Source: Pseudoxanthomonas indica
Lineage (GTDB): Bacteria > Pseudomonadota > Gammaproteobacteria > Xanthomonadales > Xanthomonadaceae
Direction: 5' to 3'
Length of the DNA stretch: 64,000 nt
Assembly: GCF_900167565.1 (NCBI RefSeq)
Contig: NZ_FUZV01000002.1
Span: 1,302,001-1,366,000, forward strand
Both the position numbers and the translations under genes were made by a program. The notes beneath the pieces were generated by a model. That model worked only from the letters and a program-made list of their open reading frames with translations. It was not told the origin of the DNA and did not search any database. The first letter of the stretch is position 1. Each line of letters opens with the position of its first letter. Positions 1-64,000 of this stretch are shown piece by piece.

Positions 1-1561
1 CCACCATTTCGCGGAAGTCGTACTGGTAGCCTTCGACGTCGCCGCGCTGGCTGAAATCGCCCGCGGCGGCAGCGCCCGCCAGGCGCTTGATCTCGCTATT
101 GACCGCCGACAGGCTGGCCTTGGTCGCGTCCATGGCCTGGGTAATCACCGCCTTCTCGCCGGGCAGGCGATCCATGTCCACCGACAGATCACCAATCGCG
201 TAGCGGCGCATCACCTCCACCACGCGCATTTTCACCCCGATGTGCTGCGCGACCAGCGCATTGGTTTCGCGCACCATGCGGCCGTACTCGCCGGGGAACG
301 CGGCATCGTCGATGCGGAAGCTGATGGCGCCCTGGTCGTGCTGCACCGCCATTTCGCCGAGCGAAGCGAGCAGCGACTGGATCTTGGCCTGCATGCGCTG
401 CATGGCGCCCATCAGGTTGCCCATTTCATCCTGGCTGCGATGGAGGATGCGATGGTCTAGCTTGCCCTCGGCAATGGCGTCGGAGACGCGCACGGCTTCG
501 GCCAGCGGTTGCAATACCTGCCGGCGCACCAGCACATACAACGCGGCACACAGCACGGCGGCGGCGACCATGCCGACCAGCAGGATGGTCCACAGCAGCG
601 TGCGGGCCTGCGCCATCACCACGGCCGTCGGCACGACCACGCCGAGCGCGAAGCGCTGTTCGGCGCGGCCGATCTTCAACGGCACATACGCTTCGACCAT
701 GTCCGCATCGGACTGGGCGTCGTGCACTTCGCGGAATACGGTCTGATCCTTGCCCACCTGCGCCAGCACCGCGCGGGTATCGGCGTCTTCCAGCTTGCTG
801 CCAACCTTGCTGGCATCGCGATCGGCGACCACGGTGCCGGCTGGCGAGAGCAGGCGCACATAGCCTGCGCCGAGCGGGCGCAGCTTGGAGATGGATTCCT
901 GCAACGATTTCAGGGCCACATCGATGGTGACCACACCGAGGAATTTGCCATCCTCCACCATCGGCGTGGCCATGGTGGTCATCAGGATTTTCTGTCCGCC
1001 AATCTCGTAGGTATACGGATCGATCACGATCGGTTGTTTGAGCTTGCGTGGCAGCACATACCAGTCACCGTTGCCGGGCACTTCGTAATCGCGCAGCGGC
1101 TCCTGCATCGGCTGGCCGTTGCTCCAGGCCCAGTAGCTCATGAAGCGGCCGGTGGCGTCGTGGCCTTCGGCATCGATGAACTCGGCGTCCTTGCCGTCGT
1201 AGGCCTGGGTTTCCCAGATGGTGCCTACGCCGGTCCACTCGGGATGGGCGACGAGTTGGTTGTGCATCAGCATGCTGGCGCGCTTACGTTCCAGGCCGCC
1301 ATCGGCGCGCTGGGTCAGCAGGGCGTTCGCCAGTGCGTCGTTGGTATCGAAGGCGCGGGTGAGGTCGCTCGAGATGCGTGCGGCTTCCAGCTGGGCCAGG
1401 TTTTCCAGGCTGCCGTGGGCGCTTTCCATTAGCGCGTTGCTGCTCCTTATGTAGGTAATCCCTGCGGTGGCGCCGAACGCCAGGACCGCGATGACGGCGG
1501 TGCCTGCCATCAGGCGGGTGGCGATGCTTCTGGAGAACAGGTGGCTGAAAGAACGAATCAT
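1..1561 (-). CDS. methyl-accepting chemotaxis protein, dCache type (3' part outside window)
   Basis: Transmembrane chemoreceptor that would pass ligand signals to the CheA/CheW array at the pole. The reading frame is open from ATG at 1561 to the window edge (520 codons), so the C-terminal signalling domain is cut off. A short N-terminal stretch leads into TM1 (about residues 12-36), then a roughly 270-residue periplasmic region with a dCache-like pattern (TYEIGGQKILMTT, then GVVTIDVAL), TM2, and HAMP. A further HAMP-like module (RYAIGDLS ... [13 protein letters not shown]) closely matches the next receptor upstream. It follows that receptor, separated by a terminator and a short palindrome; a weak FliA-like site (TCAC-N15-GCCGATGA) lies upstream. 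The family is certain; the ligand is unknown. Confidence 0.9.
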   Translation of the reverse strand, partial: MIRSFSHLFSRSIATRLMAGTAVIAVLAFGATAGITYIRSSNALMESAHGSLENLAQLEAARISSDLTRAFDTNDALANALLTQRADGGLERKRASMLMHNQLVAHPEWTGVGTIWETQAYDGKDAEFIDAEGHDATGRFMSYWAWSNGQPMQEPLRDYEVPGNGDWYVLPRKLKQPIVIDPYTYEIGGQKILMTTMATPMVEDGKFLGVVTIDVALKSLQESISKLRPLGAGYVRLLSPAGTVVADRDASKVGSKLEDADTRAVLAQVGKDQTVFREVHDAQSDADMVEAYVPLKIGRAEQRFALGVVVPTAVVMAQARTLLWTILLVGMVAAAVLCAALYVLVRRQVLQPLAEAVRVSDAIAEGKLDHRILHRSQDEMGNLMGAMQRMQAKIQSLLASLGEMAVQHDQGAISFRIDDAAFPGEYGRMVRETNALVAQHIGVKMRVVEVMRRYAIGDLSVDMDRLPGEKAVITQAMDATKASLSAVNSEIKRLAGAAAAGDFSQRGDVEGYQYDFREMV

Positions 1562-1618
1562 GTTGGCTGCCTGATTGGGAGTGACGTGGCCAGGCCGGTG
1601 AGGCGGTCTGCCCAATCG

Positions 1619-1645
1619 TCATCGGCAGTTGCGGAGCAGAAGTGA
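1619..1645 (-). promoter_or_regulatory. weak candidate FliA (sigma-28) promoter for the partial chemoreceptor
   Basis: On the minus strand the -10 is GCCGATGA and, 15 bases upstream, TCAC sits where TAAA is expected. The -10 is good and the -35 poor, so this is only a candidate. Confidence 0.35.
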
Positions 1646-1724
1646 GGGGGTGTGAGCGGCCAGATGCTCTTTGCGTGACGTTGCGCACGTTGTGGGGTGG
1701 GGGAGGCCTTTTGCTCGTTCGTAC

Positions 1725-1794
1725 AACCGGGGTCAGAGTACGTTTTCTCAGTCAAGCGCTTGCGCATGGTCGCAATGGTGCTCTGACCCCGGTT
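1725..1794. repeat. short palindromic element with GGGGTCAGAG ends
   Basis: Perfect 14-bp inverted arms (AACCGGGGTCAGAG at 1725-1738 and its complement at 1781-1794) enclose 42 bp that contain a second perfect palindrome, CAAGCGCTTG (1753-1762). GGGGTCAGAGTAC ends resemble sequences seen around REP-associated tyrosine transposases in xanthomonads, so this may be a non-autonomous relic. No transposase gene is nearby. Confidence 0.6.
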
Positions 1795-1811
1795 TTCAGA
1801 CTTCCCAAAAG

Positions 1812-1842
1812 AAGAAGCCGGCCCCAGGGAGACCGGCTTCTT
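1812..1842 (-). terminator. intrinsic terminator of the full-length chemoreceptor gene
   Basis: Perfect 10-bp arms AAGAAGCCGG (1812-1821) and CCGGCTTCTT (1833-1842) with an 11-nt loop. On the minus strand the hairpin runs into CTTTTGGG. It lies 22 bp past the receptor's stop. Confidence 0.75.
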
Positions 1843-1864
1843 CAAGCAGCAGGAGAGAAAGGGC

Positions 1865-4111
1865 TTAAAACTCGGCCCACTCTCCCTCGGCCATGGCCGG
1901 TTCCGGCTTGGCAGCCTTGCGGGCCACCGGACGTGCGGCGGCGGGCTTGGCCGGCGACTTGGCGGAAGCAAAGCTGGTCGGTGCCGATACCGCCACCGAC
2001 GCCGCCTTGCTGCGGCCGTCGATGACGAACACATCGACGGCTTCGGTCAGCGAGCGCGCCTGATCTTCCATCGAGCGGGCAGCGGCGGAGGCTTCTTCCA
2101 CCAGGGCCGCGTTCTGCTGGGTGGTCTCGTCCATCTGGGTGATGGTCTGATTGACCTGTTCGATGCCGGCCGACTGTTCCTGCGAGGCCGCGGAAATCTC
2201 GGCCATGATGTCGGTCACGCGCTGCACCGACGAGACGATCTCGCCCATCGTGTTGCCGGCCTGGTTGACCAGGTTGGAGCCTTCGCTGACCTTGTCCACC
2301 GACTCTTCGATCAATCCCTTGATTTCCTTGGCGGCAGTGGCCGAACGCTGCGCCAGCGTGCGCACTTCCGAGGCCACCACGGCAAAGCCACGGCCCTGTT
2401 CGCCGGCACGGGCGGCTTCCACCGCGGCGTTCAAGGCCAGGATGTTGGTCTGGAACGAGATGCCGTCGATGACCGAGATGATCTCGGCAATCTTGCGCGA
2501 GGACGCTTCAATCGCGCGCATGGTGTTGACCACCTGGCCGACGACTTCGCCGCCGGTGGAGGCCACGCCGGCCGCACCGATGGCCAGTTGGTTGGCCTGG
2601 CGGGCGGAGTCGGCGTTCTGGCGCACGGTGGAGGTCAGCTCTTCCATCGAGGCGGCGGTTTCTTCCAGGTTGGCGGCCTGCTGTTCGGTGCGGCGGGCCA
2701 GGTCCGAATTGCCCGAGGCAATTTCGCCGGCAGCGGTGTTGATGGCCGCGGACGAATCCTGGATACGCGAAACGATGTCGGTCAGCTGCGCCACGGTGGC
2801 GTTGGCATCGTCACGCATGCGCGCGAACACGCCGTGGAATTCGCCATCCATGCGCACGGTCAGGTCGCCGCGGGCAATGGCCTGCAGCAACTCGGACAGG
2901 CGACCCAGGTTGGTGTCGCTGACGGCCATCATCGCGTTCAGGCCTTCGATCATCACGCGGAAGTCGTACTGGAAGCGCTCGGCATCGCCGCGTGCGGTGA
3001 AGTCGCCGGCGGCGGCGGCGCCGGACAGGCGCTTGATTTCGTTGTTGATCGCCGAGAGGCTGGCCTTGGCCTGATCCATCGACTCGTGCAGCTTGGCGCG
3101 CTGGCCGGGCAGGCGACGAGCGTCCTGCGACAGGTCGCCGATGGCGTAGCGGTTGAGCACGGCGGTGGCGTCGTTGATGGCGTCCAGGTGCTCGAACATC
3201 ATGGTGTTGATGCCCTTGGCCAGTTCGCCGTACACGCCCGGGAAATCTTCCGGCACGCGCTGGGAAATGTTCTCGCCGGCGTGCATGCGCGCCATGTGCT
3301 GGGTTTCGTCGGAGAAGCGGCGCAGCAGCTTCATCATTTCGTCGGTGGAGGCCAGCATCTGGCCCAGTTCGTCACGGCTGCCACGCTCGACCTTGGTCGA
3401 CAGGTCGCCGCGCGAGACGGCATTGACCGCACGCAGGGCCTGAGCCAGCGGGCCGGTGATGGAGCGGGTGATCGCCACGGCCAGGAACACTCCCAGCAAC
3501 ACGGCCACGCCCAAGCCCACGCCCATCGCCAGCACGGTGCGCGAGTGCGCCTGCTGCGAGGCCTTCACCTGCAGGGCGAGGTTCTCGACGTTGTACTGCG
3601 ACAGGTCTTTCAGGTGGTTGAACAGTTCGCGACGGAGCTTGCGCGATTCATCGCTGGAAATAGCCTGAGCGGTGGCGAAATCATCGGCGGCCACGGCGGC
3701 GGCAATGCGATCGTGCGCCTCGAAATAGGCCTTGCGAGCGGCAACGACCTTGTCGTAGATGGCCTTTTCCTCGGCCGATGATTCGATCGGAATGTCGTTG
3801 TAGCCGGCTTCCTCGGCGTCGATCAGCTTGCGCGTTTCGGTCAGTTTCTTGTCGTAGTCGGCCAGTTCTTCCGGCTGGCCCTGCTTGGTCAGCTGCGACT
3901 GCTCGTAGGTGCGGTACTCACCCAGTTGCGCGCGCATCTCGCCCAGGTGCTGCACTGCGGGCATCCAGTTGGTGTTGACGTCGACCATCTGCGTGTTGGC
4001 CACCGACAGACGCCACAGCGACAGTGCGCCCAGGGCCAGAGTCAGTACAACGATGGTGCTGAAGGCCAACGCCAGCTTGCGTGCGATGGGGAGGTTGCGG
4101 AACCAGTTCAT
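1865..4111 (-). CDS. methyl-accepting chemotaxis protein with multiple HAMP-like modules and a C-terminal CheR tether
   Basis: 748-residue chemoreceptor. TM1 is at about residues 12-32; a periplasmic helical bundle of about 155 residues (4HB type) follows; TM2 is at about 190-212. HAMP (ITRSITGPL) comes next, then at least two further HAMP-like repeats ([20 protein letters not shown]), then the cytoplasmic methylation/signalling hairpin with the conserved tip [16 protein letters not shown]. The Ala/Lys/Pro-rich tail ends in EWAEF, matching the xWxxF pentapeptide by which high-abundance receptors hold CheR. A FliA promoter lies upstream and a terminator downstream, so it is probably a single transcript. 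No cheR or cheB is in the window. Confidence 0.97.
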
Positions 4112-4187
4112 TACGACTTCTCCTGAGGGGTGAAGCGCGCTGGATCCCCCCAGGACGGCGCGCAGACGACGGTGTTGTCACTCAGGA

Positions 4188-4214
4188 ATAACGGCGGCAA
4201 TGGCGCTGGCTTTA
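4188..4214 (-). promoter_or_regulatory. FliA (sigma-28) promoter of the full-length chemoreceptor
   Basis: Minus-strand TAAA (4211-4214), a 15-base spacer, then GCCGTTAT (4188-4195); the consensus is TAAA-N15-GCCGATAA. It sits 77 bp before the ATG. Confidence 0.8.
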
Positions 4215-4290
4215 TGCCTTTTTCGTGAAACTATTTAGTCGTAAGTCATTGCCTGACATGGACGACGGCAGCGTCCGCCAGAAAGACGAA

Positions 4291-4321
4291 AACCCCGCCG
4301 AACCTGCACGATTCGACGGGG
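4291..4321 (-). terminator. intrinsic terminator of the porin gene
   Basis: Arms CCCCGCCGAA (4293-4302) and TTCGACGGGG (4312-4321) pair with one G-U and are followed on the minus strand by a TTTTC tail, just past the porin stop. Confidence 0.75.
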
Positions 4322-4348
4322 CTTGCCGGATGAAGTGAAGCGGCGGCG

Positions 4349-5554
4349 TCAGAACGAGAACTGCGCGCGCAACTCCAGCACCTTGGGATCCGCACTGAGG
4401 CCGGCGCGCTTGGCGTCGACCATCACGTAGTTGGCCTGCACCTTGAAGTACTTGCCGAAGTAGCCGTTCACGCCCAGCGTCCAGTTGTTTTCGCGGCCGC
4501 CGGCAATGCCGTCGTTGTTGAGGTCGATCGAACTGTAGCGGGCCAGCACTTCCCAGGCGCCGTACTTGTTGGCGGGCACCGGGTTGGAGACGTTGCCGGC
4601 GCTGTACCCGCGCGATTCGCCGGTGACCACCCAGCTGCCGAACACGTAGAAGCCATCCGACGAGTACGAAGGCAGGCCGGCGTCGCGGCGGGTCTGCTGC
4701 ATCAGGTATTCACCCTGCAGCGACCACGCGCCCTTGATCCACAGCGCTTCCAGGCCTTCGCGGCGGATGCGGTCAACCCGCGTCAGGTTGCCCGAATCCA
4801 CCAGCCGCACCGTGGTCAGCGAGCCTTCCGGCTTGGCGCGCCAGCGCACGCTCGGCAGGATGGTCTGGCCCAGGCCATTGACCTCGCTGTCGGGGTTTTC
4901 CTGCGAGGCCGACACACCGAAGTGCAGCACATCGCCGGCCGACTTGTGCGGCGTCCACGCCGCACGCATGGCCACGGTGGTGCCCGGGTTGTTGCCCTGC
5001 AGATCGTTGCCCCAGAAATAGCCGAGGTTCCAGAGGTATTGCGGACGTTCGAACGCCCATTCGACACCGACGCGGCGGCTTTCATAGAACGCCTGCGTGG
5101 GCAGCGAGTTTTCCATGAAGCTGGTGGCGCGGGTCGAGGTGTAGCCTTCGAAACCCACCGGCAACTTGAACTGGCCGATGCGCACCTTGCCCATGTCCTT
5201 GCCGAACAGGCCCTTGGTGTCCAGGCGCAGGGCCACGTCCATCCAGGTCTCGGCTTCGAAATCGTAGGCCGCGACGAAGTCGTAGTAACCCTTGCGCTTG
5301 AGGGTCATGCCGAATTCGCGGCGACGGAAATCATCGTCGTCGACGAAGGTGGTGGCGGGCGTGCCGTAGCCATCACCGGAATAGTTGTTGTAGTCGTAAT
5401 GGAAGTTGCCGGTGGCGGCCAGTTCGGTGCCGTCGGAGAACACGATGCGCGGTGGCCAGGCCTTGGCCTGGGTGGAACTGGCCGCTTCTTCGGCAGCAGC
5501 GGGCATGGCCAGCGCGCCGAGGACGGCGAGGGCCAGGATCGAATGTTTCTTCAT
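4349..5554 (-). CDS. phosphate-selective porin family outer-membrane protein (OprP/OprO-like)
   Basis: 401 residues with a clear signal peptide (MKKHSILALAVLGALAMPAAA, cleavage after AAA). The mature protein is rich in alternating aromatic/polar beta strands and ends in LRAQFSF, the C-terminal aromatic signature of outer-membrane barrels. The pattern (KRKGYYDF near residue 90, VRIGQFKLPVGFE) matches the Porin_O_P family, which forms anion or pyrophosphate channels. It lies 84 bp after cheA and could be co-transcribed, but has its own terminator. Substrate is inferred from the family only; its place inside a chemotaxis cluster is unusual. Confidence 0.85.
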   Translation of the reverse strand: MKKHSILALAVLGALAMPAAAEEAASSTQAKAWPPRIVFSDGTELAATGNFHYDYNNYSGDGYGTPATTFVDDDDFRRREFGMTLKRKGYYDFVAAYDFEAETWMDVALRLDTKGLFGKDMGKVRIGQFKLPVGFEGYTSTRATSFMENSLPTQAFYESRRVGVEWAFERPQYLWNLGYFWGNDLQGNNPGTTVAMRAAWTPHKSAGDVLHFGVSASQENPDSEVNGLGQTILPSVRWRAKPEGSLTTVRLVDSGNLTRVDRIRREGLEALWIKGAWSLQGEYLMQQTRRDAGLPSYSSDGFYVFGSWVVTGESRGYSAGNVSNPVPANKYGAWEVLARYSSIDLNNDGIAGGRENNWTLGVNGYFGKYFKVQANYVMVDAKRAGLSADPKVLELRAQFSF

Positions 5555-5638
5555 GGAGTCCTACTTGGAATACGGAGCCGGCGGCCCGCGAGTCGGGCGC
5601 ATCTTAAAAGATGTGCAGGCTTGAACGGGTGATCGAAA

Positions 5639-7600
5639 TCAAGCGGCCTGAGGAAGGCGCAGCGAGCGAACCAGGCCACCAATATCGACAATCAGCGCAA
5701 CCCGGCCGTCGCCCAGGATGGTAGCGCCGGAGATGCCGTGGATGCGGCGGTAATTGTTTTCCAGGTTCTTGACCACCACCTGCTGCTGGCCGATCAGTTC
5801 GTCCACTTCCAGCGCCAGTTTCTGGCCATCGCCTTCCACCACCACCACCAACGGATCCGGGTTGCGCTGGCCACCGTAGTTGTAGTGTTCGTTGAGCGAC
5901 AGCAGCGGCAGGTATTCGCCGCGCACGCGCAGCACCTTGCCTTCGCCGGCCAGGGTGCGCACGTCGTCGGGCTGCGGCTGCAACGCTTCCAGCACGTAGT
6001 TCAGCGGCAGGATCAGGGTTTCCTCGCCGACCGACACGGCCATGCCGTCGAGGATGGCCAGGGTCAGCGGCAGGCGGATGACCACGCGCGTGCCCTTGCC
6101 GGCAGTGCTTTCCAGCTGCACTTCGCCGCCCAGGGCCTGGATGTTCTTGCGCACCACATCCATGCCGACGCCGCGACCGGACAGATCCGTCACCGCCTCG
6201 GCGGTGGAGAAGCCGGCCTGGAAAATCAAATCCCAGACCTGCGTGTCGGTGGGATTTTCCGGCACGCTCAAGCCGCGTTCGGCGGCCTTGGCCAGGATGC
6301 GTTCGCGATTCAGGCCGCGGCCGTCGTCGCTGACTTCGATGACGATATGACCACCCTGATGCGAGGCGGCCAGGGTGATGGTGCCGGTTTCTTCCTTGCC
6401 CGCTTCGCGACGCACGTCCGGCATTTCCAGGCCGTGATCGATCGAGTTGCGGACCAGATGCACCAGCGGATCGGCGATGCGTTCAATCAGGCCCTTGTCC
6501 AGTTCCGTGCCTTCGCCAATCGTGCGCAGGCGGACCTGCTTGCCCAGGCGCGAGGACAGATCGCGGACCAGGCGCGGGAAGCGGCGGAACACCGCATCGA
6601 CCGGCAGCATGCGCACGCCGATCACGGCTTCCTGCAGATCGCGGGTGTTGCGCTCCAGCAGATCCAGGCCGGCGAACAGGCGTTCGCACTGGGCCGGATC
6701 GAGCACGCCAGAGACCTGCTTGAGCATGGCCTGGGTGATGACCAGTTCGCCGACCAGGTTGATCAGGCCGTCGATCTTGTCGACGCTGACGCGGATGGAG
6801 GTTTCGGCGGCTTCGCCATTGGCCGCAGGCGCGCCGGTGGCGGCAGCGGGTGTGTCGACGGCGGGCACGCCGGCAGCCGGGGTGGCGGCCACGGCAGCGG
6901 CGATGGGCTGGATGTCCAGCTCGCAATCGTCGACCACCCAGGCGAAGGCTTCTTCCACCTGCGATCGCGGAACCTTGCCGATCAGGCCCAGATCCCAGGC
7001 CAGATAGGCTTCCAGCGGATCCATCTGCTCGAAGCCGGGCAGGCGATCCACCCGCGTGGCGACTTTCAGTTGGCCCAGGTGTTCGAGCTCGCGCAGGATG
7101 CGCAGCGGATCGTTGCCGCTCATGAACAAGCCGGGCGCAGGCGCAAAGCCAATTTGCCAGCCTTCCGGCGCTGCTTCGGCCTGGGCGACCGGCACAGGTG
7201 CGGCAGCGGCGTCGCCGGAGAGCACGGCGGTCAGGCGCGCATGCACGGCCTTGACAGCCACCGGATCGGCGACGTGACCGTGTTCGGCTTCGGCCAGCAG
7301 GCTGCGCAGCACATCGACCGAAGCCAGCATCGCATCAATCGCATCACCGCTGACGTCGCGCTTGCCGGCGCGCAGTTCGTCCAGCAGCGTTTCCAGCACA
7401 TGGGTCAGGCTGGCGACGGCGTCAAAGCCGAAGGTCGCCGAACCGCCCTTGATCGAATGCGCGGCGCGGAAGATCGAATTGATCAGTTCCGCATCGCGGT
7501 TGCCATTCTCCAGCGACAGCAGACCGGACTCCATCGCTTCCAGCCCTTCGCGGCTTTCCTCGAAGAAGGTGGCGTGGAAACGTTGCATGTCCATGTTCAT
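5639..7600 (-). CDS. cheA: chemotaxis histidine kinase CheA (first of two)
   Basis: 653-residue soluble kinase that phosphorylates CheY-type regulators in response to receptors. Order: Hpt domain with the phospho-acceptor His at about 48 (AAHSIKGGS), a second small domain at about 150-235, an Ala/Pro linker, dimerisation helices (VGELVITQAM), a GHKL ATPase with N box (HLVRNSIDHG) and G box (GRGVGMDVV), and a C-terminal CheW-like domain. It is the third gene of a STAS-cheY-cheA operon led by a FliA promoter. The other CheA in the window (13668-15407) is shorter and sits in the classical cheYZA set, so the two kinases may serve one array or split inputs. Confidence 0.97.
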   Translation of the reverse strand: MNMDMQRFHATFFEESREGLEAMESGLLSLENGNRDAELINSIFRAAHSIKGGSATFGFDAVASLTHVLETLLDELRAGKRDVSGDAIDAMLASVDVLRSLLAEAEHGHVADPVAVKAVHARLTAVLSGDAAAAPVPVAQAEAAPEGWQIGFAPAPGLFMSGNDPLRILRELEHLGQLKVATRVDRLPGFEQMDPLEAYLAWDLGLIGKVPRSQVEEAFAWVVDDCELDIQPIAAAVAATPAAGVPAVDTPAAATGAPAANGEAAETSIRVSVDKIDGLINLVGELVITQAMLKQVSGVLDPAQCERLFAGLDLLERNTRDLQEAVIGVRMLPVDAVFRRFPRLVRDLSSRLGKQVRLRTIGEGTELDKGLIERIADPLVHLVRNSIDHGLEMPDVRREAGKEETGTITLAASHQGGHIVIEVSDDGRGLNRERILAKAAERGLSVPENPTDTQVWDLIFQAGFSTAEAVTDLSGRGVGMDVVRKNIQALGGEVQLESTAGKGTRVVIRLPLTLAILDGMAVSVGEETLILPLNYVLEALQPQPDDVRTLAGEGKVLRVRGEYLPLLSLNEHYNYGGQRNPDPLVVVVEGDGQKLALEVDELIGQQQVVVKNLENNYRRIHGISGATILGDGRVALIVDIGGLVRSLRLPQAA

Positions 7601-7665
7601 GGGCGCGGAGCTCGTACGGTCGGAAGGCGGGGTGGGGCGGTGGACAGCGGATGCCGGTGTGGCGA

Positions 7666-8031
7666 TCAGCCCAGGACTTTCTGGATGGTGGCGACCAGCT
7701 GTTCCGGATTGAACGGCTTGACCAGCCAGCCGGTGGCGCCGGCGGCCTTGCCTTCGGCCTTCTTGTCGGCGGCCGATTCCGTGGTGAGCATCAGCATGGG
7801 GGTGAACTTGTAGTCCGGCAGGCCACGCAGGGCGCGGATCAGCGAGATGCCGTCCATGTTGGGCATGTTGACGTCGGTGACCACCGCGTTGAAGCGCGAA
7901 CCCTGCGCACGGCCCAAGGCGACCTGGCCGTCTTCGGCTTCATCGACCGCGTATCCGGCGGAGGTCAGGGCGAAGGCGACCATCTGGCGCATCGAGGCCG
8001 AATCGTCCACCACCAAAATACGTGCGCTCAT
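7666..8031 (-). CDS. CheY-like single-domain response regulator
   Basis: 121-residue receiver domain with the acidic pair (VVDDSASM), phospho-acceptor Asp near residue 54 in VVTDVNMPNMDG, Thr in MLTTES and Lys in LVKPF. There is no output domain. It overlaps the STAS gene by 4 bp (ATGA) and is followed by cheA, so it is the likely substrate of that CheA. It may act as a second CheY or as a phosphate sink for the main CheY at 16030-16428; sequence alone does not decide. Confidence 0.93.
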   Translation of the reverse strand: MSARILVVDDSASMRQMVAFALTSAGYAVDEAEDGQVALGRAQGSRFNAVVTDVNMPNMDGISLIRALRGLPDYKFTPMLMLTTESAADKKAEGKAAGATGWLVKPFNPEQLVATIQKVLG

Positions 8032-8342
8032 GCGGCGTTCTCCACAAAGTTCGAGTTGTTGTTGTTGTCGGAAGGCACCAGACCCAGTTCGGCCTCCAGG
8101 CCCAGCAGGCGCGCAGCGTCACGGAAGGAGGCGCTGCTGTCGGCAAAGGCGGTGCGATGACCGGCCTTGGCGCGCTCCAGGAAAAACGAAAACAGCACCT
8201 GCAAGCTGGCGGTGTGCACGCGTTGCACGGCGGTCGCATCGAGCACCAGCTCGTCGCTCTGGGCCAGATGCGGGGCCAGCTGCTGTTTGAGGTCGCTGGC
8301 GGCCTCGATGCCGAGGTCGGCGGCCAGGGGTACTGCGCTCAT
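8028..8342 (-). CDS. STAS-domain protein of the chemotaxis operon
   Basis: 104 residues. The ATG at 8342 follows a TTCGGAG ribosome site by 5 bases; an upstream in-frame start would run into the promoter. The sequence shows the STAS fold pattern of anti-sigma factor antagonists (LVLDATAVQRVHTASLQVL, with a Ser/Thr at the usual phosphorylation position) and ends in an Asn-rich tail. STAS proteins of this type often lead chemotaxis operons; their role is poorly defined, possibly binding CheA or a regulator. First gene after a FliA promoter and overlapping the cheY-like gene by 4 bp. Confidence 0.85.
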   Translation of the reverse strand: MSAVPLAADLGIEAASDLKQQLAPHLAQSDELVLDATAVQRVHTASLQVLFSFFLERAKAGHRTAFADSSASFRDAARLLGLEAELGLVPSDNNNNSNFVENAA

Positions 8343-8371
8343 TGCTGCTCCGAAGGGTCGGTTCCCGTGTG

Positions 8372-8398
8372 GTATCGGCCGATGGCGGGAGCACTTGA
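8372..8398 (-). promoter_or_regulatory. FliA (sigma-28) promoter of the STAS-cheY-cheA operon
   Basis: Minus-strand TCAA (8395-8398), 15 bases, GCCGATAC (8372-8379); three of four -35 bases and seven of eight -10 bases match. It starts 30 bp before the STAS ATG. Confidence 0.75.
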
Positions 8399-8684
8399 GC
8401 GGGTGGGTGGGCACGGGTGAAAAAGTGAGATGCACATCAAGTTTCGACTTCTGTCGTTTCAGTTTGCAATTTCAGTGCCTCCGTAGCATTCAAGGGCTGT
8501 GCCAGGCGAGTGCGATTCTTCGTTTTTGCCTGTTTTTACGCATACATGAAGAGATGGATGGAGGAGGCCAGGCTGTGTTTCACTGCGCCCCTGCCGTCCT
8601 TGATCCAACTATTAGAATCGCCAGCCAATGGTCTGAGTAGGCGTGATGGCTATGCAAGTTCGCACAGGATCAGAGGTGCACGAA

Positions 8685-9728
8685 ATGAACGCCAATGGCA
8701 TGTTCCGGGCAGCCGCTTGGGTGGCTACAAAGGCGGCGCTGCTCCGGCGCGCCATGCAGGTGCTGATTGTCCTGGCAAGCGTATCCGGCGTGGCGAAAGC
8801 GCAGACGGTGCCGGAGGGCGCCTGCATGTCCAGCTACCTGCCGCTGACGGCCGTGATTCCGGAAGTCAGCGTACCCAGGAACCTTGCGCTGGGCAGCCCC
8901 ATCCCCGGCGCGATGGTCACGGTTTCCCTGGCGGTCACCTGCAACAAAGGCCCTGCGGCGGCGTCGGGGCCAGCGCAATGGCGATGGAGTAGTCGCAATG
9001 GAACTCCGATCTTTAGCGAGGTACCGGGGTTTACGGAGGTCTATCGCACTTCCAGCATGTCTGAAGGGGTGGGCTTACGGGTGGAAACCTTCGGCGGGTT
9101 GGCAACGCACTATCTGGTGAACGGCCAGATTGCCTTTGGCCTGGGCGATTACAACTTGAACGGCACCAGCAACATCGAAGCGCGCTTTGTCTTGATCAAG
9201 GTGGCAGAGAGTCCTCAGACAGGAACGTACACACAACCGGGTGGAACCGGCATCCATGGTGTGGCCTGGATCAACAATTCGACCGAAGCCAATTCGGCGC
9301 TCGACGTCAAATACACCATCAAATCAGCACAGTCGTCTTCCTGCACCCTGAGCCAGAAAGACATCGAGGTGGCGCTTCCGAAAGTTCTGGTGAATGACTT
9401 CACCGGCGTGGGGTCATTTGTGGGCCCGACAACTTTTCCGATAGGCGTGAATTGCGAGGACAAGGTGGCGCTCAGATTCGAGATGAAAGACGCTACCAAG
9501 CCTGGGAACGTCAGCAACATCTTGTCGCTGGGCGCCGGATCGACGGCTGAGGGCGTTGGCATCCAGATTCTGGACGGCCAGGGCAAGCTGATTTCCTACA
9601 CGCCCGGCGGGCAGACCTACAATCAGAGCACAACGCCGATCTTCAATCCGACTCTGCTGGGCGAGGTTCCCGCAGGTACTTCCAGCACCACGTTTACAGC
9701 GCGTTACGTCCAGACCGAAGCCGTGTGA
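8685..9728 (+). CDS. fimbrial tip adhesin-like secreted protein, 3' frameshifted
   Basis: Secreted protein of a chaperone-usher fimbrial type. ATG 8685 is chosen because AGAGGT lies 7 bases upstream; earlier in-frame starts (8643, 8646, 8652) lack a ribosome site. Signal peptide ends AKA|QT. The mature part has two halves: an N-terminal adhesin-like half with Cys pairs and a C-terminal pilin-like half (SSCTLSQKDIEVALP, then TTFTARYVQT). The frame stops at 9728, but the next 50 bases in another frame encode VKPGLVKGLVEVTLSYY and a stop at 9778, which is how fimbrial subunits normally end. A GT duplication (GTGTG at 9723-9727) explains the break. No chaperone or usher gene is in the window. It lies opposite to all neighbours and looks less GC-rich, suggesting insertion. 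Confidence 0.7.
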   Translation: MNANGMFRAAAWVATKAALLRRAMQVLIVLASVSGVAKAQTVPEGACMSSYLPLTAVIPEVSVPRNLALGSPIPGAMVTVSLAVTCNKGPAAASGPAQWRWSSRNGTPIFSEVPGFTEVYRTSSMSEGVGLRVETFGGLATHYLVNGQIAFGLGDYNLNGTSNIEARFVLIKVAESPQTGTYTQPGGTGIHGVAWINNSTEANSALDVKYTIKSAQSSSCTLSQKDIEVALPKVLVNDFTGVGSFVGPTTFPIGVNCEDKVALRFEMKDATKPGNVSNILSLGAGSTAEGVGIQILDGQGKLISYTPGGQTYNQSTTPIFNPTLLGEVPAGTSSTTFTARYVQTEAV

Positions 9729-9802
9729 AACCCGGCCTGGTCAAAGGTCTGGTGGAAGTGACGCTCTCCTACTACTAGCGAGGCTGGCCCAGCTGCCACG
9801 CC

Positions 9803-11089
9803 TCAGCGTAGCAGTTCGGAAGCATCCAGCAGGATCACCGTCTGCTGGCCCGCCAGGCGGGCCACGCCGCGGAACAGCGGATGGGTGATGCGGCACATGC
9901 GGGTGTTGTCGGGCGGCTCGATCTGGCCATCGGTCAAGGTGGTGACGTCTTCCACCGCGCTGACGCGCAGGCCGAGGATTTCGCCCTGTTCTTCCAGCAC
10001 CACGATGCGGGTGAGGGGGTCATCGATGATGGCGGCGCGATCCAGGTACAGCCCCAGATCGATCACCGGCACCACCTGTCCGCGCAAGTTCATCACCCCC
10101 AGCATGTGGCGGGCGGCGCCGCGCAGCGGCAGCAGGGTGGCCGGCAGCACGACTTCCTGAACCTTGAGCAGTTCCAGTGCGTAGTGCTGATCGTCGCAGC
10201 GCATGCGCAGCCAGCGGCTGGCGCGATCGCTGGCGCGGCGGCGGTCGTTGCCATGTGGTGATTGTGCGGCTTGATCCTGGGTCTGCCTTTGCAGCAGGTC
10301 GAACACCGGCTTGGCGTAGGCGGGCAGGTCGGCCGGGGGCGGCACCAGGTTGCGCGGCACGCGCGGCGCCGGCGGTGCATCGACGCGGATCGGCGCGGAC
10401 GGCATGCGCGACTGGATTTGGTCGGCTTCGGTTTCTTCGGCGACCGCGGCGGCAAAGTCGCCGGGGGCGGCGGCGTTCGCAGCAACCTCCGCGCCCGCCG
10501 GGAATTCGGCGTCGAACTCGGCCAGCAGGGCGGCGGTGGTGTCGGTGGTGTCGACGGTGGCCACGGCTTGATCGGGGAATTCGGAATCGAATTCGGCCAG
10601 CAGATCGGCGCTCACGTCGAAGGTCGGTACGGCTGCGGTGGCGTCGACGGCTTGATCGGGGAACTCGGAATCGAATTCGGCCAGCAGATCGGCGCTCACG
10701 TCGAAGGTCGGTACGGCTGCGGTGGCTTCGACGGCTTGATCGGGGAATTCGGAATCGAATTCGGCTAGGAGATCGGCGCTGGTGTCGAGGATCGGCGTGA
10801 CGGGCTCAATGGCTTCGGCGGTCGGGGCTGGCTCCCAACAGACTGATGTCTGGTCAACCCCTCCTACGGATGCAGCTTCTGCTTCTGCGGCCAGCAGGGC
10901 GATGTTGTCGACGTCACTGCCGTAGGGCTTGGGCACGTCGGCGACGGCGGGCACCTGGTCCACGTAGACGAAGGGCGGATCGCTGGCAGCGGACTGCGCT
11001 TCATCGCGCGGCGGGGTCGGGGGCGTGGATGCGCCATCGCCGGACAACAGGTCCAGCAGGTACGAATCCAGCGCGGGTACGGCATTCAT
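9803..11089 (-). CDS. parP: ParP-like chemotaxis array localisation protein (CheW-like domain with repetitive acidic N-terminus)
   Basis: 428 residues. The C-terminal 140 or so are a CheW-like domain (SRWLRMRCDDQHYALELLKV, HMLGVMNLRGQVVPVIDL). The N-terminal 290 are acidic, Ala/Pro-rich and contain four tandem copies of a 26-28 residue unit with core LLAEFDSEFP. It overlaps a ParA-like ATPase gene by 4 bp, the parC-parP arrangement known from Vibrio and Pseudomonas, where ParP joins the signalling array through its CheW-like domain and binds ParC to hold arrays at the pole. By that analogy this is ParP; a plain scaffold CheW variant is the alternative. The repeats are not part of the usual description. 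Confidence 0.85.
   Translation of the reverse strand: MNAVPALDSYLLDLLSGDGASTPPTPPRDEAQSAASDPPFVYVDQVPAVADVPKPYGSDVDNIALLAAEAEAASVGGVDQTSVCWEPAPTAEAIEPVTPILDTSADLLAEFDSEFPDQAVEATAAVPTFDVSADLLAEFDSEFPDQAVDATAAVPTFDVSADLLAEFDSEFPDQAVATVDTTDTTAALLAEFDAEFPAGAEVAANAAAPGDFAAAVAEETEADQIQSRMPSAPIRVDAPPAPRVPRNLVPPPADLPAYAKPVFDLLQRQTQDQAAQSPHGNDRRRASDRASRWLRMRCDDQHYALELLKVQEVVLPATLLPLRGAARHMLGVMNLRGQVVPVIDLGLYLDRAAIIDDPLTRIVVLEEQGEILGLRVSAVEDVTTLTDGQIEPPDNTRMCRITHPLFRGVARLAGQQTVILLDASELLR
10532..10777 (-). repeat. 84-bp in-frame tandem repeat within parP
   Basis: Two almost identical 84-bp units (10694-10777, 10610-10693) and a shorter third one (10532-10609) encode ADLLAEFDSEFPDQAV plus a linker. A fourth diverged copy (AALLAEFDAEFPAG) follows at lower coordinates. 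Near-identity at DNA level suggests recent duplication. Confidence 0.9.
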
Positions 11090-11868
11090 GCAGCTTGCTC
11101 CAGCTCCCCGCGTTCGCTGGCCAGCAACCAGTCGAGGGCACGCCGATAGGCCGACAGGCCACGGCCGGGATACTGCGCCGGCGGCATGGACTGGGTCAGC
11201 ACATCGACATTGCAGATGCGGGTGTCATTGGGGATGGCGTCTTCCCACACGCGTGCACCGTGCTGCTCCTGCATCTGCCGGAGCGTTTCGTTGCCGGTGC
11301 GGGTGCGCTTGTCGTGCAGGGTGGGCAGGATCGAGACCGGCAGCGGGCGCTGGCGCGAGCGTTCGATCATGTCGGTGGTGCGGCACATGCCGGTCAGGCC
11401 GTGCATGGCCAGCGGTTCGGTCTGGGTGGGGATGATCACGCGGTCGGCGGCGGCCAACGCATTGACCATCAGCAGGCCCAACGTGGGCGGGCAGTCGAAC
11501 AACACGTAGTCATAAGCCTGCCCCCCCCGCGCCAGCGCGCTGGACAGGGCCAGGCCCAGGCCGGGCTGGGTGGCGCTGCGCCGTTCCAGCGTGGCCAGCG
11601 AGGTCTGCGCGGCGACGAAGGACAGGTTTTCGATTTCGGTGGCCCGTACCAGTGGCGCCAGCTCGGCGCCTTCGGGATTGAACAGTTCCATCACTCCGCT
11701 GGGCGGCGGATCGGCGGGCACGCCAAAGGCCCGGCTCAACGACGAATGCGGGTCCAGATCGATCAGCAGCACGCGGAAGCCGCGCATTGCCAGGCCACGG
11801 CCCAGGGCCAAAGTGGTGGTGGTCTTGCCCACGCCGCCTTTCTGGTTGGCGATTGCCCACACGCGCAT
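11086..11868 (-). CDS. parC: ParA-family ATPase ParC, polar localisation of chemotaxis arrays
   Basis: 260-residue MinD/ParA ATPase. It starts MRVWAIANQKGGVGKTTTT, a deviant Walker A with both lysines, and carries the switch pattern VLLIDLDPHSS and YVLFDCPPTLG. It is not the chromosomal ParA: no parB follows and it lies between motD (TGATG overlap) and parP (ATGA overlap). In Vibrio and Pseudomonas the gene at this place forms a polar gradient that recruits ParP and the chemosensory array so daughter cells each inherit one. Role assigned from family and gene order. Confidence 0.9.
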   Translation of the reverse strand: MRVWAIANQKGGVGKTTTTLALGRGLAMRGFRVLLIDLDPHSSLSRAFGVPADPPPSGVMELFNPEGAELAPLVRATEIENLSFVAAQTSLATLERRSATQPGLGLALSSALARGGQAYDYVLFDCPPTLGLLMVNALAAADRVIIPTQTEPLAMHGLTGMCRTTDMIERSRQRPLPVSILPTLHDKRTRTGNETLRQMQEQHGARVWEDAIPNDTRICNVDVLTQSMPPAQYPGRGLSAYRRALDWLLASERGELEQAA

Positions 11869-12836
11869 CAGTTGGATCCTCCGGTTACGGTCGGCGCCAA
11901 CGCTGCAGCGTCAGCGGCCGTGGCCGGCGTCAGGGGACCGGCCTCATCGAGGGTGCCTTGCAAGTTCGGTGCCGCGGCGATCGCCGGCAGTCCGCCGCCA
12001 CCGCCCTCGGCCTTGCCTTCCCCGGCCAGGATCACCAGCAGCACGCGACGGTTGCTGTTGCGGCCCTCCAGGGTGGCGTTGTCGCCGATCGGGCGGAATT
12101 CGCCGTAGCCGATCATCGCCAGCCGCTCCGGCGGAATGCCGTCGCGCACGAACAGGTGCACCACGCTGGCCGCACGCGCGGCCGACAGCTCCCAGTTGGA
12201 GGGGAACTGATAGGTGCGGATCGGACGATCGTCGGTATAGCCTTCCACCCGTACGCCGTTGGGAACATTGATCAGCACATCGGCCAGCTTGGACACGGTG
12301 TCCTGCGCGGCCGGTTCCAGCGCCGCGGAACCGGTGGGAAACAGGATGTCGCTGTTGATCTGCACTTCCAGCCACAGCTGGGCGCGGCGGATGACCACCA
12401 TTTTCTGGTCCACCAGCGGCTTCATCGCCTTTTCGATGTCCGAGGCGATGCGATCCAGCTCGCGCTCGGCGTTCTGCATGCCCTGCGCACTGACGCTCAT
12501 GTTCATCTGCGAGGCCATCGCCGCCAGCAGGGTGACGTTGGGGGCAGGCGAGGGCGCCGACGGGCCCTGCTTGGCGCCGGACTTGATCGGCGAGGGGCGA
12601 TCGAAATCCGCACCCTGCAGCTGGTGATTGCCCACCTGCACCGGATTGATGGTGCGCGGCGCGCCGCCGAAAGCGGCGGTCAGGGCATCGGCCATCACCC
12701 GGTACTTGCCTTCGTTGACCGTGGAGATCGCGTACATGACCACGAAGAACGCCAGCAGCAGGGTCATCAGATCCGCGTAGGGGATCGCCCAGGCTTCGTG
12801 GTTGGTGTGTTCTTCGTGTTTCTTGCGGCGCGCCAT
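11868..12836 (-). CDS. motD: flagellar stator protein MotD (MotB-like)
   Basis: 322-residue inner-membrane stator subunit. A basic start (MARRKKHEEH) precedes a single TM helix carrying the essential proton-binding Asp at residue 22 (AIPYADLMTLLLAFF). A linker and an OmpA-like peptidoglycan-binding domain (about residues 175-285, VEGYTDDRPI ... SAARAASVV) anchor the stator. An Ala-rich tail of about 45 residues follows. Located 12 bp after motC and ending in a TGATG overlap with parC, so stator and polar-array genes form one operon. This is the second-stator MotCD arrangement of pseudomonads; motA/motB are not in the window. Confidence 0.95.
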   Translation of the reverse strand: MARRKKHEEHTNHEAWAIPYADLMTLLLAFFVVMYAISTVNEGKYRVMADALTAAFGGAPRTINPVQVGNHQLQGADFDRPSPIKSGAKQGPSAPSPAPNVTLLAAMASQMNMSVSAQGMQNAERELDRIASDIEKAMKPLVDQKMVVIRRAQLWLEVQINSDILFPTGSAALEPAAQDTVSKLADVLINVPNGVRVEGYTDDRPIRTYQFPSNWELSAARAASVVHLFVRDGIPPERLAMIGYGEFRPIGDNATLEGRNSNRRVLLVILAGEGKAEGGGGGLPAIAAAPNLQGTLDEAGPLTPATAADAAALAPTVTGGSN

Positions 12837-12848
12837 GATCCCGGCCCC

Positions 12849-13589
12849 TTAGTGCAGGAAGCCGGCCAGCTTGGATTCGATGTTGCGCGGATTCTCGCCC
12901 TGGGCGATCGCGATCAACCCCTCGATGATCATCTCGCGCTCACGGGTGCGGCCACCGATGACGCTCTTGAGCTTGTTGGCCATCGGCAGGAAGAACAGGT
13001 TGGCCGAGGCGATGCCGTAGATGGTGGCGGTGAACGCCGCGGCGATGCCGTGGCCCAGCTTGGACGGATCGGCCAGGTTCTTCATCACCGCGATCAGGCC
13101 GAATACCGCACCGATGATGCCCAGCGTGGGCGCGTACACGCCCATGGCTTCGAACACCTTGGCGGCGGCCAGATCCTGGTGTTCCTGGCTGTCCAGATCG
13201 ATTTCCAGCATGTGCCGGATGGCTTCCGGCTCCAGGCCGTCGACCAGCATCTGCAGGCCCTTCTTGAGGAACGGATCTTCCTGCTCGGCGACCAGCGGCT
13301 CCAGCCCGAGCAGACCCTGCTTGCGGGCCACATTGCTCCACTCGACGATCTGCTGGATCAGTCCTTCGCGCTCATTGGTGGGCGGGCGGATCACCCACTT
13401 GGCGATGGCCACCGCATGCTTGAACACCTTCGGCGGCGTATGCACCAGGATGGCTGCGACGGTGCCGAGGATGACGATGACGAAGGCGGCCGACGACCAC
13501 AGCGAGGCCACGCCCGCACCCTTGAGGATGCTGCCACCGACCAGGGCGACCAGCGCCAGCAGTAGTCCGACGAGACTGAAGATATCCAT
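12849..13589 (-). CDS. motC: flagellar stator protein MotC (MotA-like)
   Basis: 246-residue stator subunit with four predicted TM helices (MDIFSLVGLLLALVALVGGS; VIVILGTVAAILVHTP; LGIIGAVFGLIAVM; FTATIYGIASANLFFLPMA) and a cytoplasmic loop (residues about 50-150) that contacts FliG. The proline motif before TM3 (YAPTLGIIGAVFG) is conserved in the MotA family. First gene of motC-motD-parC-parP, with its own FliA promoter in the 78-bp gap after cheA. Confidence 0.95.
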   Translation of the reverse strand: MDIFSLVGLLLALVALVGGSILKGAGVASLWSSAAFVIVILGTVAAILVHTPPKVFKHAVAIAKWVIRPPTNEREGLIQQIVEWSNVARKQGLLGLEPLVAEQEDPFLKKGLQMLVDGLEPEAIRHMLEIDLDSQEHQDLAAAKVFEAMGVYAPTLGIIGAVFGLIAVMKNLADPSKLGHGIAAAFTATIYGIASANLFFLPMANKLKSVIGGRTREREMIIEGLIAIAQGENPRNIESKLAGFLH

Positions 13590-13597
13590 GTGAAGGA

Positions 13598-13624
13598 ATA
13601 TCGGCGGGTGTAATGGGAACTTGA
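13598..13624 (-). promoter_or_regulatory. FliA (sigma-28) promoter of motC-motD-parC-parP
   Basis: Minus-strand TCAA (13621-13624), a 15-base spacer, GCCGATAT (13598-13605), 9 bp before the motC ATG. The very short leader places the start codon almost at the transcript start, so a longer transcript from cheA may also contribute. Confidence 0.7.
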
Positions 13625-13633
13625 GCTGGCGAC

Positions 13634-13652
13634 CCTCTCCCGGAGGGAGAGG
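13634..13652. repeat. dispersed CCTCTCCC palindrome
   Basis: Perfect 8-bp arms CCTCTCCC (13634-13641) and GGGAGAGG (13645-13652) around a 3-nt loop between cheA and motC. Related copies lie at 19172, 23365, 32852 and 53577. It could act as a processing or stability hairpin in the chemotaxis transcript. Confidence 0.7.
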
Positions 13653-13667
13653 AAGAGGGGGAAGGGC

Positions 13668-15407
13668 TTACGCCACCTGGCGCAGGCCGTCCACGTCCAG
13701 GATCAGGGCCATGCGGCCGTCGCCAATCAGGGTGGCGCCGGCATAGCCGGGCAGGCCGCGCACGGCGCGCGGTAGCGGCTTGATTACCACCTCCTCGCGG
13801 CCGCGCACCTGATCCACGACCAGGCCGAAGCGCTGGTCGCCCATCTGCAACACCACGATGGTGAGCAGCGGGGTCTTGGTCACCTGCACGCCCAGCCAGC
13901 GGCGCAGATCCACCAGCGGCAAGGTGGTGGCGCCGCGATCCAGCACCGCCTGGCCATCGAAATAGCGCAGGCTGGCATCCGGCGCATGCAGCACTTCCAG
14001 CACGCGCGCCAGCGGCAACGCATAGACCGGGTCGCCGGCCTGCACCAGCAGGGTCGGCAGGATCGCCAGCGTCAGCGGCACGCGGATCAGGAAGCGGCTG
14101 CCGCGTCCGAGCTGGGAATAGATCTGGATCTGCCCGCTCAGTTCGCGGATGCGTGACTGCACCACGTCCATGCCGACGCCACGGCCGGAGATGTCGGTGA
14201 TCTCGGTCTTGGTGGAAAAGCCCGGCAGGAAGATCAGCTGCAGGCATTCGTCATGCGACAGGCGCGCGGCGGACTCGGGATCAATCAGGCCCTTTTCCAG
14301 CGCCTTGTCGCGCAGGCGTTCGGGATCTATGCCGGCGCCGTCGTCGCGGATTTCAATGGTGACGTAGTCGCCTTCCTGCTGCGCGGCCAGGCGGACTTGG
14401 CCACAGCGCGGCTTGCCCGCAGCTTCGCGCAGGGCCGGCACTTCCACGCCGTGATCGATGGCGTTGCGGACCAGATGCACCAGCGGATCGGCCAGCGCTT
14501 CGACCAGGTTGCGATCCAGCTCGGTCTCGGCACCGATCAATTCCAGATCCACTTCCTTCTGCAAGGAGCGGGCGACATCGCGCGCCACCTTGGGGAAGCG
14601 CGAGAACACCTTGCCGACCGGCTGCATGCGCGTGCGCATGACCGCGTTCTGCAGGCGTGCGGTGGCGATATCCAGGCTGCTGACCGCGCGGTCCAGTTCC
14701 TCGTCGCGCAGGCGCGCGCGCAGGGTCTTGAGGCGGTTGCGCGAGAGCACCAGTTCGCCGACCAGGTTGACGATCGCATCCAGCCGCTTGGTGTCCACGC
14801 GGATGGTCTGCTCGGCTTCGCTGGCGCGCGCGGCCGGCTTGCCCGCTGCGCTGGCCGGGGTGGCGCGCGGCTTCGGCGCAGCGGCAGGCGCCGTGGCGGC
14901 AGGCGCGGCGATCGCGCCCTGCAGCTGATCGAGCAGGGCGTCGAATTCTTCTTCGTTGATGTCCTCGCCCGCCTGCGCAGGCGCTGCTGTGGCCGGTTTG
15001 GCCGCCACCGGCGCCGGCTTGGGTGCGGCGCCAGTCACGTCGAACTGCGCGATCAGCGTGGCCGGTGCATGCGGCGGATCTTCGTTGGCGCCCACTGCAT
15101 CGAGCATCTGCTGCAGCCAGTCGAGCGACTGCTGCGCGGCGTCGAAATGATCCGCTTCCAGCGAGGCCTTGCCCGAGCGCACCAGGCCGAGCGCTTCTTC
15201 AGCCGCGTGGCACAGGTTGACCATCGGGGTGATCGCCAGGAAGCCGGCGCCGCCCTTGAGCGTGTGGAAGCCGCGGAACACCGCGTTGAGCTGCTGCTTG
15301 TCGGCGGGATCCTGTTCCAGCGTCACCAGCTGCTCGCCCAGGCGATCCAGGATCTCCTGCGCTTCAATCAGGAAGTCGGCGGCGATTTCGGGGGTGACGG
15401 CGGACAT
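13668..15407 (-). CDS. cheA: chemotaxis histidine kinase CheA (second, in cheYZA set)
   Basis: 579-residue kinase. Hpt domain with phospho-acceptor His at about 48 (FRGFHTLKGGAGF), a long Ala/Pro linker (about 120-200) in place of a clear P2 domain, dimerisation helices (VGELVLSRNRLKTL), ATPase boxes HLVRNAIDHG and GRGVGMDVV, and a C-terminal CheW-like domain. Eleven bp follow cheZ. This is the core flagellar CheA by gene order (fliA-cheY-cheZ-cheA-motC-motD). It is diverged from the 653-residue CheA at 5639-7600. Confidence 0.97.
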   Translation of the reverse strand: MSAVTPEIAADFLIEAQEILDRLGEQLVTLEQDPADKQQLNAVFRGFHTLKGGAGFLAITPMVNLCHAAEEALGLVRSGKASLEADHFDAAQQSLDWLQQMLDAVGANEDPPHAPATLIAQFDVTGAAPKPAPVAAKPATAAPAQAGEDINEEEFDALLDQLQGAIAAPAATAPAAAPKPRATPASAAGKPAARASEAEQTIRVDTKRLDAIVNLVGELVLSRNRLKTLRARLRDEELDRAVSSLDIATARLQNAVMRTRMQPVGKVFSRFPKVARDVARSLQKEVDLELIGAETELDRNLVEALADPLVHLVRNAIDHGVEVPALREAAGKPRCGQVRLAAQQEGDYVTIEIRDDGAGIDPERLRDKALEKGLIDPESAARLSHDECLQLIFLPGFSTKTEITDISGRGVGMDVVQSRIRELSGQIQIYSQLGRGSRFLIRVPLTLAILPTLLVQAGDPVYALPLARVLEVLHAPDASLRYFDGQAVLDRGATTLPLVDLRRWLGVQVTKTPLLTIVVLQMGDQRFGLVVDQVRGREEVVIKPLPRAVRGLPGYAGATLIGDGRMALILDVDGLRQVA

Positions 15408-15418
15408 GCGTGCTTCTC

Positions 15419-16030
15419 TTACAGGCCAAGACCCGACAACAGATCATCCGCGTCATCCTGCGAGTACGCGTTCTTGTCCAGTCCGTTGACGGCCGGGCCG
15501 GACAGGGCGTTGTCCTTCTTTTCCGGCGGCGGCAGGCCGAGTGCGCCAAAACCTTCGTGCACGCGGCGGACGATGCCGGCGACGCGACGGATGATCTGCC
15601 CGGTGAGGTCCTGGTAGCTCTGCGCCAGCGCCATTTCCGACAGGCCGCTGCGGATGCCATCCACCAGCTGCGTCTGTTCGGCGCTGAGCGGGCTGGCCTT
15701 GAGCTGATCGGCCAGGCCGCGGCATTGCTCGGCCAGGTCGAGGGTCTTGTGGCTGGCCTGTTCGGTCATTTCGACCACGTGATCCAGGCGCGCGCAGGCG
15801 TCGTCCAGACCATGGCTGTCATGGGTGGGCGGCAGTTCGCCCAGCGTCTGCGCCAGTTCGCGGGCCAGCCGGCCCAGGCCCTGCATCATCGGCTGCGTGC
15901 GCCAGGCGGCAATCGCATCCAGTTCGCGGCGCCAGCCGGCTTCATCGCCTTCCTGCAGGGCATCCAGCGCGTGCTGGAGTTTTTCCACCAGCGCCGCGCG
16001 GGCGCTGGAAGCATCAATGACTGCGGCCAT
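15419..16030 (-). CDS. cheZ: CheY-P phosphatase CheZ
   Basis: 203 residues, mostly helical. The catalytic stretch is SYQDLTGQIIRRV, with the Asp and Gln that attack CheY phosphate. The C-terminus ends DDADDLLSGLGL, the acidic/Leu tail by which CheZ docks on phosphorylated CheY. It touches cheY by one base (TGATG) and lies 11 bp before cheA. Confidence 0.95.
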   Translation of the reverse strand: MAAVIDASSARAALVEKLQHALDALQEGDEAGWRRELDAIAAWRTQPMMQGLGRLARELAQTLGELPPTHDSHGLDDACARLDHVVEMTEQASHKTLDLAEQCRGLADQLKASPLSAEQTQLVDGIRSGLSEMALAQSYQDLTGQIIRRVAGIVRRVHEGFGALGLPPPEKKDNALSGPAVNGLDKNAYSQDDADDLLSGLGL

Positions 16031-16428
16031 CAGGCAGCCGCTCCCAGGCGCTCGAAGATCTTGCCCAGCTTCTCTTCCAGGGTCTGCGCGGTGAACGGTT
16101 TGATGATGTAGCCGTTCACGCCGTTCTGCGCGGCCTCGATGATCTGTTCGCGCTTGGCCTCGGCGGTGACCATCAGCACCGGCAGGTGCTTGAAGCGGTC
16201 ATCGGCGCGGATCGCCTTGAGCAGGTCGATGCCGGTCATGCCGGGCATGTTCCAGTCGGTGACCACGAATTCGAAGTTGCCCTGCGCCAGCGCCTGGATG
16301 GCGGTCGAACCGTCGTCGGCCTCGGCGGTGTTGGTGTAACCCAGATCGTTGAGCAGGTTCTTGATGATGCGGCGCATCGTCGAGAAGTCGTCCACGATCA
16401 GGATTCGCATGTTCTTGTTGGCGGTCAC
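16030..16428 (-). CDS. cheY: chemotaxis response regulator CheY
   Basis: 132-residue receiver. Acidic pair in [12 protein letters not shown], phospho-acceptor Asp in [12 protein letters not shown], Thr in VLMVTAEAK, Tyr in NGYIIKPF and the conserved Lys. The WNMPGMTG and KPF stretches are diagnostic for motor-binding CheY, which binds FliM (here 31184-32224, with an intact N-terminal peptide). The start codon appears to be GTG. First gene of cheY-cheZ-cheA after a strong FliA promoter. Confidence 0.97.
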
Positions 16429-16473
16429 TCGGTACTCCGGGGCAATGCTATTGGGCAGGGTGGTTCGGAACGG

Positions 16474-16500
16474 ATATCGGCGGGGATCCGGAGAAGTTTA
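16474..16500 (-). promoter_or_regulatory. FliA (sigma-28) promoter of cheY-cheZ-cheA
   Basis: Minus-strand TAAA (16497-16500), 15 bases, GCCGATAT (16474-16481); full -35 and seven of eight -10 bases. It lies between fliA and cheY. Confidence 0.85.
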
Positions 16501-16521
16501 GTGAGGGGGTGAAAGCGGCCC

Positions 16522-17274
16522 TCAATCGTCCTCGATGCCGGCGTCGACCTTTTCGTACACGTCCAGCCGGCCGCGCAGGCGCAGCATGGCCTGGCCGTGG
16601 ATCTGGCAGACCCGCGACTCGCTGACCCCCAGCACGGCGCCGATTTCCTTCAGGTTCAATTCCTGCTCGTAGTACATGGACAGCACCAGCTGCTCGCGCT
16701 CGGGCAGTTGGCCGATGGCCTTGACCAGCTGGGTGCGGAACTCGCCGCGCTCCAGGTTCTGCTGCGGGCTGGGGCCACCGGTGACATGGGTCTGCGGTTC
16801 GCCATGGTCTTCGACGTGCGATTCCAGGCTCAACACCTGGCCACGCGCGGCGTCTTCCAGCAGGCGCAGGTATTCCGGCAACGGCATCTCCATCGCCGAG
16901 GCGACTTCGGTGGCGATGGCGGCGCGGCCGGTGCGCTGTTCGATTTCGCGCACGGTGGAGGCGGCCTGGCGGGCGCGCCGGTGCACCGAACGCGGCACCC
17001 AGTCGCCGCGGCGGATTTCATCGATCATCGAGCCGCGGATGCGGATCGAGGCGAAGGTCTCGAACGAGGCGCCCTGTTCGGCGTCGTAGCTGCGCGAGGC
17101 TTCAATCAGACCGATCATGCCGGCCTGGATCAGATCATCGACCTCCACGCTGGCCGGCAGGCGTGCGGCCAGGTGATGGGCGATGCGCCGTACCAGGTCC
17201 GCATGCACGGTGACGGCATCGGTGGCCGCGCTTTTCTGCACGGCACGGTATTGGGCGGCAGCACCGGTATTCAT
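16522..17274 (-). CDS. fliA: flagellar sigma factor FliA (sigma-28)
   Basis: 250 residues from ATG 17274, which overlaps the fleN stop as ATGA. Sigma region 2 (VDDLIQAGMIGLIEASRSYD, FETFASIRIRGSMIDEIR), region 3 and region 4 (LPEREQLVLSMYYEQEL, LKEIGAVLGVSESRVCQIH) are complete. It would direct transcription from the TAAA-N15-GCCGATAA-type promoters found throughout the window and be held by an anti-sigma FlgM encoded elsewhere. Last gene of flhB-flhA-flhF-fleN-fliA. Confidence 0.98.
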   Translation of the reverse strand: MNTGAAAQYRAVQKSAATDAVTVHADLVRRIAHHLAARLPASVEVDDLIQAGMIGLIEASRSYDAEQGASFETFASIRIRGSMIDEIRRGDWVPRSVHRRARQAASTVREIEQRTGRAAIATEVASAMEMPLPEYLRLLEDAARGQVLSLESHVEDHGEPQTHVTGGPSPQQNLERGEFRTQLVKAIGQLPEREQLVLSMYYEQELNLKEIGAVLGVSESRVCQIHGQAMLRLRGRLDVYEKVDAGIEDD

Positions 17275-18152
17275 GCAGGCACGCTCCGGTTGATCATGCG
17301 TTCGACGAAGAATTCGACATTGCCGCGCGCGGCGGTCGGCGGCTGCCAACGGGCGGCCAGGCGCGCGATTTCGTTGATGGCGCGGGCCGACGGGCTGCCC
17401 GGATAGGCCTTCACCACCGCCTGCTGGCGCTGCACGGCGCGGCGCAGCCAGTCGTCCTGCGGCACCGCGCCCATGTAGTGCAGGGCCACGTCGCCGAGGA
17501 AGCGTTCGCACACCCGCGCCAGTTTTTCGTACAACTTGCGGCCCTCGTTGGGGTCGCGGACCATATTGGCGATCACGTGCACGCGATCGACGCCGCGTTC
17601 GCGCGAGAGCACCTTGATCAAGGCGTAGGCATCGGTGATCGAGGCCGGCTCATCGCAGACCACCACCACGGTGTCCTGCGCGGCCTGGCAGAAGGTCAGC
17701 ACGCTGTCGGTGATGCCGGCGGCGGTATCCACCACCATCACGTCCAGCTGGCGCTGCAGTTCCGAGAACACATTGACCAGGCCGACGTGCTCGGCCGAGG
17801 ACAGCTCGGCCATGTGCCGGAAACCCGACGAGGCCGGGACGATCAGCAGGCCATCCGGGCCTCCCAGCAGCACGTCCTCCAACTGGCAGCGATGCGCGAC
17901 CAGATCGGCCAGGGTGAACTTGGGGGTCAGGCCCAGCAGCACGTCGACATTGGCCAGGCCCAGGTCGGCGTCCATCAGCAGGGTGCGCTTGCCCATCTCG
18001 GCCAGCGAAGCGGCCAGGTTGACCGACACGTTGGTCTTGCCCACACCACCCTTGCCACCGGTGATCGCAATGACCCGCACCGGATGGAACGCGCCGGCCA
18101 TCGGCGGCGTGTTGCGCGGATTGGTCTGCAACAGGTGGGACTCATGCGACAT
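17271..18152 (-). CDS. fleN: flagellar number regulator FleN/FlhG (MinD-like ATPase)
   Basis: 293 residues from ATG 18152, which has GCGGAG ahead of it and lies inside the flhF 3' end. Deviant Walker A GGKGGVGKTNVSVNLA, switch motifs LLMDADLGLANVD and VVDTAAGITDSV, and a C-terminal amphipathic helix. FleN antagonises FlhF and binds FleQ, limiting cells to one polar flagellum. Its place between flhF and fliA is conserved among polar flagellates. Confidence 0.96.
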   Translation of the reverse strand: MSHESHLLQTNPRNTPPMAGAFHPVRVIAITGGKGGVGKTNVSVNLAASLAEMGKRTLLMDADLGLANVDVLLGLTPKFTLADLVAHRCQLEDVLLGGPDGLLIVPASSGFRHMAELSSAEHVGLVNVFSELQRQLDVMVVDTAAGITDSVLTFCQAAQDTVVVVCDEPASITDAYALIKVLSRERGVDRVHVIANMVRDPNEGRKLYEKLARVCERFLGDVALHYMGAVPQDDWLRRAVQRQQAVVKAYPGSPSARAINEIARLAARWQPPTAARGNVEFFVERMINRSVPA

Positions 18153-20052
18153 GGATGTTCTCCGCGGGGATGGCTTCGTCGGCTTCGCGACGCAATTGGT
18201 CAAGACGCAGTACAAGGTTGGCGGCGTTGGCGCGGTGCAGGTCTTCCGGCACGCGCTGACCGTCGGTGATCCAGGCCATCGGCAACTGGTGGTCGACGAT
18301 CACCGACAGCGGGCTGCCCAGGCGACCGGTTTCATCGACCTTGGTCAGCACCACGCCCTTGGGGCGCACGGCGCTGAAGCGGCGCACCACTTCATCCAGA
18401 TCGGCGTAGTGGGAGTTGGCCGGCAGCACCAGCAGGGTGTGGATCTGTCCGGCCGCGCGCAGCCAGTTGAGCTGGCCGACCAGGTTGCGGTCGCGCTGGC
18501 CCAGGCCGGCGGTGTCGATCAGCACCAGCTTGTAGTCGGCCAGGCGCTCCAGCACCTGCGCCAGCTTGATGTCGCTGTCGGCTTCGTATACGGCGATGCC
18601 GAGCTGGCGACCGTAGCTGTGCAACTGTTCGCGGCCACCCACGCGCACGGTGTCGGTGGTGACCAGCGCCACGTCGCGCGGGCTGTTGGCTTCGGCGAAC
18701 GCCGCGGCCAGCTTGGCGATGGTGGTGGTCTTGCCGGCGCCGGTCGGGCCGACCAGGGCGATCACGCCGCCAGTGAGCAGCGGATCCTGCGCCATGACGG
18801 GCAGCTTCTTCGACAGCAGGCCCAGCATCAGGCCACGGCCGCGATGCAGTTCGGTGTCGGCGGGAATCTGCAGCGCCACGTCGCGGGTGATGCCGGCATC
18901 GAAACCGTAGTCTTCCAGCAGTTCCATCGCCTGCGAACGCACCGGAGAACCCTTCAGGCGCTCGTCGGTCAGGCGGTGCATCTCGTCTTCGATCATGCCG
19001 CGCATCGCGGCCAGCTCGGCGCGCATGGCGGCCAGCTGCTCATCGTTCTCGCGGGCGCGGATCGGATCGTTGTCGGTAACCAGTGCAACCGCCGGGGCAG
19101 TAGCCGTTGCAACCGTCGCAGCCGCAACCGTCGTCGTTGCCTGGGAAACATCCGCAGCCGATGCTGCGGCTCCTTCTCCCGCTTGCGGGAGAAGGTTGGG
19201 ATGAGGGGAAGACGAAGCCAGAATCGCCTCAGCCTTCGCCACATCATCCGCAGTCACCGCGGCAACCGCACGCGCCGTGCCATTCACGCCCGGCACCGCC
19301 GGCAAACTCGCCGCCAACCGCGCAGCAAACGAGTCCGGCTTGATCTCGAACTTCGCCGGCTCGCTGGCAGGCAACACAAAATCGTCTTCCTGCTCGTATC
19401 CACCCAACGGCTCCGGCGACGGAATACCGGCGTACAGCGATTCGCCATCACGCGCATCGGCGCCCTTGCGGTCACCGCGCAGGCTTTCACGCAGGAAGGC
19501 GGGCAGGGCGTCCAGGTCTTCGGCCGGCGCGGCCGGCTTCTTCGGCGCTTGCGGCTTCAGCTGGGCCAGCAGTTCAAACGCGGTCGGAATTTCGTTGGCA
19601 GCCTGCTCGGCCGCGATGTCCTGCGCCGGCTTGCCAAGAGGCTTGCGGCTGAAAGGACTGCTGACCGGTGCATCGTCCATCGCCGGCTTGTTGTTCGGCG
19701 TGTTGCGCTGGAAGTAAGCGGCCGCGGCCTGCGCGGGCGACAGCGGCGCGTCCTGGCGATTCGATTCGGCGCGCGGCGCGGCACGGTGCAGGTCGTCGGT
19801 GCGGGTCTGCGCATCACGCTGCGTGGCCGCCGGGCGTGCGAAAGAAGGAGCGGGCGGAGCAGCCGGTTCGGCCGGGCGCATCGCGTCCAGCGTGCGCTGC
19901 ACCAGTGCTTCGTCGTAATTGGATGCGGCGACGATTTCCACGCCGTCATCAGTCATGCGGTTGGACAGGATGACCGCATCCGGGCCGTGTTCCTGGCGGA
20001 CCAGGGCGAAGGCGGTGCGCATGTCCGGGGCGACGAAGCGTTTGATTTTCAT
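18142..20052 (-). CDS. flhF: flagellar placement GTPase FlhF
   Basis: 636-residue SRP-type GTPase that fixes the flagellum to the pole. N-terminal basic part (MKIKRFVAPDMRTAFALVRQ), a very long Ala/Pro linker (about residues 70-340), then the NG domain with P-loop GPTGAGKTTTIAKLA, DTVRVGGREQLHSYG, LIDTAGLGQRDR and TKVDETGRLG. FlhF is usually 400-500 residues, so the linker is enlarged; about residues 280-294 of it (SSPHPNLLPQAGEG) are encoded by a dispersed palindromic repeat. It overlaps fleN by 11 bp. Confidence 0.96.
   Translation of the reverse strand: MKIKRFVAPDMRTAFALVRQEHGPDAVILSNRMTDDGVEIVAASNYDEALVQRTLDAMRPAEPAAPPAPSFARPAATQRDAQTRTDDLHRAAPRAESNRQDAPLSPAQAAAAYFQRNTPNNKPAMDDAPVSSPFSRKPLGKPAQDIAAEQAANEIPTAFELLAQLKPQAPKKPAAPAEDLDALPAFLRESLRGDRKGADARDGESLYAGIPSPEPLGGYEQEDDFVLPASEPAKFEIKPDSFAARLAASLPAVPGVNGTARAVAAVTADDVAKAEAILASSSPHPNLLPQAGEGAAASAADVSQATTTVAAATVATATAPAVALVTDNDPIRARENDEQLAAMRAELAAMRGMIEDEMHRLTDERLKGSPVRSQAMELLEDYGFDAGITRDVALQIPADTELHRGRGLMLGLLSKKLPVMAQDPLLTGGVIALVGPTGAGKTTTIAKLAAAFAEANSPRDVALVTTDTVRVGGREQLHSYGRQLGIAVYEADSDIKLAQVLERLADYKLVLIDTAGLGQRDRNLVGQLNWLRAAGQIHTLLVLPANSHYADLDEVVRRFSAVRPKGVVLTKVDETGRLGSPLSVIVDHQLPMAWITDGQRVPEDLHRANAANLVLRLDQLRREADEAIPAENIHVA
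19172..19208. repeat. dispersed palindromic repeat inside flhF
   Basis: Perfect 11-bp arms CCTTCTCCCGC (19172-19182) and GCGGGAGAAGG (19185-19195) with a TT loop, followed by TTGGGATGAGGGG. It matches the intergenic copies at 32852 and 53577 but is read through in frame within the FlhF linker. Confidence 0.85.
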
Positions 20053-20092
20053 GGTTTGGCGCTCTGGTAAACCGCTGGGTTCTGCTGATGAA

Positions 20093-22183
20093 TCAACTGA
20101 TGGTGCCCACCAACTTCAGTCGCTTGTCCTCCGGCACTTCGCTGTAGGACAGGACCGACAACGTGGGGACGCTGTGGCGGACCAGCCGCGCCAACGCAGC
20201 GCGTACTGTTCCTGGCACCAACACCACCGCCGGTTCACTCTTGGCGTCCTGTTGGGTCACGCAGTCCGCAAGGGATTGGTGCAGCCTTTCGGCCAGACCA
20301 GGTTCCAGCGCGGCGCCGGTGCCTTGCACGCTGTCTTGCAAGACGCGTTCCAGTTGCGGCGCCAAGGTATAGACGGGCAGTTCGGGCGACATGCCGGAGA
20401 TTTCCTGCACGATGAAGCGGCCCAGGCCATTGCGTACCGCCGCGGTGAGCGCGGCCGGGTCGGCGTTCTGCGGGGCGAACTCCACCAGCTGCTCGACGAT
20501 GCGACGCAGTTGGCGAATCGGCACGCGCTCGATGAGCAGGTTCTGCAGCACGCGCACCACGGTGGCCAGTGGCAGCGACTTGGGCGTCAGATCTTCGACG
20601 AGCTTGGGCGCGCTCTTGCCCAGCGTGGCCAGCAGCTGCTGCACTTCCTCATGGCCCAGCAGTTCCGGCGCGTGTTCGCGCACCAGATGCGAGAGGTGGG
20701 TGGCCACCACGGTGGCGGCGTCGACCACGGTGTAGCCCAGCGATTCGGCCAGCGCGTGCTGGTGCGGCTGGATCCAGGTGGCGTCCAGGCCGAAGGCCGG
20801 ATCGCGGCCGGGGATGCCCTCCAGCGTGCCGAAGGCGCCGCCCGGGTCCAATGCCAGTTCGCGGTCCGGATGGATTTCCGCCGTGGCCACTGGCACGCCG
20901 TGCACCAGCAGGCGGTAGCCGTTGGAGGGCAGCTCCAGGTTGTCGCGGATATGCACGGGCGGAATCAGGAAGCCCAGATCCTGGGTGAGCTTGCGGCGCA
21001 CCGCCTTGATGCGCGACATCAGCTCGCCGCCCTGGTTCTTGTCGACCAGGGGAATCAAGCGGTAGCCCACTTCCAGGCCCAGCGGATCGACCGGACGTAC
21101 TTCGTCCCAGGTCAGCTCGGCGTTGGGATTGCTGGCGCTGGCGCCGCCCGGCGCGGGCAGGGCGGGGTTGTCACCGTCGGCTTCGCTGCCGCCGGCCTGC
21201 TGTTTCTTGTAGAGCTTCCACGCGATGTAGCCCAGCACCGCGGCCAGCGTCAAAAACACGACATTGGGCATGCCCGGCACGATGCCGACCAGGCCCATGA
21301 TGGTCGCGGCCACGGCCAGCGCCTTGTGCTGGCCGAACACCTGGCCCACCATCGCCCCGCCCATGTCCTGGGCGCGCGAGGCGCGGGTGACCAGCATGGC
21401 CACCGAGGAGGACACCAGCAGCGCCGGCAACTGCGCGACCAGGCCGTCACCGATGGACAGCAGGGTGTAGATCTTGGCCGCTTCGCCCACCGGCAGTCCG
21501 TGCTGCAGCACGCCGATGGCCAGGCCGCCAATCAGGTTGATGAAGAGAATCAGGATGCCGGCGATGGCGTCGCCACGGATGAACTTGCTGGCGCCGTCCA
21601 TCGCGCCGTAGAAGTCGGCTTCCTCGCGCACTTCCTCGCGGCGGGCCTTGGCTTCCTCGCGGGTCAGCAGGCCGGCGTTGAGGTCGGCGTCGATGGCCAT
21701 CTGCTTGCCGGGCATCGCGTCCAGGATGAAGCGCGCCGACACTTCCGAAATACGGCCCGCACCCTTGGTGATGACCACGAAGTTGATGATGGTCAGGATG
21801 GCGAACACCACCAGGCCGACGGCGAAATTGCCGCCCACCACCACCTCGCCGAAGGCTTCGATGACCCGGCCGGCGGCACCGTGGCCGTCCTGGCCGTGCA
21901 GCAGCACCACCCGGGTGGAGGCCACGTTGAGCGCCAGGCGCAGCATCGTGGTCATCAGCAGCACGATCGGGAAGATCGTGAAATCCAGCGGCCGGCGCAC
22001 GTACACCACCGCCAGCAGCACCACCAGCGAGATGGCGATGTTGAAGCTGAAAAGCGCATCCAGCACCGGCGGCGCCAGCGGGATGATGACCATGGCCAGC
22101 ATGGCCAGCACGATCAACGGCGCGCCCAGGCCGGCACGCAGCAGGTCCATCACCCGCGAATTGGGTCGCACGTTCGCGCTCAT
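20093..22183 (-). CDS. flhA: flagellar type III export protein FlhA
   Basis: 696 residues. The N-terminal half has about eight TM helices (LIVLAMLAMVIIPLAPPVLD onward) with the family loop RFILDAMPGKQMAIDADLNAG and EADFYGAMDGASKFIRGDAIAGI. The C-terminal half is the cytosolic nonameric ring that receives chaperone-bound substrates such as FliS-flagellin. It overlaps flhB by 4 bp (ATGA) and precedes flhF by 40 bp. Confidence 0.98.
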   Translation of the reverse strand: MSANVRPNSRVMDLLRAGLGAPLIVLAMLAMVIIPLAPPVLDALFSFNIAISLVVLLAVVYVRRPLDFTIFPIVLLMTTMLRLALNVASTRVVLLHGQDGHGAAGRVIEAFGEVVVGGNFAVGLVVFAILTIINFVVITKGAGRISEVSARFILDAMPGKQMAIDADLNAGLLTREEAKARREEVREEADFYGAMDGASKFIRGDAIAGILILFINLIGGLAIGVLQHGLPVGEAAKIYTLLSIGDGLVAQLPALLVSSSVAMLVTRASRAQDMGGAMVGQVFGQHKALAVAATIMGLVGIVPGMPNVVFLTLAAVLGYIAWKLYKKQQAGGSEADGDNPALPAPGGASASNPNAELTWDEVRPVDPLGLEVGYRLIPLVDKNQGGELMSRIKAVRRKLTQDLGFLIPPVHIRDNLELPSNGYRLLVHGVPVATAEIHPDRELALDPGGAFGTLEGIPGRDPAFGLDATWIQPHQHALAESLGYTVVDAATVVATHLSHLVREHAPELLGHEEVQQLLATLGKSAPKLVEDLTPKSLPLATVVRVLQNLLIERVPIRQLRRIVEQLVEFAPQNADPAALTAAVRNGLGRFIVQEISGMSPELPVYTLAPQLERVLQDSVQGTGAALEPGLAERLHQSLADCVTQQDAKSEPAVVLVPGTVRAALARLVRHSVPTLSVLSYSEVPEDKRLKLVGTIS

Positions 22184-23310
22184 GCCGGCTTGCCTTCGTC
22201 GACTTCAACGGAGGGCATGTCCGGGTGCTGGGCCACGGTACCGGCGCGCCAGGCGCGCAGCTGGTAGACGTAGGACAGGATCTGGGCGACGGCGGTATAC
22301 AGTCTCACGGGGATTTCCCGGCCAAGTTGGCTTTCCCGATACAAGGCGCGTGCCAAAGGCGGCGAGGCCACGATGGCCACCTTGTGCGCCTCGGCCACCT
22401 CGCGGATGCGCAGGGCCACTTCGTCCACGCCCTTGGCCACCACGCGGGGGGCGCCCATCTGGCCGGCGTCGTATTTCAGCGCCACGGCGTAGTGGGTCGG
22501 GTTGACCAGCACCACGTCGGCGCTGGGCACGTCTTCGATCATCCGGCGCTGCGACATCTGGTGCTGCATCTGGCGGATGCGGCCCTTCACTTCCGGGCGG
22601 CCTTCGCTTTCCTTCATTTCCTCGCGCAGTTCCTGGCGGGTCATCTTCAGCTTCCGCAGCCAGTTCCACTTCTGGTACGGGGTGTCGATGGCGGCCAGCA
22701 GGGCCAGCGCGCCGGCGCAGGCAAACAGCAGGGTGCCGGCAAAGCCCAGGCCGTTGCTGATGGCCGACTCCAGCGGCATGGTCAGCAGCTCGCGCAGGTG
22801 GTTCATGCCCAGCTTCAGGGTCAGGCCGGCGGCGGTGCCGACAAAGGCCACCCGCAGCAGCGACTTCAGCAACTCGGCCACGCTCTCGGCGCCGTACAGG
22901 CGGGCCATGCCCTTCATCGGGCTCAGGCGGGTGAAGTCGGGCATCAGCGCCTTGTTCGACCAGCGCAGCCCGCCCATCAGCACCGGCGCGATGAAGCTGG
23001 CGCCCACGCAGACCAGCACGATGGGCACGAAGATCCACAGCAGCTTGAGCATCAGCAGGCCGACATGGCCGAACAGCAGGTCGTTGTGCTTGAACAGGTT
23101 GGGGTCGGGACTGAGCGCGCCCTTCATCCAGCCCAGCGCGCCGCGCGCCAGGGTCGGCATCATCGCGCTGATGGCCAGCACGGCGGCAGCGAACACGGCC
23201 GCGGTCGCCAGTTCGCGCGAGCGCGGGATGTTGCCCTGCTCGCGCGCCTCGCGCAGCCGTTTTTCACTGGGTAATTCGGTTTTTTCGCCGCTTTCGTCCG
23301 ATTCGGACAT
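22180..23310 (-). CDS. flhB: flagellar export switch protein FlhB
   Basis: 376 residues. Cytosolic start (EKTELPSEKRLREAREQGNI), four TM helices, then the autocleaving cytosolic domain with NPTH in VVLVNPTHYAVALKYD, whose cleavage switches export from hook to filament substrates. First gene of flhB-flhA-flhF-fleN-fliA, preceded by a strong RpoN promoter. Confidence 0.98.
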   Translation of the reverse strand: MSESDESGEKTELPSEKRLREAREQGNIPRSRELATAAVFAAAVLAISAMMPTLARGALGWMKGALSPDPNLFKHNDLLFGHVGLLMLKLLWIFVPIVLVCVGASFIAPVLMGGLRWSNKALMPDFTRLSPMKGMARLYGAESVAELLKSLLRVAFVGTAAGLTLKLGMNHLRELLTMPLESAISNGLGFAGTLLFACAGALALLAAIDTPYQKWNWLRKLKMTRQELREEMKESEGRPEVKGRIRQMQHQMSQRRMIEDVPSADVVLVNPTHYAVALKYDAGQMGAPRVVAKGVDEVALRIREVAEAHKVAIVASPPLARALYRESQLGREIPVRLYTAVAQILSYVYQLRAWRAGTVAQHPDMPSVEVDEGKPA

Positions 23311-23342
23311 GGCCAGGTTTCCGACGGAGTCGGGATACCCGG

Positions 23343-23358
23343 TGCAAGCTTTGTGCCG
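23343..23358 (-). promoter_or_regulatory. RpoN (sigma-54) promoter of flhB-flhA-flhF-fleN-fliA
   Basis: Minus strand CGGCACA-AAGC-TTGCA, matching TGGCACG-N4-TTGCA with invariant GG and GC correctly spaced. It lies 32 bp before the flhB ATG. Confidence 0.85.
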
Positions 23359-23364
23359 CGTTCG

Positions 23365-23409
23365 CTTCTCCCTCCGGGAGAAGGTGGCGCGAAGCGCCGG
23401 ATGAGGGTG
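23365..23409. repeat. dispersed palindromic repeat, double-hairpin form
   Basis: CTTCTCCC/GGGAGAAG (23365-23372, 23376-23383) followed by GGCGC-GAA-GCGCC (23386-23398). It sits directly upstream of the flhB RpoN promoter, between it and the GGDEF gene's end. Confidence 0.75.
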
Positions 23410-23429
23410 CGGCGGAGCCGGTCAGCTTG

Positions 23430-24410
23430 CTAGAACAAGTCTTCGGCGATGACGTAGTTGTCCCGCCCGCTCTGCTTGGCCCGATATAGCGCGGCGTCCG
23501 CGCGCGAGAACCAGTCATGCCAGTCGGCCTCATGGCCGAGCAGCGCGCCGCCGAGGGAAATGGTGATGCGCCCACCCGGACCGCGCAGCGATTCGCGCAC
23601 CGCCTTGCGCAGGCGCTCGGTGGCCGCTTCCAGTTCCTCGCGATTGTTGACCCGCAGCAGCACCACGAACTCTTCGCCGCCAAAGCGGAACACATGGTCG
23701 TCCTTGCGCATTTCAAAGCGCAGGATCGAGGCCAGATCCGCAATGGCGTTGTCGCCAGCGGCGTGGCCGTACTGATCGTTGACGTCCTTGAAGCGGTCCA
23801 GGTCCAGCACGATCAGACCATAGCAGCAGCGGCCGGCTTTCTGGTTGACCAGGGCCTGGGCCAGGGCCTTTTCCATCATGCGGCGGTTGGGCACGTTGGT
23901 CAGCGCATCAAGCGAGGCCAGTTCCTGCAGCTCCACCCGATCATCCTGGCTGCGGGTGGCGAAGATGTAGGAGAACAGGGCCGTCAGCGCGGCCGTGGCC
24001 AGGGTCGAGACCATCACGAAGGCATCGGCGAACTGGCCGGGCATCAGGCACAGTACGCCCAGCATGGCCAGGCCCACGCCCAGCGCCAGCCGGCGATCGG
24101 CCAGGAAGAAGTTGGTCAGCAGCACCAGGTAGAGCCAGGTCAGCGCGACCGGGCCAATCACGTACGCGGCCGCCAGGCAGGCCACGGAATTGAGCAGGCA
24201 CAAGATGTTGCCGGCGCGGGCGCTGTTGCCGCTGGCGCGGGCGTAGAACACCACCCCCAGCACCGCCGCCACGATCAGCAGGTCCACCACGGCGGCCAGC
24301 CAGGCGCCCTGAGTGATCCGGAACAACGCGAAAGCCGCGATCACCACCGCCGTGGTCGAACCCAGCAGGGTGATCAGTTCAAGGCGGGTGTCTCGCGTCT
24401 TGGTGTTCAT
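23430..24410 (-). CDS. membrane diguanylate cyclase (GGDEF)
   Basis: 326 residues. Six hydrophobic helices (about residues 12-165) form a membrane sensor not assigned to a known MASE type. The GGDEF domain has the active signature FRFGGEEFVVLL and an intact inhibitory I-site RKDD five residues upstream, so it should make cyclic di-GMP under product control. It has its own RpoN promoter and precedes flhB, so cyclic di-GMP synthesis is tied to flagellar assembly. FleQ, which binds this nucleotide in Pseudomonas, is encoded at 39949-41415. Confidence 0.93.
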   Translation of the reverse strand: MNTKTRDTRLELITLLGSTTAVVIAAFALFRITQGAWLAAVVDLLIVAAVLGVVFYARASGNSARAGNILCLLNSVACLAAAYVIGPVALTWLYLVLLTNFFLADRRLALGVGLAMLGVLCLMPGQFADAFVMVSTLATAALTALFSYIFATRSQDDRVELQELASLDALTNVPNRRMMEKALAQALVNQKAGRCCYGLIVLDLDRFKDVNDQYGHAAGDNAIADLASILRFEMRKDDHVFRFGGEEFVVLLRVNNREELEAATERLRKAVRESLRGPGGRITISLGGALLGHEADWHDWFSRADAALYRAKQSGRDNYVIAEDLF

Positions 24411-24484
24411 CCGGTTGGCGGGATCGCGGCCCTGCCATGGGCAGCGATGTAGTGGGTCGGGGTGGTGGAGTTACCCAAAGCGGA

Positions 24485-24500
24485 TGCAAGTTTAGTGCCG
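24485..24500 (-). promoter_or_regulatory. RpoN (sigma-54) promoter of the GGDEF gene
   Basis: Minus strand CGGCACT-AAAC-TTGCA with the GG and GC dinucleotides in register, 74 bp before the ATG at 24410. Confidence 0.8.
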
Positions 24501-24587
24501 GGATACTGGCGGGGGGTGAAGGGCGTCACGGTTCAGGTCGGTAGGGGCAGCCGGCTGCCAGACCGGGGCACACAACCTTCGGGCATG

Positions 24588-24609
24588 AAAAAACCGCCGT
24601 GAAGGCGGT
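24588..24609 (-). terminator. intrinsic terminator of the secreted-protein gene
   Basis: ACCGCC (24593-24598) and GGCGGT (24604-24609) around GTGAA, with a run of six T on the minus strand. A 26-nt stretch (24584-24609) is repeated exactly at 26981-27006. Confidence 0.75.
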
Positions 24610-24710
24610 CTCCAGCAGCTCCGGAACCGGCTTGGACCTCGAATGGGCGACACCGTGTTTACTTGGCTGGCGACGCCAATGCCGACTGCCTCGTAGGGCT
24701 CGCCTTCGCA

Positions 24711-25454
24711 TCACCGCGCCGGCATCAGGCTCATGTCGGGACGGTATTCCCAGGTTTCCGTGCGAGCCGAGGCAACTACGCCAGTGAGTTGCTGGCGCAA
24801 AGCCTGCGCGCGCGGCGCTTTTGATCGCGCCAACAGCGCATCCAGATGATCGGCGGGCTGGTCATAGTCGGCCCAACCCTGGCGCGCGATGAGCAGCAGA
24901 TAGCCCGCCTCGCCACCACTGACCAACTCGTACCAGCTGTGCGCGGCACCCGAAGGCAGGTTTTGCTTCGCCAAAGCAACGGCTTCTTCGAACAATGCAC
25001 GCGAGCCCGGTGCAACCGTGTAGTGGGTGACTTCCATGCGCGCGGTGGGCCGCCATTGCTCCAGCGGAAACGCGCTGCTCAGGTCGCGGCGCAGGCGATA
25101 GCTGGCGCGGTACTGTGGAATGGCGTGCGGGCTGAAGTGGCGTGCGGCATCGGCGCCGTCGCCGGCGGGGTCGACACGCTGGTCGAAGGCGGCGAACGGA
25201 GCACCGAAGCTGCCGTCCACGAACATCCCCGCATTCGGCCCATCGACGACATCCCAGCCATACCAGACCAGCGGGTCGGCGTGCTCGCGATGCCAAGCCA
25301 GGTGCTGGCGGTAGCCGGCATCAAACGCATCCTGCTGACCAGGCTGGGCCCGATAAGCGAAAAGGTGTGCGGCATCGCCACTGTCACGCAGGCTGACCTG
25401 GGCGCTGGCAGGCAGGGACAACAGCAGGCAGAACAACCCAGGCAGTGCGCGCAT
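24711..25454 (-). CDS. secreted protein of unknown function, divergent from a LysR gene
   Basis: 247 residues from ATG 25454, the last in-frame ATG before a clear signal peptide (MRALPGLFCLLLSLPASAQV, cleavage after ASA). The mature protein has two similar halves rich in Trp/Tyr (YRQHLAWHREHADPLVWYGW; HSWYELVSGGEAGYLLLIAR), which may suggest a repeated ferredoxin-like or ABM-like fold, but I do not recognise the family. Divergent from the LysR gene across 145 bp holding a perfect LysR-type operator, so it is the probable target of that regulator. Confidence 0.75.
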   Translation of the reverse strand: MRALPGLFCLLLSLPASAQVSLRDSGDAAHLFAYRAQPGQQDAFDAGYRQHLAWHREHADPLVWYGWDVVDGPNAGMFVDGSFGAPFAAFDQRVDPAGDGADAARHFSPHAIPQYRASYRLRRDLSSAFPLEQWRPTARMEVTHYTVAPGSRALFEEAVALAKQNLPSGAAHSWYELVSGGEAGYLLLIARQGWADYDQPADHLDALLARSKAPRAQALRQQLTGVVASARTETWEYRPDMSLMPAR

Positions 25455-25528
25455 CGGTGGACCTCGTGGCGAAGATCGGAGCCTAGCGCCGCGGTGCCGC
25501 ACGGGCCATTTCAGGATCCGCGGCCACT

Positions 25529-25545
25529 GTTCAATGGCATTGAAC
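25529..25545. promoter_or_regulatory. LysR-type operator palindrome
   Basis: Perfect 8-bp inverted repeat GTTCAATG-G-CATTGAAC containing the T-N11-A core of LysR-type sites. It lies between the divergent secreted-protein and LysR genes, 55 bp before the LysR ATG. Confidence 0.75.
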
Positions 25546-25599
25546 GGCGGGCGTGCGGCGGGGCTGGCACACTGTCGGCCTTCACCCGCAGGAGCGCGC

Positions 25600-26454
25600 A
25601 TGTCACCGGACTTCCGTCGCCTGGCCGTCTTCCGCTGCGTCGTGGCCGAAGGCGGGGTCAATGCCGCCGCGCGCGTGCTGCACAAATCGCCGTCGGCGGT
25701 GACCTATGACGTGCAGCAACTGGAAAAGCAGCTGGGCTCGCCGTTGTTCCGCCGGCAGGGCAGTCGTTTGCTGCTGACCCCGCGCGGCCGCGTGCTGGCT
25801 GCATCGATCGAGCGCGCGTATCTGGATCTGGGCCAGGCCTGGGACAACGTGCGCGAGGATATCGCCGCCGAACCCCTGCGCATCGCCTGTGTGTCGGGTT
25901 TTGGCCGCTATCGACTGGTGCCGCGGCTGTTGGCCGCGTTGCCGCCGCAGCGCCCGGTTGAAGTGCTGTTCCGCACCGCCAGCCAGGTGCTGGCCCTGCT
26001 GGAAACCGGACGGGTGGCACTGGGCGTGAGCTACCGGCCGCTGGTCACGGCCAGCATCGCCTCGTTGTCGATCGGCGAAGAGGAACTGGTGCTGGTCGGG
26101 CCCAAGTCGCGCCGCGCCACGCCGGCCCGCGACGAGATTGCCGCCTTGCCATTCGTCACCTACGAGGAATTCGACTACGTGTTCTTCCGCTGGTTTGAAA
26201 GCCAGAACCTGGCGCTGCCGTCACGCTGGCATCGCAGTGATCACTTCGACGAACTGGAAGAAGCGCTGGAGAGCGTCGCGCATGGGCGCGGCTGGTCGAT
26301 CGTGCCGATGGATGCGGCGCTGGGCAGTGCCTACAAGACACGGGTGCGCGTGCACCGGTTGCAGGTAAAGTGCCTCAACGAGGTACATCTGCTGGGGCGG
26401 GAGCGGGAGTTGAAGGGGGAGGATGCGGCTTTGCTTCGGTCAGTCGCGCAGTAG
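25600..26454 (+). CDS. LysR-family transcriptional regulator
   Basis: 284 residues from ATG 25600, with CAGGAG 5 bases upstream. N-terminal winged helix-turn-helix (FRRLAVFRCVVAEGGVNAAARVL, SPSAVTYDVQQLEKQLGSPLF), then a periplasmic-binding-like effector domain (IACVSGFGRYRLVPRLL). It should bind the palindrome at 25529-25545 to control itself and the divergent secreted protein. Its 3' end overlaps the convergent NYN reading frame by 80 bp. The inducer is unknown. Confidence 0.93.
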   Translation: MSPDFRRLAVFRCVVAEGGVNAAARVLHKSPSAVTYDVQQLEKQLGSPLFRRQGSRLLLTPRGRVLAASIERAYLDLGQAWDNVREDIAAEPLRIACVSGFGRYRLVPRLLAALPPQRPVEVLFRTASQVLALLETGRVALGVSYRPLVTASIASLSIGEEELVLVGPKSRRATPARDEIAALPFVTYEEFDYVFFRWFESQNLALPSRWHRSDHFDELEEALESVAHGRGWSIVPMDAALGSAYKTRVRVHRLQVKCLNEVHLLGRERELKGEDAALLRSVAQ

Positions 26455-26983
26455 CAGTTTCGAGATACGTGTCGGTCCTACCAATGCGAGGGTTTGCGTA
26501 TCGGCTTCCCACCACTTGATGATAGCGTCCTGTAGAGGCCTCCCGGTACAACGAGAGCGCCAGGTTCACATCCGTTTGCTTCTCTTCGAGCTTCCAGACT
26601 TTGACCCGGTGCGTCCGATCGAATGGCCTGCCTGGCTCGAAATGTGGAAGCGAGGTCCCATGCCTGTCATAGCTGTGCTTCCCCATGACCGTAGAGAACC
26701 GATCACGATGCACCTGTTGCAGGGCGCGGATGTAGTCCTGCTGGGCCAGGACGGAGGCATCTCCGTGGGTAGCAAACCTGCCCAGGGCCGGTGCGCTGAA
26801 GTAACGGACCGAGTTGAGCTCAGCGTGGGGATTTTGTCCGTGTAGCAAGTGTTCAAAGAGTGACACCACATCCAGCCACTTGTAAGGCGTACCCCGAATA
26901 CGCCCGTAGTACAGGTTGTAGCCGTCGATGTAGACGGCGGTCGCGTTGCGGTTCGTAATCTGTGAGACAAATCCTTCGCACAT
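26375..26983 (-). CDS. NYN-domain (LabA/DUF88-like) protein, probably 3'-truncated by a frameshift
   Basis: From ATG 26983, 202 residues. AVYIDGYNLYYG and EEKQTDVNLALSLYREA are the two Asp-bearing blocks of the NYN ribonuclease-like fold. Family members normally continue with a third Asp block (S/TNDxD) and about 60 more residues. Here the frame drifts after YREASTGRYHQVV into a Pro-rich tail antisense to the LysR gene. A different frame from about 26545 to a stop at 26440 encodes a more protein-like end (DAIIKWWEADTQTLALVG), so a frameshift or fusion near 26530-26550 is likely. The ATG lies inside the tail of a bidirectional terminator hairpin, so the start is uncertain. Likely inactive or shortened. 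Confidence 0.6.
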   Translation of the reverse strand: MCEGFVSQITNRNATAVYIDGYNLYYGRIRGTPYKWLDVVSLFEHLLHGQNPHAELNSVRYFSAPALGRFATHGDASVLAQQDYIRALQQVHRDRFSTVMGKHSYDRHGTSLPHFEPGRPFDRTHRVKVWKLEEKQTDVNLALSLYREASTGRYHQVVGSRYANPRIGRTDTYLETATARLTEAKPHPPPSTPAPAPADVPR

Positions 26984-27368
26984 GAAAAAACCGCCGTGAA
27001 GGCGGTTTTTTCGTCCCAAGCCAGAGCCAACTGAATGACAAGACAAGGGATGAGTCGTGCAGCTAGTTTGCACACGGCAAGGCAGAGATGCAAGCCATGT
27101 CCAAGGCACTCCCATTGGGCTTCACTATTGGTTAAAAATTTCATGAGCTCCTTTGACTTCTCTTTCGTGCATGGGCTTGGCAGGGCCACAGTACTGAGGC
27201 TGGCACGGGTGAGCCATCGGAGAAGTCCGCGTCTAACGCTCACAGAAAACTGACCATCCTGAGGGATCAAAGAGGACGCTACGGGGAGCGCAATAGGGCA
27301 ATTGACCCGATGCCGGGCGTGTAGCTACGCTGCCGCCAACATCCACCCTCGGGCTGCAAGGACGCACT
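26984..27368. other. gene-free, less GC-rich spacer in an accessory patch
   Basis: Apart from the hairpin at 26985-27011 I see no supported gene, RNA or repeat. Several short open frames exist in all directions but none has a ribosome site plus recognisable content. Base composition looks less GC-rich than the flagellar genes. Confidence 0.6.
26985..27011. terminator. bidirectional intrinsic terminator hairpin
   Basis: A6-CCGCC-GTGAA-GGCGG-T6, perfectly symmetric, so it would stop transcripts in both directions. It shares 26 identical bases with the terminator at 24584-24609. Confidence 0.75.
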
Positions 27369-27722
27369 TTGCAGGGTTACCCATCCGAACCTGAGCTGCT
27401 TGCCGCACTGGATCGCGGTGATGAACTCATTCGGCTCTGTGCCGCAGGCGAGTTGCCATTCCAGGCTTTTGTCCTCGCGTACGACAATCTCTATTGGTCC
27501 TACGCCCTGGATGGGCATGAGTCAGACAGCGCGGGCGCGGCGTTGCTGGTCAAGTACGCGGCACGCATCGAGCCTCATCGGGTCGTAGCCGAAAGCATTC
27601 TGTCCAAGGTTTGTACCGACGCGGACGCCGCGCAGGATGGTTTTCGGGCCGCTGGCAGATTCGGCTCGAAGGAGGCGACCGCCCGGCTCGCGACCATTGC
27701 TGCGGAGTGGGTGCCCAAATAA
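27369..27722 (+). CDS. small acidic protein, immunity-protein-like
   Basis: 117 residues from TTG 27369, chosen because AAGGA lies 6 bases upstream. No signal peptide or TM helix. The patterns ELIRLCAAGELPFQAFVLAYDNLYWSYALDGHESD and RAAGRFGSKEA recall small helical immunity proteins of the colicin D type, but the match is by eye only. No toxin gene adjoins it. It lies in a small plus-strand patch with a DUF4262 gene. Confidence 0.55.
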   Translation: MQGYPSEPELLAALDRGDELIRLCAAGELPFQAFVLAYDNLYWSYALDGHESDSAGAALLVKYAARIEPHRVVAESILSKVCTDADAAQDGFRAAGRFGSKEATARLATIAAEWVPK

Positions 27723-27912
27723 CGGGCTGGCATACGTGGGATGGGGGGACCCGCCGCATTCGTCCAATGAGAACTCCAGAGCGGGTGAATCGCGAAGGGC
27801 GATATCAGGAAACCCCGCATTGAGATGAAGGCAAATTCCGACCCCCGGAGCGCGTTGCCCGGGCAACCATTCTGGTAGGCTCGCAAAATTCAACGGAAGG
27901 CGGATAAGGGGA

Positions 27913-28368
27913 ATGAATCCGGTTGCTCAGAGGGAGGAAATCGCAGACCACATACAAACGTATGGTTGGCACTGCCTCCACGTCTTCTCCAACGAAGCAG
28001 GTGGGCAGAATTTCAGCTACACCATCGGGTTTGAAGCGTCCTACGGCGCGCCCGAGATTGTTGTGTTCGGATTGGAGCGAGACAAGGCGCATGCACTGCT
28101 CAATGAGTGCGCGGACCTATTGAAAGGTGGGCATGCCTTCAAGCCAGATGTCGAGGATGCCCATGTCCTTGCGGGCGACTACAAAGTGGTCTTCAAGTCC
28201 GTTCGCGCGGAGATGTTCACGGAGTATCTCGGTACTGCCGTTCGCTACTATCAGGGCAAGCCCTTCGCTGCCATGGTCATGTTCCTTCCGGACAGCGAGC
28301 ACCGCTATCCCTGGCAGGCGGGATACGACTACATCTCGACGGAGGAGGCATTGACCCTTGTCTGTTGA
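27913..28368 (+). CDS. DUF4262 family protein
   Basis: 151 residues from ATG 27913 (AAGGGG just upstream). HIQTYGWHCLHVFSNE, NFSYTIGFEASYGAPEIVVFGL and SEHRYPWQAGYDY are the family's hallmark stretches. Function is unknown; members often sit near toxin-immunity or phage genes. The gene stands alone on the plus strand, 190 bp after the immunity-like gene and convergent with fliR. Confidence 0.8.
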   Translation: MNPVAQREEIADHIQTYGWHCLHVFSNEAGGQNFSYTIGFEASYGAPEIVVFGLERDKAHALLNECADLLKGGHAFKPDVEDAHVLAGDYKVVFKSVRAEMFTEYLGTAVRYYQGKPFAAMVMFLPDSEHRYPWQAGYDYISTEEALTLVC

Positions 28369-28471
28369 GCCGTCTCAAGCCATCGGAGGCCTGATAATCA
28401 ACTTTCAACTGCCAGCGGTGACATCGGCAGGTACGCGAGGCGGAAGAGCGCGCACCGATTGATCTGGCGTC

Positions 28472-29263
28472 TCAGCCCGTCAGCGCCCGCGCCGCATCAA
28501 ACGACTGATCAAAGATCCGCTGCACCGGCGGCCCAAGCTCGCCTGACAACATCGACAGCAGCAGCAGGCCTAGCAGCAAGGCGGTCGGCAGACCCAACTG
28601 GATAGGGTTCAACGCGGGCGCCGCACGCCCCAGCACGCCGAACGCCAGATTCACTGCCAACATCGCCACCATCACCGGCAGCGCCAGACTCAGCGCCGAG
28701 CGCAGCACCTGCATGAAGAATGTCGGCGCGACCGTGAGCATGGCTTGCGGGTCGGGCAGGGCGGTGCCGATGGGAAGTGCGTGGTAGCTGTCCACCAGCA
28801 GCGCAATCAGCGCCAGGTGGCCGTTCAAGGTGAAGAACAGCAATCCGAAGGCCAGGTAGAACCATTGGCCGACGACACCGGAGTTGACGCCGCGCAGCGG
28901 GTCGGACATCTGTGCGAAGGCCAGGCCGGTACCTTGCGAGACCAGTTCGCCAGCCATGGCGCCGGCTTCGAACGCCAGCCGCAGCAGGAAGCCGATGCTG
29001 GCGCCGACAAACAATTCGCGCATGGCGGTGAGTACGGTGACCGCATCAATCGCCAGCAGTTGCGGCGAGGGTGGCAGCATCGGCGCCAGGGCCATGGCCA
29101 GCGAGCCGGCAATCATCACGCGCACGCGCACGGGTACCGCACGCGTGCCGACCAGCGGCATTGCCATCAGCATGGCGCCGGTACGCAGCATCACCCACAT
29201 CAAGGCGTTGATGACGGCGAAGGCCTGCTGTCCGTCGATGACGGTTTGGGTGGCGGCGTCCAT
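28472..29263 (-). CDS. fliR: flagellar export gate protein FliR
   Basis: 263 residues with about six hydrophobic helices (INALMWVMLRTGAMLMAMPL; VRVMIAGSLAMALAPML; LRLAFEAGAMAGELVSQGTG). FliP5-FliQ4-FliR1 forms the export gate at the centre of the basal body. Last gene of fliLMNOPQR, starting 18 bp after fliQ. Confidence 0.96.
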   Translation of the reverse strand: MDAATQTVIDGQQAFAVINALMWVMLRTGAMLMAMPLVGTRAVPVRVRVMIAGSLAMALAPMLPPSPQLLAIDAVTVLTAMRELFVGASIGFLLRLAFEAGAMAGELVSQGTGLAFAQMSDPLRGVNSGVVGQWFYLAFGLLFFTLNGHLALIALLVDSYHALPIGTALPDPQAMLTVAPTFFMQVLRSALSLALPVMVAMLAVNLAFGVLGRAAPALNPIQLGLPTALLLGLLLLSMLSGELGPPVQRIFDQSFDAARALTG

Positions 29264-29281
29264 TACGTTGCGGCTACGTCG

Positions 29282-29551
29282 TCACCCAATCACATGCGGC
29301 AATCGATGGAACAACGCCGTGGTGTATTCGACCAACGTGCCCATCAGATAACCGCCCGTGGCAAACAACGCGGCGGTCAGCGCCACGGCCTTGGCCACGA
29401 AGGCGATGGTCGGTTCGTTCAACTGGGTCGCGGCCTGGATCACGCCGATGACCACACCGACCACCAACACGACCAGCAGCAGCGGGCCACCGACCCAGAG
29501 CGCGATTTCCAGGCCGCCGCGCAGTTCGGTGAGAGCAGTTTCAGGGGTCAT
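29282..29551 (-). CDS. fliQ: flagellar export gate protein FliQ
   Basis: 89 residues from ATG 29551 (MTPETALTELRGGLEIALWV), 10 bp after fliP; the earlier in-frame start overlaps fliP. Two TM helices (LLLVVLVVGVVIGVIQAAT and AVALTAALFATGGYLMGTLV) separated by the family loop TQLNEPTIAFVAK. Confidence 0.95.
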   Translation of the reverse strand: MTPETALTELRGGLEIALWVGGPLLLVVLVVGVVIGVIQAATQLNEPTIAFVAKAVALTAALFATGGYLMGTLVEYTTALFHRLPHVIG

Positions 29552-29561
29552 GGCAGCGGTC

Positions 29562-30401
29562 TCAGTTGAAGCTGGCGGCAAGCGAGCCGACGATCAGCAC
29601 CCAGCCGTCGACCAGCACGAACAACAGAATCTTGAAGGGTGCGGAAACGAGCATCGGCGAGAGCATCATCATGCCCATCGACATCAGCACGCTGGCGACG
29701 ACCAGGTCGATGATCACGAAGGGGATGAAGATCAGGAAGCCGATTTCAAACGCGGTCTTCAGTTCGCTGGTGATGAAGGACGCGACGACAATCGGGAACG
29801 GCACATCGGCCGGGCTGCCGTAGGCGCCGTGGCCGGCCATGCCGGCGAAGGTCATCAGATCGGTTTCGCGAACCTGCGCCAGCATGAAGTCGCGCAGCGG
29901 GCCGGTGGTCAACGTCCAGGCGCTGGAGAAATCAATCTGGCCATTGAGATACGGGGCCATGCCTTGTGCCCAGGCCTTCTCGCCGACCGGCATCATCACC
30001 AGCATGGTCAGGAACAGCGCCAGGCCGACCAGCACCTGGTTGGACGGCGTCTGGCCGGTGCCCAGCGCCTGCCGCAGCAGGCCGAGCACGATGATGATGC
30101 GGGTAAAGGCGGTCATCGCCAGCAGCGCCGAAGGAATCAGCGTGATGGCGGTCATCAGCAGCAGCGTCTGCAACGGCAGGCTGACGTTGTTGCCGCCAAT
30201 CTTGCCGACTGTCACGTCAGGCAATGCGGGCAGGGTCGGAGCGCGCGGTGCACTCGGCGTTGCGGCAGCGGCGGTGGCCGGTGCGGTGGTCTGGGCGGCA
30301 GCGGGAGCAGCAGCGTTGGGCGCGGTCTGCGCCAGCGCCATCATTGGCGCGGCAATCAGCCACAGGCTCAACAGCAGGGGAAGCAGGCGACGCATGATCA
30401 T
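29562..30401 (-). CDS. fliP: flagellar export gate protein FliP
   Basis: 279 residues, ATG overlapping the fliO stop (ATGA). Cleavable signal peptide (LLLSLWLIAAPMMALA), an unusually Ala/Pro-rich stretch to about residue 65, then conserved blocks: ITLIPSALLAMTAFTRIIIVLGLLRQALG, RETDLMTFA and the C-terminal helices ending GWVLIVGSLAASFN. Confidence 0.96.
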   Translation of the reverse strand: MIMRRLLPLLLSLWLIAAPMMALAQTAPNAAAPAAAQTTAPATAAAATPSAPRAPTLPALPDVTVGKIGGNNVSLPLQTLLLMTAITLIPSALLAMTAFTRIIIVLGLLRQALGTGQTPSNQVLVGLALFLTMLVMMPVGEKAWAQGMAPYLNGQIDFSSAWTLTTGPLRDFMLAQVRETDLMTFAGMAGHGAYGSPADVPFPIVVASFITSELKTAFEIGFLIFIPFVIIDLVVASVLMSMGMMMLSPMLVSAPFKILLFVLVDGWVLIVGSLAASFN

Positions 30402-30838
30402 TTCTCTTTACGCAGGCGCTTGGCCAGCAGTTGCGCGAAGTCAGGCAAGGGCTGTGCCGCGGGCGGCGGCGGCAGCGGTTCGGCCAGGCGGTGCAGGGTG
30501 TTGATGCCGCCGGCGCACACGCCGACCAGCAGTTGTTCGCCACCCACTTCCACCACCAGCAGGCGTTCCTTGGCGCCCACCGACAGGCTGCTGACCACGC
30601 GCAGCGCCTCGTTGGGGCGCAGGCCCACGCCCAGGCCGGGCATGCGCTTGAGCAACCAGGCCAGGCCCAGGATCAAGCCCAGTACCAGGATCAGGCCGAC
30701 CAGCGCGCCGCCAATGCCGGGCGTGGCGGGAGCGGCATGGCCGATCTTCTGCGCCGGCACCGCCGCTTGATTGGCGGCAGTGGCGAGCAGCGGAAACACC
30801 GCTGAGAAAATCGGGGCGGAAAAAAGCGGAGTGGCCAT
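30398..30838 (-). CDS. fliO: flagellar biosynthesis protein FliO
   Basis: 146 residues from ATG 30838 (a TTG two codons earlier is possible). A single TM helix (GALVGLILVLGLILGLAWLLKRM) is followed by a small cytosolic domain (LRVVSSLSVGAKERLLVVEVGGEQLLVGV) typical of FliO, which helps assemble FliP. Seven bp after fliN, 4-bp overlap with fliP. Confidence 0.92.
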   Translation of the reverse strand: MATPLFSAPIFSAVFPLLATAANQAAVPAQKIGHAAPATPGIGGALVGLILVLGLILGLAWLLKRMPGLGVGLRPNEALRVVSSLSVGAKERLLVVEVGGEQLLVGVCAGGINTLHRLAEPLPPPPAAQPLPDFAQLLAKRLRKEK

Positions 30839-30845
30839 GATCAAC

Positions 30846-31187
30846 TCAGCGCAGGCGACGGATGCGTTCGCTGGGGCTGACCACGTCGGTCAGGCGCACG
30901 CCGAAACGATCGTTGACCACCACTACTTCGCCATGGGCAATCAGGGTGCCGTTGACGAACACGTCCAGCGGTTCGCCGGCGCCGCGTTCCAGTTCCACCA
31001 CCGAGCCCTGGTTGAGCTGCAGCAGGTTGCGGATCGGGATGCGGGTGCGGCCCACTTCCAGCGACAGCATCACCGGCACGTCCAGGATCACGTCCAGGCT
31101 CATGTCGGCCTCCTGGCTGCTCTTGGTTTCGGCCAGCAGGGCTTCGAACTGCGCGGCCGCGGCTTCTTTGGTCAGGGGAGTGCTCAT
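30846..31187 (-). CDS. fliN: flagellar switch protein FliN
   Basis: 113 residues. The C-terminal SpoA/FliN domain (LDVILDVPVMLSLEVGRTRI, LLQLNQGSVVELERGAGEPL, GVRLTDVVSPSERI) forms the base of the C-ring with FliM. ATG overlaps the fliM stop by 4 bp. Confidence 0.97.
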   Translation of the reverse strand: MSTPLTKEAAAAQFEALLAETKSSQEADMSLDVILDVPVMLSLEVGRTRIPIRNLLQLNQGSVVELERGAGEPLDVFVNGTLIAHGEVVVVNDRFGVRLTDVVSPSERIRRLR

Positions 31188-32224
31188 GCGTGGGTTTCCT
31201 GTGGTGCCACCGGAGCGTTGCCGGCTGGCGGTTGGGAGGCGGTGGTGAAACGCGTGCCAGGCGGATGCGTGGCGGTGATCTTGACGGCGTTGTTGCCGTT
31301 GGAAATGCCGAACTCACCGGTGAACACCGGCACCTGCTCCACGCACACTGGGATGCTCTTGGGCAGGTCGATCGGCAGGATGTCGCCGATTTTCAGGTGG
31401 GTCAGTTGGCGCAGGCTGATGCGCTTTTCGGTCAGGATGCTGGACAGGGTCACTTCGGCGCCGCGCAGCAGATCGTTGACGCTCTCGCGGAAGGTGTCGT
31501 CTTCGTGCACGCGATCGGACTGGATGCCGGCGTCGAGCAGTTCGCGGATCGGTTCCAGCATCGAGTAGGGCAGGGTGATGTGCAGTTCGCCGCCGCCGCC
31601 GTCCAGTTCCACATGGAAGCGGCTGACCACCACGTACTCGCGCGGGCTGACGATGTTGGCGAAGTGCGGATTGACCTCGGAGTTGATGTACTCGAAGTCC
31701 ACGTTCATCACCGGCGCCCAGGCATCCACCAGGTCGGTGAAGGTCTGCTTGAGCAGCAGCTGGATCACGCGCATCTCGGTGGCGGTGAACTCGCGGCCTT
31801 CAATCTTGGCCGGATAGCGGCCATCGCCGCCGAAGAAGTTGTCCACCACCGTGTAGACCAGCTTGGGCTCGAACACCACCAGGCCCACGCCACGCAGCGG
31901 CTTGAGCCGGATCAGGTTGAGGTTGGTCGGCACGTACAGCGAGTGCAGGTATTCGGAGAACTTGATCATCTCGATGCCGCGCACCGACAGATCCGCCGAG
32001 CGCCGCAGCAGGTTGAACAGGCCGATGCGCCAGGTGCGGATGAAGCGCTCGTTGATCATCTCCAGCGTCGGCAGGCGGCCGCGGACGATGCGGTCCTGGC
32101 TGGAGAAGTCGTAGGCGCGGGCGACGCCGGGTTCAACCGGCGGCTCTTCGGTTTCAATCGCGCCGGAATCCACGCCATGCAGCAGGGCGTCGATTTCGTC
32201 TTGTGAGAGCAGGTCGCTCATCAT
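31184..32224 (-). CDS. fliM: flagellar switch protein FliM
   Basis: 346 residues. The N-terminus MMSDLLSQDEIDALLHGVD is the CheY-P docking peptide. The middle domain carries GVGLVVFEPKLVYTVVDNFFGGDGR, and the C-terminal SpoA domain (about 270-320) pairs with FliN. The double ATG (32224 or 32221) leaves the exact start open; GGAG lies upstream of both. Confidence 0.98.
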   Translation of the reverse strand: MMSDLLSQDEIDALLHGVDSGAIETEEPPVEPGVARAYDFSSQDRIVRGRLPTLEMINERFIRTWRIGLFNLLRRSADLSVRGIEMIKFSEYLHSLYVPTNLNLIRLKPLRGVGLVVFEPKLVYTVVDNFFGGDGRYPAKIEGREFTATEMRVIQLLLKQTFTDLVDAWAPVMNVDFEYINSEVNPHFANIVSPREYVVVSRFHVELDGGGGELHITLPYSMLEPIRELLDAGIQSDRVHEDDTFRESVNDLLRGAEVTLSSILTEKRISLRQLTHLKIGDILPIDLPKSIPVCVEQVPVFTGEFGISNGNNAVKITATHPPGTRFTTASQPPAGNAPVAPQETHA

Positions 32225-32236
32225 CGTGCGGCTCCG

Positions 32237-32770
32237 TTACTGCATCACGAAACTGGTGAACAGCAATTGCTCGGCGGCCGGCTTGCCGGTTTCGGCGGTC
32301 AGCACCTTGCGCACTTCGGCCAGCGCCTGCGCCTGCAGTTGTTCCTTGCCGGCGCGGGTAATCAGTTGTTCGGCGTCCTGCTGGGCGAACAGCATCAGTA
32401 GCTTGGCGCGCAGGGCCGGGGCATGCAGCTCGATGGCCTTCATGTCTTCCGGGTCGCGGGTCATCAGTTGCACTTCCACCTGCAGGTAGCGCGCGCCGCC
32501 GACCGATCCGATCAGGTTGACCACGAACGGCGGTTCCAGCGCGAAGTACTGCGCCGGTGCGGGCACGGCGCCCTTCTTGGCGGCTTCCTTGGCCTTGTCG
32601 GCGTGCTCGCCCTTGGCCTCGGCGTCGGCCTGGTGGGTGAAGTACCACGCACCACCGCCGGCCGCACCTGCGGCGACGATGGCGATGATGGCGATCATCA
32701 GCCACGGCTTGCCGGCGGGCTTGGCATTGGGCTTGAGCAGCTTGGGGTCGGCTTTATCGGCGGGGGGCAC
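32237..32770 (-). CDS. fliL: flagellar stator-associated protein FliL
   Basis: 177 residues starting at GTG 32770 (GGAG upstream). One TM helix (MIAIIAIVAAGAAGGGAWYF), then a periplasmic domain with the family pattern YFALEPPFVVNLIG and RYLQVEVQLMTRDPE. FliL rings stabilise stators. First gene of fliLMNOPQR after an RpoN promoter. Confidence 0.95.
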   Translation of the reverse strand: MPPADKADPKLLKPNAKPAGKPWLMIAIIAIVAAGAAGGGAWYFTHQADAEAKGEHADKAKEAAKKGAVPAPAQYFALEPPFVVNLIGSVGGARYLQVEVQLMTRDPEDMKAIELHAPALRAKLLMLFAQQDAEQLITRAGKEQLQAQALAEVRKVLTAETGKPAAEQLLFTSFVMQ

Positions 32771-32801
32771 GGGTCACTCTCCAGTTGGACAGGAGAGAAG
32801 A

Positions 32802-32817
32802 TGCAAGCCGTGTGCCG
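32802..32817 (-). promoter_or_regulatory. RpoN (sigma-54) promoter of fliLMNOPQR
   Basis: Minus strand CGGCACA-CGGC-TTGCA, matching the -24/-12 consensus with GG and GC in register, 31 bp before the fliL start. Confidence 0.85.
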
Positions 32818-32851
32818 GGGGGCGTGGCGGGATTTTGTCGGGCTGCCTTCG

Positions 32852-32889
32852 CTCCCTCTCCCGCTTGCGGGGGAGGGTTGGGGTGGGGG
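32852..32889. repeat. dispersed palindromic repeat between fliK and fliL
   Basis: CCCTCTCCCGC and GCGGGGGAGGG arms around TT, followed by TTGGGGTGGGGG. It abuts the fliK stop and may act as a weak terminator or insulator before the fliL promoter. Confidence 0.8.
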
Positions 32890-34341
32890 TTACGCGTAAG
32901 TGTCGACCAGCCCGCGGGTCACCCGCACCACTGCAGCCGGCGCCCCGGCATCGCCCTGGCCATTGCCGCCAAAGCCTTCACGACCACCCTGGCCAGCACG
33001 TTCACCAAACCCCTGCGAACCCGAAGACTGTGCCTGCTGCTGCTGACGATGGCCGACATCGGCCTGCGCCAGTTGGAAACCCTGCTGGCCCAGCAGCTCG
33101 CGCAGCTTTGGCAGGCTTTGTTCCAGCGCCTGGCGGACATCGGCTTGCGGGCTGCTGAAGTCGGCATGCACGCGGTCGCCGTCCAGTTTCAGGCTCACTT
33201 CAATCGTGCCCATGTCGTTCGGGCTGACCTTGATGTGGGCATGGCTGATCTTTTCGTTGGCCATGTAGGTCAACTGGGTGCCGATGGTCTCGCCGAACTG
33301 GTCGGTGTTGACGTCCGGGGTCAGCGCAGTCAGCGGATTGACGGTGGCGGTGCGCGTCAGGCCGTTGTCGGACGGCGCGGTGGTGCCGGTGGCGGCGAAC
33401 GCGGCCGCAGCGGCCGGCAGGTCGTCGCGCTTGCCGCCCAAGGCGCCATCCAACGCGTCCTTGAACTGGGCCAGGCCCATCGGCAGCAGCTGGGCGGCGT
33501 CGGCGGGCGTCGGCAGCGCGGCGGTGGTGGCGGCTGCTTGGCCCGGTGTTGAAGTGAGCAGGCCGGGCAGGGCGATCTTGCCCGCCCGTTCGCCGGCGGC
33601 ACTGGCCCCGTTGGCATTCGCAGAGGTGCCGGCGCCGCCATTGGCGTCCGCCAGCGGCAAGCCGTCGGTGCCATTGGCACCGGCATCGGAAGTCAGGGTT
33701 GCAGCGTCCGGCTTCGCCAGGCCAAGCGCACGCAAGCCGGTGGGCAGAACGCCCGCCAGGCCGCCAGCCAATCCACCCGTCAAAGCCGAGGCAGCACCGC
33801 CCAGCAACACGTCACCGGCTGCAGCACCCGCCACGCCCACGGCCGTTGCCGCGGGCATGCCGGCGTCCAGCAGCATCGAAGGCAGGATCAAACCGGCCGG
33901 TGGCCAGTCCTGCGCCAGTACCTTGTCCTGGTCTTTGTTCTTGTCGGTGCTCGCCTCGCGGTCCGCACTTGCGACTTTCGCGCCCACCTTGCCGGTCGAC
34001 GCCGACGCGGCCGCGGACTCTGACGCCTGCGTGGCGGCTTCGGATTCATTCTTGCCATCGGCGAAAGCATTGGCAGCACGACGCTCGCCCGCGCCATTGC
34101 GCGCCTGCGATCGTGCCTGCGCCTGCTCGCGTTCCGCACGACGCGAAGTGGCCCGCGCCGCATCCTCATGCCTGCTGACCGGCTTTTCGCTGTTGCTGGC
34201 GGACTCGCTCTTGCGCATCACGCTGGCGAAGTCATCGCCACCGCTGGATTCCTTGCGCGCGCCCGTCGACGACGACGAGGCCGACGCGGCCGCACCGGTC
34301 TTGACCAGGAACGCGGGCAGGGCGGCGCTGTCGGACTTCAC
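32890..34341 (-). CDS. fliK: flagellar hook-length control protein FliK
   Basis: 483 residues. A long low-complexity Ala/Gly/Ser N-terminal ruler region leads to the conserved C-terminal hook-length domain (ISHAHIKVSPNDMGTIEVSLKLDGD, DVRQALEQSLPKLRELLGQQG), which signals FlhB to switch substrate. Overlaps fliJ by 4 bp; last gene of fliEFGHIJK. Confidence 0.93.
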   Translation of the reverse strand: MKSDSAALPAFLVKTGAAASASSSSTGARKESSGGDDFASVMRKSESASNSEKPVSRHEDAARATSRRAEREQAQARSQARNGAGERRAANAFADGKNESEAATQASESAAASASTGKVGAKVASADREASTDKNKDQDKVLAQDWPPAGLILPSMLLDAGMPAATAVGVAGAAAGDVLLGGAASALTGGLAGGLAGVLPTGLRALGLAKPDAATLTSDAGANGTDGLPLADANGGAGTSANANGASAAGERAGKIALPGLLTSTPGQAAATTAALPTPADAAQLLPMGLAQFKDALDGALGGKRDDLPAAAAAFAATGTTAPSDNGLTRTATVNPLTALTPDVNTDQFGETIGTQLTYMANEKISHAHIKVSPNDMGTIEVSLKLDGDRVHADFSSPQADVRQALEQSLPKLRELLGQQGFQLAQADVGHRQQQQAQSSGSQGFGERAGQGGREGFGGNGQGDAGAPAAVVRVTRGLVDTYA

Positions 34342-34802
34342 GATGTCTCTCCGGCCTCTTCGGCCGCAGCAGCCGTCGCCGCCAGGCGCGAACGACGCGC
34401 GCCCACGTCATCCATCTCGCGCTGGATGCGGCGCTCCACCACCTGGGCTTCCTGCACCCGGTAGCTGGCGGCCAGCTGTTCCAGCACCTTCTTGTCGCGC
34501 CCGGCCAGCAGCAGGCGATCGCGTTCGATGCCCACGCTGGCGCGGCTGCGGTCCACGGTCTGAGCCTGTTGCTTGACCGCGCTGTCCAGGCGATCCAGGA
34601 ACGCGCGGCGGTTGGCCAGCTGCGCCGGACTGGTCGCGGCCATCTGGCTCTGCGCGTATTCCTCGGCGTACTTGCGCAGTTCTTCCAGGCGCGATTCCTG
34701 CGTGTCCAGCGTGCGCTGGCGCTCGGCCAGGTCACGCGCCACGGCGTCTTCCTTCTCCTGGGCGCGGCGCAACAGCGGATCGAATCGGCGTGATTGCATC
34801 AT
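34338..34802 (-). CDS. fliJ: flagellar export chaperone FliJ
   Basis: 154 residues, almost wholly charged coiled coil (LLRRAQEKEDAVARDLAERQ ... RLEELRKYAEEYAQSQMA), as expected for the central stalk of the FliI hexamer. Three bp after fliI, 4-bp overlap with fliK. Confidence 0.92.
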   Translation of the reverse strand: MMQSRRFDPLLRRAQEKEDAVARDLAERQRTLDTQESRLEELRKYAEEYAQSQMAATSPAQLANRRAFLDRLDSAVKQQAQTVDRSRASVGIERDRLLLAGRDKKVLEQLAASYRVQEAQVVERRIQREMDDVGARRSRLAATAAAAEEAGETS

Positions 34803-34805
34803 GGC

Positions 34806-36188
34806 TTAGTGTTCCTTGCGGGCTTGCGCCGGTTGACCCACCAGATCTTCCAGGGCGTCACGGCTGTCGTGCAGATCGGAAGAACGGGCCACGTCCTGTC
34901 CGAGGAATTCCATGATCTCCGGCCAGCGCTCCAGGGCTTCGTCGACGGTGGCGTCGCTGCCGCGCTGGTAGGCGCCGATGGCGATCAGATCGCGGTTGCT
35001 GTTGTAGGCCGAGAGCAGCCGCTTGAGCTTGCGAATCCGATCGCGCCAGGTGTCATCGGCGATTTCGGTCACCACACGGCTGACCGAGGATTCGACGTCG
35101 ATGGCCGGGTACAGGCCGCTGTCGGCCACCCGACGCGAGAGCAGAATGTGGCCGTCGAGAATCGCGCGCGCGGCATCGGCAATCGGATCCTGCGGATCGT
35201 CGCCTTCGGTCAGCACGGTGTAGAAGGCGGTAATCGAACCGCGCCCGGCCGAACCATTGCCGGCGCGTTCCACCAGCGCCGGCAGACGGGCGAACACCGA
35301 CGGCGGATAACCGCGGGTGGTCGGCGGCTCGCCGACGGACAGGCCAATCTCGCGCTGCGCCTGGGCGAAGCGGGTCAGCGAATCCATCAGCAACAAGACG
35401 TTCAAACCCTGGTCGCGGAACCACTCGGCAATCGCCGTGGCGCGATACGCGCCTTGCAGTCGCGCCAGCGGCGGGCGATCGGCGGGGCTGGCCACCACCA
35501 CGGCGCGCGCCAGGCCCACCGGGCCCAGCGTGCTTTCGACGAAGTCGCGCACTTCGCGACCACGTTCACCAATCAGCCCCACCACGATCACATCGGCCTC
35601 GGTATAGCGGGTCATCATGCCGAGCAGGGTGGATTTACCCACGCCCGAACCGGCGAACAGGCCCACACGCTGGCCGCGGCCAATCGGCAGCAGCGCATTG
35701 ATCGCGCGTACGCCCACGTCCAGCGGCTGGGTGATCGGTTCGCGCGAGAGCGGATTGATGGCCACGCCAGCCAGCGGCACGCTGGCTTCGGCGCGGATCG
35801 GCCCGCGCCCATCCAGCGGCACGCCGTCACTGTCGATCACGCGGCCCAGCAGGCCTTCGCCCACTTCCACGCCGCCGCGACGGCGCGAAGGCACCACGCG
35901 CGCATTGGGCAGCAGGCCATGCAGTTCGGCGCTGGGCATCAGGTAGGTACGTTCGCCGGAGAAGCCGACCACTTCCGCATCGACCCAACCGCCGTCAATC
36001 ACTTCGACCTTGCAGGTGGCGCCCATCGGCGCTTCGCAGCCGATCGCTTCCAGGGTCAGGCCGACCGCGCGGCGCAGGATGCCTTCGCGAATCAGCCCGT
36101 GGCTGCCCAGGTTCGGGCGGATGTTGGACAGGCGCGTGGCCAGGCGCACGTCGCGTGCGTTGATCCATTCCAGCGGTTGCGCACTCAT
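34806..36188 (-). CDS. fliI: flagellar export ATPase FliI
   Basis: 460 residues. Walker A GLFAGSGVGKSTLLGMM, VVGLIGERGREVRDFVE, Walker B VLLLMDSLTRFAQAQREI and the F1-beta-like pattern SAGRGSITAFYTVLTEGDD are complete. Forms the hexameric ATPase ring with FliH and FliJ. 4-bp overlap with fliH. Confidence 0.98.
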   Translation of the reverse strand: MSAQPLEWINARDVRLATRLSNIRPNLGSHGLIREGILRRAVGLTLEAIGCEAPMGATCKVEVIDGGWVDAEVVGFSGERTYLMPSAELHGLLPNARVVPSRRRGGVEVGEGLLGRVIDSDGVPLDGRGPIRAEASVPLAGVAINPLSREPITQPLDVGVRAINALLPIGRGQRVGLFAGSGVGKSTLLGMMTRYTEADVIVVGLIGERGREVRDFVESTLGPVGLARAVVVASPADRPPLARLQGAYRATAIAEWFRDQGLNVLLLMDSLTRFAQAQREIGLSVGEPPTTRGYPPSVFARLPALVERAGNGSAGRGSITAFYTVLTEGDDPQDPIADAARAILDGHILLSRRVADSGLYPAIDVESSVSRVVTEIADDTWRDRIRKLKRLLSAYNSNRDLIAIGAYQRGSDATVDEALERWPEIMEFLGQDVARSSDLHDSRDALEDLVGQPAQARKEH

Positions 36189-36796
36189 ACCGCGCCTCCA
36201 CGTTGCAGTACGTTTTCCAGCGCACCGCGCAGACGCGCTTCCAGGGTGCCGTCGATACGCACGCTCTCGGCGTGTACGCGCAGGTCGCCCCGGCTCAGGC
36301 TGGTGTCGCTGATCAGGCGGGTGGCGGGGAAGGTCACCAGCAAGGGCGTCAGCGCGGCGATGTCATCCGGATGCATGCGCAGTTCGACATCGCGATTGGT
36401 GCCGCCCACCGATTCCAGCGCGGCGGTGGCCAGATCCGCCAGCAGCGCCGGGTCGGATTCGTAGGCGCGGCCGACCAGGCTGCCGGCGATGCGCACGGCC
36501 AGTTCGCCCAGCGCGCCCACCACTTCGTTCTCCAGCCGATCCAGCGGGCGCGAGAAGTTGTCCAGGATGCCTTCCATCTGCGCGATCAATCGGCGCACTT
36601 CGGTCTGGCCCTGGCCGAAACCTTCGGCATGGCCTTCAGCGCGGCCGCGCTGCAGGCCTTCGTTGTAAGCGGCGTCTTCGATCGCCTGGATTTCTTCCAG
36701 GGTCGGTGGGCGCAGCACCGGCGCCGGTTCGGCTTCGACTTCGGCAGCCGCCACGTAATCCAGCGGCGGCGCCATCCAGCGCACCGGCGTGCTCAT
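36185..36796 (-). CDS. fliH: flagellar assembly protein FliH
   Basis: 203 residues. A short N-terminal part, a Gly-spaced helix with the FliH GxxxG-type pattern (GLQRGRAEGHAEGFGQGQTE), and a C-terminal domain (LAVRIAGSLVGRAYESDPAL) that binds and restrains FliI. 4-bp overlaps with fliG and fliI. Confidence 0.95.
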   Translation of the reverse strand: MSTPVRWMAPPLDYVAAAEVEAEPAPVLRPPTLEEIQAIEDAAYNEGLQRGRAEGHAEGFGQGQTEVRRLIAQMEGILDNFSRPLDRLENEVVGALGELAVRIAGSLVGRAYESDPALLADLATAALESVGGTNRDVELRMHPDDIAALTPLLVTFPATRLISDTSLSRGDLRVHAESVRIDGTLEARLRGALENVLQRGGAV

Positions 36797-37809
36797 ACCA
36801 GTTCCTCGCTATTGGCGCTGAGCGAGATGACGCCCTGGTCGGCCAGGCGGCGGACGATGGCGAGGATTTCCTTCTGCGCGCCCTCCACGTCGGACAGGCG
36901 CACCGGGCCGCGGGCTTCCATGTCTTCCAACAGGATCTGCGCGGCGCGCTGGGACATGTTGCGGGTGATCTTCTCGCGCACCTTGGCATCGGCACCGCGC
37001 AGCGCCAGGCCCAGGCGATCGTTGGGCACTTCGCGCAGCATGGCCTGCAGTTCGCGGTCGTCCAGGTCCACCAGGTTGTCGAACACGAACATCAGGTCCT
37101 GGATCTTGCCGCCCAGGTCGGCGTCGATCTGGTTGATCGCGCCCAGAATGGTCTGGTCCTGGCCTGAGTCCATGAAGTTCAGGATGTTGGCCGCCACCTT
37201 GATGCCGCCGATGGTGGAGGACTTGAGATTCTGGTTGCCGGCGAACTGGCGCTCCATGATCTCGTTGAGTTCGTTCAGCGCGTTCGGCGGGATGCCATCC
37301 AGCGTGGCGATGCGCAGCAACACGTCCGAGCGCGCACGCTCGGGCAGCATCTTCAGGGTTTCTGCCGCCTGGTCACCGTCCAGATGCGAGAGCACGATGG
37401 CGATGATCTGCGGATGTTCGTTGCGCACCAGATCGGCGATCGAGCGCGGGTCCATCCACTTCAGCGTGTCCAGGCCGGTGGTGTTGCGGCCCAGCAGGAT
37501 GCGATCGATCAGGCTGCCGGCCTTGTCTTCGCCCAGCGCCTGCACCAGCACCTTGCGCACGTAGTCGTCGGTGCCCATGCCGATGGAGGTCTGCTTGTCC
37601 AGCGCGTGGGTAAAGGTATCCATCACATGCACCACCTGCTCGCGGCTGACGCCGGAGATGGTGGCCATGGCGATGCCGAGCTTCTGCACTTCCTTGGCGT
37701 TCATGTGCTTGAGCACTTCGGCCGCGTCCTGCTCGCCCAGCGAGAGCAGCAGCACGGCGGCGCGTTGCACGCCGCTCAGGCCATCCTGGGGAGTGCTGTT
37801 GTTACTCAT
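36793..37809 (-). CDS. fliG: flagellar motor switch protein FliG
   Basis: 338 residues. N-terminal domain that inserts into the MS ring (GVQRAAVLLLSLGEQDAAEV), middle domain with EHPQ-type motif (VRNEHPQIIAIVLSHLD) and a C-terminal torque helix with alternating charges (LDDRELQAMLREVPNDRLGLALRGA) facing MotC. 8-bp overlap with fliF. Confidence 0.98.
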   Translation of the reverse strand: MSNNSTPQDGLSGVQRAAVLLLSLGEQDAAEVLKHMNAKEVQKLGIAMATISGVSREQVVHVMDTFTHALDKQTSIGMGTDDYVRKVLVQALGEDKAGSLIDRILLGRNTTGLDTLKWMDPRSIADLVRNEHPQIIAIVLSHLDGDQAAETLKMLPERARSDVLLRIATLDGIPPNALNELNEIMERQFAGNQNLKSSTIGGIKVAANILNFMDSGQDQTILGAINQIDADLGGKIQDLMFVFDNLVDLDDRELQAMLREVPNDRLGLALRGADAKVREKITRNMSQRAAQILLEDMEARGPVRLSDVEGAQKEILAIVRRLADQGVISLSANSEELV

Positions 37810-39475
37810 CGGTGGCCACCCAGTCCTTGACGACTTGCGCGACTTGCTTGGAATCGGTCTTCACCGCTTCGCGCGCATGGCGCAGGCGGTCTTCGTAGGC
37901 GTCGGAGGGCAGCGCACGCGGCGCATGCTGGAGTTCGGCGCGGTCCTGCTGCAGGGCGCTGATGATCTGGCCGTCTTCGTCGCCGTCTTCCACCAGCGAC
38001 ACGTCGATGGCTTCGTGCGTGGTCTTCTTGTTCTTCGGCGCGATGATCTGGCGCATCGCCGGGCGCAGCACGCCGAACAGCAACGCCAGCACCACCAGTG
38101 CACCCAGGCCGTAGCGGGCGATGTCGCGCACCATCGGGCTCTGCAGCCAGGGGTTGTCGAGCAGCGAGGTTTCTTCCACCGGCGCGGCTTCGCGCACGAA
38201 CGGCGCGTTCATCACCGACACCGAGTCGCCGCGGTTGCCGTCAAAGCCCACCGCTTCCTTCACCAGTGCTTCGATGCGGGTCAGGGTGGCGGCATCCAGC
38301 GGCACCATCGTGGTCTTGCCATTGGCGCCGGCACGCGGGATGTGATCCACCAGCACGGCGGCGGTAATGCGACGCACGCGACCGGCCGGCTGGCGGGTGT
38401 GCTGCAGGGTGCGATCCATCTCGAAGTTGCGGGTCGCGCTGCTGGCGGTTTCCACCGGCGCATTCGGGTTCGGGTTTGCGGCGGCGGCGGGGCCGGGCGG
38501 GGTGTTGCTGGTGGCGCCGGGCACGCCTTCCGGGCCGGCCGAGGCCACCGAGTTGGAGCTGACCTGCTCGCTGCGGATCTTGGCCGGATCGTTGTTGAAG
38601 GTTTCGCGCGCTTCCTCGACCACCGAGAAGTCCATGTCCACCGCCACTTCGGCGTTGACGCGGCCCGGGCCGGTGAGCGGTTCCAGCAGTTCCTTGACGC
38701 GCTGGTTGAGCGAGGCTTCCAGCTTGTGCACGCGCTCGAACTGCGCGGCATTGAGCGCGGCCTCGCTGTTGGGATCGCTGATGGTCAGCATGCGGCCGCT
38801 CTGATCGACCACGGTCACGCGCTCAGGCGCCAGATCCGGAATGCTCGAGGACACCAGGTGCACGATGGCATCGACCTGGTTGCGCTCCAGCATGGCGCCC
38901 GAGCGCAGTTCCAGCACCACCGAGGCGCTGGCGGCTTCGCGCTGGCGGGTAAAGGCGCTGGGCTTGGGAATGGCCAGGTGCACGCGCGCGTCGCGGACCG
39001 GACGCAGGGTGGTGATGGTGCGCACCAGCTCGGTTTCCAGCGCATGCTGGTAGCGCGCGTTCTCGACGAACTGGCTGACGCCGAAGCCGGGATCGCGCTC
39101 CATCAATTCAAAACCGATGCGGCCGCTCTCGCCCAGGCCGGCGCCGGCCAGTTTCAGGCGGGCGTCGTGCAGGTTTTCTTCCGGCACCGAGATGGCGCCG
39201 GTGCCCTGGTCGAGCTGGAAGGGGATCTGCGCCGCGCGCAGCATGTCGCTGGCTTCGGCCGTGGCCTTGGCGTCCAGGCCGGTGTAGAGCTGGGTGTACT
39301 GCGGCTTCTGCGACCAGAAGAACACCATCAGGCCCACCGCCACCGCGCCGGCGATCATCAGCAGCGTGCCCATCTGCTTGAACACCGGGATATCGCCCAT
39401 CTTGGTCAACGCTGCGCCCGCCTTCTCGGCAGTCAGCGATTCCTTGAGCGATTCCTTGGAGAGCGTCAGGGCCAT
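37802..39475 (-). CDS. fliF: flagellar MS-ring protein FliF
   Basis: 557 residues, two TM helices (about 32-50 and 445-465) around a large periplasmic part with ring-building motifs (VSQFVENARYQHALETELVR, VHLAIPKPSAF). The C-terminal cytosolic tail binds FliG. 31 bp after fliE. Confidence 0.98.
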   Translation of the reverse strand: MALTLSKESLKESLTAEKAGAALTKMGDIPVFKQMGTLLMIAGAVAVGLMVFFWSQKPQYTQLYTGLDAKATAEASDMLRAAQIPFQLDQGTGAISVPEENLHDARLKLAGAGLGESGRIGFELMERDPGFGVSQFVENARYQHALETELVRTITTLRPVRDARVHLAIPKPSAFTRQREAASASVVLELRSGAMLERNQVDAIVHLVSSSIPDLAPERVTVVDQSGRMLTISDPNSEAALNAAQFERVHKLEASLNQRVKELLEPLTGPGRVNAEVAVDMDFSVVEEARETFNNDPAKIRSEQVSSNSVASAGPEGVPGATSNTPPGPAAAANPNPNAPVETASSATRNFEMDRTLQHTRQPAGRVRRITAAVLVDHIPRAGANGKTTMVPLDAATLTRIEALVKEAVGFDGNRGDSVSVMNAPFVREAAPVEETSLLDNPWLQSPMVRDIARYGLGALVVLALLFGVLRPAMRQIIAPKNKKTTHEAIDVSLVEDGDEDGQIISALQQDRAELQHAPRALPSDAYEDRLRHAREAVKTDSKQVAQVVKDWVATDE

Positions 39476-39506
39476 GGGTCAAGAATTCCTTACAAGGGCC
39501 GGCTGT

Positions 39507-39875
39507 TTAGAGGGGCATGTTCATCACGTCCTGGTAAGCCTGGACGAGACGGTTGCGGACTTCGACGGTGGCGCGGAAGGCCACCTGCGACTGTTGCGAG
39601 GCGACCATCACGCGCGCCAGATCGGCGCGCGGGTCGCCCAATTCAAAGGCCTGCGCCAGGGCGCCGGCGTTCTTCTGGGCATCGTTGACGCCCTTCAGGG
39701 CGTTCTGCAGGGTGTCGCCGAAACTGGCCGCGCCGGTGGCGCCAGGCGCCTGCACGCCGGGCTGGCCAAACTGCACCGCGTTCGGGTTCTGCATCGGCTC
39801 CAGCGCACGCGGGCTGCCCAGTTGGTTCTGGTAGCTGCGTATCTGCGAGAGGATGGAGTTGACGGAATCGGTCAT
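39507..39875 (-). CDS. fliE: flagellar MS-ring/rod junction protein FliE
   Basis: 122 residues. The C-terminal conserved block (DPRADLARVMVASQQSQVAFRATVEVRNRLVQAYQDVMNM) links the MS ring to the rod. First gene of fliEFGHIJK with an RpoN promoter 38 bp upstream. Confidence 0.96.
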   Translation of the reverse strand: MTDSVNSILSQIRSYQNQLGSPRALEPMQNPNAVQFGQPGVQAPGATGAASFGDTLQNALKGVNDAQKNAGALAQAFELGDPRADLARVMVASQQSQVAFRATVEVRNRLVQAYQDVMNMPL

Positions 39876-39912
39876 GGGGCAGTGGCTCGGAAGAGTTCCT
39901 TGTCGCTACCTG

Positions 39913-39928
39913 TGCAAGATGCGTGCCG
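39913..39928 (-). promoter_or_regulatory. RpoN (sigma-54) promoter of fliEFGHIJK
   Basis: Minus strand CGGCACG-CATC-TTGCA, all conserved positions except the first base match TGGCACG-N4-TTGCA. It lies between fleQ and fliE. Confidence 0.9.
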
Positions 39929-39948
39929 TTCCGGTCAGCGGCCCCGGG

Positions 39949-41407
<1,459 letters not shown>

Positions 41408-41415
<8 letters not shown>

Positions 41416-41788
41416 GGCGGTTGTCTCGGAACTTTTCCAGGATGGGCAAGACTTCCTGGATGTAGGAAAGCTTGCTGACGAATTCATCGGCGCCGGCGCG
41501 ATTGGCGTGTTCGCGGTGTTCGGCATCATCGAAGTGGCTGGCGATGACGATGAAGGGGGGCTGGTCTTGCGTCTTGATCAGGCGGGTGGCTTGCAGGCCG
41601 CCCATTTCGGGCATCGCCAGGTCCATCAGGATCACGTCAGGACGCAGCGATTCGGAACGTTCGATGGCTTCCAGGCCGTTGTTGGCGCGGCCGACGATGT
41701 CGAGCCAGTCCAGCTTGCGCAGGTGGCGGATGGCCGCGTTGATGAAGCCTTCGTGGTCGTCCACCAGCAGTACGGTGATCTTGCTCAT
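41408..41788 (-). CDS. single-domain response regulator between rpoN and fleQ
   Basis: 126 residues from ATG 41788. Complete receiver: LLVDDHEG, phospho-acceptor Asp at 56 ([13 protein letters not shown]), Ser in place of the usual Thr (IVIASH), and Lys (FVSKLS). No output domain. Receiver sequence is NarL-like rather than CheY-like, so it may be a receiver shuttle for the NarL-type regulator nearby or a direct modulator of FleQ/RpoN. It overlaps fleQ by 8 bp and follows rpoN by 10 bp. Confidence 0.88.
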
Positions 41789-41798
41789 CCCTATGTCC

Positions 41799-43208
41799 TC
41801 AACCGGCCTTGGCCAAAGCGGACACGTTACCCCGGCGGCGGTCGCGGGCGGGAGCGATATCGAGCTGTTCCCGGTACTTCGCCACAGTTCTGCGTGCCAC
41901 ATGGATGCCCTGGCGGGCGAGCAGGCCGGCGATGGCCTCGTCGGCCAGCGGCTTGGCCATCGGCTCGCTCTCGATCAGCCGGCGCACCATCGCGCGCACG
42001 GCCGGGCCGGAGACGTTGGCGCCTTCCAGGCGTACCGCAAAGAAATGCTTCAACTCGAAGGTGCCACGCGGGGTCTGCATGTACTTGCCGGTGGTGATGC
42101 GCGAGATGGTGGATTCGTGCATGCCGATTTCGTCGGCGATTTCCTTCAGCGTCAACGGCGCCATGGCTTCGTCGCCGTGGGCCAGGAAACCGGCCTGGCG
42201 TTCGACAATCGCACGGGCGGTGCGGATCAGGGTGTCGTAGCGCATCGACAGACCGCGGGTCAGCCAACGGGCTTCCTGCAGCATCTCGCGCAGCTTGCGC
42301 GCACCTTCGCTCTGGTCGGCCTGTTCCAGCGCACGCTCGTGCATCGGCGACACCGACACGCGCGGGGTGGTGGCCGGGTTCAAGGCCACGCGCCAGGAGA
42401 AATCGGCGTGCCAGGCCACCACGTCGGGGATGACATAGCCGGTGGCGGCCGGCGCCAGCGTGTCGGCCGGGCGCGGCTGCAGCGACAGGATCAGGCGGAT
42501 GCCTTCGCGCACCTGCTCCACATCCAGATTCAGGCGCAGGGCCAGTGCTTGCTCGTCATGTGCGGCCAGCAGTTCCAGCGCTTCGGCCAGGATGCGCGCG
42601 GCAATCGCACGTGCCGGCACGCGGCCGGGCAGGGCGGTCAGTTGCACCTGCAGGCATTCGCGCAGATCGCGTGCGGCCATGCCGGTGCATTCGCCGTGCA
42701 GGATTTTTTGACGGATGCTTTCGGCATGCGTCTTGCTGATGGTGAAACGCTCGGCGGCGGCATCGGCCAGCACGGCGACGTCGTCGCTGAGGTAACCGGA
42801 ATCGTCGGTGTTTTCCAGCCAGAACGCGGCGATGGCCAGGGCGTCGCGGTCCATCTCCAGCGCCAGTGCGGTGAGTGCACGCACTTGCGGGTCGGAGGAT
42901 TCGCCGGCTTCGATATTGGCCATGCGATCGTCGTCGCCGTCCTGCCAGCTCGAACGGGCCACGTCCCACAGCGAGGACTCGGGCAGTTCGTCGAAGGCGG
43001 CGGTGTCGAGCGCGGCGTCGGCGGAGTCGCCGGCCAATTCGGCGGCGGGCGCTTCTTCGTCCAGTTCCAGCAGCGGATTGTTGTCGAGCGCGCGGCGGAC
43101 TTCCTGCTCCAGCTGCAGGCCATCCAGTTGCAGCAGGCGAATCGACTGCAGCAGTTGCGGCGTCAGGTGCAGCTGTTGGCCCAGCTGCGCGGTCATCCCC
43201 GTCTTCAT
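41799..43208 (-). CDS. rpoN: RNA polymerase sigma-54 factor (RpoN, flagellar copy)
   Basis: 469 residues. Region I is Gln/Leu-rich (AQLGQQLHLTPQLLQSIRLLQL), an acidic linker follows, then the core-binding region, helix-turn-helix (LTLKEIADEIGMHESTISRI) and the RpoN box ARRTVAKYREQL near the C-terminus. It should read the four -24/-12 promoters listed. Xanthomonads often carry two rpoN genes, the flagellar one beside fleQ; this fits that copy. Confidence 0.97.
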   Translation of the reverse strand: MKTGMTAQLGQQLHLTPQLLQSIRLLQLDGLQLEQEVRRALDNNPLLELDEEAPAAELAGDSADAALDTAAFDELPESSLWDVARSSWQDGDDDRMANIEAGESSDPQVRALTALALEMDRDALAIAAFWLENTDDSGYLSDDVAVLADAAAERFTISKTHAESIRQKILHGECTGMAARDLRECLQVQLTALPGRVPARAIAARILAEALELLAAHDEQALALRLNLDVEQVREGIRLILSLQPRPADTLAPAATGYVIPDVVAWHADFSWRVALNPATTPRVSVSPMHERALEQADQSEGARKLREMLQEARWLTRGLSMRYDTLIRTARAIVERQAGFLAHGDEAMAPLTLKEIADEIGMHESTISRITTGKYMQTPRGTFELKHFFAVRLEGANVSGPAVRAMVRRLIESEPMAKPLADEAIAGLLARQGIHVARRTVAKYREQLDIAPARDRRRGNVSALAKAG

Positions 43209-43470
43209 TTCGCTCTATCCCCGTGGCAGCGCCGGTAGTCCGTCGCCGTGGAGAAAGATTGCGCCGCCGGTGGCGGAAAAATAATCGGGGGGTTTCTGAT
43301 CTTTATCAGTACGTTCCCGACGCGGGTGTCGGGGTTTTACCTACAGCGCCGGACTTGCGTCGGGGAAAACGTCATCGGGCTGGCGCGGGAAAGCCAATGG
43401 CCACGGGGACTTGCGGGGAACAGGCCGCGGCTGCACAGCACCTTGCAAGGTGTAGGCCAATGGTGGGGTG

Positions 43471-44103
43471 TCAGACCAGGTCGTTCTGGTGGCGCGCGGC
43501 CAGCAGCAGCAGATCATTGGCGCGGCGGCAGCCCAGCGATTCCATCATCCGCGCGCGGTGGGTTTCCACGGTCTTGACGCTGATGCCCAGGTTGGCGGCG
43601 ATTTCCTTGCTGCTCATGCCGCCGCCCAGCTTGCGCAGGATCTGCAACTGGCGCGGCGAGAGCGCCTCGATGCCGGTGGGGCGCGAGGGATTGAGCAGCG
43701 GGGCGAGCATCTTGGAAGACACCTGCGGGCTCAGGAACACCTGGCCGGCGGCGGCGGCGCGCAACGCCAGTTCCAGTTCCATCGGCGCGGCTTCCTTGAC
43801 GATGAAGCCGGCGCAGCCGCGATCCAGCGCGCTGCGTACCTGGGTGGGATCGTTGTGCATGGACATGATCACCACCTTGGTCAGCGGCAGCATCTCCTTG
43901 AGCGGCTTGAGCAGATCCAGGCCGCTGCGGTCGGGCAGCGACAGGTCGAGCAGGATCAGGTCGGGGCGGTGGATGGCCGCCAGGTCAAGCGCCTGCTGCG
44001 CATCGGAGGCTTCGGCCACCACATCCACGTCGGCGACGGATTGCAGCAGTCGGCCGATGCCGGCACGAACCAGAGTGTGGTCATCAACAATCAAAACACG
44101 CAC
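43471..44103 (-). CDS. NarL/LuxR-type response regulator
   Basis: 210 residues. Receiver (LIVDDHTLVRAG, phospho-acceptor in LILLDLSLPDRSG, Lys in FIVKEAAP) and a LuxR helix-turn-helix (LSPRQLQILRKLGGGMSSKEIAANLGISVKTVETHRARM). No histidine kinase adjoins it. It lies between fliD-S-T-PilZ and rpoN-fleQ, so a role in flagellar or motility control is plausible. Confidence 0.93.
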   Translation of the reverse strand: MRVLIVDDHTLVRAGIGRLLQSVADVDVVAEASDAQQALDLAAIHRPDLILLDLSLPDRSGLDLLKPLKEMLPLTKVVIMSMHNDPTQVRSALDRGCAGFIVKEAAPMELELALRAAAAGQVFLSPQVSSKMLAPLLNPSRPTGIEALSPRQLQILRKLGGGMSSKEIAANLGISVKTVETHRARMMESLGCRRANDLLLLAARHQNDLV

Positions 44104-44321
44104 GGAGAACCAACAACTGCGGCGGGGGATGGGGAGACGATAACGGTCTGCCGGAATCCCGCCAATGTGAGTTTAGTGACGGAGACGTGAAAGTGGGATG
44201 CCAATCACAAATAACGTTTTCGCGTGCCGGAAATCTGGCGACTGACGCACAACCAGCACGTGCACGAAGTCGCCAGTACGCCGCAGCATGGCAAAGCCGG
44301 CAAAGCGTAATGCGCGAAGAC

Positions 44322-44906
44322 TCAGCCTTGTCGGGCTTGCCGGGCTTCGGCGATCTGCTTGCGGTGCAGGCGGAACAGGTGGCGATCCAGCGCTTCGGCC
44401 AGGCCCGGACTCAGCGGTGCGAAGCGCAGCCAAAGATGATGCTGGCCGTCGGTGGTGGCGAGTTCGCCGATCACGCGGGCGGGAAGTTCCAGGTGATCGC
44501 TGAGCCAGCTGGCCGGCTCGATCAAGGCCACGCCGGCATCGCCCAGATGGCTGTTCCAGGCTTGCATGCTGTCGATGCGCAGGCCGTTGTGCGACCAGCG
44601 CACGGCGCGCAGGGGCAGGGCATCGGCCTGTTGCCGGGCCAGGCGGCCGATCAGGTTGAGCATCAGATCGACTTTGGCTTCCAGGCGCTGGAAGGCCTGC
44701 GGCAATTCATTGCGTTCGTCGCCCTCGTCGCTGCTGCGGGCGTCTTCGGCGGTGGCGATGGAGCGCAGCAGCGCTTCACCGGCCTGCGGCGGCAACTGCC
44801 GATCGCCGCCGCGCCAACCGGCCGGCAGCCAGGCCTCGCAGGTCAGCACATCGGCAAACAGTTCGGCTTCGGCGGGGTGATCCAGAACCGGCACTTGCGC
44901 GACCAT
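44322..44906 (-). CDS. atypical PilZ-like protein of the fliD operon
   Basis: 194 residues. The N-terminal half is mixed helix; the C-terminal half has a beta-rich pattern with RAVRWSHNGLRI, which resembles the PilZ DxSxxG strand but lacks the leading Asp/Asn and a clear RxxxR pair. That fits an atypical PilZ domain that may not bind cyclic di-GMP itself. Start is 3 bp after the fliT-like gene, so it is co-transcribed with fliD-fliS-fliT. Xanthomonads have several atypical PilZ proteins tied to motility; assignment is by pattern and context. Confidence 0.6.
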   Translation of the reverse strand: MVAQVPVLDHPAEAELFADVLTCEAWLPAGWRGGDRQLPPQAGEALLRSIATAEDARSSDEGDERNELPQAFQRLEAKVDLMLNLIGRLARQQADALPLRAVRWSHNGLRIDSMQAWNSHLGDAGVALIEPASWLSDHLELPARVIGELATTDGQHHLWLRFAPLSPGLAEALDRHLFRLHRKQIAEARQARQG

Positions 44907-44909
44907 GCT

Positions 44910-45212
44910 TCAACCCCCCGAGGTGGCCAGATAGGCGCGGGCCGCGTGGCCGGCCTGTTGGGTGGAACGCATCTGCCGGGCCGCCTCATCGCGGGCGTCG
45001 CGCAGGCGATCCTGCAACTGCAATTGTGCATACAGCAAGTTGCCCAGCGCATCGGCGCCGGCATCGCGGCCGACCGCGGCGTGCATGAAATCGCGCACGT
45101 CGCGATCATGCTGGTTCAACAGCACCTGCACCGACTCCAGTTCGCCGTTCTGCAGCTGCGCGTGCATGGTCTGCAACTGCGCGAACAGATCATCCAGGGC
45201 GACCGGCGGCAT
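44910..45212 (-). CDS. FliT-like flagellar chaperone
   Basis: 100 residues, wholly helical, with a FliT-like core (LNQHDRDVRDFMHAAVG). Position directly after fliS (3 bp) and before the PilZ-like gene supports a FliT role: holding FliD and other substrates for export. Similarity in small helical chaperones is weak, so context carries most of the weight. Confidence 0.7.
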   Translation of the reverse strand: MPPVALDDLFAQLQTMHAQLQNGELESVQVLLNQHDRDVRDFMHAAVGRDAGADALGNLLYAQLQLQDRLRDARDEAARQMRSTQQAGHAARAYLATSGG

Positions 45213-45215
45213 CGA

Positions 45216-45632
45216 TCAGGCTCCGTGGGCCATGGCGGGGCGCTGGCGCTGTTCGGACGGAATGGCGTTCCAGGCCGATTCGATCTCGCCCAGCAATTCC
45301 AGCGATTCGCGCAGGGCCGAGGCATCGTTGTGCAGGTTGGCCTCGGTCAAGCGGCCCTGCAGGTAGTCGTAAAGCGCCGACAGACTGCCGGCGATTTCGC
45401 CGCCGGCCTCATGATCCAGCGAGCCGTTGAGGTGGCCGATGATCGCGCAGACTTCGCCGATGGCCTTGCCCTTGCGGGCCAGGTCGCCGTGCTCCATGCA
45501 CGCCTCGGCCAGGCGGATGCGTTCGCACGCACCGGCCAGCAGCAAGGCGACGAGACGATGCGGGTCCGCTTCCATCACGGCACTGCTGATGCCGGTGTTG
45601 CGGTACTGCGCGGCGTAAGACTGGGCTGACAT
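45216..45632 (-). CDS. fliS: flagellin export chaperone FliS
   Basis: 138 residues. Opens YAAQYRNTGISSAVMEADPHRLVALLLAGACERI, the FliS hallmark, followed by a four-helix bundle. It holds flagellin C-termini and delivers them to FlhA. 49 bp after fliD. Confidence 0.95.
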   Translation of the reverse strand: MSAQSYAAQYRNTGISSAVMEADPHRLVALLLAGACERIRLAEACMEHGDLARKGKAIGEVCAIIGHLNGSLDHEAGGEIAGSLSALYDYLQGRLTEANLHNDASALRESLELLGEIESAWNAIPSEQRQRPAMAHGA

Positions 45633-45681
45633 TCCGGTTTATCTCCTGTTCCCCGCGTCCAGCGGGGCGCGGGTGAATCAC

Positions 45682-47043
45682 TCAGGTTTGGGCGGCCAAA
45701 GCGGCCAACTGTTGCGAAAGGTAGGAACTGGTGGTGTTCATCTGCGAAATCATGCTGTCCAGCGCGACGAACTGCGCCTTGTAGCGGTTGCCCACGGCTT
45801 CCATGCGGGCTTCCAGCGCGGTGCGCTGGCTGGTGACGTCCTTGATTTGCGCGTTGAGCGAATTGGTGCGTTGGGTAAACGCGCCTTCGGTGCCGATGTA
45901 GCTGCCCACGGCGGTCTGCAACTTGGCGGCAAAGCCGGTGTCGCCGGTGAAGGCGTTGCGGATCTTTTCCGGGTCGGCGGTCATGGCCGCGTCGAACTTG
46001 GTGGCGTCCAGCACCAGGGTGCCGTCGGAGGACGGGTAGCCCTTGGTCTGCAGGCCGAGCGTCTTGGCATCCAGGCCCTGCGCCGACAGGTCGCTGAGCA
46101 GGTTGCCCAGCAAACCGCGCAGTTGGCCCGAGGCGCTGCGCATCTGCGCATCGCCGGTCAGGGCCGAGGGGGTGTCGTTTTCGGCGTCGTACTTGGTGGC
46201 GGTGTTGATGGAGGTGATCGCGGCGTTGTACGCGGTCACGAAGTCCTGCAGCAGCTTGCGGCTGGCGGTGAGGTCGCTGGACACGGTGACCACGCTGGTG
46301 CCCTTGGTCTTCAGGTCCAGCACCATGCCGGGCACGGCGTCGGTGATCTTGTTGTTGTCGGCGGTCACTTCCAGGCCGTCGATGGAGATGCGGGCGTCGG
46401 CGGCCGGCACGCGTTCTTCCATGCTGGTGACCAGGGCCTGCAGGTCGCTGCCGCCTTCGGAAAAGCTCAGGCTGACGGTGTTGGCGGCGCCGGTCTTGTC
46501 CGAGCCGATGGACAGGAACTGGCCGGCATTGGAGGTGATGACGCTGGCCTGCACGCCCTTGCTGCGGGCGGCGTCGTTGATGGCGCTGCGCACGTCGACC
46601 AGGCGGGCGCCTTCGGCGATGTAGATTTCGATGGCTTCGCCGGCCACGGTGAGCGTCAACTTGCCGGCGCCAAAGGTCTGGTCGGCGGCCACGGCGGTGT
46701 TGGCCATCCATTTGTTGGCGGTGGCCAGGTCCAGCACTTCGATGTTGTAGATGCCGCTGGGGGTGCCTTTGCCGACGGTGGCGCCGAGGGTGGCGTCGGT
46801 GCCGACTTTGACGGCGCGGTTGTCGAAGGCGTCGCTGGCTTTTAGGGCCTTGAGGGCGGTTTCGAGGTTGCTGAAGGCGGAGCTGACGGTGCCGAGGGCG
46901 GAGATCTTGTATTTGGCGCCGGTTTCGATGCGGTTGAGGCGTGAGTCGGCCGGGGCGCGTTCGGCGGCCACCAGTTTTTCCACCATGCCGGTGATGTCCA
47001 GGCCGGAGCCGATACCACCGTAACCGAGCGAATAGTCTGCCAT
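45682..47043 (-). CDS. fliD: flagellar filament cap protein FliD
   Basis: 453 residues from ATG 47043, preceded by GGAG. N-terminal coiled-coil part (IGSGLDITGMVEKLVAAERAP), a variable beta-rich core, and a C-terminal helix pair (QMNTTSSYLSQQLAALAAQT). It caps the filament and folds incoming flagellin. First gene of fliD-fliS-fliT-PilZ under a FliA promoter, with two hairpins in the leader. Confidence 0.96.
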   Translation of the reverse strand: MADYSLGYGGIGSGLDITGMVEKLVAAERAPADSRLNRIETGAKYKISALGTVSSAFSNLETALKALKASDAFDNRAVKVGTDATLGATVGKGTPSGIYNIEVLDLATANKWMANTAVAADQTFGAGKLTLTVAGEAIEIYIAEGARLVDVRSAINDAARSKGVQASVITSNAGQFLSIGSDKTGAANTVSLSFSEGGSDLQALVTSMEERVPAADARISIDGLEVTADNNKITDAVPGMVLDLKTKGTSVVTVSSDLTASRKLLQDFVTAYNAAITSINTATKYDAENDTPSALTGDAQMRSASGQLRGLLGNLLSDLSAQGLDAKTLGLQTKGYPSSDGTLVLDATKFDAAMTADPEKIRNAFTGDTGFAAKLQTAVGSYIGTEGAFTQRTNSLNAQIKDVTSQRTALEARMEAVGNRYKAQFVALDSMISQMNTTSSYLSQQLAALAAQT

Positions 47044-47130
47044 TGAAGGATCTCCTGTTCCCTTTTGCGGAAAAGGGCGTGGGGGCCGGCATGACATTCG
47101 CAGGCGAATGTCGTGCTGACCCGTGTAGTG

Positions 47131-47157
47131 GTAGCGGCCACGGCACGCCGATCTTTA
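47131..47157 (-). promoter_or_regulatory. FliA (sigma-28) promoter of fliD-fliS-fliT
   Basis: Minus-strand TAAA (47154-47157), 15 bases, GCCGCTAC (47131-47138); full -35 and six of eight -10 bases, 88 bp before the fliD ATG. Confidence 0.7.
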
Positions 47158-47473
47158 GGCCCGCATTTCTCCGTCTCCCACTGCCGGGGCTTGGGCCCTG
47201 GTCAGTGAGAAATGCGGGCTCGGGGGAGGGGATGCAGGGTTTGTGCCAAAGGGGGGCGTGGGCGGGTGACAGGGAATGTGGCCGCCCCCTGTAGGAGGGG
47301 CTGACCAGACATGCGTCTGTTAGGAGCCAGCCCCGAACCCCGTAGATCGCCCGAATCCGGTATCGCTTGCTGACCTGAATGTGGCTAACGAGGGCTTTTG
47401 GCTCTTCGGTTCGTTGGCGCTGGCGCGGTGGGTCTTGGGTGGGTTTGTTTTCGCGCGCTCCCCGCGGGGGGTC

Positions 47474-47501
47474 ACTTTTCTTTGCTTGTGCAAAGAAAAG
47501 T
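47474..47501. repeat. ACTTTTCTTTGC palindrome
   Basis: Perfect 12-bp arms around TTGT (47486-47489). The same kind of ACTTTTCTTTGC...GCAAAGAAAAGT hairpin is scattered through many proteobacterial genomes. Function unknown. Confidence 0.75.
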
Positions 47502-47583
47502 AACCAAAAGAAAGCACACCCCGGACGTCGCGCCCCCACGGTAAGGCAGTGGGGGTCCGTGGCGGCGGAGCTGATTTTTGGAC

Positions 47584-47629
47584 GGCACATCCTGTGCCGG
47601 CCAAAAACGCCGCACATCCATGTGCGGCG
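47584..47629. repeat. pair of perfect hairpins (GGCACA and CGCCGCACAT)
   Basis: GGCACA-TCC-TGTGCC (47584-47598) and CGCCGCACAT-CC-ATGTGCGGCG (47608-47629), both perfect, 9 bp apart. Confidence 0.75.
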
Positions 47630-47672
47630 CCCTGCGGGTCTACGCTCCGCCTCCACCGCTCCTAACGGGGCC

Positions 47673-47785
47673 CGAAAGCCGAAAAGCCGAAGCCAAGTCC
47701 GAAGCCAAAGCCAAAGCCGTAGCCGTAGCCGTAGCCAAAGCCGAAGCCGAAGCCAAGCGCAAGGGCAAGGCGCAAGGCGCAAGGC
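47673..47785. repeat. hexanucleotide-type array (AAAGCC / GAAGCC / GTAGCC)
   Basis: About 14 consecutive six-base units ending GCC, then AAGGCGC heptamers (about 47765-47785). It runs into the 42-bp array. Translation in frame gives Lys/Ala-rich low-complexity peptide, so open frames here are not evidence of a gene. Confidence 0.8.
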
Positions 47786-48121
47786 GCAAGGCGGAAAGGT
47801 CCGTGTGCAAGGTGAGCAGCTCCGTCCGCAATTCAAAAAGCGTTGCCGGTGGAGGAAGAAGGGGCGCTCGCAAGGTTGAAAGCCTTGCGTGCAAGGAAGA
47901 ATGCTCTGCACGCGGAGCTAAATGCTTTGCACGTGGAGTTCGGAGCACAGCGCGCGAAGCACATTGCATTGCCGGTGCTGCTCGGAGCTTTGCTCGCGAA
48001 GCAAATTGCTTCGCCTGTGCTGTTCGGAGCATCGTGCGCGAAGCAAAATGCTTCGCCAGTGCTGCTCGTAGCATCGTGCGCGAAGCAATTTACCTTGCGG
48101 TTCGTGCTCGGAGCCCCTGCG
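47786..48121. repeat. tandem array of eight 42-bp hairpin-bearing units
   Basis: Units start at 47786, 47828, 47870, 47912, 47954, 47996, 48038 and 48080, exactly 42 bp apart. The best units (47996, 48038) open with GCGAAGCA-AAW-TGCTTCGC, a perfect 8-bp hairpin, followed by a conserved half around GTGCTGYTCGGAGCATCGTGC that itself holds TGYTCGGAGCA. Older units (47870, 47912) keep pairing through changed bases on both arms or G-U pairs. Confidence 0.88.
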
Positions 48122-48229
48122 GTTGTTGGGGATGGGCTGTCGCCAGGCTCGCCGGGGGGTTTTCGCCTCGTGCGCCTCGTCGGATTACGTCGGGCCTCAA
48201 CGGCTCGCTGACCCTGTGCGTCATGAAAA

Positions 48230-48267
48230 CACCCCAGAGTCTGGACGGGTGTCCCAGGTCTGGGGTG
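48230..48267 (-). terminator. candidate terminator after symE-like gene
   Basis: Arms CACCCCAGA (48230-48238) and TCTGGGGTG (48259-48267) around 20 nt, with GTTTTC on the minus strand after the hairpin, 29 bp past the stop. Confidence 0.55.
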
Positions 48268-48295
48268 CACTTCACCGGGCCGGAGCCTGGTGCGC

Positions 48296-48553
48296 TTACG
48301 CGTGGGTGATGACCAGCCTCCCGTGGCCTACCGCCACCCGGACCCGCTGGCGGCGGTGGAATCCAGCCTGCTCCAGCCATTGGCCTTTGAGGCGGATATA
48401 GGGCACTGATACGTAAGGGCGGGCTTCCTCCCAGTTCTTGATCACGATAGTGCGCAGCGGGTCGTCGATGTCAGGCGGCTGATAGCCCGAAGTGCTGATG
48501 GTCAGGATGCGTTCTTGTTTGCTTGGACGTGTTTTAGGATTGGAGTTAGCCAT
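48296..48553 (-). CDS. SymE-like toxin family protein
   Basis: 85 residues from ATG 48553 (AAGG upstream). The C-terminal 40 residues (PYIRLKGQWLEQAGFHRRQ ... VAVGHGRLVI) match the SymE toxin domain, an AbrB-like fold turned into a nucleic-acid-condensing or RNA-degrading protein, normally repressed by antisense RNA SymR overlapping its 5' end. No antisense promoter was identified with confidence. It stands alone between the 42-bp array and a DUF202 gene. Confidence 0.8.
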   Translation of the reverse strand: MANSNPKTRPSKQERILTISTSGYQPPDIDDPLRTIVIKNWEEARPYVSVPYIRLKGQWLEQAGFHRRQRVRVAVGHGRLVITHA

Positions 48554-48775
48554 TGACGGTACCTTGGTTGCTGTTGGTGGTTAGCGGGTCGTAGGTGTTC
48601 TCGCACCTGCGGCCCGCGCTCTTTTGCCGTGGCGTTTCTTTGATGAATTGCCAGCTGGCAGGCCCACCGTAGCGGGTGGGACAGGCGAAGGAATATCAGG
48701 AAAGTGCCCGCCGTGAGCTGGCCGAAAATCCGGAGGCGCTGTAGGGAAATGCCTCGGCGTGTGCCGGCGCGGCGA

Positions 48776-49186
48776 TCAATGGGGAAGGAACAGCCAGAGG
48801 GCGGTTATGCCGCCCAGCACCAGCAATCCGATGCTGAATCCCAGCGTCGCCTTGTGGCCGGATTCGCTTACGCCGGCATCGATGTCTTTGGTGACCTTCC
48901 AGTAGCGGAACAGCGACCACACCAGCAGCGCCAGGCCGAGTATCACCATGCCCAGGCCTGCATTGCCGGCGTCGCGCAGCAACAGTTTTCCTTCCGGCGC
49001 CGCATTGTTCTGCACCAGGTACATGCTGAAGCGGTTGATGGTGATGCCAAAACCAATCAGCGACACCGTGGTGCGCAGGTAGGCCAGGTGGGTGCGTTCG
49101 TTGGCCATGTGGGTGCGGCCACGCGCAAGATCATTGGCCAGGTGCGGATTGTCCGCGGGCCGCTTTGGATCTTCGGGAGTGTTCAT
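48776..49186 (-). CDS. DUF202 (YidH-like) inner-membrane protein
   Basis: 136 residues from ATG 49186; the longer frame upstream lacks a ribosome site and runs toward the flagellin terminator. The family pattern MANERTHLAYLRTTVSLIGFG is followed by three TM helices (residues about 40-60, 72-95, 112-134). Function unknown. It lies alone between symE and the flagellins. Confidence 0.85.
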   Translation of the reverse strand: MNTPEDPKRPADNPHLANDLARGRTHMANERTHLAYLRTTVSLIGFGITINRFSMYLVQNNAAPEGKLLLRDAGNAGLGMVILGLALLVWSLFRYWKVTKDIDAGVSESGHKATLGFSIGLLVLGGITALWLFLPH

Positions 49187-49312
49187 GGCGACGTGTGCGA
49201 GGGCGCTGGTCGACGTCCGGAGTCGACACATTCCCAGTTGGGGGCGCGGCAGGCATCTGAAATTCTGCTTAGCCGCCGTGCGTAAAACTACGCAGAAGCA
49301 CACGCAGGCCCC

Positions 49313-49349
49313 GAAAAAAAAAGGCCCCCACCGAATCCGGTAGGGGCCT
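49313..49349 (-). terminator. strong intrinsic terminator of the flagellin cluster
   Basis: AGGCCCCCACC (49322-49332) pairs with GGTAGGGGCCT (49339-49349) with one mismatch, followed on the minus strand by nine T. It ends the last of the three flagellin genes. Confidence 0.9.
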
Positions 49350-49417
49350 GGGTACTGCCAAGACGGAGGGAGACGAATCCGTCCGTATGCGACAGAGATA
49401 CGTGAAACAGGAGAGAA

Positions 49418-50623
49418 CTAGCGGAGCAGGCTCAGCACGTTCTGCGGCACCTGGTTGGCCTGGGCCAACATCGCCGTACCGGCCTGCTGCAGGATCTGCG
49501 TGCGGGTCAGTTCGGCGGTTTCCTTGGCGAAATCGGTGTCGCGGATGCGGCTGCGCGAGGCGGCCAGGTTTTCCGAGCTGGTCTGCAGGTTGGCGACCAC
49601 CGAGGTGAAGCGGTTCTGCACCGCACCCAGGTCAGCGCGCGCGCTGTTGACGGCGGTCAGCGCCTTGTCGACGATTTCCAGCGCCTGCTGTGCGCCCTTG
49701 AACGTGGAGATGTCCAGGTTGGAGGCGTACTGCTTGGTGGTGGCCACCGTGCTGGCGGCGACGTCGGTCGGGGCGGTGCCGCCGGTCCAGGTGCCGGTTT
49801 CAATGGCTATACCCTTGAACGCGCCGTTGCTGCCCACGCTGTCCTTGACCGAGGTCAGGTTGATAGCGCCAGCGCTGCCCAGCTCGGCGAACACGCCGGT
49901 CTCGCCCATCTTGGCGTTGATCGCGGTGACCAGCGCGCCGGCAGCGGCGTCGCGGGTGGCCGCAGCCGTGCCCTGTGCGGCCACGTCGACGGTGTCGATG
50001 GTGACAGCGGCGCCGTCGGCGTTGGTCAGCTGCATGCCGGCGATCTTCAGCGCGGTCACGCCGTCGGCCGGAGTGGCGGTGGTGAAGGTGGCGGTGGCGA
50101 ACATCGCGCCGCCCAGTGCACCGGCCTTGGCGTCGACGACCTTGTCGATGGCGATGGCCTGGCCGGCATTGGCGCCGACCTGGAACAACTGGCTGGTGAA
50201 CGAGCCGTCGAGCAGCTTGGTGCCGTTGAAATCGGCCTGCTTGGCGACGCGGTCGATTTCCGAGGCCAGCTGCTTGACTTCGGCGTTCAGTGCAGCGCGA
50301 TCCGAAGACGAGTTTGTGGCGTTGGCCGACTGCACCGACAGCTCACGGATGCGCTGCAGGTTGTTGCCGATTTCGGTCAGCGAACCTTCGGCGACCTGGG
50401 CCAGCGAGATGCCGTCGTTGGCGTTGCGCACGGCAACGTCCAGGCCACGGATCTGGGTGCTGAAGCGTTCGGAAATCGCCAGACCGGCGGCGTCGTCCTT
50501 GGCGCTGTTGATGCGCAGGCCCGAGGACAGGCGCTGGATGGTGGTGGCCAGCGAGGCGCCGCTGGTGCCCAGATTGCGCTGGGCATTCAGCGAAATCGTA
50601 TTGGTGTTGATGACTTGTGCCAT
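49418..50623 (-). CDS. fliC: flagellin (third in transcription order)
   Basis: 401 residues. N-terminal D0/D1 (MAQVINTNTISLNAQRNLGT, SSGLRINSAKDDAAGLAISE) and C-terminal D1/D0 (RSRIRDTDFAKETAELTRTQ ... NQVPQNVLSLLR) are complete and almost identical to the two neighbours. The middle (about 175-310) is variable. Separated from the previous flagellin by a perfect 12-bp hairpin and no recognisable FliA site, so it may depend on read-through. Confidence 0.96.
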   Translation of the reverse strand: MAQVINTNTISLNAQRNLGTSGASLATTIQRLSSGLRINSAKDDAAGLAISERFSTQIRGLDVAVRNANDGISLAQVAEGSLTEIGNNLQRIRELSVQSANATNSSSDRAALNAEVKQLASEIDRVAKQADFNGTKLLDGSFTSQLFQVGANAGQAIAIDKVVDAKAGALGGAMFATATFTTATPADGVTALKIAGMQLTNADGAAVTIDTVDVAAQGTAAATRDAAAGALVTAINAKMGETGVFAELGSAGAINLTSVKDSVGSNGAFKGIAIETGTWTGGTAPTDVAASTVATTKQYASNLDISTFKGAQQALEIVDKALTAVNSARADLGAVQNRFTSVVANLQTSSENLAASRSRIRDTDFAKETAELTRTQILQQAGTAMLAQANQVPQNVLSLLR

Positions 50624-50665
50624 GAGATTTTCCTTAGGCGGTGTGAATAGCTAGGTGGGTGCCTG

Positions 50666-50698
50666 ATCGGGGCGGACGGGGAAAGTGTCCGCCCCGAT
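50666..50698 (-). terminator. inter-flagellin hairpin
   Basis: Perfect 12-bp arms ATCGGGGCGGAC (50666-50677) and GTCCGCCCCGAT (50687-50698), 9-nt loop, no T run on the minus strand. More like an attenuator or RNA-stability hairpin than a full terminator. Confidence 0.65.
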
Positions 50699-50709
50699 GC
50701 TCTGCGCGA

Positions 50710-51858
50710 TTAGCGCAGCAGGCTCAGCACGTTCTGCGGCACCTGGTTGGCCTGGGCCAGCATGGCCGTACCGGCCTGCTGCAGGATCTGGGTGCGGGTC
50801 AGTTCGGCGGTTTCCTTGGCGAAGTCGGTATCGCGGATGCGGCTACGCGACGCGGCCAGGTTTTCCGAGCTGGTCTGCAGGTTGGCAACCACCGAGGTGA
50901 AGCGGTTCTGCACGGCACCCAGGTCGGCGCGGGCGCTGTTGACCGAGGTCAGGGCAGCGTCGACGATTTCCAGGGCCTTCTGCGCGCCTTCGAACGTGGT
51001 GATGTCCAGGTCCTTGGCGAACGAAGCGGTCGCCGTGGCGGCCGCGGTGGTGGTGGCGGCGGTCAGGCCGGTGCCGGTGATGGTGCCACCGACGACCAGA
51101 TCCTTGCCGGCCTTGACCGAGTTCAGGGTGACCTGATCCGCGGTGACCGAGGCGTACACGCCGGACTCGCCCATCTTGGCGTTGATGGCCGTGGCCAGCG
51201 ACTTGGCGATGTCGGCACCGGTGGCGCCGTTCTTGTAGTCCACCTTGTCGATGGCGATGCTGTTGATGGTCAGGCCGCTGATGCTGCCGTCGGCAGCGGC
51301 AGTGGCGATGGCCGTACCGGTGACGTCGGCGGCGAACTTAACGTTGCCCAGCGAAGCCGAGCGCGCGTCAACGACCTTGTCGATGGCGATCGCCTGGCCG
51401 GCGTTGGCGCCGACCTGGAACAGCTGGCTGGTGAACGAGCCGTCGAGCAGCTTGGTGCCGTTGAAATCGGCCTGCTTGGCGACGCGATCGATTTCCGAGG
51501 TCAGCTGCTTGACTTCCGCATTCAACGCGGCGCGGTCAGACGACGAGTTGGTGGCGTTGGCCGACTGCACCGACAGCTCACGGATGCGCTGCAGGTTGTT
51601 GCCGATTTCGGTCAGCGAACCTTCGGCCACCTGCGCCAACGAAATGCCGTCGTTGGCGTTGCGGACCGCGACGTCGAGGCCGCGGATCTGCGTGCTGAAG
51701 CGCTCGGAGATGGCCAGACCGGCGGCGTCATCCTTGGCGCTGTTGATGCGCAGGCCGGACGACAGACGCTGGATCGTGGTGGCCAGCGATGCACCGCTGG
51801 TTCCCAGATTACGCTGGGCATTCAGCGAGATGGTGTTGGTGTTGATTACCTGTGCCAT
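50710..51858 (-). CDS. fliC: flagellin (second in transcription order)
   Basis: 382 residues. Shares the first 170 or so and last 90 or so residues with its neighbours almost unchanged; the central surface domain (about 175-285) is the shortest of the three. Starts 81 bp after the preceding flagellin; no FliA or RpoN motif was found in that gap, only a weak TCCCCG/CGGGGA hairpin (51911-51931). Confidence 0.96.
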   Translation of the reverse strand: MAQVINTNTISLNAQRNLGTSGASLATTIQRLSSGLRINSAKDDAAGLAISERFSTQIRGLDVAVRNANDGISLAQVAEGSLTEIGNNLQRIRELSVQSANATNSSSDRAALNAEVKQLTSEIDRVAKQADFNGTKLLDGSFTSQLFQVGANAGQAIAIDKVVDARSASLGNVKFAADVTGTAIATAAADGSISGLTINSIAIDKVDYKNGATGADIAKSLATAINAKMGESGVYASVTADQVTLNSVKAGKDLVVGGTITGTGLTAATTTAAATATASFAKDLDITTFEGAQKALEIVDAALTSVNSARADLGAVQNRFTSVVANLQTSSENLAASRSRIRDTDFAKETAELTRTQILQQAGTAMLAQANQVPQNVLSLLR

Positions 51859-51939
51859 GAAATTTGACTCCAGAGGCGTTTATTGCACGGGGGACGAAAG
51901 TTCCAACGATTCCCCGCCGTGCCGCCGGGGACGCGAGGT

Positions 51940-53136
51940 TTAGCGTTGCAGCAAGCTCATTACGTTCTGCGGCGCCTGGTTGGCCTGGGCCAACATGGCG
52001 GTACCGGCCTGCTGCAGGATCTGCGTGCGGGTCAGCTCTGCCGTTTCCTTGGCGAAGTCGGTGTCGCGGATGCGGCTGCGCGAGGCGGCCAGGTTTTCCG
52101 AACTGGTCTGCAGGTTGGCCACGACCGAGGTGAAGCGGTTCTGGATGGCACCCAGGTCGGCGCGCGAACCGTTGACCGAAGTCAGGGCCTTGTCGACGAT
52201 TTCCAGCGCCTGCTGGGCGCCGGCGAAGGTGGTGATGTCCAGGTCGGTGACGTACTTGGGAATCTGGCTGGTGGCGGCCGCCGTGGCGGTGTAGGTGCCA
52301 CCGGTGATGGCCACGCCGAAGGCAGTAAACGCGCCGGCGTTGTTGACGCTGGTTTCCACCGAGGTCAGCTTGAGGCCGGTGCCGGCGGCATCGACTTCGG
52401 CGTACACGCCGGTTTCGCCCAGCTTGGCGTTCATGTGCGCGGCCACGGCCTTGGCGGCGGCCTGGTTGGTGGCGGCCACCGAACCTGCGCTCTTCACGGT
52501 CAGGTCCGGGAACGTGGTGACCACGCCCTTGCTGTCGGTGATGCTCAGGCCGCTGATGGTGACGTCGGCCGTGGCTGAAGCGGCGGCGGTCAGCGCCAGG
52601 GTGCCGCTGTCGAACTGCGAACCACCCAGGGTGGAGGCGCGGGCGTCGACCACCTTGTCGATGGCGATGGCCTGGCCGGCGTTGGCGCCGACCTGGAACA
52701 GCTGGCTGGTGAAGGAGCCATCCAACAGCTTGGTGCCGTTGAAGTCGGCCTGCTTGGCCACGCGGTCGATTTCCGCGGTTAGCTGCTTCACTTCCGCGTT
52801 CAGTGCGGCGCGGTCGGAGCTGGAGTTGCTGGCGTTGGCGGACTGGACAGCCAGTTCGCGGATGCGCTGCAGGTTGTTGCCGATTTCGGTCAGCGAACCT
52901 TCGGCGACCTGGGCCAGCGAGATGCCGTCATTGGCATTGCGCACGGCGACGTCGAGGCCGCGGATCTGGGTGCTGAAGCGTTCGGAGATGGCCAGACCGG
53001 CCGCGTCGTCTTTCGCGCTGTTGATGCGCAGGCCCGAAGACAGGCGCTGGATCGTGGTGGCCAATGAAGCGCCGCTGGTGCTCAGGTTGCGTTGAGCGTT
53101 CAGCGACATCGTGTTGGTGTTGATTACCTGTGCCAT
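51940..53136 (-). CDS. fliC: flagellin (first in transcription order)
   Basis: 398 residues. Starts MAQVINTNTMSLNAQRNLST and ends NQAPQNVMSLLQR, slightly different from the other two. Central region about 175-305 is unique. Two tandem FliA promoters lie upstream, making this the likely lead gene of the flagellin set. Confidence 0.97.
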   Translation of the reverse strand: MAQVINTNTMSLNAQRNLSTSGASLATTIQRLSSGLRINSAKDDAAGLAISERFSTQIRGLDVAVRNANDGISLAQVAEGSLTEIGNNLQRIRELAVQSANASNSSSDRAALNAEVKQLTAEIDRVAKQADFNGTKLLDGSFTSQLFQVGANAGQAIAIDKVVDARASTLGGSQFDSGTLALTAAASATADVTISGLSITDSKGVVTTFPDLTVKSAGSVAATNQAAAKAVAAHMNAKLGETGVYAEVDAAGTGLKLTSVETSVNNAGAFTAFGVAITGGTYTATAAATSQIPKYVTDLDITTFAGAQQALEIVDKALTSVNGSRADLGAIQNRFTSVVANLQTSSENLAASRSRIRDTDFAKETAELTRTQILQQAGTAMLAQANQAPQNVMSLLQR

Positions 53137-53230
53137 TTGGGTCGTCTCCTCTTGTTTAGGTTCCCGGCGTGGATGAAAGAGGGTGCTGCCGGTTTTTTGT
53201 TTGGCTAGTCAGCCCTCGCTTGCGAAAGGG

Positions 53231-53257
53231 ATAACGGCGTTGCCAGAAAAACCTTTA
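53231..53257 (-). promoter_or_regulatory. FliA (sigma-28) promoter 1 of the flagellin cluster
   Basis: Minus-strand TAAA (53254-53257), 15 bases, GCCGTTAT (53231-53238), 94 bp before the first flagellin ATG. Confidence 0.85.
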
Positions 53258-53326
53258 GGGCAGTTGACGAAAAAATCGCGCTGGTGCTAGGGAATTCGTG
53301 CAGTTTCGGGTGCGCCGGGGCCGCCT

Positions 53327-53353
53327 TATTCGGCAGCTCCCGGGAGAACTTTA
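53327..53353 (-). promoter_or_regulatory. FliA (sigma-28) promoter 2 of the flagellin cluster
   Basis: Minus-strand TAAA (53350-53353), 15 bases, GCCGAATA (53327-53334), 96 bp upstream of promoter 1. Confidence 0.75.
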
Positions 53354-53407
53354 GGGGCGGATACTTTTCTGTTTTCCCGGTTGTAAAAGCCGGGTGGCTG
53401 GCGGGGT

Positions 53408-53512
53408 AGCGGGGCCAGGCCCCTGTCGGCAGGGCCCGGAATCCACATTTGTTCGACCTGAAACTCTCCTGGTAAGAGCTCCTGTCCCTGCCGCCAGGGG
53501 CCTGACCCCGCT
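53408..53512 (-). repeat. palindromic element A (27-bp arms, 51-nt centre)
   Basis: Left arm 53408-53434 pairs with 53486-53512 at 25 of 27 positions. The 51-nt centre, read on the minus strand, aligns with the centre of element B (shared GAGCTCTTACC, TCAGGTCG, ATGTGGATTCC). No open reading frame inside; MITE- or REP-like. Confidence 0.8.
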
Positions 53513-53576
53513 TGGACACATCGCCAGCGTTTTGTTCTTGCGGTGCCAATGAACACAACGCTCGCAGCGTTTTGCT

Positions 53577-53613
53577 CCCTCCCCTGCGAAGCGGGGGAGG
53601 GCTGGGGTGGGGG
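53577..53613. repeat. dispersed palindromic repeat
   Basis: CCCTCCCCTGC-GAA-GCGGGGGAGGG followed by CTGGGGTGGGGG; same family as 19172 and 32852. Confidence 0.8.
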
Positions 53614-53674
53614 CGAAGCGATGCGCGCAGCGCGAGCGCTACCTGCTGTTCGATCAGACAATGGGATGTAGGGA

Positions 53675-53781
53675 GAGTGGGAGCGGGCCCTGCGCAACAG
53701 CGACTGGAGCTCTTACCGCTACCGTCTCAGGTCGCACCTATGTGGATTCCAGGCGCTGTTGCGCAGGGCCTGCTCCCACTC
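53675..53781 (+). repeat. palindromic element B (28-bp arms, 51-nt centre)
   Basis: Arms 53675-53702 and 53754-53781 pair at 27 of 28 positions. The centre is 51 nt, the same length as in element A and similar in sequence but in the other orientation, while the arm sequences of A and B differ. Confidence 0.8.
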
Positions 53782-53804
53782 ACAAGCAGAACAACGCTCA
53801 AACC

Positions 53805-54464
53805 TCAAGGCACAGCGACCTTGTCAGCCGCAGCAGAGGGCACAGGCACCCGCCAGGCATCCTCGGGATTGTCGAGCAACGACAACCCCTGCAGCCGATA
53901 CTCGCAACCGATCAAGACGCGCTGCTGCAAGCCGGGACGTTCTTCCTCGTAGATCACCAACGCATGCTGATCATCCAGCGCACCGGACAACGGCTGCGCA
54001 GCACTATCAGCCAGCCGTTCTTCCAAGCGCTTGGTGGCGGCATCAATCGGCCCCGCTACCACCATCAACACGCGATTCCCGGTAATCACCACCGCATCGC
54101 TGACATGGCCCCACGCATGCACCGGAAAATCCAGCCGATACAGATCCATCGCCGGATTGGAATACTGGCGATCCGTCTGCACGAACTCGTCGGGCCGCTC
54201 GCGCCGCAAGCGCGACAGCAGGCCGGGTAGGGCGACGTTGTCACTCCGGCAGGTCAGCGCATCGATCAAGGCATCCCCGGTGTCGTCGTTCACGGCAGCA
54301 GGCGTGGCCGCACGCGCGGGCTCTGCGCCCGTTACCGGCGCCGTCGCGCGCGTCGTCGGCTTGGGCTGCTGTGCCCAGGCGACCTGCATGCACGACACGC
54401 CCATCGCCATCAGCATCGCCGTGGCGAGGGAGGCACACCCCTGCGGCTTATTCCAGCTGCGCAT
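53805..54464 (-). CDS. secreted or lipoprotein-like protein of unknown function
   Basis: 219 residues from ATG 54464, which overlaps the end of the TPR-like gene. Signal peptide MRSWNKPQGCASLATAMLMA... with cleavage likely after AWA. The mature part has an Ala/Thr/Pro linker, then a compact domain (DLYRLDFPVHAWGHVSDAVVI, ALVIYEEERPGLQQRVLIGC). No family recognised. Probably co-transcribed with the TPR-like gene. Confidence 0.65.
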   Translation of the reverse strand: MRSWNKPQGCASLATAMLMAMGVSCMQVAWAQQPKPTTRATAPVTGAEPARAATPAAVNDDTGDALIDALTCRSDNVALPGLLSRLRRERPDEFVQTDRQYSNPAMDLYRLDFPVHAWGHVSDAVVITGNRVLMVVAGPIDAATKRLEERLADSAAQPLSGALDDQHALVIYEEERPGLQQRVLIGCEYRLQGLSLLDNPEDAWRVPVPSAAADKVAVP

Positions 54465-55302
54465 TCGCGTAATCGGCATCCAGGGCTTCCATGGCATCAC
54501 GCGGCTTCAGCTTGCCTGCTTTCTCGAAGGCATTCGCGGCCGCGTCTTCCTTCTTCTCGCCGTACAGCAGCAACAACACGTTGGCGTGTTCGATGTGGGT
54601 GATCGGGGCCTCAGGCGTCAACTTGAGCGCGGTCTTGATGTGCGACTCGGCCTCCGCGGCCTTGGCGCCGTAGGTCAGCCCGCCAATCATCGCGCCAATC
54701 TTGTCGATGATCTCGGCGTGGTACAGCGCGTACGCGGTATGCGCTTCGGCATGCTTGGGCGCCAGTTCCAGCGTGGTTTCCAGCGCGTCGCGGACCTTGC
54801 CGGCAATCCCCTGCTTGAGCGCCTTGACGATGCTCAGGCCCTGGCTGTAGCGACCCAGCGCGAACGCATGGCCGTAGTGGCTGCTGGGTTCGTCCGGCAG
54901 CGCCTTGATCGCGGCCTCGGCCAGCTTGGCGGCCTGTTCGAAGCGCTTGAGCTTCTCGGCCTCGTTGTCGACCAGGTAGGTGGCATGGATGCCGAGCGAC
55001 TTGATCGCCACCATCGTGCCGATCGGGCCCAGCGCGACGCCGGCGTCGTAGGCCTGCTGGAAATCGCCGCGATGGAACGCACGCCAGGCGTCCTGCAGTG
55101 CGCTGGCCAGGCCGGCAGCGTCCTTGCTCTTGGCGGACTTGCCGGCAGCGTCGATCAGCGCCTGCGCGCGTTTGGCGTCGGGGAACGGTTCGGCGTCGCC
55201 GCCGTGCAAGGCCGGCCAGGCCTTCTTGAGGGCGTCGCCGTGGTAGGCGAATCCGGGGTTGGGGAAGGGAAACGCCTTCCACGCACTGCTTTTGCCGGCC
55301 AT
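54448..55302 (-). CDS. TPR-like helical repeat protein
   Basis: 284 residues from ATG 55302. No signal peptide. It is built from Ala-rich helix pairs (FHRGDFQQAYDAGVALGPIG, RFEQAAKLAEAAIKALPDEP, AEAESHIKTALKLTPEAPIT) typical of tetratricopeptide repeats, so it probably binds other proteins. Overlaps the downstream secreted-protein gene by 17 bp. Function unknown. Confidence 0.7.
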   Translation of the reverse strand: MAGKSSAWKAFPFPNPGFAYHGDALKKAWPALHGGDAEPFPDAKRAQALIDAAGKSAKSKDAAGLASALQDAWRAFHRGDFQQAYDAGVALGPIGTMVAIKSLGIHATYLVDNEAEKLKRFEQAAKLAEAAIKALPDEPSSHYGHAFALGRYSQGLSIVKALKQGIAGKVRDALETTLELAPKHAEAHTAYALYHAEIIDKIGAMIGGLTYGAKAAEAESHIKTALKLTPEAPITHIEHANVLLLLYGEKKEDAAANAFEKAGKLKPRDAMEALDADYANAQLE

Positions 55303-55473
55303 GTTGTTCCTCCTCCCAAAGGTGGCCCGAGCATGGCCGCCGGGCCAGTCACTGGCAAGTCCTGCCACGCAGCAGGCGCGGGTGTTTCTGCTAGGACCGG
55401 ACAGGAACTGGAACGCAGGTTGCGCCCGGCAAAGGCCAGATAACCGCCGTGCGGGGCGGACCACGCCGATGAC

Positions 55474-56100
55474 TCAGCGCTGGTAGGCGGCAATCAGTCC
55501 ATGCAGATGCACGCGCTCGCCTTCGCGCAGGAACGGTGCCAGCAGCATCATCACCTGCACGATGCCATCGCGGATCGCCCGCTGTTCGTTGCGATCGCCG
55601 CGCGCGGCGGCGTAGTTGAGCCAGAAGGTGGCGATGACCAGGATGTTGGTGGCGGTCGCGGCCAGTTCCGCCGGCGTGGCGCGCATCACCTCGGCCACGC
55701 CCAGGCCGCGCATCACCTCATGGGCGCTTTCGTCGGCGCGCTTGAGCAGGCGCGCAAAGCGGATGCGCAGGCGCCGGTTGCGGCTGAGGATCTCGACCAG
55801 ATCGCGATACAGGAATCGATAGTCCCAGATGCACTCGAACACCAGGTGCAGCTGCAGCCAGATGTCCTCCAGCCCGGGCAGGCGATCGCCGGGCGTGGTC
55901 AGGGCGACATCCATGCGCTCTTCGAACCGGCCGAAGAGCTGCTCGATGATGTCGTCCTTGTTGCGGAAGTGGTAGTACAGGTTGCCCGGGCTGATTTCCA
56001 GCTCGTCGGCGATGTGGTTGGTGGTGACGTGCGGTTCGCCCTGCGCGTTGAACATGCCGAGCGAGGCGTCCAGGATGCGCTGGCGGGTGTCGCGCGCCAC
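55474..56100 (-). CDS. TetR-family transcriptional regulator
   Basis: 208 residues starting at GTG 56100. N-terminal helix-turn-helix TRQRILDASLGMFNAQGEPHVTTNHIADELEISPGNLYYHF, then a helical ligand domain. Three bp after the acyl-CoA-binding protein gene and divergent from the fatty acyl-CoA reductase. A fatty-acyl ligand is an inference from context. Confidence 0.93.
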   Translation of the reverse strand: MARDTRQRILDASLGMFNAQGEPHVTTNHIADELEISPGNLYYHFRNKDDIIEQLFGRFEERMDVALTTPGDRLPGLEDIWLQLHLVFECIWDYRFLYRDLVEILSRNRRLRIRFARLLKRADESAHEVMRGLGVAEVMRATPAELAATATNILVIATFWLNYAAARGDRNEQRAIRDGIVQVMMLLAPFLREGERVHLHGLIAAYQR

Positions 56101-56103
56101 GGC

Positions 56104-56361
56104 TCAGGCGGTCAGCTTCTTCACCAGGTCCACGTATTTCTTCTGCGCATCGGCCTGCGCGGTGCCCTTGAGCTTGGCCCAGGCCTCGTACTTGGCGGTG
56201 CCGACAAAATCGAAGAAGCCCGGCTTGTCGCCTTTGACGTCGCCTTCCGAGCCCTGTTTGTAGAGCGCGTACAGACGCAGCAAGGTGTCGTTGTCCGGAC
56301 GCTCGGACAGGCCCTGGATATCCTTGGATGCCTGTTCGAATGCGTTTTGCAGATCGGCCAT
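56104..56361 (-). CDS. acyl-CoA-binding protein
   Basis: 85 residues from ATG 56361. The ACBP signature is clear: LYALYKQGSEGDVKGDKPGFFDFVGTAKYEAW with the Tyr and Lys residues that hold CoA. It sequesters long-chain acyl-CoA. Divergent from the reductase gene across 142 bp and followed by tetR, consistent with supplying acyl-CoA to the reductase. Confidence 0.95.
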   Translation of the reverse strand: MADLQNAFEQASKDIQGLSERPDNDTLLRLYALYKQGSEGDVKGDKPGFFDFVGTAKYEAWAKLKGTAQADAQKKYVDLVKKLTA

Positions 56362-56503
56362 GGAAACGTCCTCCCGTTTGGCCGGCATCAGACCACGCGG
56401 AACTGGGGCGGTCAATCAGCGGGATTGTCGTTGGCCGATGGCTCTGGCATGTTGGCCGCAGGACCGGCGGAGGGGCCGGGCCACCAACACGGGACGGCAC
56501 TCC

Positions 56504-58492
56504 ATGAGCTATTTCGTCACCGGCGCCACGGGTTTCATTGGCCGCTATCTGGTTTCCAGGCTGCTCGCGCGCGAGGGCACGGTGTATGTGCTGGTGCGGC
56601 CGGACTCGCAGAAGAAGTTCGACGCGGTGGCGAAGAAATCCGGCTGGGACCTCAAGCGCATCAGCGTGATGGCCGGAGACATGAGCCAGCCGCGCTGCGG
56701 CTTGACGCCGGCGCAGGTGCGCCGCCTGGCCGGCAAGGTCAAACACTTCTTCCATCTGGCGGCCATCTACGATCTGACCGCCAGCGCCGAATCCCAGCGC
56801 ATCGCCAACATCGACGGCACCCGCCACGCGCTGGACCTGGCGGCGGCGCTCAAGGTGGGGGTGTTCCACCACACCAGTTCGATTGCCGCGGCCGGGCTGT
56901 ATCCGGGCATTTTCCGCGAGGACATGTTCGAGGAAGCCGAGGGCCTGGACGATCCCTACCTGCGTACCAAGCATGATTCCGAAGCGCTGGTGCGCCAGGA
57001 AAAACGCATCAAGTGGCGGATTTACCGGCCCGGCATGGTGGTGGGCGATTCGAAGACCGGCGAAATCGACAAGATCGATGGGCCGTACTACTTCTTCTCG
57101 CTGATCAAGAAACTGCGCGAGCTGCTGCCGCAATGGATGCCGGTGCTGGGCATCGAGGGCGGGCGCATCAATCTGGTGCCGGTGGACTTTGTCGCCGATG
57201 CGATGGATCACATCGCGCACAAGCCCAAGCTGGACGGGCATACCTTCCATCTGACCGATCCGGAGCCACTGCGGGTGGGCGAGGTGCTCAACACCTTCTG
57301 CCGCGCCGGCCACGCGCCGGAGATGACCATGCGCCTGGACGCGCGGATGTTCGCCTTCGTGCCCAGCGGCGTGCGCGCGGCGGTGGGCAACCTGCCGCCG
57401 ATCCGGCGCTTCGTGGGCATGTTGCTGCGCGACTTCAAGATTCCGAAAGAGGTGTTGAAGTTCATCACCTATCCGACCCGCTTCGACAGCCGCGAGACCG
57501 AACGCGCGCTCAAGGGCAGCGGCATCAGCGTGCCGCGGCTGGACGACTACGCCTGGCGCCTGTGGGATTACTGGGAACGCCACCTGGACCCGGATCTGTT
57601 CATCGACCGCAGCCTCAAGGGCAAGGTGCGCAACAAGGTGGTGCTGATTACCGGTGGTTCCTCGGGCATCGGCCTGTCCACCGCGCAGCGCGTGGCCGAG
57701 GCCGGCGCGATCACGCTGATCGTGGCGCGTGGCGAGGATGAACTGTTCAAGGCGCGCGATGCGATGAAGGCCAAGGGCGGCAAGGTCTTCGCCTACACCG
57801 CGGATCTGGCCGACATGGCCGACTGCGATCGCCTGATCAAGACCGTGCTGGACGAACATGGCCACGTCGACATCCTGATCAACAACGCCGGCCGATCGAT
57901 CCGCCGCTCCATCGAACTGAGCTACGACCGCTTCCACGATTTCGAGCGGACCATGCAGCTGAACTACTTCGGCAGCCTGCGCCTGATCATGGGCTTCATG
58001 CCGGGCATGACCCAGCGCCGCAAGGGCCACATCATCAACATCAGCTCGATCGGCGTGCTGGCCAACTCGCCGCGCTTCTCGGCCTACGTGGCCTCGAAGG
58101 CGGCGCTGGATGCGTTCAGCCGTTGCGCGCAGGGCGAGTTGTCAGGCAAGGGCATCAGCTTCACCACCATCAACATGCCGTTGGTGAAGACGCCGATGAT
58201 CGCGCCGACCAAGATGTACGACAGCATCCCGACCCTGTCGCCGGAAGAGGCAGCGGAGCTGGTGGTGCGCGGCATCATCGAAAAGCCCAGCCGCATCGCC
58301 ACCCGCCTGGGCATCTTTGCCGCGTTGATCAATGCGGTGGCGCCCAAGGCCTACGAAGTAATCATGAGCACGGCGTTCGAGTTGTTCCCGGATTCGGCCG
58401 CGGCCAAGGGCGATCGCAAGGCGCTCAAGGAAGCCGCGCCCAGCCAGGAACAGATCGCCTTCGCCTCGCTGATGCGCGGCGTGCATTGGTAG
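56504..58492 (+). CDS. two-domain fatty acyl-CoA reductase (alcohol-forming, Maqu_2507-like)
   Basis: 662 residues from ATG 56504. The N-terminal domain is an extended SDR (FVTGATGFIGRYLVSRL; YLRTKHDSE as YxxxK; IYRPGMVVGDS; NLVPVDFVADAMDHIAH). The C-terminal domain is a classical SDR (LITGGSSGIGLS, NNAGRSIRRS, ISSIGVL, YVASK). Length, order and many blocks, including the ending MRGVHW, follow the Marinobacter enzyme that reduces acyl-CoA or fatty aldehyde to fatty alcohol for wax esters. ACBP and TetR genes diverge from it. No wax synthase is in the window, so the end product is open. Confidence 0.88.
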   Translation: MSYFVTGATGFIGRYLVSRLLAREGTVYVLVRPDSQKKFDAVAKKSGWDLKRISVMAGDMSQPRCGLTPAQVRRLAGKVKHFFHLAAIYDLTASAESQRIANIDGTRHALDLAAALKVGVFHHTSSIAAAGLYPGIFREDMFEEAEGLDDPYLRTKHDSEALVRQEKRIKWRIYRPGMVVGDSKTGEIDKIDGPYYFFSLIKKLRELLPQWMPVLGIEGGRINLVPVDFVADAMDHIAHKPKLDGHTFHLTDPEPLRVGEVLNTFCRAGHAPEMTMRLDARMFAFVPSGVRAAVGNLPPIRRFVGMLLRDFKIPKEVLKFITYPTRFDSRETERALKGSGISVPRLDDYAWRLWDYWERHLDPDLFIDRSLKGKVRNKVVLITGGSSGIGLSTAQRVAEAGAITLIVARGEDELFKARDAMKAKGGKVFAYTADLADMADCDRLIKTVLDEHGHVDILINNAGRSIRRSIELSYDRFHDFERTMQLNYFGSLRLIMGFMPGMTQRRKGHIINISSIGVLANSPRFSAYVASKAALDAFSRCAQGELSGKGISFTTINMPLVKTPMIAPTKMYDSIPTLSPEEAAELVVRGIIEKPSRIATRLGIFAALINAVAPKAYEVIMSTAFELFPDSAAAKGDRKALKEAAPSQEQIAFASLMRGVHW

Positions 58493-58530
58493 GCATGCGG
58501 CGGAAGGTGGCCATCCGGATCGGGTGGCCT

Positions 58531-58554
58531 TGTAGGAGGGGCTTCAGCCCCGAC
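58531..58554. repeat. GTAGGAGGGGCTTCAGCCCCGAC repeat
   Basis: GGGGCT-TC-AGCCCC hairpin (58538-58551) in a REP-like stretch between the convergent reductase and hemoglobin genes. The hemoglobin stop codon lies in its loop. Could act as a bidirectional terminator. Confidence 0.7.
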
Positions 58555-59020
58555 CCAATCCCACCGGCAGCGCCTGCTGGTTGCGCATATGCAGGGCCAG
58601 CGGCTCGATGCGGCTCCACAGGAACTCGCGCAGTTCGGCGTCGTCGACGTTTTCCAGCATCGACTGGTGGAAACAGGCCAGCCAGCCACTGACCGCGTCC
58701 ATGTCGATCGCAAACGGCAGGTGGCGCGCGCGCAGCATCGGCGGGCCGTGGCGCTCGGTAAACAGGGGCGGACCACCGAGCCAGCCGCTGAGGAATTCGA
58801 ACAGCTTCTGCTCGCTGCCCGACAACTCGTCCGGGTGCAGTGCACGCACGGCCGCGGCTTCGGGCAGGCTGTCCATCAGCGCGTACATGCGCACGGTGAA
58901 GCGACGCAGGCCAGCTTCGCCGCCGATGCGCAGATACGGTGTGGCGGCTGGGGACGTGTCTGTCTCGGCGGCGTCGTTGTCGCTGGCGCCCGCAGCCGCC
59001 GGCGTTACATGTTCTTGCAT
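58544..59020 (-). CDS. group II truncated hemoglobin-like protein
   Basis: 158 residues from ATG 59020, inside the end of the upstream gene. After a low-complexity start of about 30 residues comes a globin: LRRFTVRMYALMDSLPEAAAVRALHP, LSGWLGGPPLFTERHGPPMLRARHLPFAI (proximal-side His and the GGP pattern), CFHQSMLENV. Members bind oxygen or NO. The C-terminal residues VGLGRG fall in a dispersed palindrome, whose loop gives the stop codon. Confidence 0.88.
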   Translation of the reverse strand: MQEHVTPAAAGASDNDAAETDTSPAATPYLRIGGEAGLRRFTVRMYALMDSLPEAAAVRALHPDELSGSEQKLFEFLSGWLGGPPLFTERHGPPMLRARHLPFAIDMDAVSGWLACFHQSMLENVDDAELREFLWSRIEPLALHMRNQQALPVGLGRG

Positions 59021-59940
59021 TGGCGCCAACGGATCGGATCAGTGCTGCCCTTGGGCGGATTCAACTGCACGCGCACCGTGCGCAGCGCCGGGTAGCGCTC
59101 GACCTGCTCGCAGATGCGCGGCCAGATCGCATCCGGGTTGCCGTCGTAGTCCACGGTGAGGGTCAGGCGGGTCTGCCAGACGCCGCGGATCACGCCGGGC
59201 GTATGCGACAGCTCGCGCGAGATGGCCAGGCGCTGGTCTTCCAGTTCCGCCTCGCTGGGTTCGTGATAGGTGTCCACGGCCTGGGTGGCGGCCGGTGCGG
59301 TGGTCGCCGGGGCGACTTCGGCGGGCGCCGCCGGGCGCGGGCCCTCGTTGATCCACCAGTTGGCCAGGGCGGTCGATACGACCGCACCCAGCGCGAACGC
59401 GGCCAGCCAGGCGATGCCGATATGGCGGCGCGCGCGCGCCTTGGCCTGCTGGACCAGATCGTGGCGCAGGTCGTCTTCTATCAGTGGCTTGAGCGCGTCC
59501 CACAGCGCCGGTCCGTCGAGGACTTCGATATTGCGGCTGCGCGCGGCCTCGTGGCCTTCCTTCTCGACCCGGCCTTCGGTGGCCAGGATGCCGCCCGCCG
59601 CGCCGGACAGGCGCACGCTGGCGGCCAGTTCTTCCACCGGCGCGGCGCCGATGCGGTAGGCCGAACCGTGCTTGCAGGACAGCTGCCAGTGGCGTTCGCC
59701 CTGGCGCAGGGTGAAGGTGCTGCGCGGATCGCGGGCTTCATCGCCGCGCGTCTCCAGGCTCAGGCCGCGGCGTTGCATCGCCACCAGCACCAGTTTGGAG
59801 AATTCCCGCCAGCGCAGGCCCGACAGGGCGTGCAGGCCGCTGGCGATCTCGTCGTTACGACGACGGACAAGCCACAGGTACAGGCTGGCGGCGATGCCGG
59901 ACAACAGGGTGATGGCCAAACCGGACAGCCAGAAGAGCAT
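59005..59940 (-). CDS. membrane-anchored Mrr-like restriction endonuclease-fold protein
   Basis: 311 residues. An N-terminal TM helix (LFWLSGLAITLLSGIAASLYLWLV) is followed by an Mrr_cat-like domain (LRWREFSKLVLVAMQRRGL, WQLSCKHGSAYRIGAAPVEEL with the CK of the Q/CxK motif, GGILATEGRVEKEGHEAARS, IEVLDGPALWDAL), a second TM helix (about 178-198) and a periplasmic part of about 110 residues. The catalytic Asp is not obvious, so it may not cut DNA. Not part of any restriction system here; overlaps the hemoglobin gene. Confidence 0.75.
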   Translation of the reverse strand: MLFWLSGLAITLLSGIAASLYLWLVRRRNDEIASGLHALSGLRWREFSKLVLVAMQRRGLSLETRGDEARDPRSTFTLRQGERHWQLSCKHGSAYRIGAAPVEELAASVRLSGAAGGILATEGRVEKEGHEAARSRNIEVLDGPALWDALKPLIEDDLRHDLVQQAKARARRHIGIAWLAAFALGAVVSTALANWWINEGPRPAAPAEVAPATTAPAATQAVDTYHEPSEAELEDQRLAISRELSHTPGVIRGVWQTRLTLTVDYDGNPDAIWPRICEQVERYPALRTVRVQLNPPKGSTDPIRWRQCKNM

Positions 59941-60052
59941 GGAAAGTGCGCGTTCGAATGAAGGCGCAGATTCTAGAGGGAACGAGAGCGTCCGGGTGAC
60001 GTCAACCTGTACGCGCCGGGGTCATTTCTGGCCGCGACGCGAAACGCGGGCA

Positions 60053-60119
60053 CAAAAAAGCCCGCCAGTCCGAAGCCGTAAGGGGAGGGGAGCATACGTA
60101 CTTCGCTGGACTGGCGGGC
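60053..60119 (-). terminator. intrinsic terminator of the phasin gene
   Basis: Perfect 12-bp arms GCCCGCCAGTCC (60060-60071) and GGACTGGCGGGC (60108-60119), with inner CGAAG/CTTCG pairing, then six T on the minus strand. Confidence 0.75.
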
Positions 60120-60198
60120 GATTGGGATTGTTGCGCGTTGCATGCTGCCATGCAACAAAACTTTCCTGTTTTTCAGTCAACGCACTGCAACGGTGCGT

Positions 60199-60804
60199 TC
60201 ACGTCGTGGCTTTGCGCGCTGTGCGCTTCGTGCTGGTGCGTTTGCGCGGCGCCGCCGTGGTGGCTTTGGTGGGTTTGCGGACGCTCTTTTTGGCGGGCGC
60301 GGCTGCCGGTTTCTTGACGTTGCGCTTGCTGGCCGCGCGTTTGGCCACCGGCCCCAGGCCGCTGAGGCGACGCAGTTCGGCATTGAGCGAGTCGACGCGA
60401 TCCAGCAGGCCGCTCAGATCCTCGCGACTGGGGACTTCAAGCCGACGCAGGGCGCGCTGCACGCGATCTTCGAAGACTTTTTCCAGGCGATCCCAGGTGT
60501 CGGTGGCGCGTTCGCGCGCCTGGCCCACGGTCTGCTCCATCGCATTGCGCACGGCGTCGACGCGACCACCGGCCAGCTTGCGCGTGCGCTGTTCCAGATT
60601 CAGGCCTTCCTTGACCAGGGTCTCGAACAGCTTGCCACCCTCGGCCTGCGCGCGGCCAAAGGCGCCGACGCCGGCCAGCCAGACCTGCTGCGCCGATTCG
60701 CTGAGGTTCTTCGACAGACGCTGAGCCTGGGCCTGCAGGTTGTCTTCTTCTGCGGCCTTGCTCTTGCTGGTCTTCTTGCGGGCGGACTTCTTCAACGTGG
60801 CCAT
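60199..60804 (-). CDS. phasin with histone H1-like tail (PhaF-like)
   Basis: 201 residues from ATG 60804 (MATLKKSARKKTS). The middle is a long amphipathic helix typical of polyhydroxyalkanoate granule phasins (LSESAQQVWLAGVGAFGRAQAEGGKLFETLVKEG) plus a leucine-zipper-like stretch. The last 55 or so residues are Lys/Ala/Pro/Arg-rich and H1-like. In Pseudomonas PhaF ties granules to the nucleoid for even segregation. No PHA synthase is in the window. Confidence 0.88.
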   Translation of the reverse strand: MATLKKSARKKTSKSKAAEEDNLQAQAQRLSKNLSESAQQVWLAGVGAFGRAQAEGGKLFETLVKEGLNLEQRTRKLAGGRVDAVRNAMEQTVGQARERATDTWDRLEKVFEDRVQRALRRLEVPSREDLSGLLDRVDSLNAELRRLSGLGPVAKRAASKRNVKKPAAAPAKKSVRKPTKATTAAPRKRTSTKRTARKATT

Positions 60805-60965
60805 GGTGATCCCGTCGGTGCTGTGGAATGTGAGTTGAGAATTCGTCGTTCCACTAGAGTTTTCACACGAGTTCGGGCGAAGCCCGAACTCCCCAAAGTT
60901 TGCGTGGCAAACTTCGGGCCCCGTCGCGCATTGCCTATCCCTTCGTTCGCACATGCGTGCAAACT

Positions 60966-60987
60966 TGCCCCCTTGACAAAGGGGGCA
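60966..60987 (-). terminator. hairpin after the patatin gene
   Basis: TGCCCCCTT (60966-60974) and AAGGGGGCA (60979-60987) pair perfectly with a 4-nt loop, 15 bp past the stop. No clear T run, so it may be a weak terminator or stability hairpin. Confidence 0.55.
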
Positions 60988-61001
60988 TTGAAAAGCCCTG
61001 A

Positions 61002-62243
61002 TCAGCGCGCCACTGCGCGCTGGCTGGCGATGAACTGCTCCACATCATCCAGTGCGCGGCGCAGGCGGGCGGTGGTGTCGGTCATGCGCGGGACGATGTC
61101 CAGGCCGGCCAGGATCGAGCGGTTCTTCTGGTTGACGATGTCGCGGCGCAGCTTGACGCCGTGGGCGGCGAGCATCGGTTCCAGCACGTCGGCGCGGCGA
61201 CGCAGGTCGGCCAGAGTGTTGCGGTAGGCCAGCTGGCAGACGCGGTGGCGCGAGGAGAAGCTGAAAAGGTTGGTGAAGAACAGCTCGCTGTCGTTGGCGT
61301 TGGGTTCGAACACCAGCTGATCGATGTTGGGGAACTGGTGCGGATACTTCTCCAGGCCAATCTGCATGCGCGACTGCAGCAGCGTGCGCAGGGTCTGCGA
61401 GAGCACCGCCGGCAGGCCACCGCTGGCCAGGCCCACCTGCTCGACCTCATCCAGCTGCGGCGTGGCGCGGGTGGCGTCGAACGGCACCAGCGGGTTGATG
61501 CCGATCATCAGGTCGATGCCGCGCTCTAGCACGGTGGAGGCATGCATGGTCCGGCGCAGGGCGCCGTCCAGATAATGGCGGCCGCGGATTTCCACCGGCG
61601 GGTACAGGCCGGGCAGGGCGGCGCTGGCCTGCACGGCCTGCGAGATGGGCACGTTGTCCCAGCCGGGTTCGCCGAAGCGCACCGCTTCGCCGGTATCCAG
61701 GTCCACGGCCACGACGAACAGGTCGGCATCGAGCTTGCGGAAATCGTTGCTGCGACCACGGCGGCTGAAGACATCGCTGAGGAAGGCTTCCACCCCGGTG
61801 TTGTCGAACAGGCCGGTGGGCACCAGCCCGCCAAAGCGCAGGATCAAATCCGACCAGCGCACCGCCTTGCGCGGGTTGCGCAGCAGCCGCTTGCCCCATT
61901 GCGCGTACAGGCCGGGCAGGCTGGCGACGCGGCGCAGGTATTCGTCGACATTGGGGCGCAGGAAGGTCTCGGTGCGGAACTGCGCATCGTCGCTGGTGCC
62001 GGTGATGAAGATCCGGCACATCTCGGCGGTGCTCATGCGATTGGCCAGGCCCGCGGCCAGAAACGCCCCCGAGCTCACGCCCACGTAGCAATCCAGACGG
62101 GTCAGATCCAGGCCGTCCAGCGCCTCGTCCAGCGCGCGCAGTGCGCCCAGTTCGTACATGCCGCCAATGGGACCACCGCCGGCAATGGCCAGGCCGATGC
62201 GGCCGCCGTTGCCACGCTGTTTGGCGCTGTGGAGTGAAAGCAT
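61002..62243 (-). CDS. patatin-like phospholipase
   Basis: 413 residues. Oxyanion motif GGGPIGGMYELG, nucleophile elbow GVSSG, and catalytic Asp in YLDGAL give a complete Ser-Asp dyad. No signal peptide. The family hydrolyses acyl chains from phospholipids or stored lipids. It lies upstream of the phasin gene in transcription order, separated by a 197-bp gap with hairpins. Confidence 0.93.
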   Translation of the reverse strand: MLSLHSAKQRGNGGRIGLAIAGGGPIGGMYELGALRALDEALDGLDLTRLDCYVGVSSGAFLAAGLANRMSTAEMCRIFITGTSDDAQFRTETFLRPNVDEYLRRVASLPGLYAQWGKRLLRNPRKAVRWSDLILRFGGLVPTGLFDNTGVEAFLSDVFSRRGRSNDFRKLDADLFVVAVDLDTGEAVRFGEPGWDNVPISQAVQASAALPGLYPPVEIRGRHYLDGALRRTMHASTVLERGIDLMIGINPLVPFDATRATPQLDEVEQVGLASGGLPAVLSQTLRTLLQSRMQIGLEKYPHQFPNIDQLVFEPNANDSELFFTNLFSFSSRHRVCQLAYRNTLADLRRRADVLEPMLAAHGVKLRRDIVNQKNRSILAGLDIVPRMTDTTARLRRALDDVEQFIASQRAVAR

Positions 62244-62372
62244 GCCGGTCCCGGGTGCAAGTCTGGGGCGAGTGTAGCCTGCGTCCGCCGGCCGACCCTA
62301 AAGCATCGCGTTGGCAGAGGATCGCCGGGGCATGGCTTGCGCCTTCACGGCCGGGCCGGGATCATCGCCCCC

Positions 62373-63092
62373 ATGGCTGCCACCCCATCCGTCAGCGAGC
62401 GCCTGGCCCGGCAGCTCACCCGTCATCAAGCCCTGCACGATCCCCGGCGCGAGCCGCGCAATGCGTTGCCCTGGCTAGCGGAACTGCGGCGCTGGCAGGC
62501 TGCGCGGCTGGAGGACAGCTTTTCCCATTTCCTGGCCGACCCCGAGCGCGGCGGCGCGGCGCGATTCTTCCTGACCGACGTCTATGGCGATCACGACTTC
62601 AGCCAGCGCGATGCCAATGTGGCCAAGGTCATTCCGATGATGCAGCGCCTGCTGCCCGCGGCCGTGCTGGACACCGTGGCCGACGCCATCGAACTGGGCG
62701 CGTTGACGCATGCGCTGGATCTGGACATGGCGCAGGCCCTGCAGGCGCTGGCGCCGCGCCGCAAACGGCTGGATGCGGCGCTGTATGGCCAGGCTTACCG
62801 GCAGGTGGGCCAGCAGGACGTGCGTGAGCGGCAAATCGATTTGATCGCGCGGCTGGGCGTGGGCCTGGCGCAGGCGGTGCGGATGCGCGGGGTGATGACC
62901 CTGCTCAAGCTCTCGCGGGGGCCGGCGCGGGCGACCGGGCTGGGAGAGCTGCAGGGGTTCCTGGAGCGCGGCTTTGCCGCGTTCTCGGCACTGGGCGATG
63001 GCCGTGCATTCGTGCGCGATATCGAGCAGACCGAGCGGGAAGTTTCGTGCGGGTTGTTTGCGGGGCACGCGGCCCCGTTCGACGTCAGCTGA
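62373..63092 (+). CDS. conserved protein of unknown function (FFLTDVYG-type)
   Basis: 239 residues from ATG 62373. Helical, no signal peptide. Conserved-looking blocks are LAELRRWQAARLEDSFSHFLADP and FFLTDVYGDHDFSQRDANVAKVIPMMQR. I recognise it as a recurrent hypothetical of gammaproteobacteria but know no function. Convergent with the PHA-granule regulator gene, overlapping by 8 bp. Confidence 0.75.
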   Translation: MAATPSVSERLARQLTRHQALHDPRREPRNALPWLAELRRWQAARLEDSFSHFLADPERGGAARFFLTDVYGDHDFSQRDANVAKVIPMMQRLLPAAVLDTVADAIELGALTHALDLDMAQALQALAPRRKRLDAALYGQAYRQVGQQDVRERQIDLIARLGVGLAQAVRMRGVMTLLKLSRGPARATGLGELQGFLERGFAAFSALGDGRAFVRDIEQTEREVSCGLFAGHAAPFDVS

Positions 63093-63360
63093 ACTTTTCG
63101 TCCAGCACCCGGCGAATCTCCGATTCGATCGGCCCCTTCATCGCCGACAGCAGGAAACCCAGATCGGCGGTGACATGCAATTGCTTGGGCAGCAGGGCGA
63201 TGCGGCCGTCGACGCCGGAGCGATTGAACTTGAGCGTGTCGCCCACCCAGGCGTAATCCATGTCGAAGCGCTCGGAGAGTTTGCGCGCCACATCCTCTAC
63301 CGCCTTGCGCGCCTGCGCCGGCGTCTTGCTGTGATCGTGGAGGATGTCGATGCTGGCCAT
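63085..63360 (-). CDS. polyhydroxyalkanoic acid system family protein (PHA_gran_rgn)
   Basis: 91 residues from ATG 63360. Pattern MASIDILHDHSKTPAQARKAVEDVARKLSERFDM and LGFLLSAMKGPIESEI matches the small PHA-granule regulator family found beside phasins. Its presence 2.3 kb from a phasin gene supports a storage-granule role. Other in-frame upstream starts would extend over the FHA gene's promoter. Confidence 0.85.
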   Translation of the reverse strand: MASIDILHDHSKTPAQARKAVEDVARKLSERFDMDYAWVGDTLKFNRSGVDGRIALLPKQLHVTADLGFLLSAMKGPIESEIRRVLDEKFS

Positions 63361-63468
63361 GGCGGGTCTCCGAAGCGGGTTGTGCGGCGTGCCTGACGCA
63401 GGCTGCGCGGCGACGTGCGCCACGGTGTCAGGCTGGCACTTCTGCGTCAACCTGTTAGTCTGCCGCGC

Positions 63469-64000
63469 GTGGAAAATCTGCGAATCAATTTCTCGAATCG
63501 TGCACAGCCGGATCGTCCGCTGGGCATGGGCGTGCACCGGGTGGTGCGCGAAGCCACCGGCCATGTCGGCGTGGGCGATCAATTGCAGGGCGCCTTGCTG
63601 GCGAGGCTGTGCGTGGACCGCCGCGGCCTGTGGCTGCAGGTGCCGGCCGGCATGCGCGGCGTGCACGTCAACGGCCGGCCGGTGCAGCGCATGGCGCAGT
63701 TGCGTGCCGGCGATGCGATTTATGTGGACGGGGTGGAACTGCTGCTGCAGGCCGGCAGCTTGCCGGCTGGCACGCCGTTGGGCGCCGCCGGCCAGAATGA
63801 TCCGCGCGTGGTCCTGCGTGGCGTAGGTGGCAAGTACCACGGCCGCAGCATCGCCCTGGTGAAGCCGTGCCTGGTCGGACGTAGCCGCGATGCCGGTATC
63901 CGCATCGATGACCCCCTGTTTGGCGAGCGTCACGCGCAGTTGGAGCTGCATGGCGATCGCGTGCTGCTCAAGGATCTGGGTTCGGCCGAGGGCAGCTGGG
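63469..64000 (+). CDS. FHA-domain protein (3' end outside window)
   Basis: From GTG 63469 the frame is open for 177 codons to the window edge. The N-terminal 100 residues form a beta-rich domain of its own (VHVNGRPVQRMAQLRAGDAIYVDG, an FHA-like strand pattern). The C-terminal part shows a canonical FHA core: VGRSRDAGIRIDDPLFGERHAQLEL, then LKDLGSAEGSW, with the Arg and Ser/His positions that read phosphothreonine. The start is a best guess; no strong ribosome site is evident. Confidence 0.8.
   Translation, partial: MENLRINFSNRAQPDRPLGMGVHRVVREATGHVGVGDQLQGALLARLCVDRRGLWLQVPAGMRGVHVNGRPVQRMAQLRAGDAIYVDGVELLLQAGSLPAGTPLGAAGQNDPRVVLRGVGGKYHGRSIALVKPCLVGRSRDAGIRIDDPLFGERHAQLELHGDRVLLKDLGSAEGSW

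Follow-up and report, generated by a model that had tools for sequence, protein, structure and literature searches.

In a minisatellite, or VNTR, a short unit is repeated in tandem and the copy number changes by whole units. In iteron and centromere-type arrays, the repeated elements are protein sites placed at helical spacing. REP and BIME elements are described, in excerpts of PMC3733652 and PMC2817692, as GTAG- or CGTC-tagged repeats of high copy number, with RAYT genes that are flanked by the same repeat. The SymE protein of Escherichia coli is said in a part of PMC11894785 to bind DNA, to carry a MazE-like domain and to show no sequence specificity. A palindromic array beside a symE-like gene of Pseudoxanthomonas indica was analysed here in the light of these systems. 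The window, i.e. the whole stretch of DNA that was analysed, is 64,000 nucleotides long, and the features around the array are collected in Table 1. The array is tentatively read as a row of helically phased, symmetric docking sites for a putative DNA-binding protein, with a probability of about 0.4.

Table 1. Coordinates of the features around the array in the window.
Feature	Position	Strand	Evidence
Dispersed repeat	47600..47760		nearly all query matches come from here
Hexamer array AAGCCG, 12.7 copies, end of dispersed repeat	47684..47758		TRF, genome search
Heptamer array GCGCAAG, 5.4 copies, continues into the 21-bp array; 21 is 3 x 7	47757..47793		TRF
21-bp array, 15 near-palindromic units	47785..48099		TRF, lag identity, unit chain, centre listing
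Degenerate last stretch, within the span of the preliminary description, outside the chain	48100..48120		lag identity, unit listing
Terminator-like site between symE and array	48230..48247	-	terminator scan
symE-like gene, 85 aa, SymE_toxin domain; array on its 3' side	48296..48553	-	Pfam 48.1 bits, cut-off 29
symR-like antisense RNA over the symE start	48548..48620	+	Rfam RF01809 47.5 bits, gathering 61, E 2.2e-7
Terminator-like hairpin within the symR-like RNA region	48584-48617	+	terminator scan

A preliminary description of this locus had reported eight units of 42 bp in exact register beside a SymE-like gene. The array beside the gene is real, the SymE-like assignment was borne out by Pfam, and the exact register was confirmed by a unit-chain procedure; the 42-bp period also shows in TRF and in the identity at lag 42. 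The basic unit, however, is 21 bp, and the 42-bp period is a dimer formed by the alternation of AT-rich and TCGGA-type centres from position 47911 onward. Every step in the chain is 21 bp, a phase that is partly favoured by the procedure as it penalises all other steps. The AT-rich centres are TAAAT, ACATT, AAATT, AAAAT and AATTT, their alternating partners are TCGGA or TCGTA, and T occupies position 3 in 5 of the 15 window units. TRF reported a period-42 array at 47940-48114 with 4.2 copies and a score of 194, and an 84-bp version as well. The identity at lag 42 reached 0.86 (84-nt window) against maxima of 0.44-0.50 for eight neighbouring control lags over the whole 64 kb, and was only 0.38-0.60 before about position 47900. 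When lags 13-63 were scanned, the runner-up was 0.64 at lag 18, inside the hexamer array. Lag 21 alone gave 0.58, which is not above lag 57 elsewhere in the window. The support for the 21-bp unit therefore comes from the chain of units and from the related genomes.

The hexamer array that had been said to lead into the repeat is present, and a heptamer array which had not been named lies between the two. The main rival of the docking-site reading enters at this point. It is a functionless palindromic minisatellite, quite possible though below even odds, in which slippage and unequal exchange would add and remove units, copying in either orientation would keep the symmetry and copying of whole units would keep the phase; the emergence of the array from simple 6- and 7-mer arrays speaks for it. 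The dispersed repeat with its hexamer tail was matched in 29 of 41 genomes (the own genome included), often several times per genome, and sometimes occurs as facing pairs, as at C2:212593-212930 of the own genome. An 84-bp tandem repeat of 2.6 copies with 96% matches was also observed at 10563-10780 of the window.

The gap from the end of the symE gene to the array is 196 bp. The neighbourhood also contains fliD and, on the far side of a DUF202 gene, a pair of flagellin-like genes; the latter are adjacent on the minus strand (49418-51858), with near-identical ends and differing middles. Of nine loci obtained with FliD, eight bear the name Pseudoxanthomonas, at 73-76% identity, in line with the genus of this genome. 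No sigma-70-like promoter was found in 47050-48800, where 0.3 were expected. The genome holds three SymE homologues, namely the window gene and genes at C1:1566514 (73% identical) and C1:530628 (51% identical), and a 21-bp palindromic array lies on the 3' side of each. A covariance model R1, built from these three arrays, gave 17 own-genome matches and a wider model R2 gave 10, all within the same three symE loci; both models were built from arrays, so that matches in the source arrays arise by construction. No fourth locus in the genome reached the threshold with R1 or R2. A 21-bp signal at L045 (C2:218602) was rejected as no such array, since it sits in an open frame rich in heptads. By eye, a similar hairpin region precedes all three symE genes, and the one in the window resembles symR below the Rfam gathering score. 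The second symE copy with its array is convergent with a PemK/MazF-like toxin gene (80.7 bits; L043:7088-7486, minus strand, on C1 of the own genome), a curious neighbour given the MazE-like domain described for E. coli SymE.

The arrangement raises the reading of a SymE operator or sponge array, in which SymE would bind the units beside its own gene. It is very unlikely: three of three own symE genes are followed by an array and the E. coli protein is described as DNA-binding, but that description is without sequence specificity, the homologue search found no SymE in the eight further genus genomes that the array model matched, and 40 other SymE loci (30 from the family, 10 from the genus) gave no convincing match with R2, the best being 15.5 bits at E 0.44. 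The 30 family loci were the best-scoring ones and were mostly taken with about 1.5 kb on either side. A dependence of the arrays on SymE was thus dropped, as arrays occur where no SymE was found and the other SymE loci tested lack a convincing match. The array design is not tied to symE, and the tie is local to this genome. SymE as the binder is possible and unlikely, since arrays exist without it.

Related genomes were searched with the covariance models, as the preliminary description had proposed. R2 arrays were found in 9 of 38 genus genomes, at 1-4 loci each, and under a stricter filter in 32 of 297 family genomes from 11 of 54 genera, at 1-6 loci each, several of these on draft contigs. 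Matches were obtained in 4 of 200 genomes of an order sample and in 3 of 274 of a class sample, one of each from another family, and the arrays of both outside-family genomes were read and consist of 21-bp units of the same kind. These carrier counts are lower bounds with rough E-values, because the model needs three neighbouring units; G046 and G023, for example, carry arrays below the threshold of the genus search, and the status of G014 and of the G016 pepP site is doubtful. The remaining 29 of 38 genus genomes gave no match at threshold. No match was found in phages with a 701-bp query or in plasmids with a 336-bp query. In the literature searched, with most subscription journals outside its scope, no description of such an array was found.

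Several sites are common to different species. An array behind pepP is common to G044, G020, G049, G007, G047 and G046, with a weaker correspondence in G023, and none was seen behind pepP in G022, G013, G001 and G021. Arrays lie beside kdpD in G020, G044 and G016 (loci L133, L140 and L147; KdpC and KdpD were Pfam-confirmed in G016 only). An array adjoins ispH in G049, a closely similar one (6% different) is present in G044 and a possible counterpart in G007, and in another genus G285 and G274 have two sites in common. Most genus genomes gave no match and no array was seen at four pepP sites, so that any function would be dispensable. Changes by whole units were seen twice, as 42 nt missing in G046 compared with G007 and G047 and as a 42-nt difference between L207 and L208; both are differences between species, each species being represented by one genome, and they favour the minisatellite, as do the fast divergence and the patchy presence of the arrays. 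Gene orientation around the arrays (29 tandem, 6 convergent and 6 divergent; n = 41) was not used, as the gene calls are crude and pepP, for instance, is miscalled in L132. In G042 the arrays at L047, L056 and L060 end in nearly one palindrome, TGGACAAAATTTGTCCA or close to it, which is operator-like.

A REP/BIME-like element mobilised by a RAYT transposase was weighed against this distribution. The arrays are palindromic, mostly extragenic by crude gene calls and, in most carriers of the genus, present at several sites. In G044, G007, G042 and G046, RAYT genes that share at least 74% identity with the query and form one subfamily are separated from an array by about 0.7-7.6 kb, and the one in G016 lies 3.4 kb from a weak array match. 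The flanks of this one RAYT subfamily, however, carry a different inverted repeat at five of five loci read by eye, and the present genome, G047 and G006 have arrays but no such RAYT at E 1e-20. There is also no GTAG head on the units, and 1-6 loci per genome compare with more than 100 REP copies in the excerpted text of PMC2817692. RAYT mobilisation was set aside because the repeat flanking RAYT differs from the array units, and it is regarded as highly improbable. The RAYT subfamily loci themselves (L146, L138, L233, L234 and L235, in five genomes) carry their own flanking inverted repeats, and the G044 copy has an internal stop.

The anatomy of the unit was studied in 42 arrays (3 own, 19 genus and 20 family), which include orthologues and are not independent; L221 contributed two units only to the chain. 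They gave 584 units, and 507 of 542 steps were 21 bp, again partly favoured by the procedure, the rest being 22 (14), 23 (9), 42 (9) and 20 bp (3). The consensus is sGCsRRGCwnnnwGCYYsGCs, with C3 in 94% and G19 in 92% of the units. Among 151 distinct centres, two classes top the list and recur across genera, namely AT tracts (AAAAA 66, TTTTT 58, AAATA 32, TATTT 18, AAATT 16, AATTT 16) and TCCGA/TCGGA (43 and 37). All-AT centres were found in 215 of 584 units against 122 expected from independent positions, and 717 of 860 steps within them (83%) are AA/TT rather than AT/TA, a share that is 57% in the loci around the arrays. Half of the arrays, 21 of 42, contain both A-rich and T-rich centres, which speaks for the minisatellite; the recurrence of both centre classes in several genera counts against that rival.

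The rates of change revealed two conserved positions. Among the orthologous arrays behind pepP, the least change falls on positions 3 and 19 (0.05 and 0.10), and the centre is among the parts that change most (0.44-0.50). Two positions as low as these were obtained in 1 of 20000 permutations, and mirror positions resemble each other in rate, with a correlation of 0.89 (9 of 20000 permutations). In five of five further pairs, four of them same-site or probably so and one paralogous, C3/G19 change less than the remaining flanking positions do on average; the registers of these pairs were set with a profile in which C3/G19 is favoured for one sequence of the pair. The values for C3/G19 and for the other flanking positions were 0.12/0.12 and 0.27 in L133/L140 (position 14 is lower), 0/0 and 0.07 in L138/L141, 0.14/0.07 and 0.29 in L141/L146 (position 4 is lower), 0.00/0.07 and 0.51 in L131/L148, and 0.00/0.07 and 0.27 in the paralogues L131/L132. 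The mirror symmetry of the rates could come from strand-symmetric mutation alone. The size of the drop at C3/G19 is harder to explain in this way, context-dependent mutation remaining a possible cause, and the minisatellite leaves these conserved positions unexplained.

Orthologous sites have retained the phase although 14-46% of their positions differ, which is a further point against the minisatellite. Global alignment of 20 of 21 pairs (one with a p-distance above 0.45 was dropped) gave 40 gaps against 1840 substitutions in the arrays, and in a blastn comparison of 12 locus pairs the gaps per substitution came to 0.077 for arrays, 0.129 for other noncoding DNA and 0.023 for coding DNA. A depletion of indels was not taken as proof of selection, as the upstream control is slow and probably coding and the blastn difference is modest and depends on the aligner. 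A protein-coding repeat was not supported. The stop counts per frame differ among seven orthologues (stops are fewer than composition predicts), the heptamer array and the 20-, 22- and 23-bp steps break reading frames, and no 3-base rhythm of the change rates was seen by inspection.

The preliminary description had offered a structured RNA, a protein-binding array and a minisatellite as readings. The last two were retained, and the first lost most of its support. Under that reading the array would be transcribed into a row of hairpins, or would serve symE and other genes as a stabiliser or terminator in the 3' UTR. Self-pairing had been noticed in six first halves, and it holds with 8/8 Watson-Crick pairs at 47996 and 48038, 7/8 at 47870 and 5-6/8 at 47912, 47954 and 48080 (opposite strand read). 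Single-strand folding gave a z-score of -5.05 on the plus strand (0 of 100 shuffles as good) and -3.19 on the minus strand (1 of 100), which favours an RNA; these scores follow from the symmetry of the units and, taken alone, are no sign of selection. Rfam gave only weak matches over the array, far under the gathering scores (best E 0.49). The terminator-like site separates symE from the array, and RNA hairpins need no exact 21-nt step.

The arms of a unit had been thought to change together, which was mostly not borne out. Among six pepP-site orthologues, a sample of limited power, pairs changed on both sides numbered 8 against 9.2 +- 1.9 in shuffled data (403 of 500 at least as high), so that the proposed covariation check showed no excess there. 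Double changes at this site restore pairing at 0.47, compared with 0.27-0.67 between arms of different units, and the own-unit pairing is 0.651 against 0.515-0.631 across 13 unit shifts. In the three own arrays the own-arm pairing was 0.575 against 0.560 shuffled (281 of 1000). For the 584 units it was 0.625; reassigning the arms within each array gave 0.613 (sd 0.0047), with a highest value among 300 shuffles that likewise rounds to 0.625. When G-T pairs were counted too, the figures were 0.708 and 0.696, the former above all 300 shuffles. In the same units, compared within arrays, the partners 2-20 to 6-16 have no excess of shared information; coupling is seen at the inner pairs, 7-15 with a z of 6.7 and 8-14 with a z of 7.8. 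Mismatches of the G-T and the A-C kind have similar frequencies (340 and 308), which is a point against an RNA. In a mixed alignment of 30 three-unit rows, on the other hand, covarying cells were in excess (73 against 46.2 +- 7.4; 0 of 500 shuffles), which probably comes from consensus differences between genomes.

The slight own-arm excess, the coupled inner pairs and the mixed-alignment covariation are in favour of an RNA; the missing compensation among the orthologues and the uncoupled outer pairs oppose it. Due to the orthologue compensation and arm-coupling tests, the structured RNA is no longer the leading idea despite the weak pairing signals, and is now improbable. The palindrome thus belongs chiefly to the consensus, and only a small share of it is specific to single units. 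This share, perhaps a subtype of unit marked by ACC...GGT, would be older than the split between the species compared. Under the minisatellite, copying between arms could also give weak unit-specific pairing.

The spacing of two helix turns, the uncompensated outer half-sites, the conserved C3/G19 and the phased AT tracts together fit a row of docking sites for a dimer. The outer half-site positions vary without compensation as the half-sites of a dimer could, the symmetric consensus spans genera, and the arrays persist at orthologous sites. The own-arm pairing excess and the coupled inner pairs stand against this reading, as they are not needed by a docking site; the T at position 3 in five window units counts against it too. 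In the proposed mechanism, the two-fold symmetric sites in double-stranded DNA, 21 bp or two helix turns apart, would form a row on one face of the DNA, on which a dimeric DNA-binding protein would dock cooperatively. Bending at the phased centres of AT tracts would perhaps assist the docking, and near gene ends or between genes the array could act as a roadblock, insulator or nucleoid anchor. We infer the protein binding, the identity of the binder and the effect alike, and the binder is only putative.

A wider claim can be framed, which is doubtful as a whole. According to it, the Xanthomonadaceae and some other gammaproteobacteria would carry a previously undescribed, low-copy chromosomal element of 10-20 two-fold symmetric sites at two helix turns, with AT-tract and TCCGA centres and at fixed intergenic places across species; a dedicated architectural protein would bind it and form a one-sided filament that insulates, anchors or blocks transcription. 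If a binder exists, the arrays would serve as bait for a chromosome-organising or roadblock protein. If there is none, they show how long a functionless palindromic minisatellite keeps its phase. Orthologues without compensation, with independent outer arms and with half-sites and phase kept, provide a contrast for telling palindromes at the DNA level from those at the RNA level.

Compared with the known systems, the window array resembles a SymE/SymR type I toxin-antitoxin locus in having a SymE domain and a symR-like antisense RNA beside it, and departs from it in that the 40 other SymE loci tested have no convincing array match. With REP and BIME elements, as far as the excerpts describe them, the arrays have in common short palindromes that are often clustered, lie outside genes and form symmetric stems. 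They differ in standing head-to-tail at 21 bp, in occupying a handful of loci per genome, in the lack of a general tag (GTAG and CGTC are absent from the 584-unit consensus, and CGTC occurs at some unit boundaries of G020 and G044) and in that no transposase flanked by the array repeat was found. With iteron and centromere-type arrays they have in common helically spaced repeated sites that could bind a protein cooperatively; here, however, the sites lie at several unlinked chromosomal loci, the binder is putative, and no replication or partition gene is among the neighbours that were identified in the window. The tandem short unit and the whole-unit changes of copy number are those of a minisatellite or VNTR, and the array is a minisatellite by behaviour. 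It differs from that class in that its units follow a two-fold symmetric consensus and that several species or genera have the phase, the sites and the centre words in common; what is new is the symmetric, phase-locked design with recurring centres.
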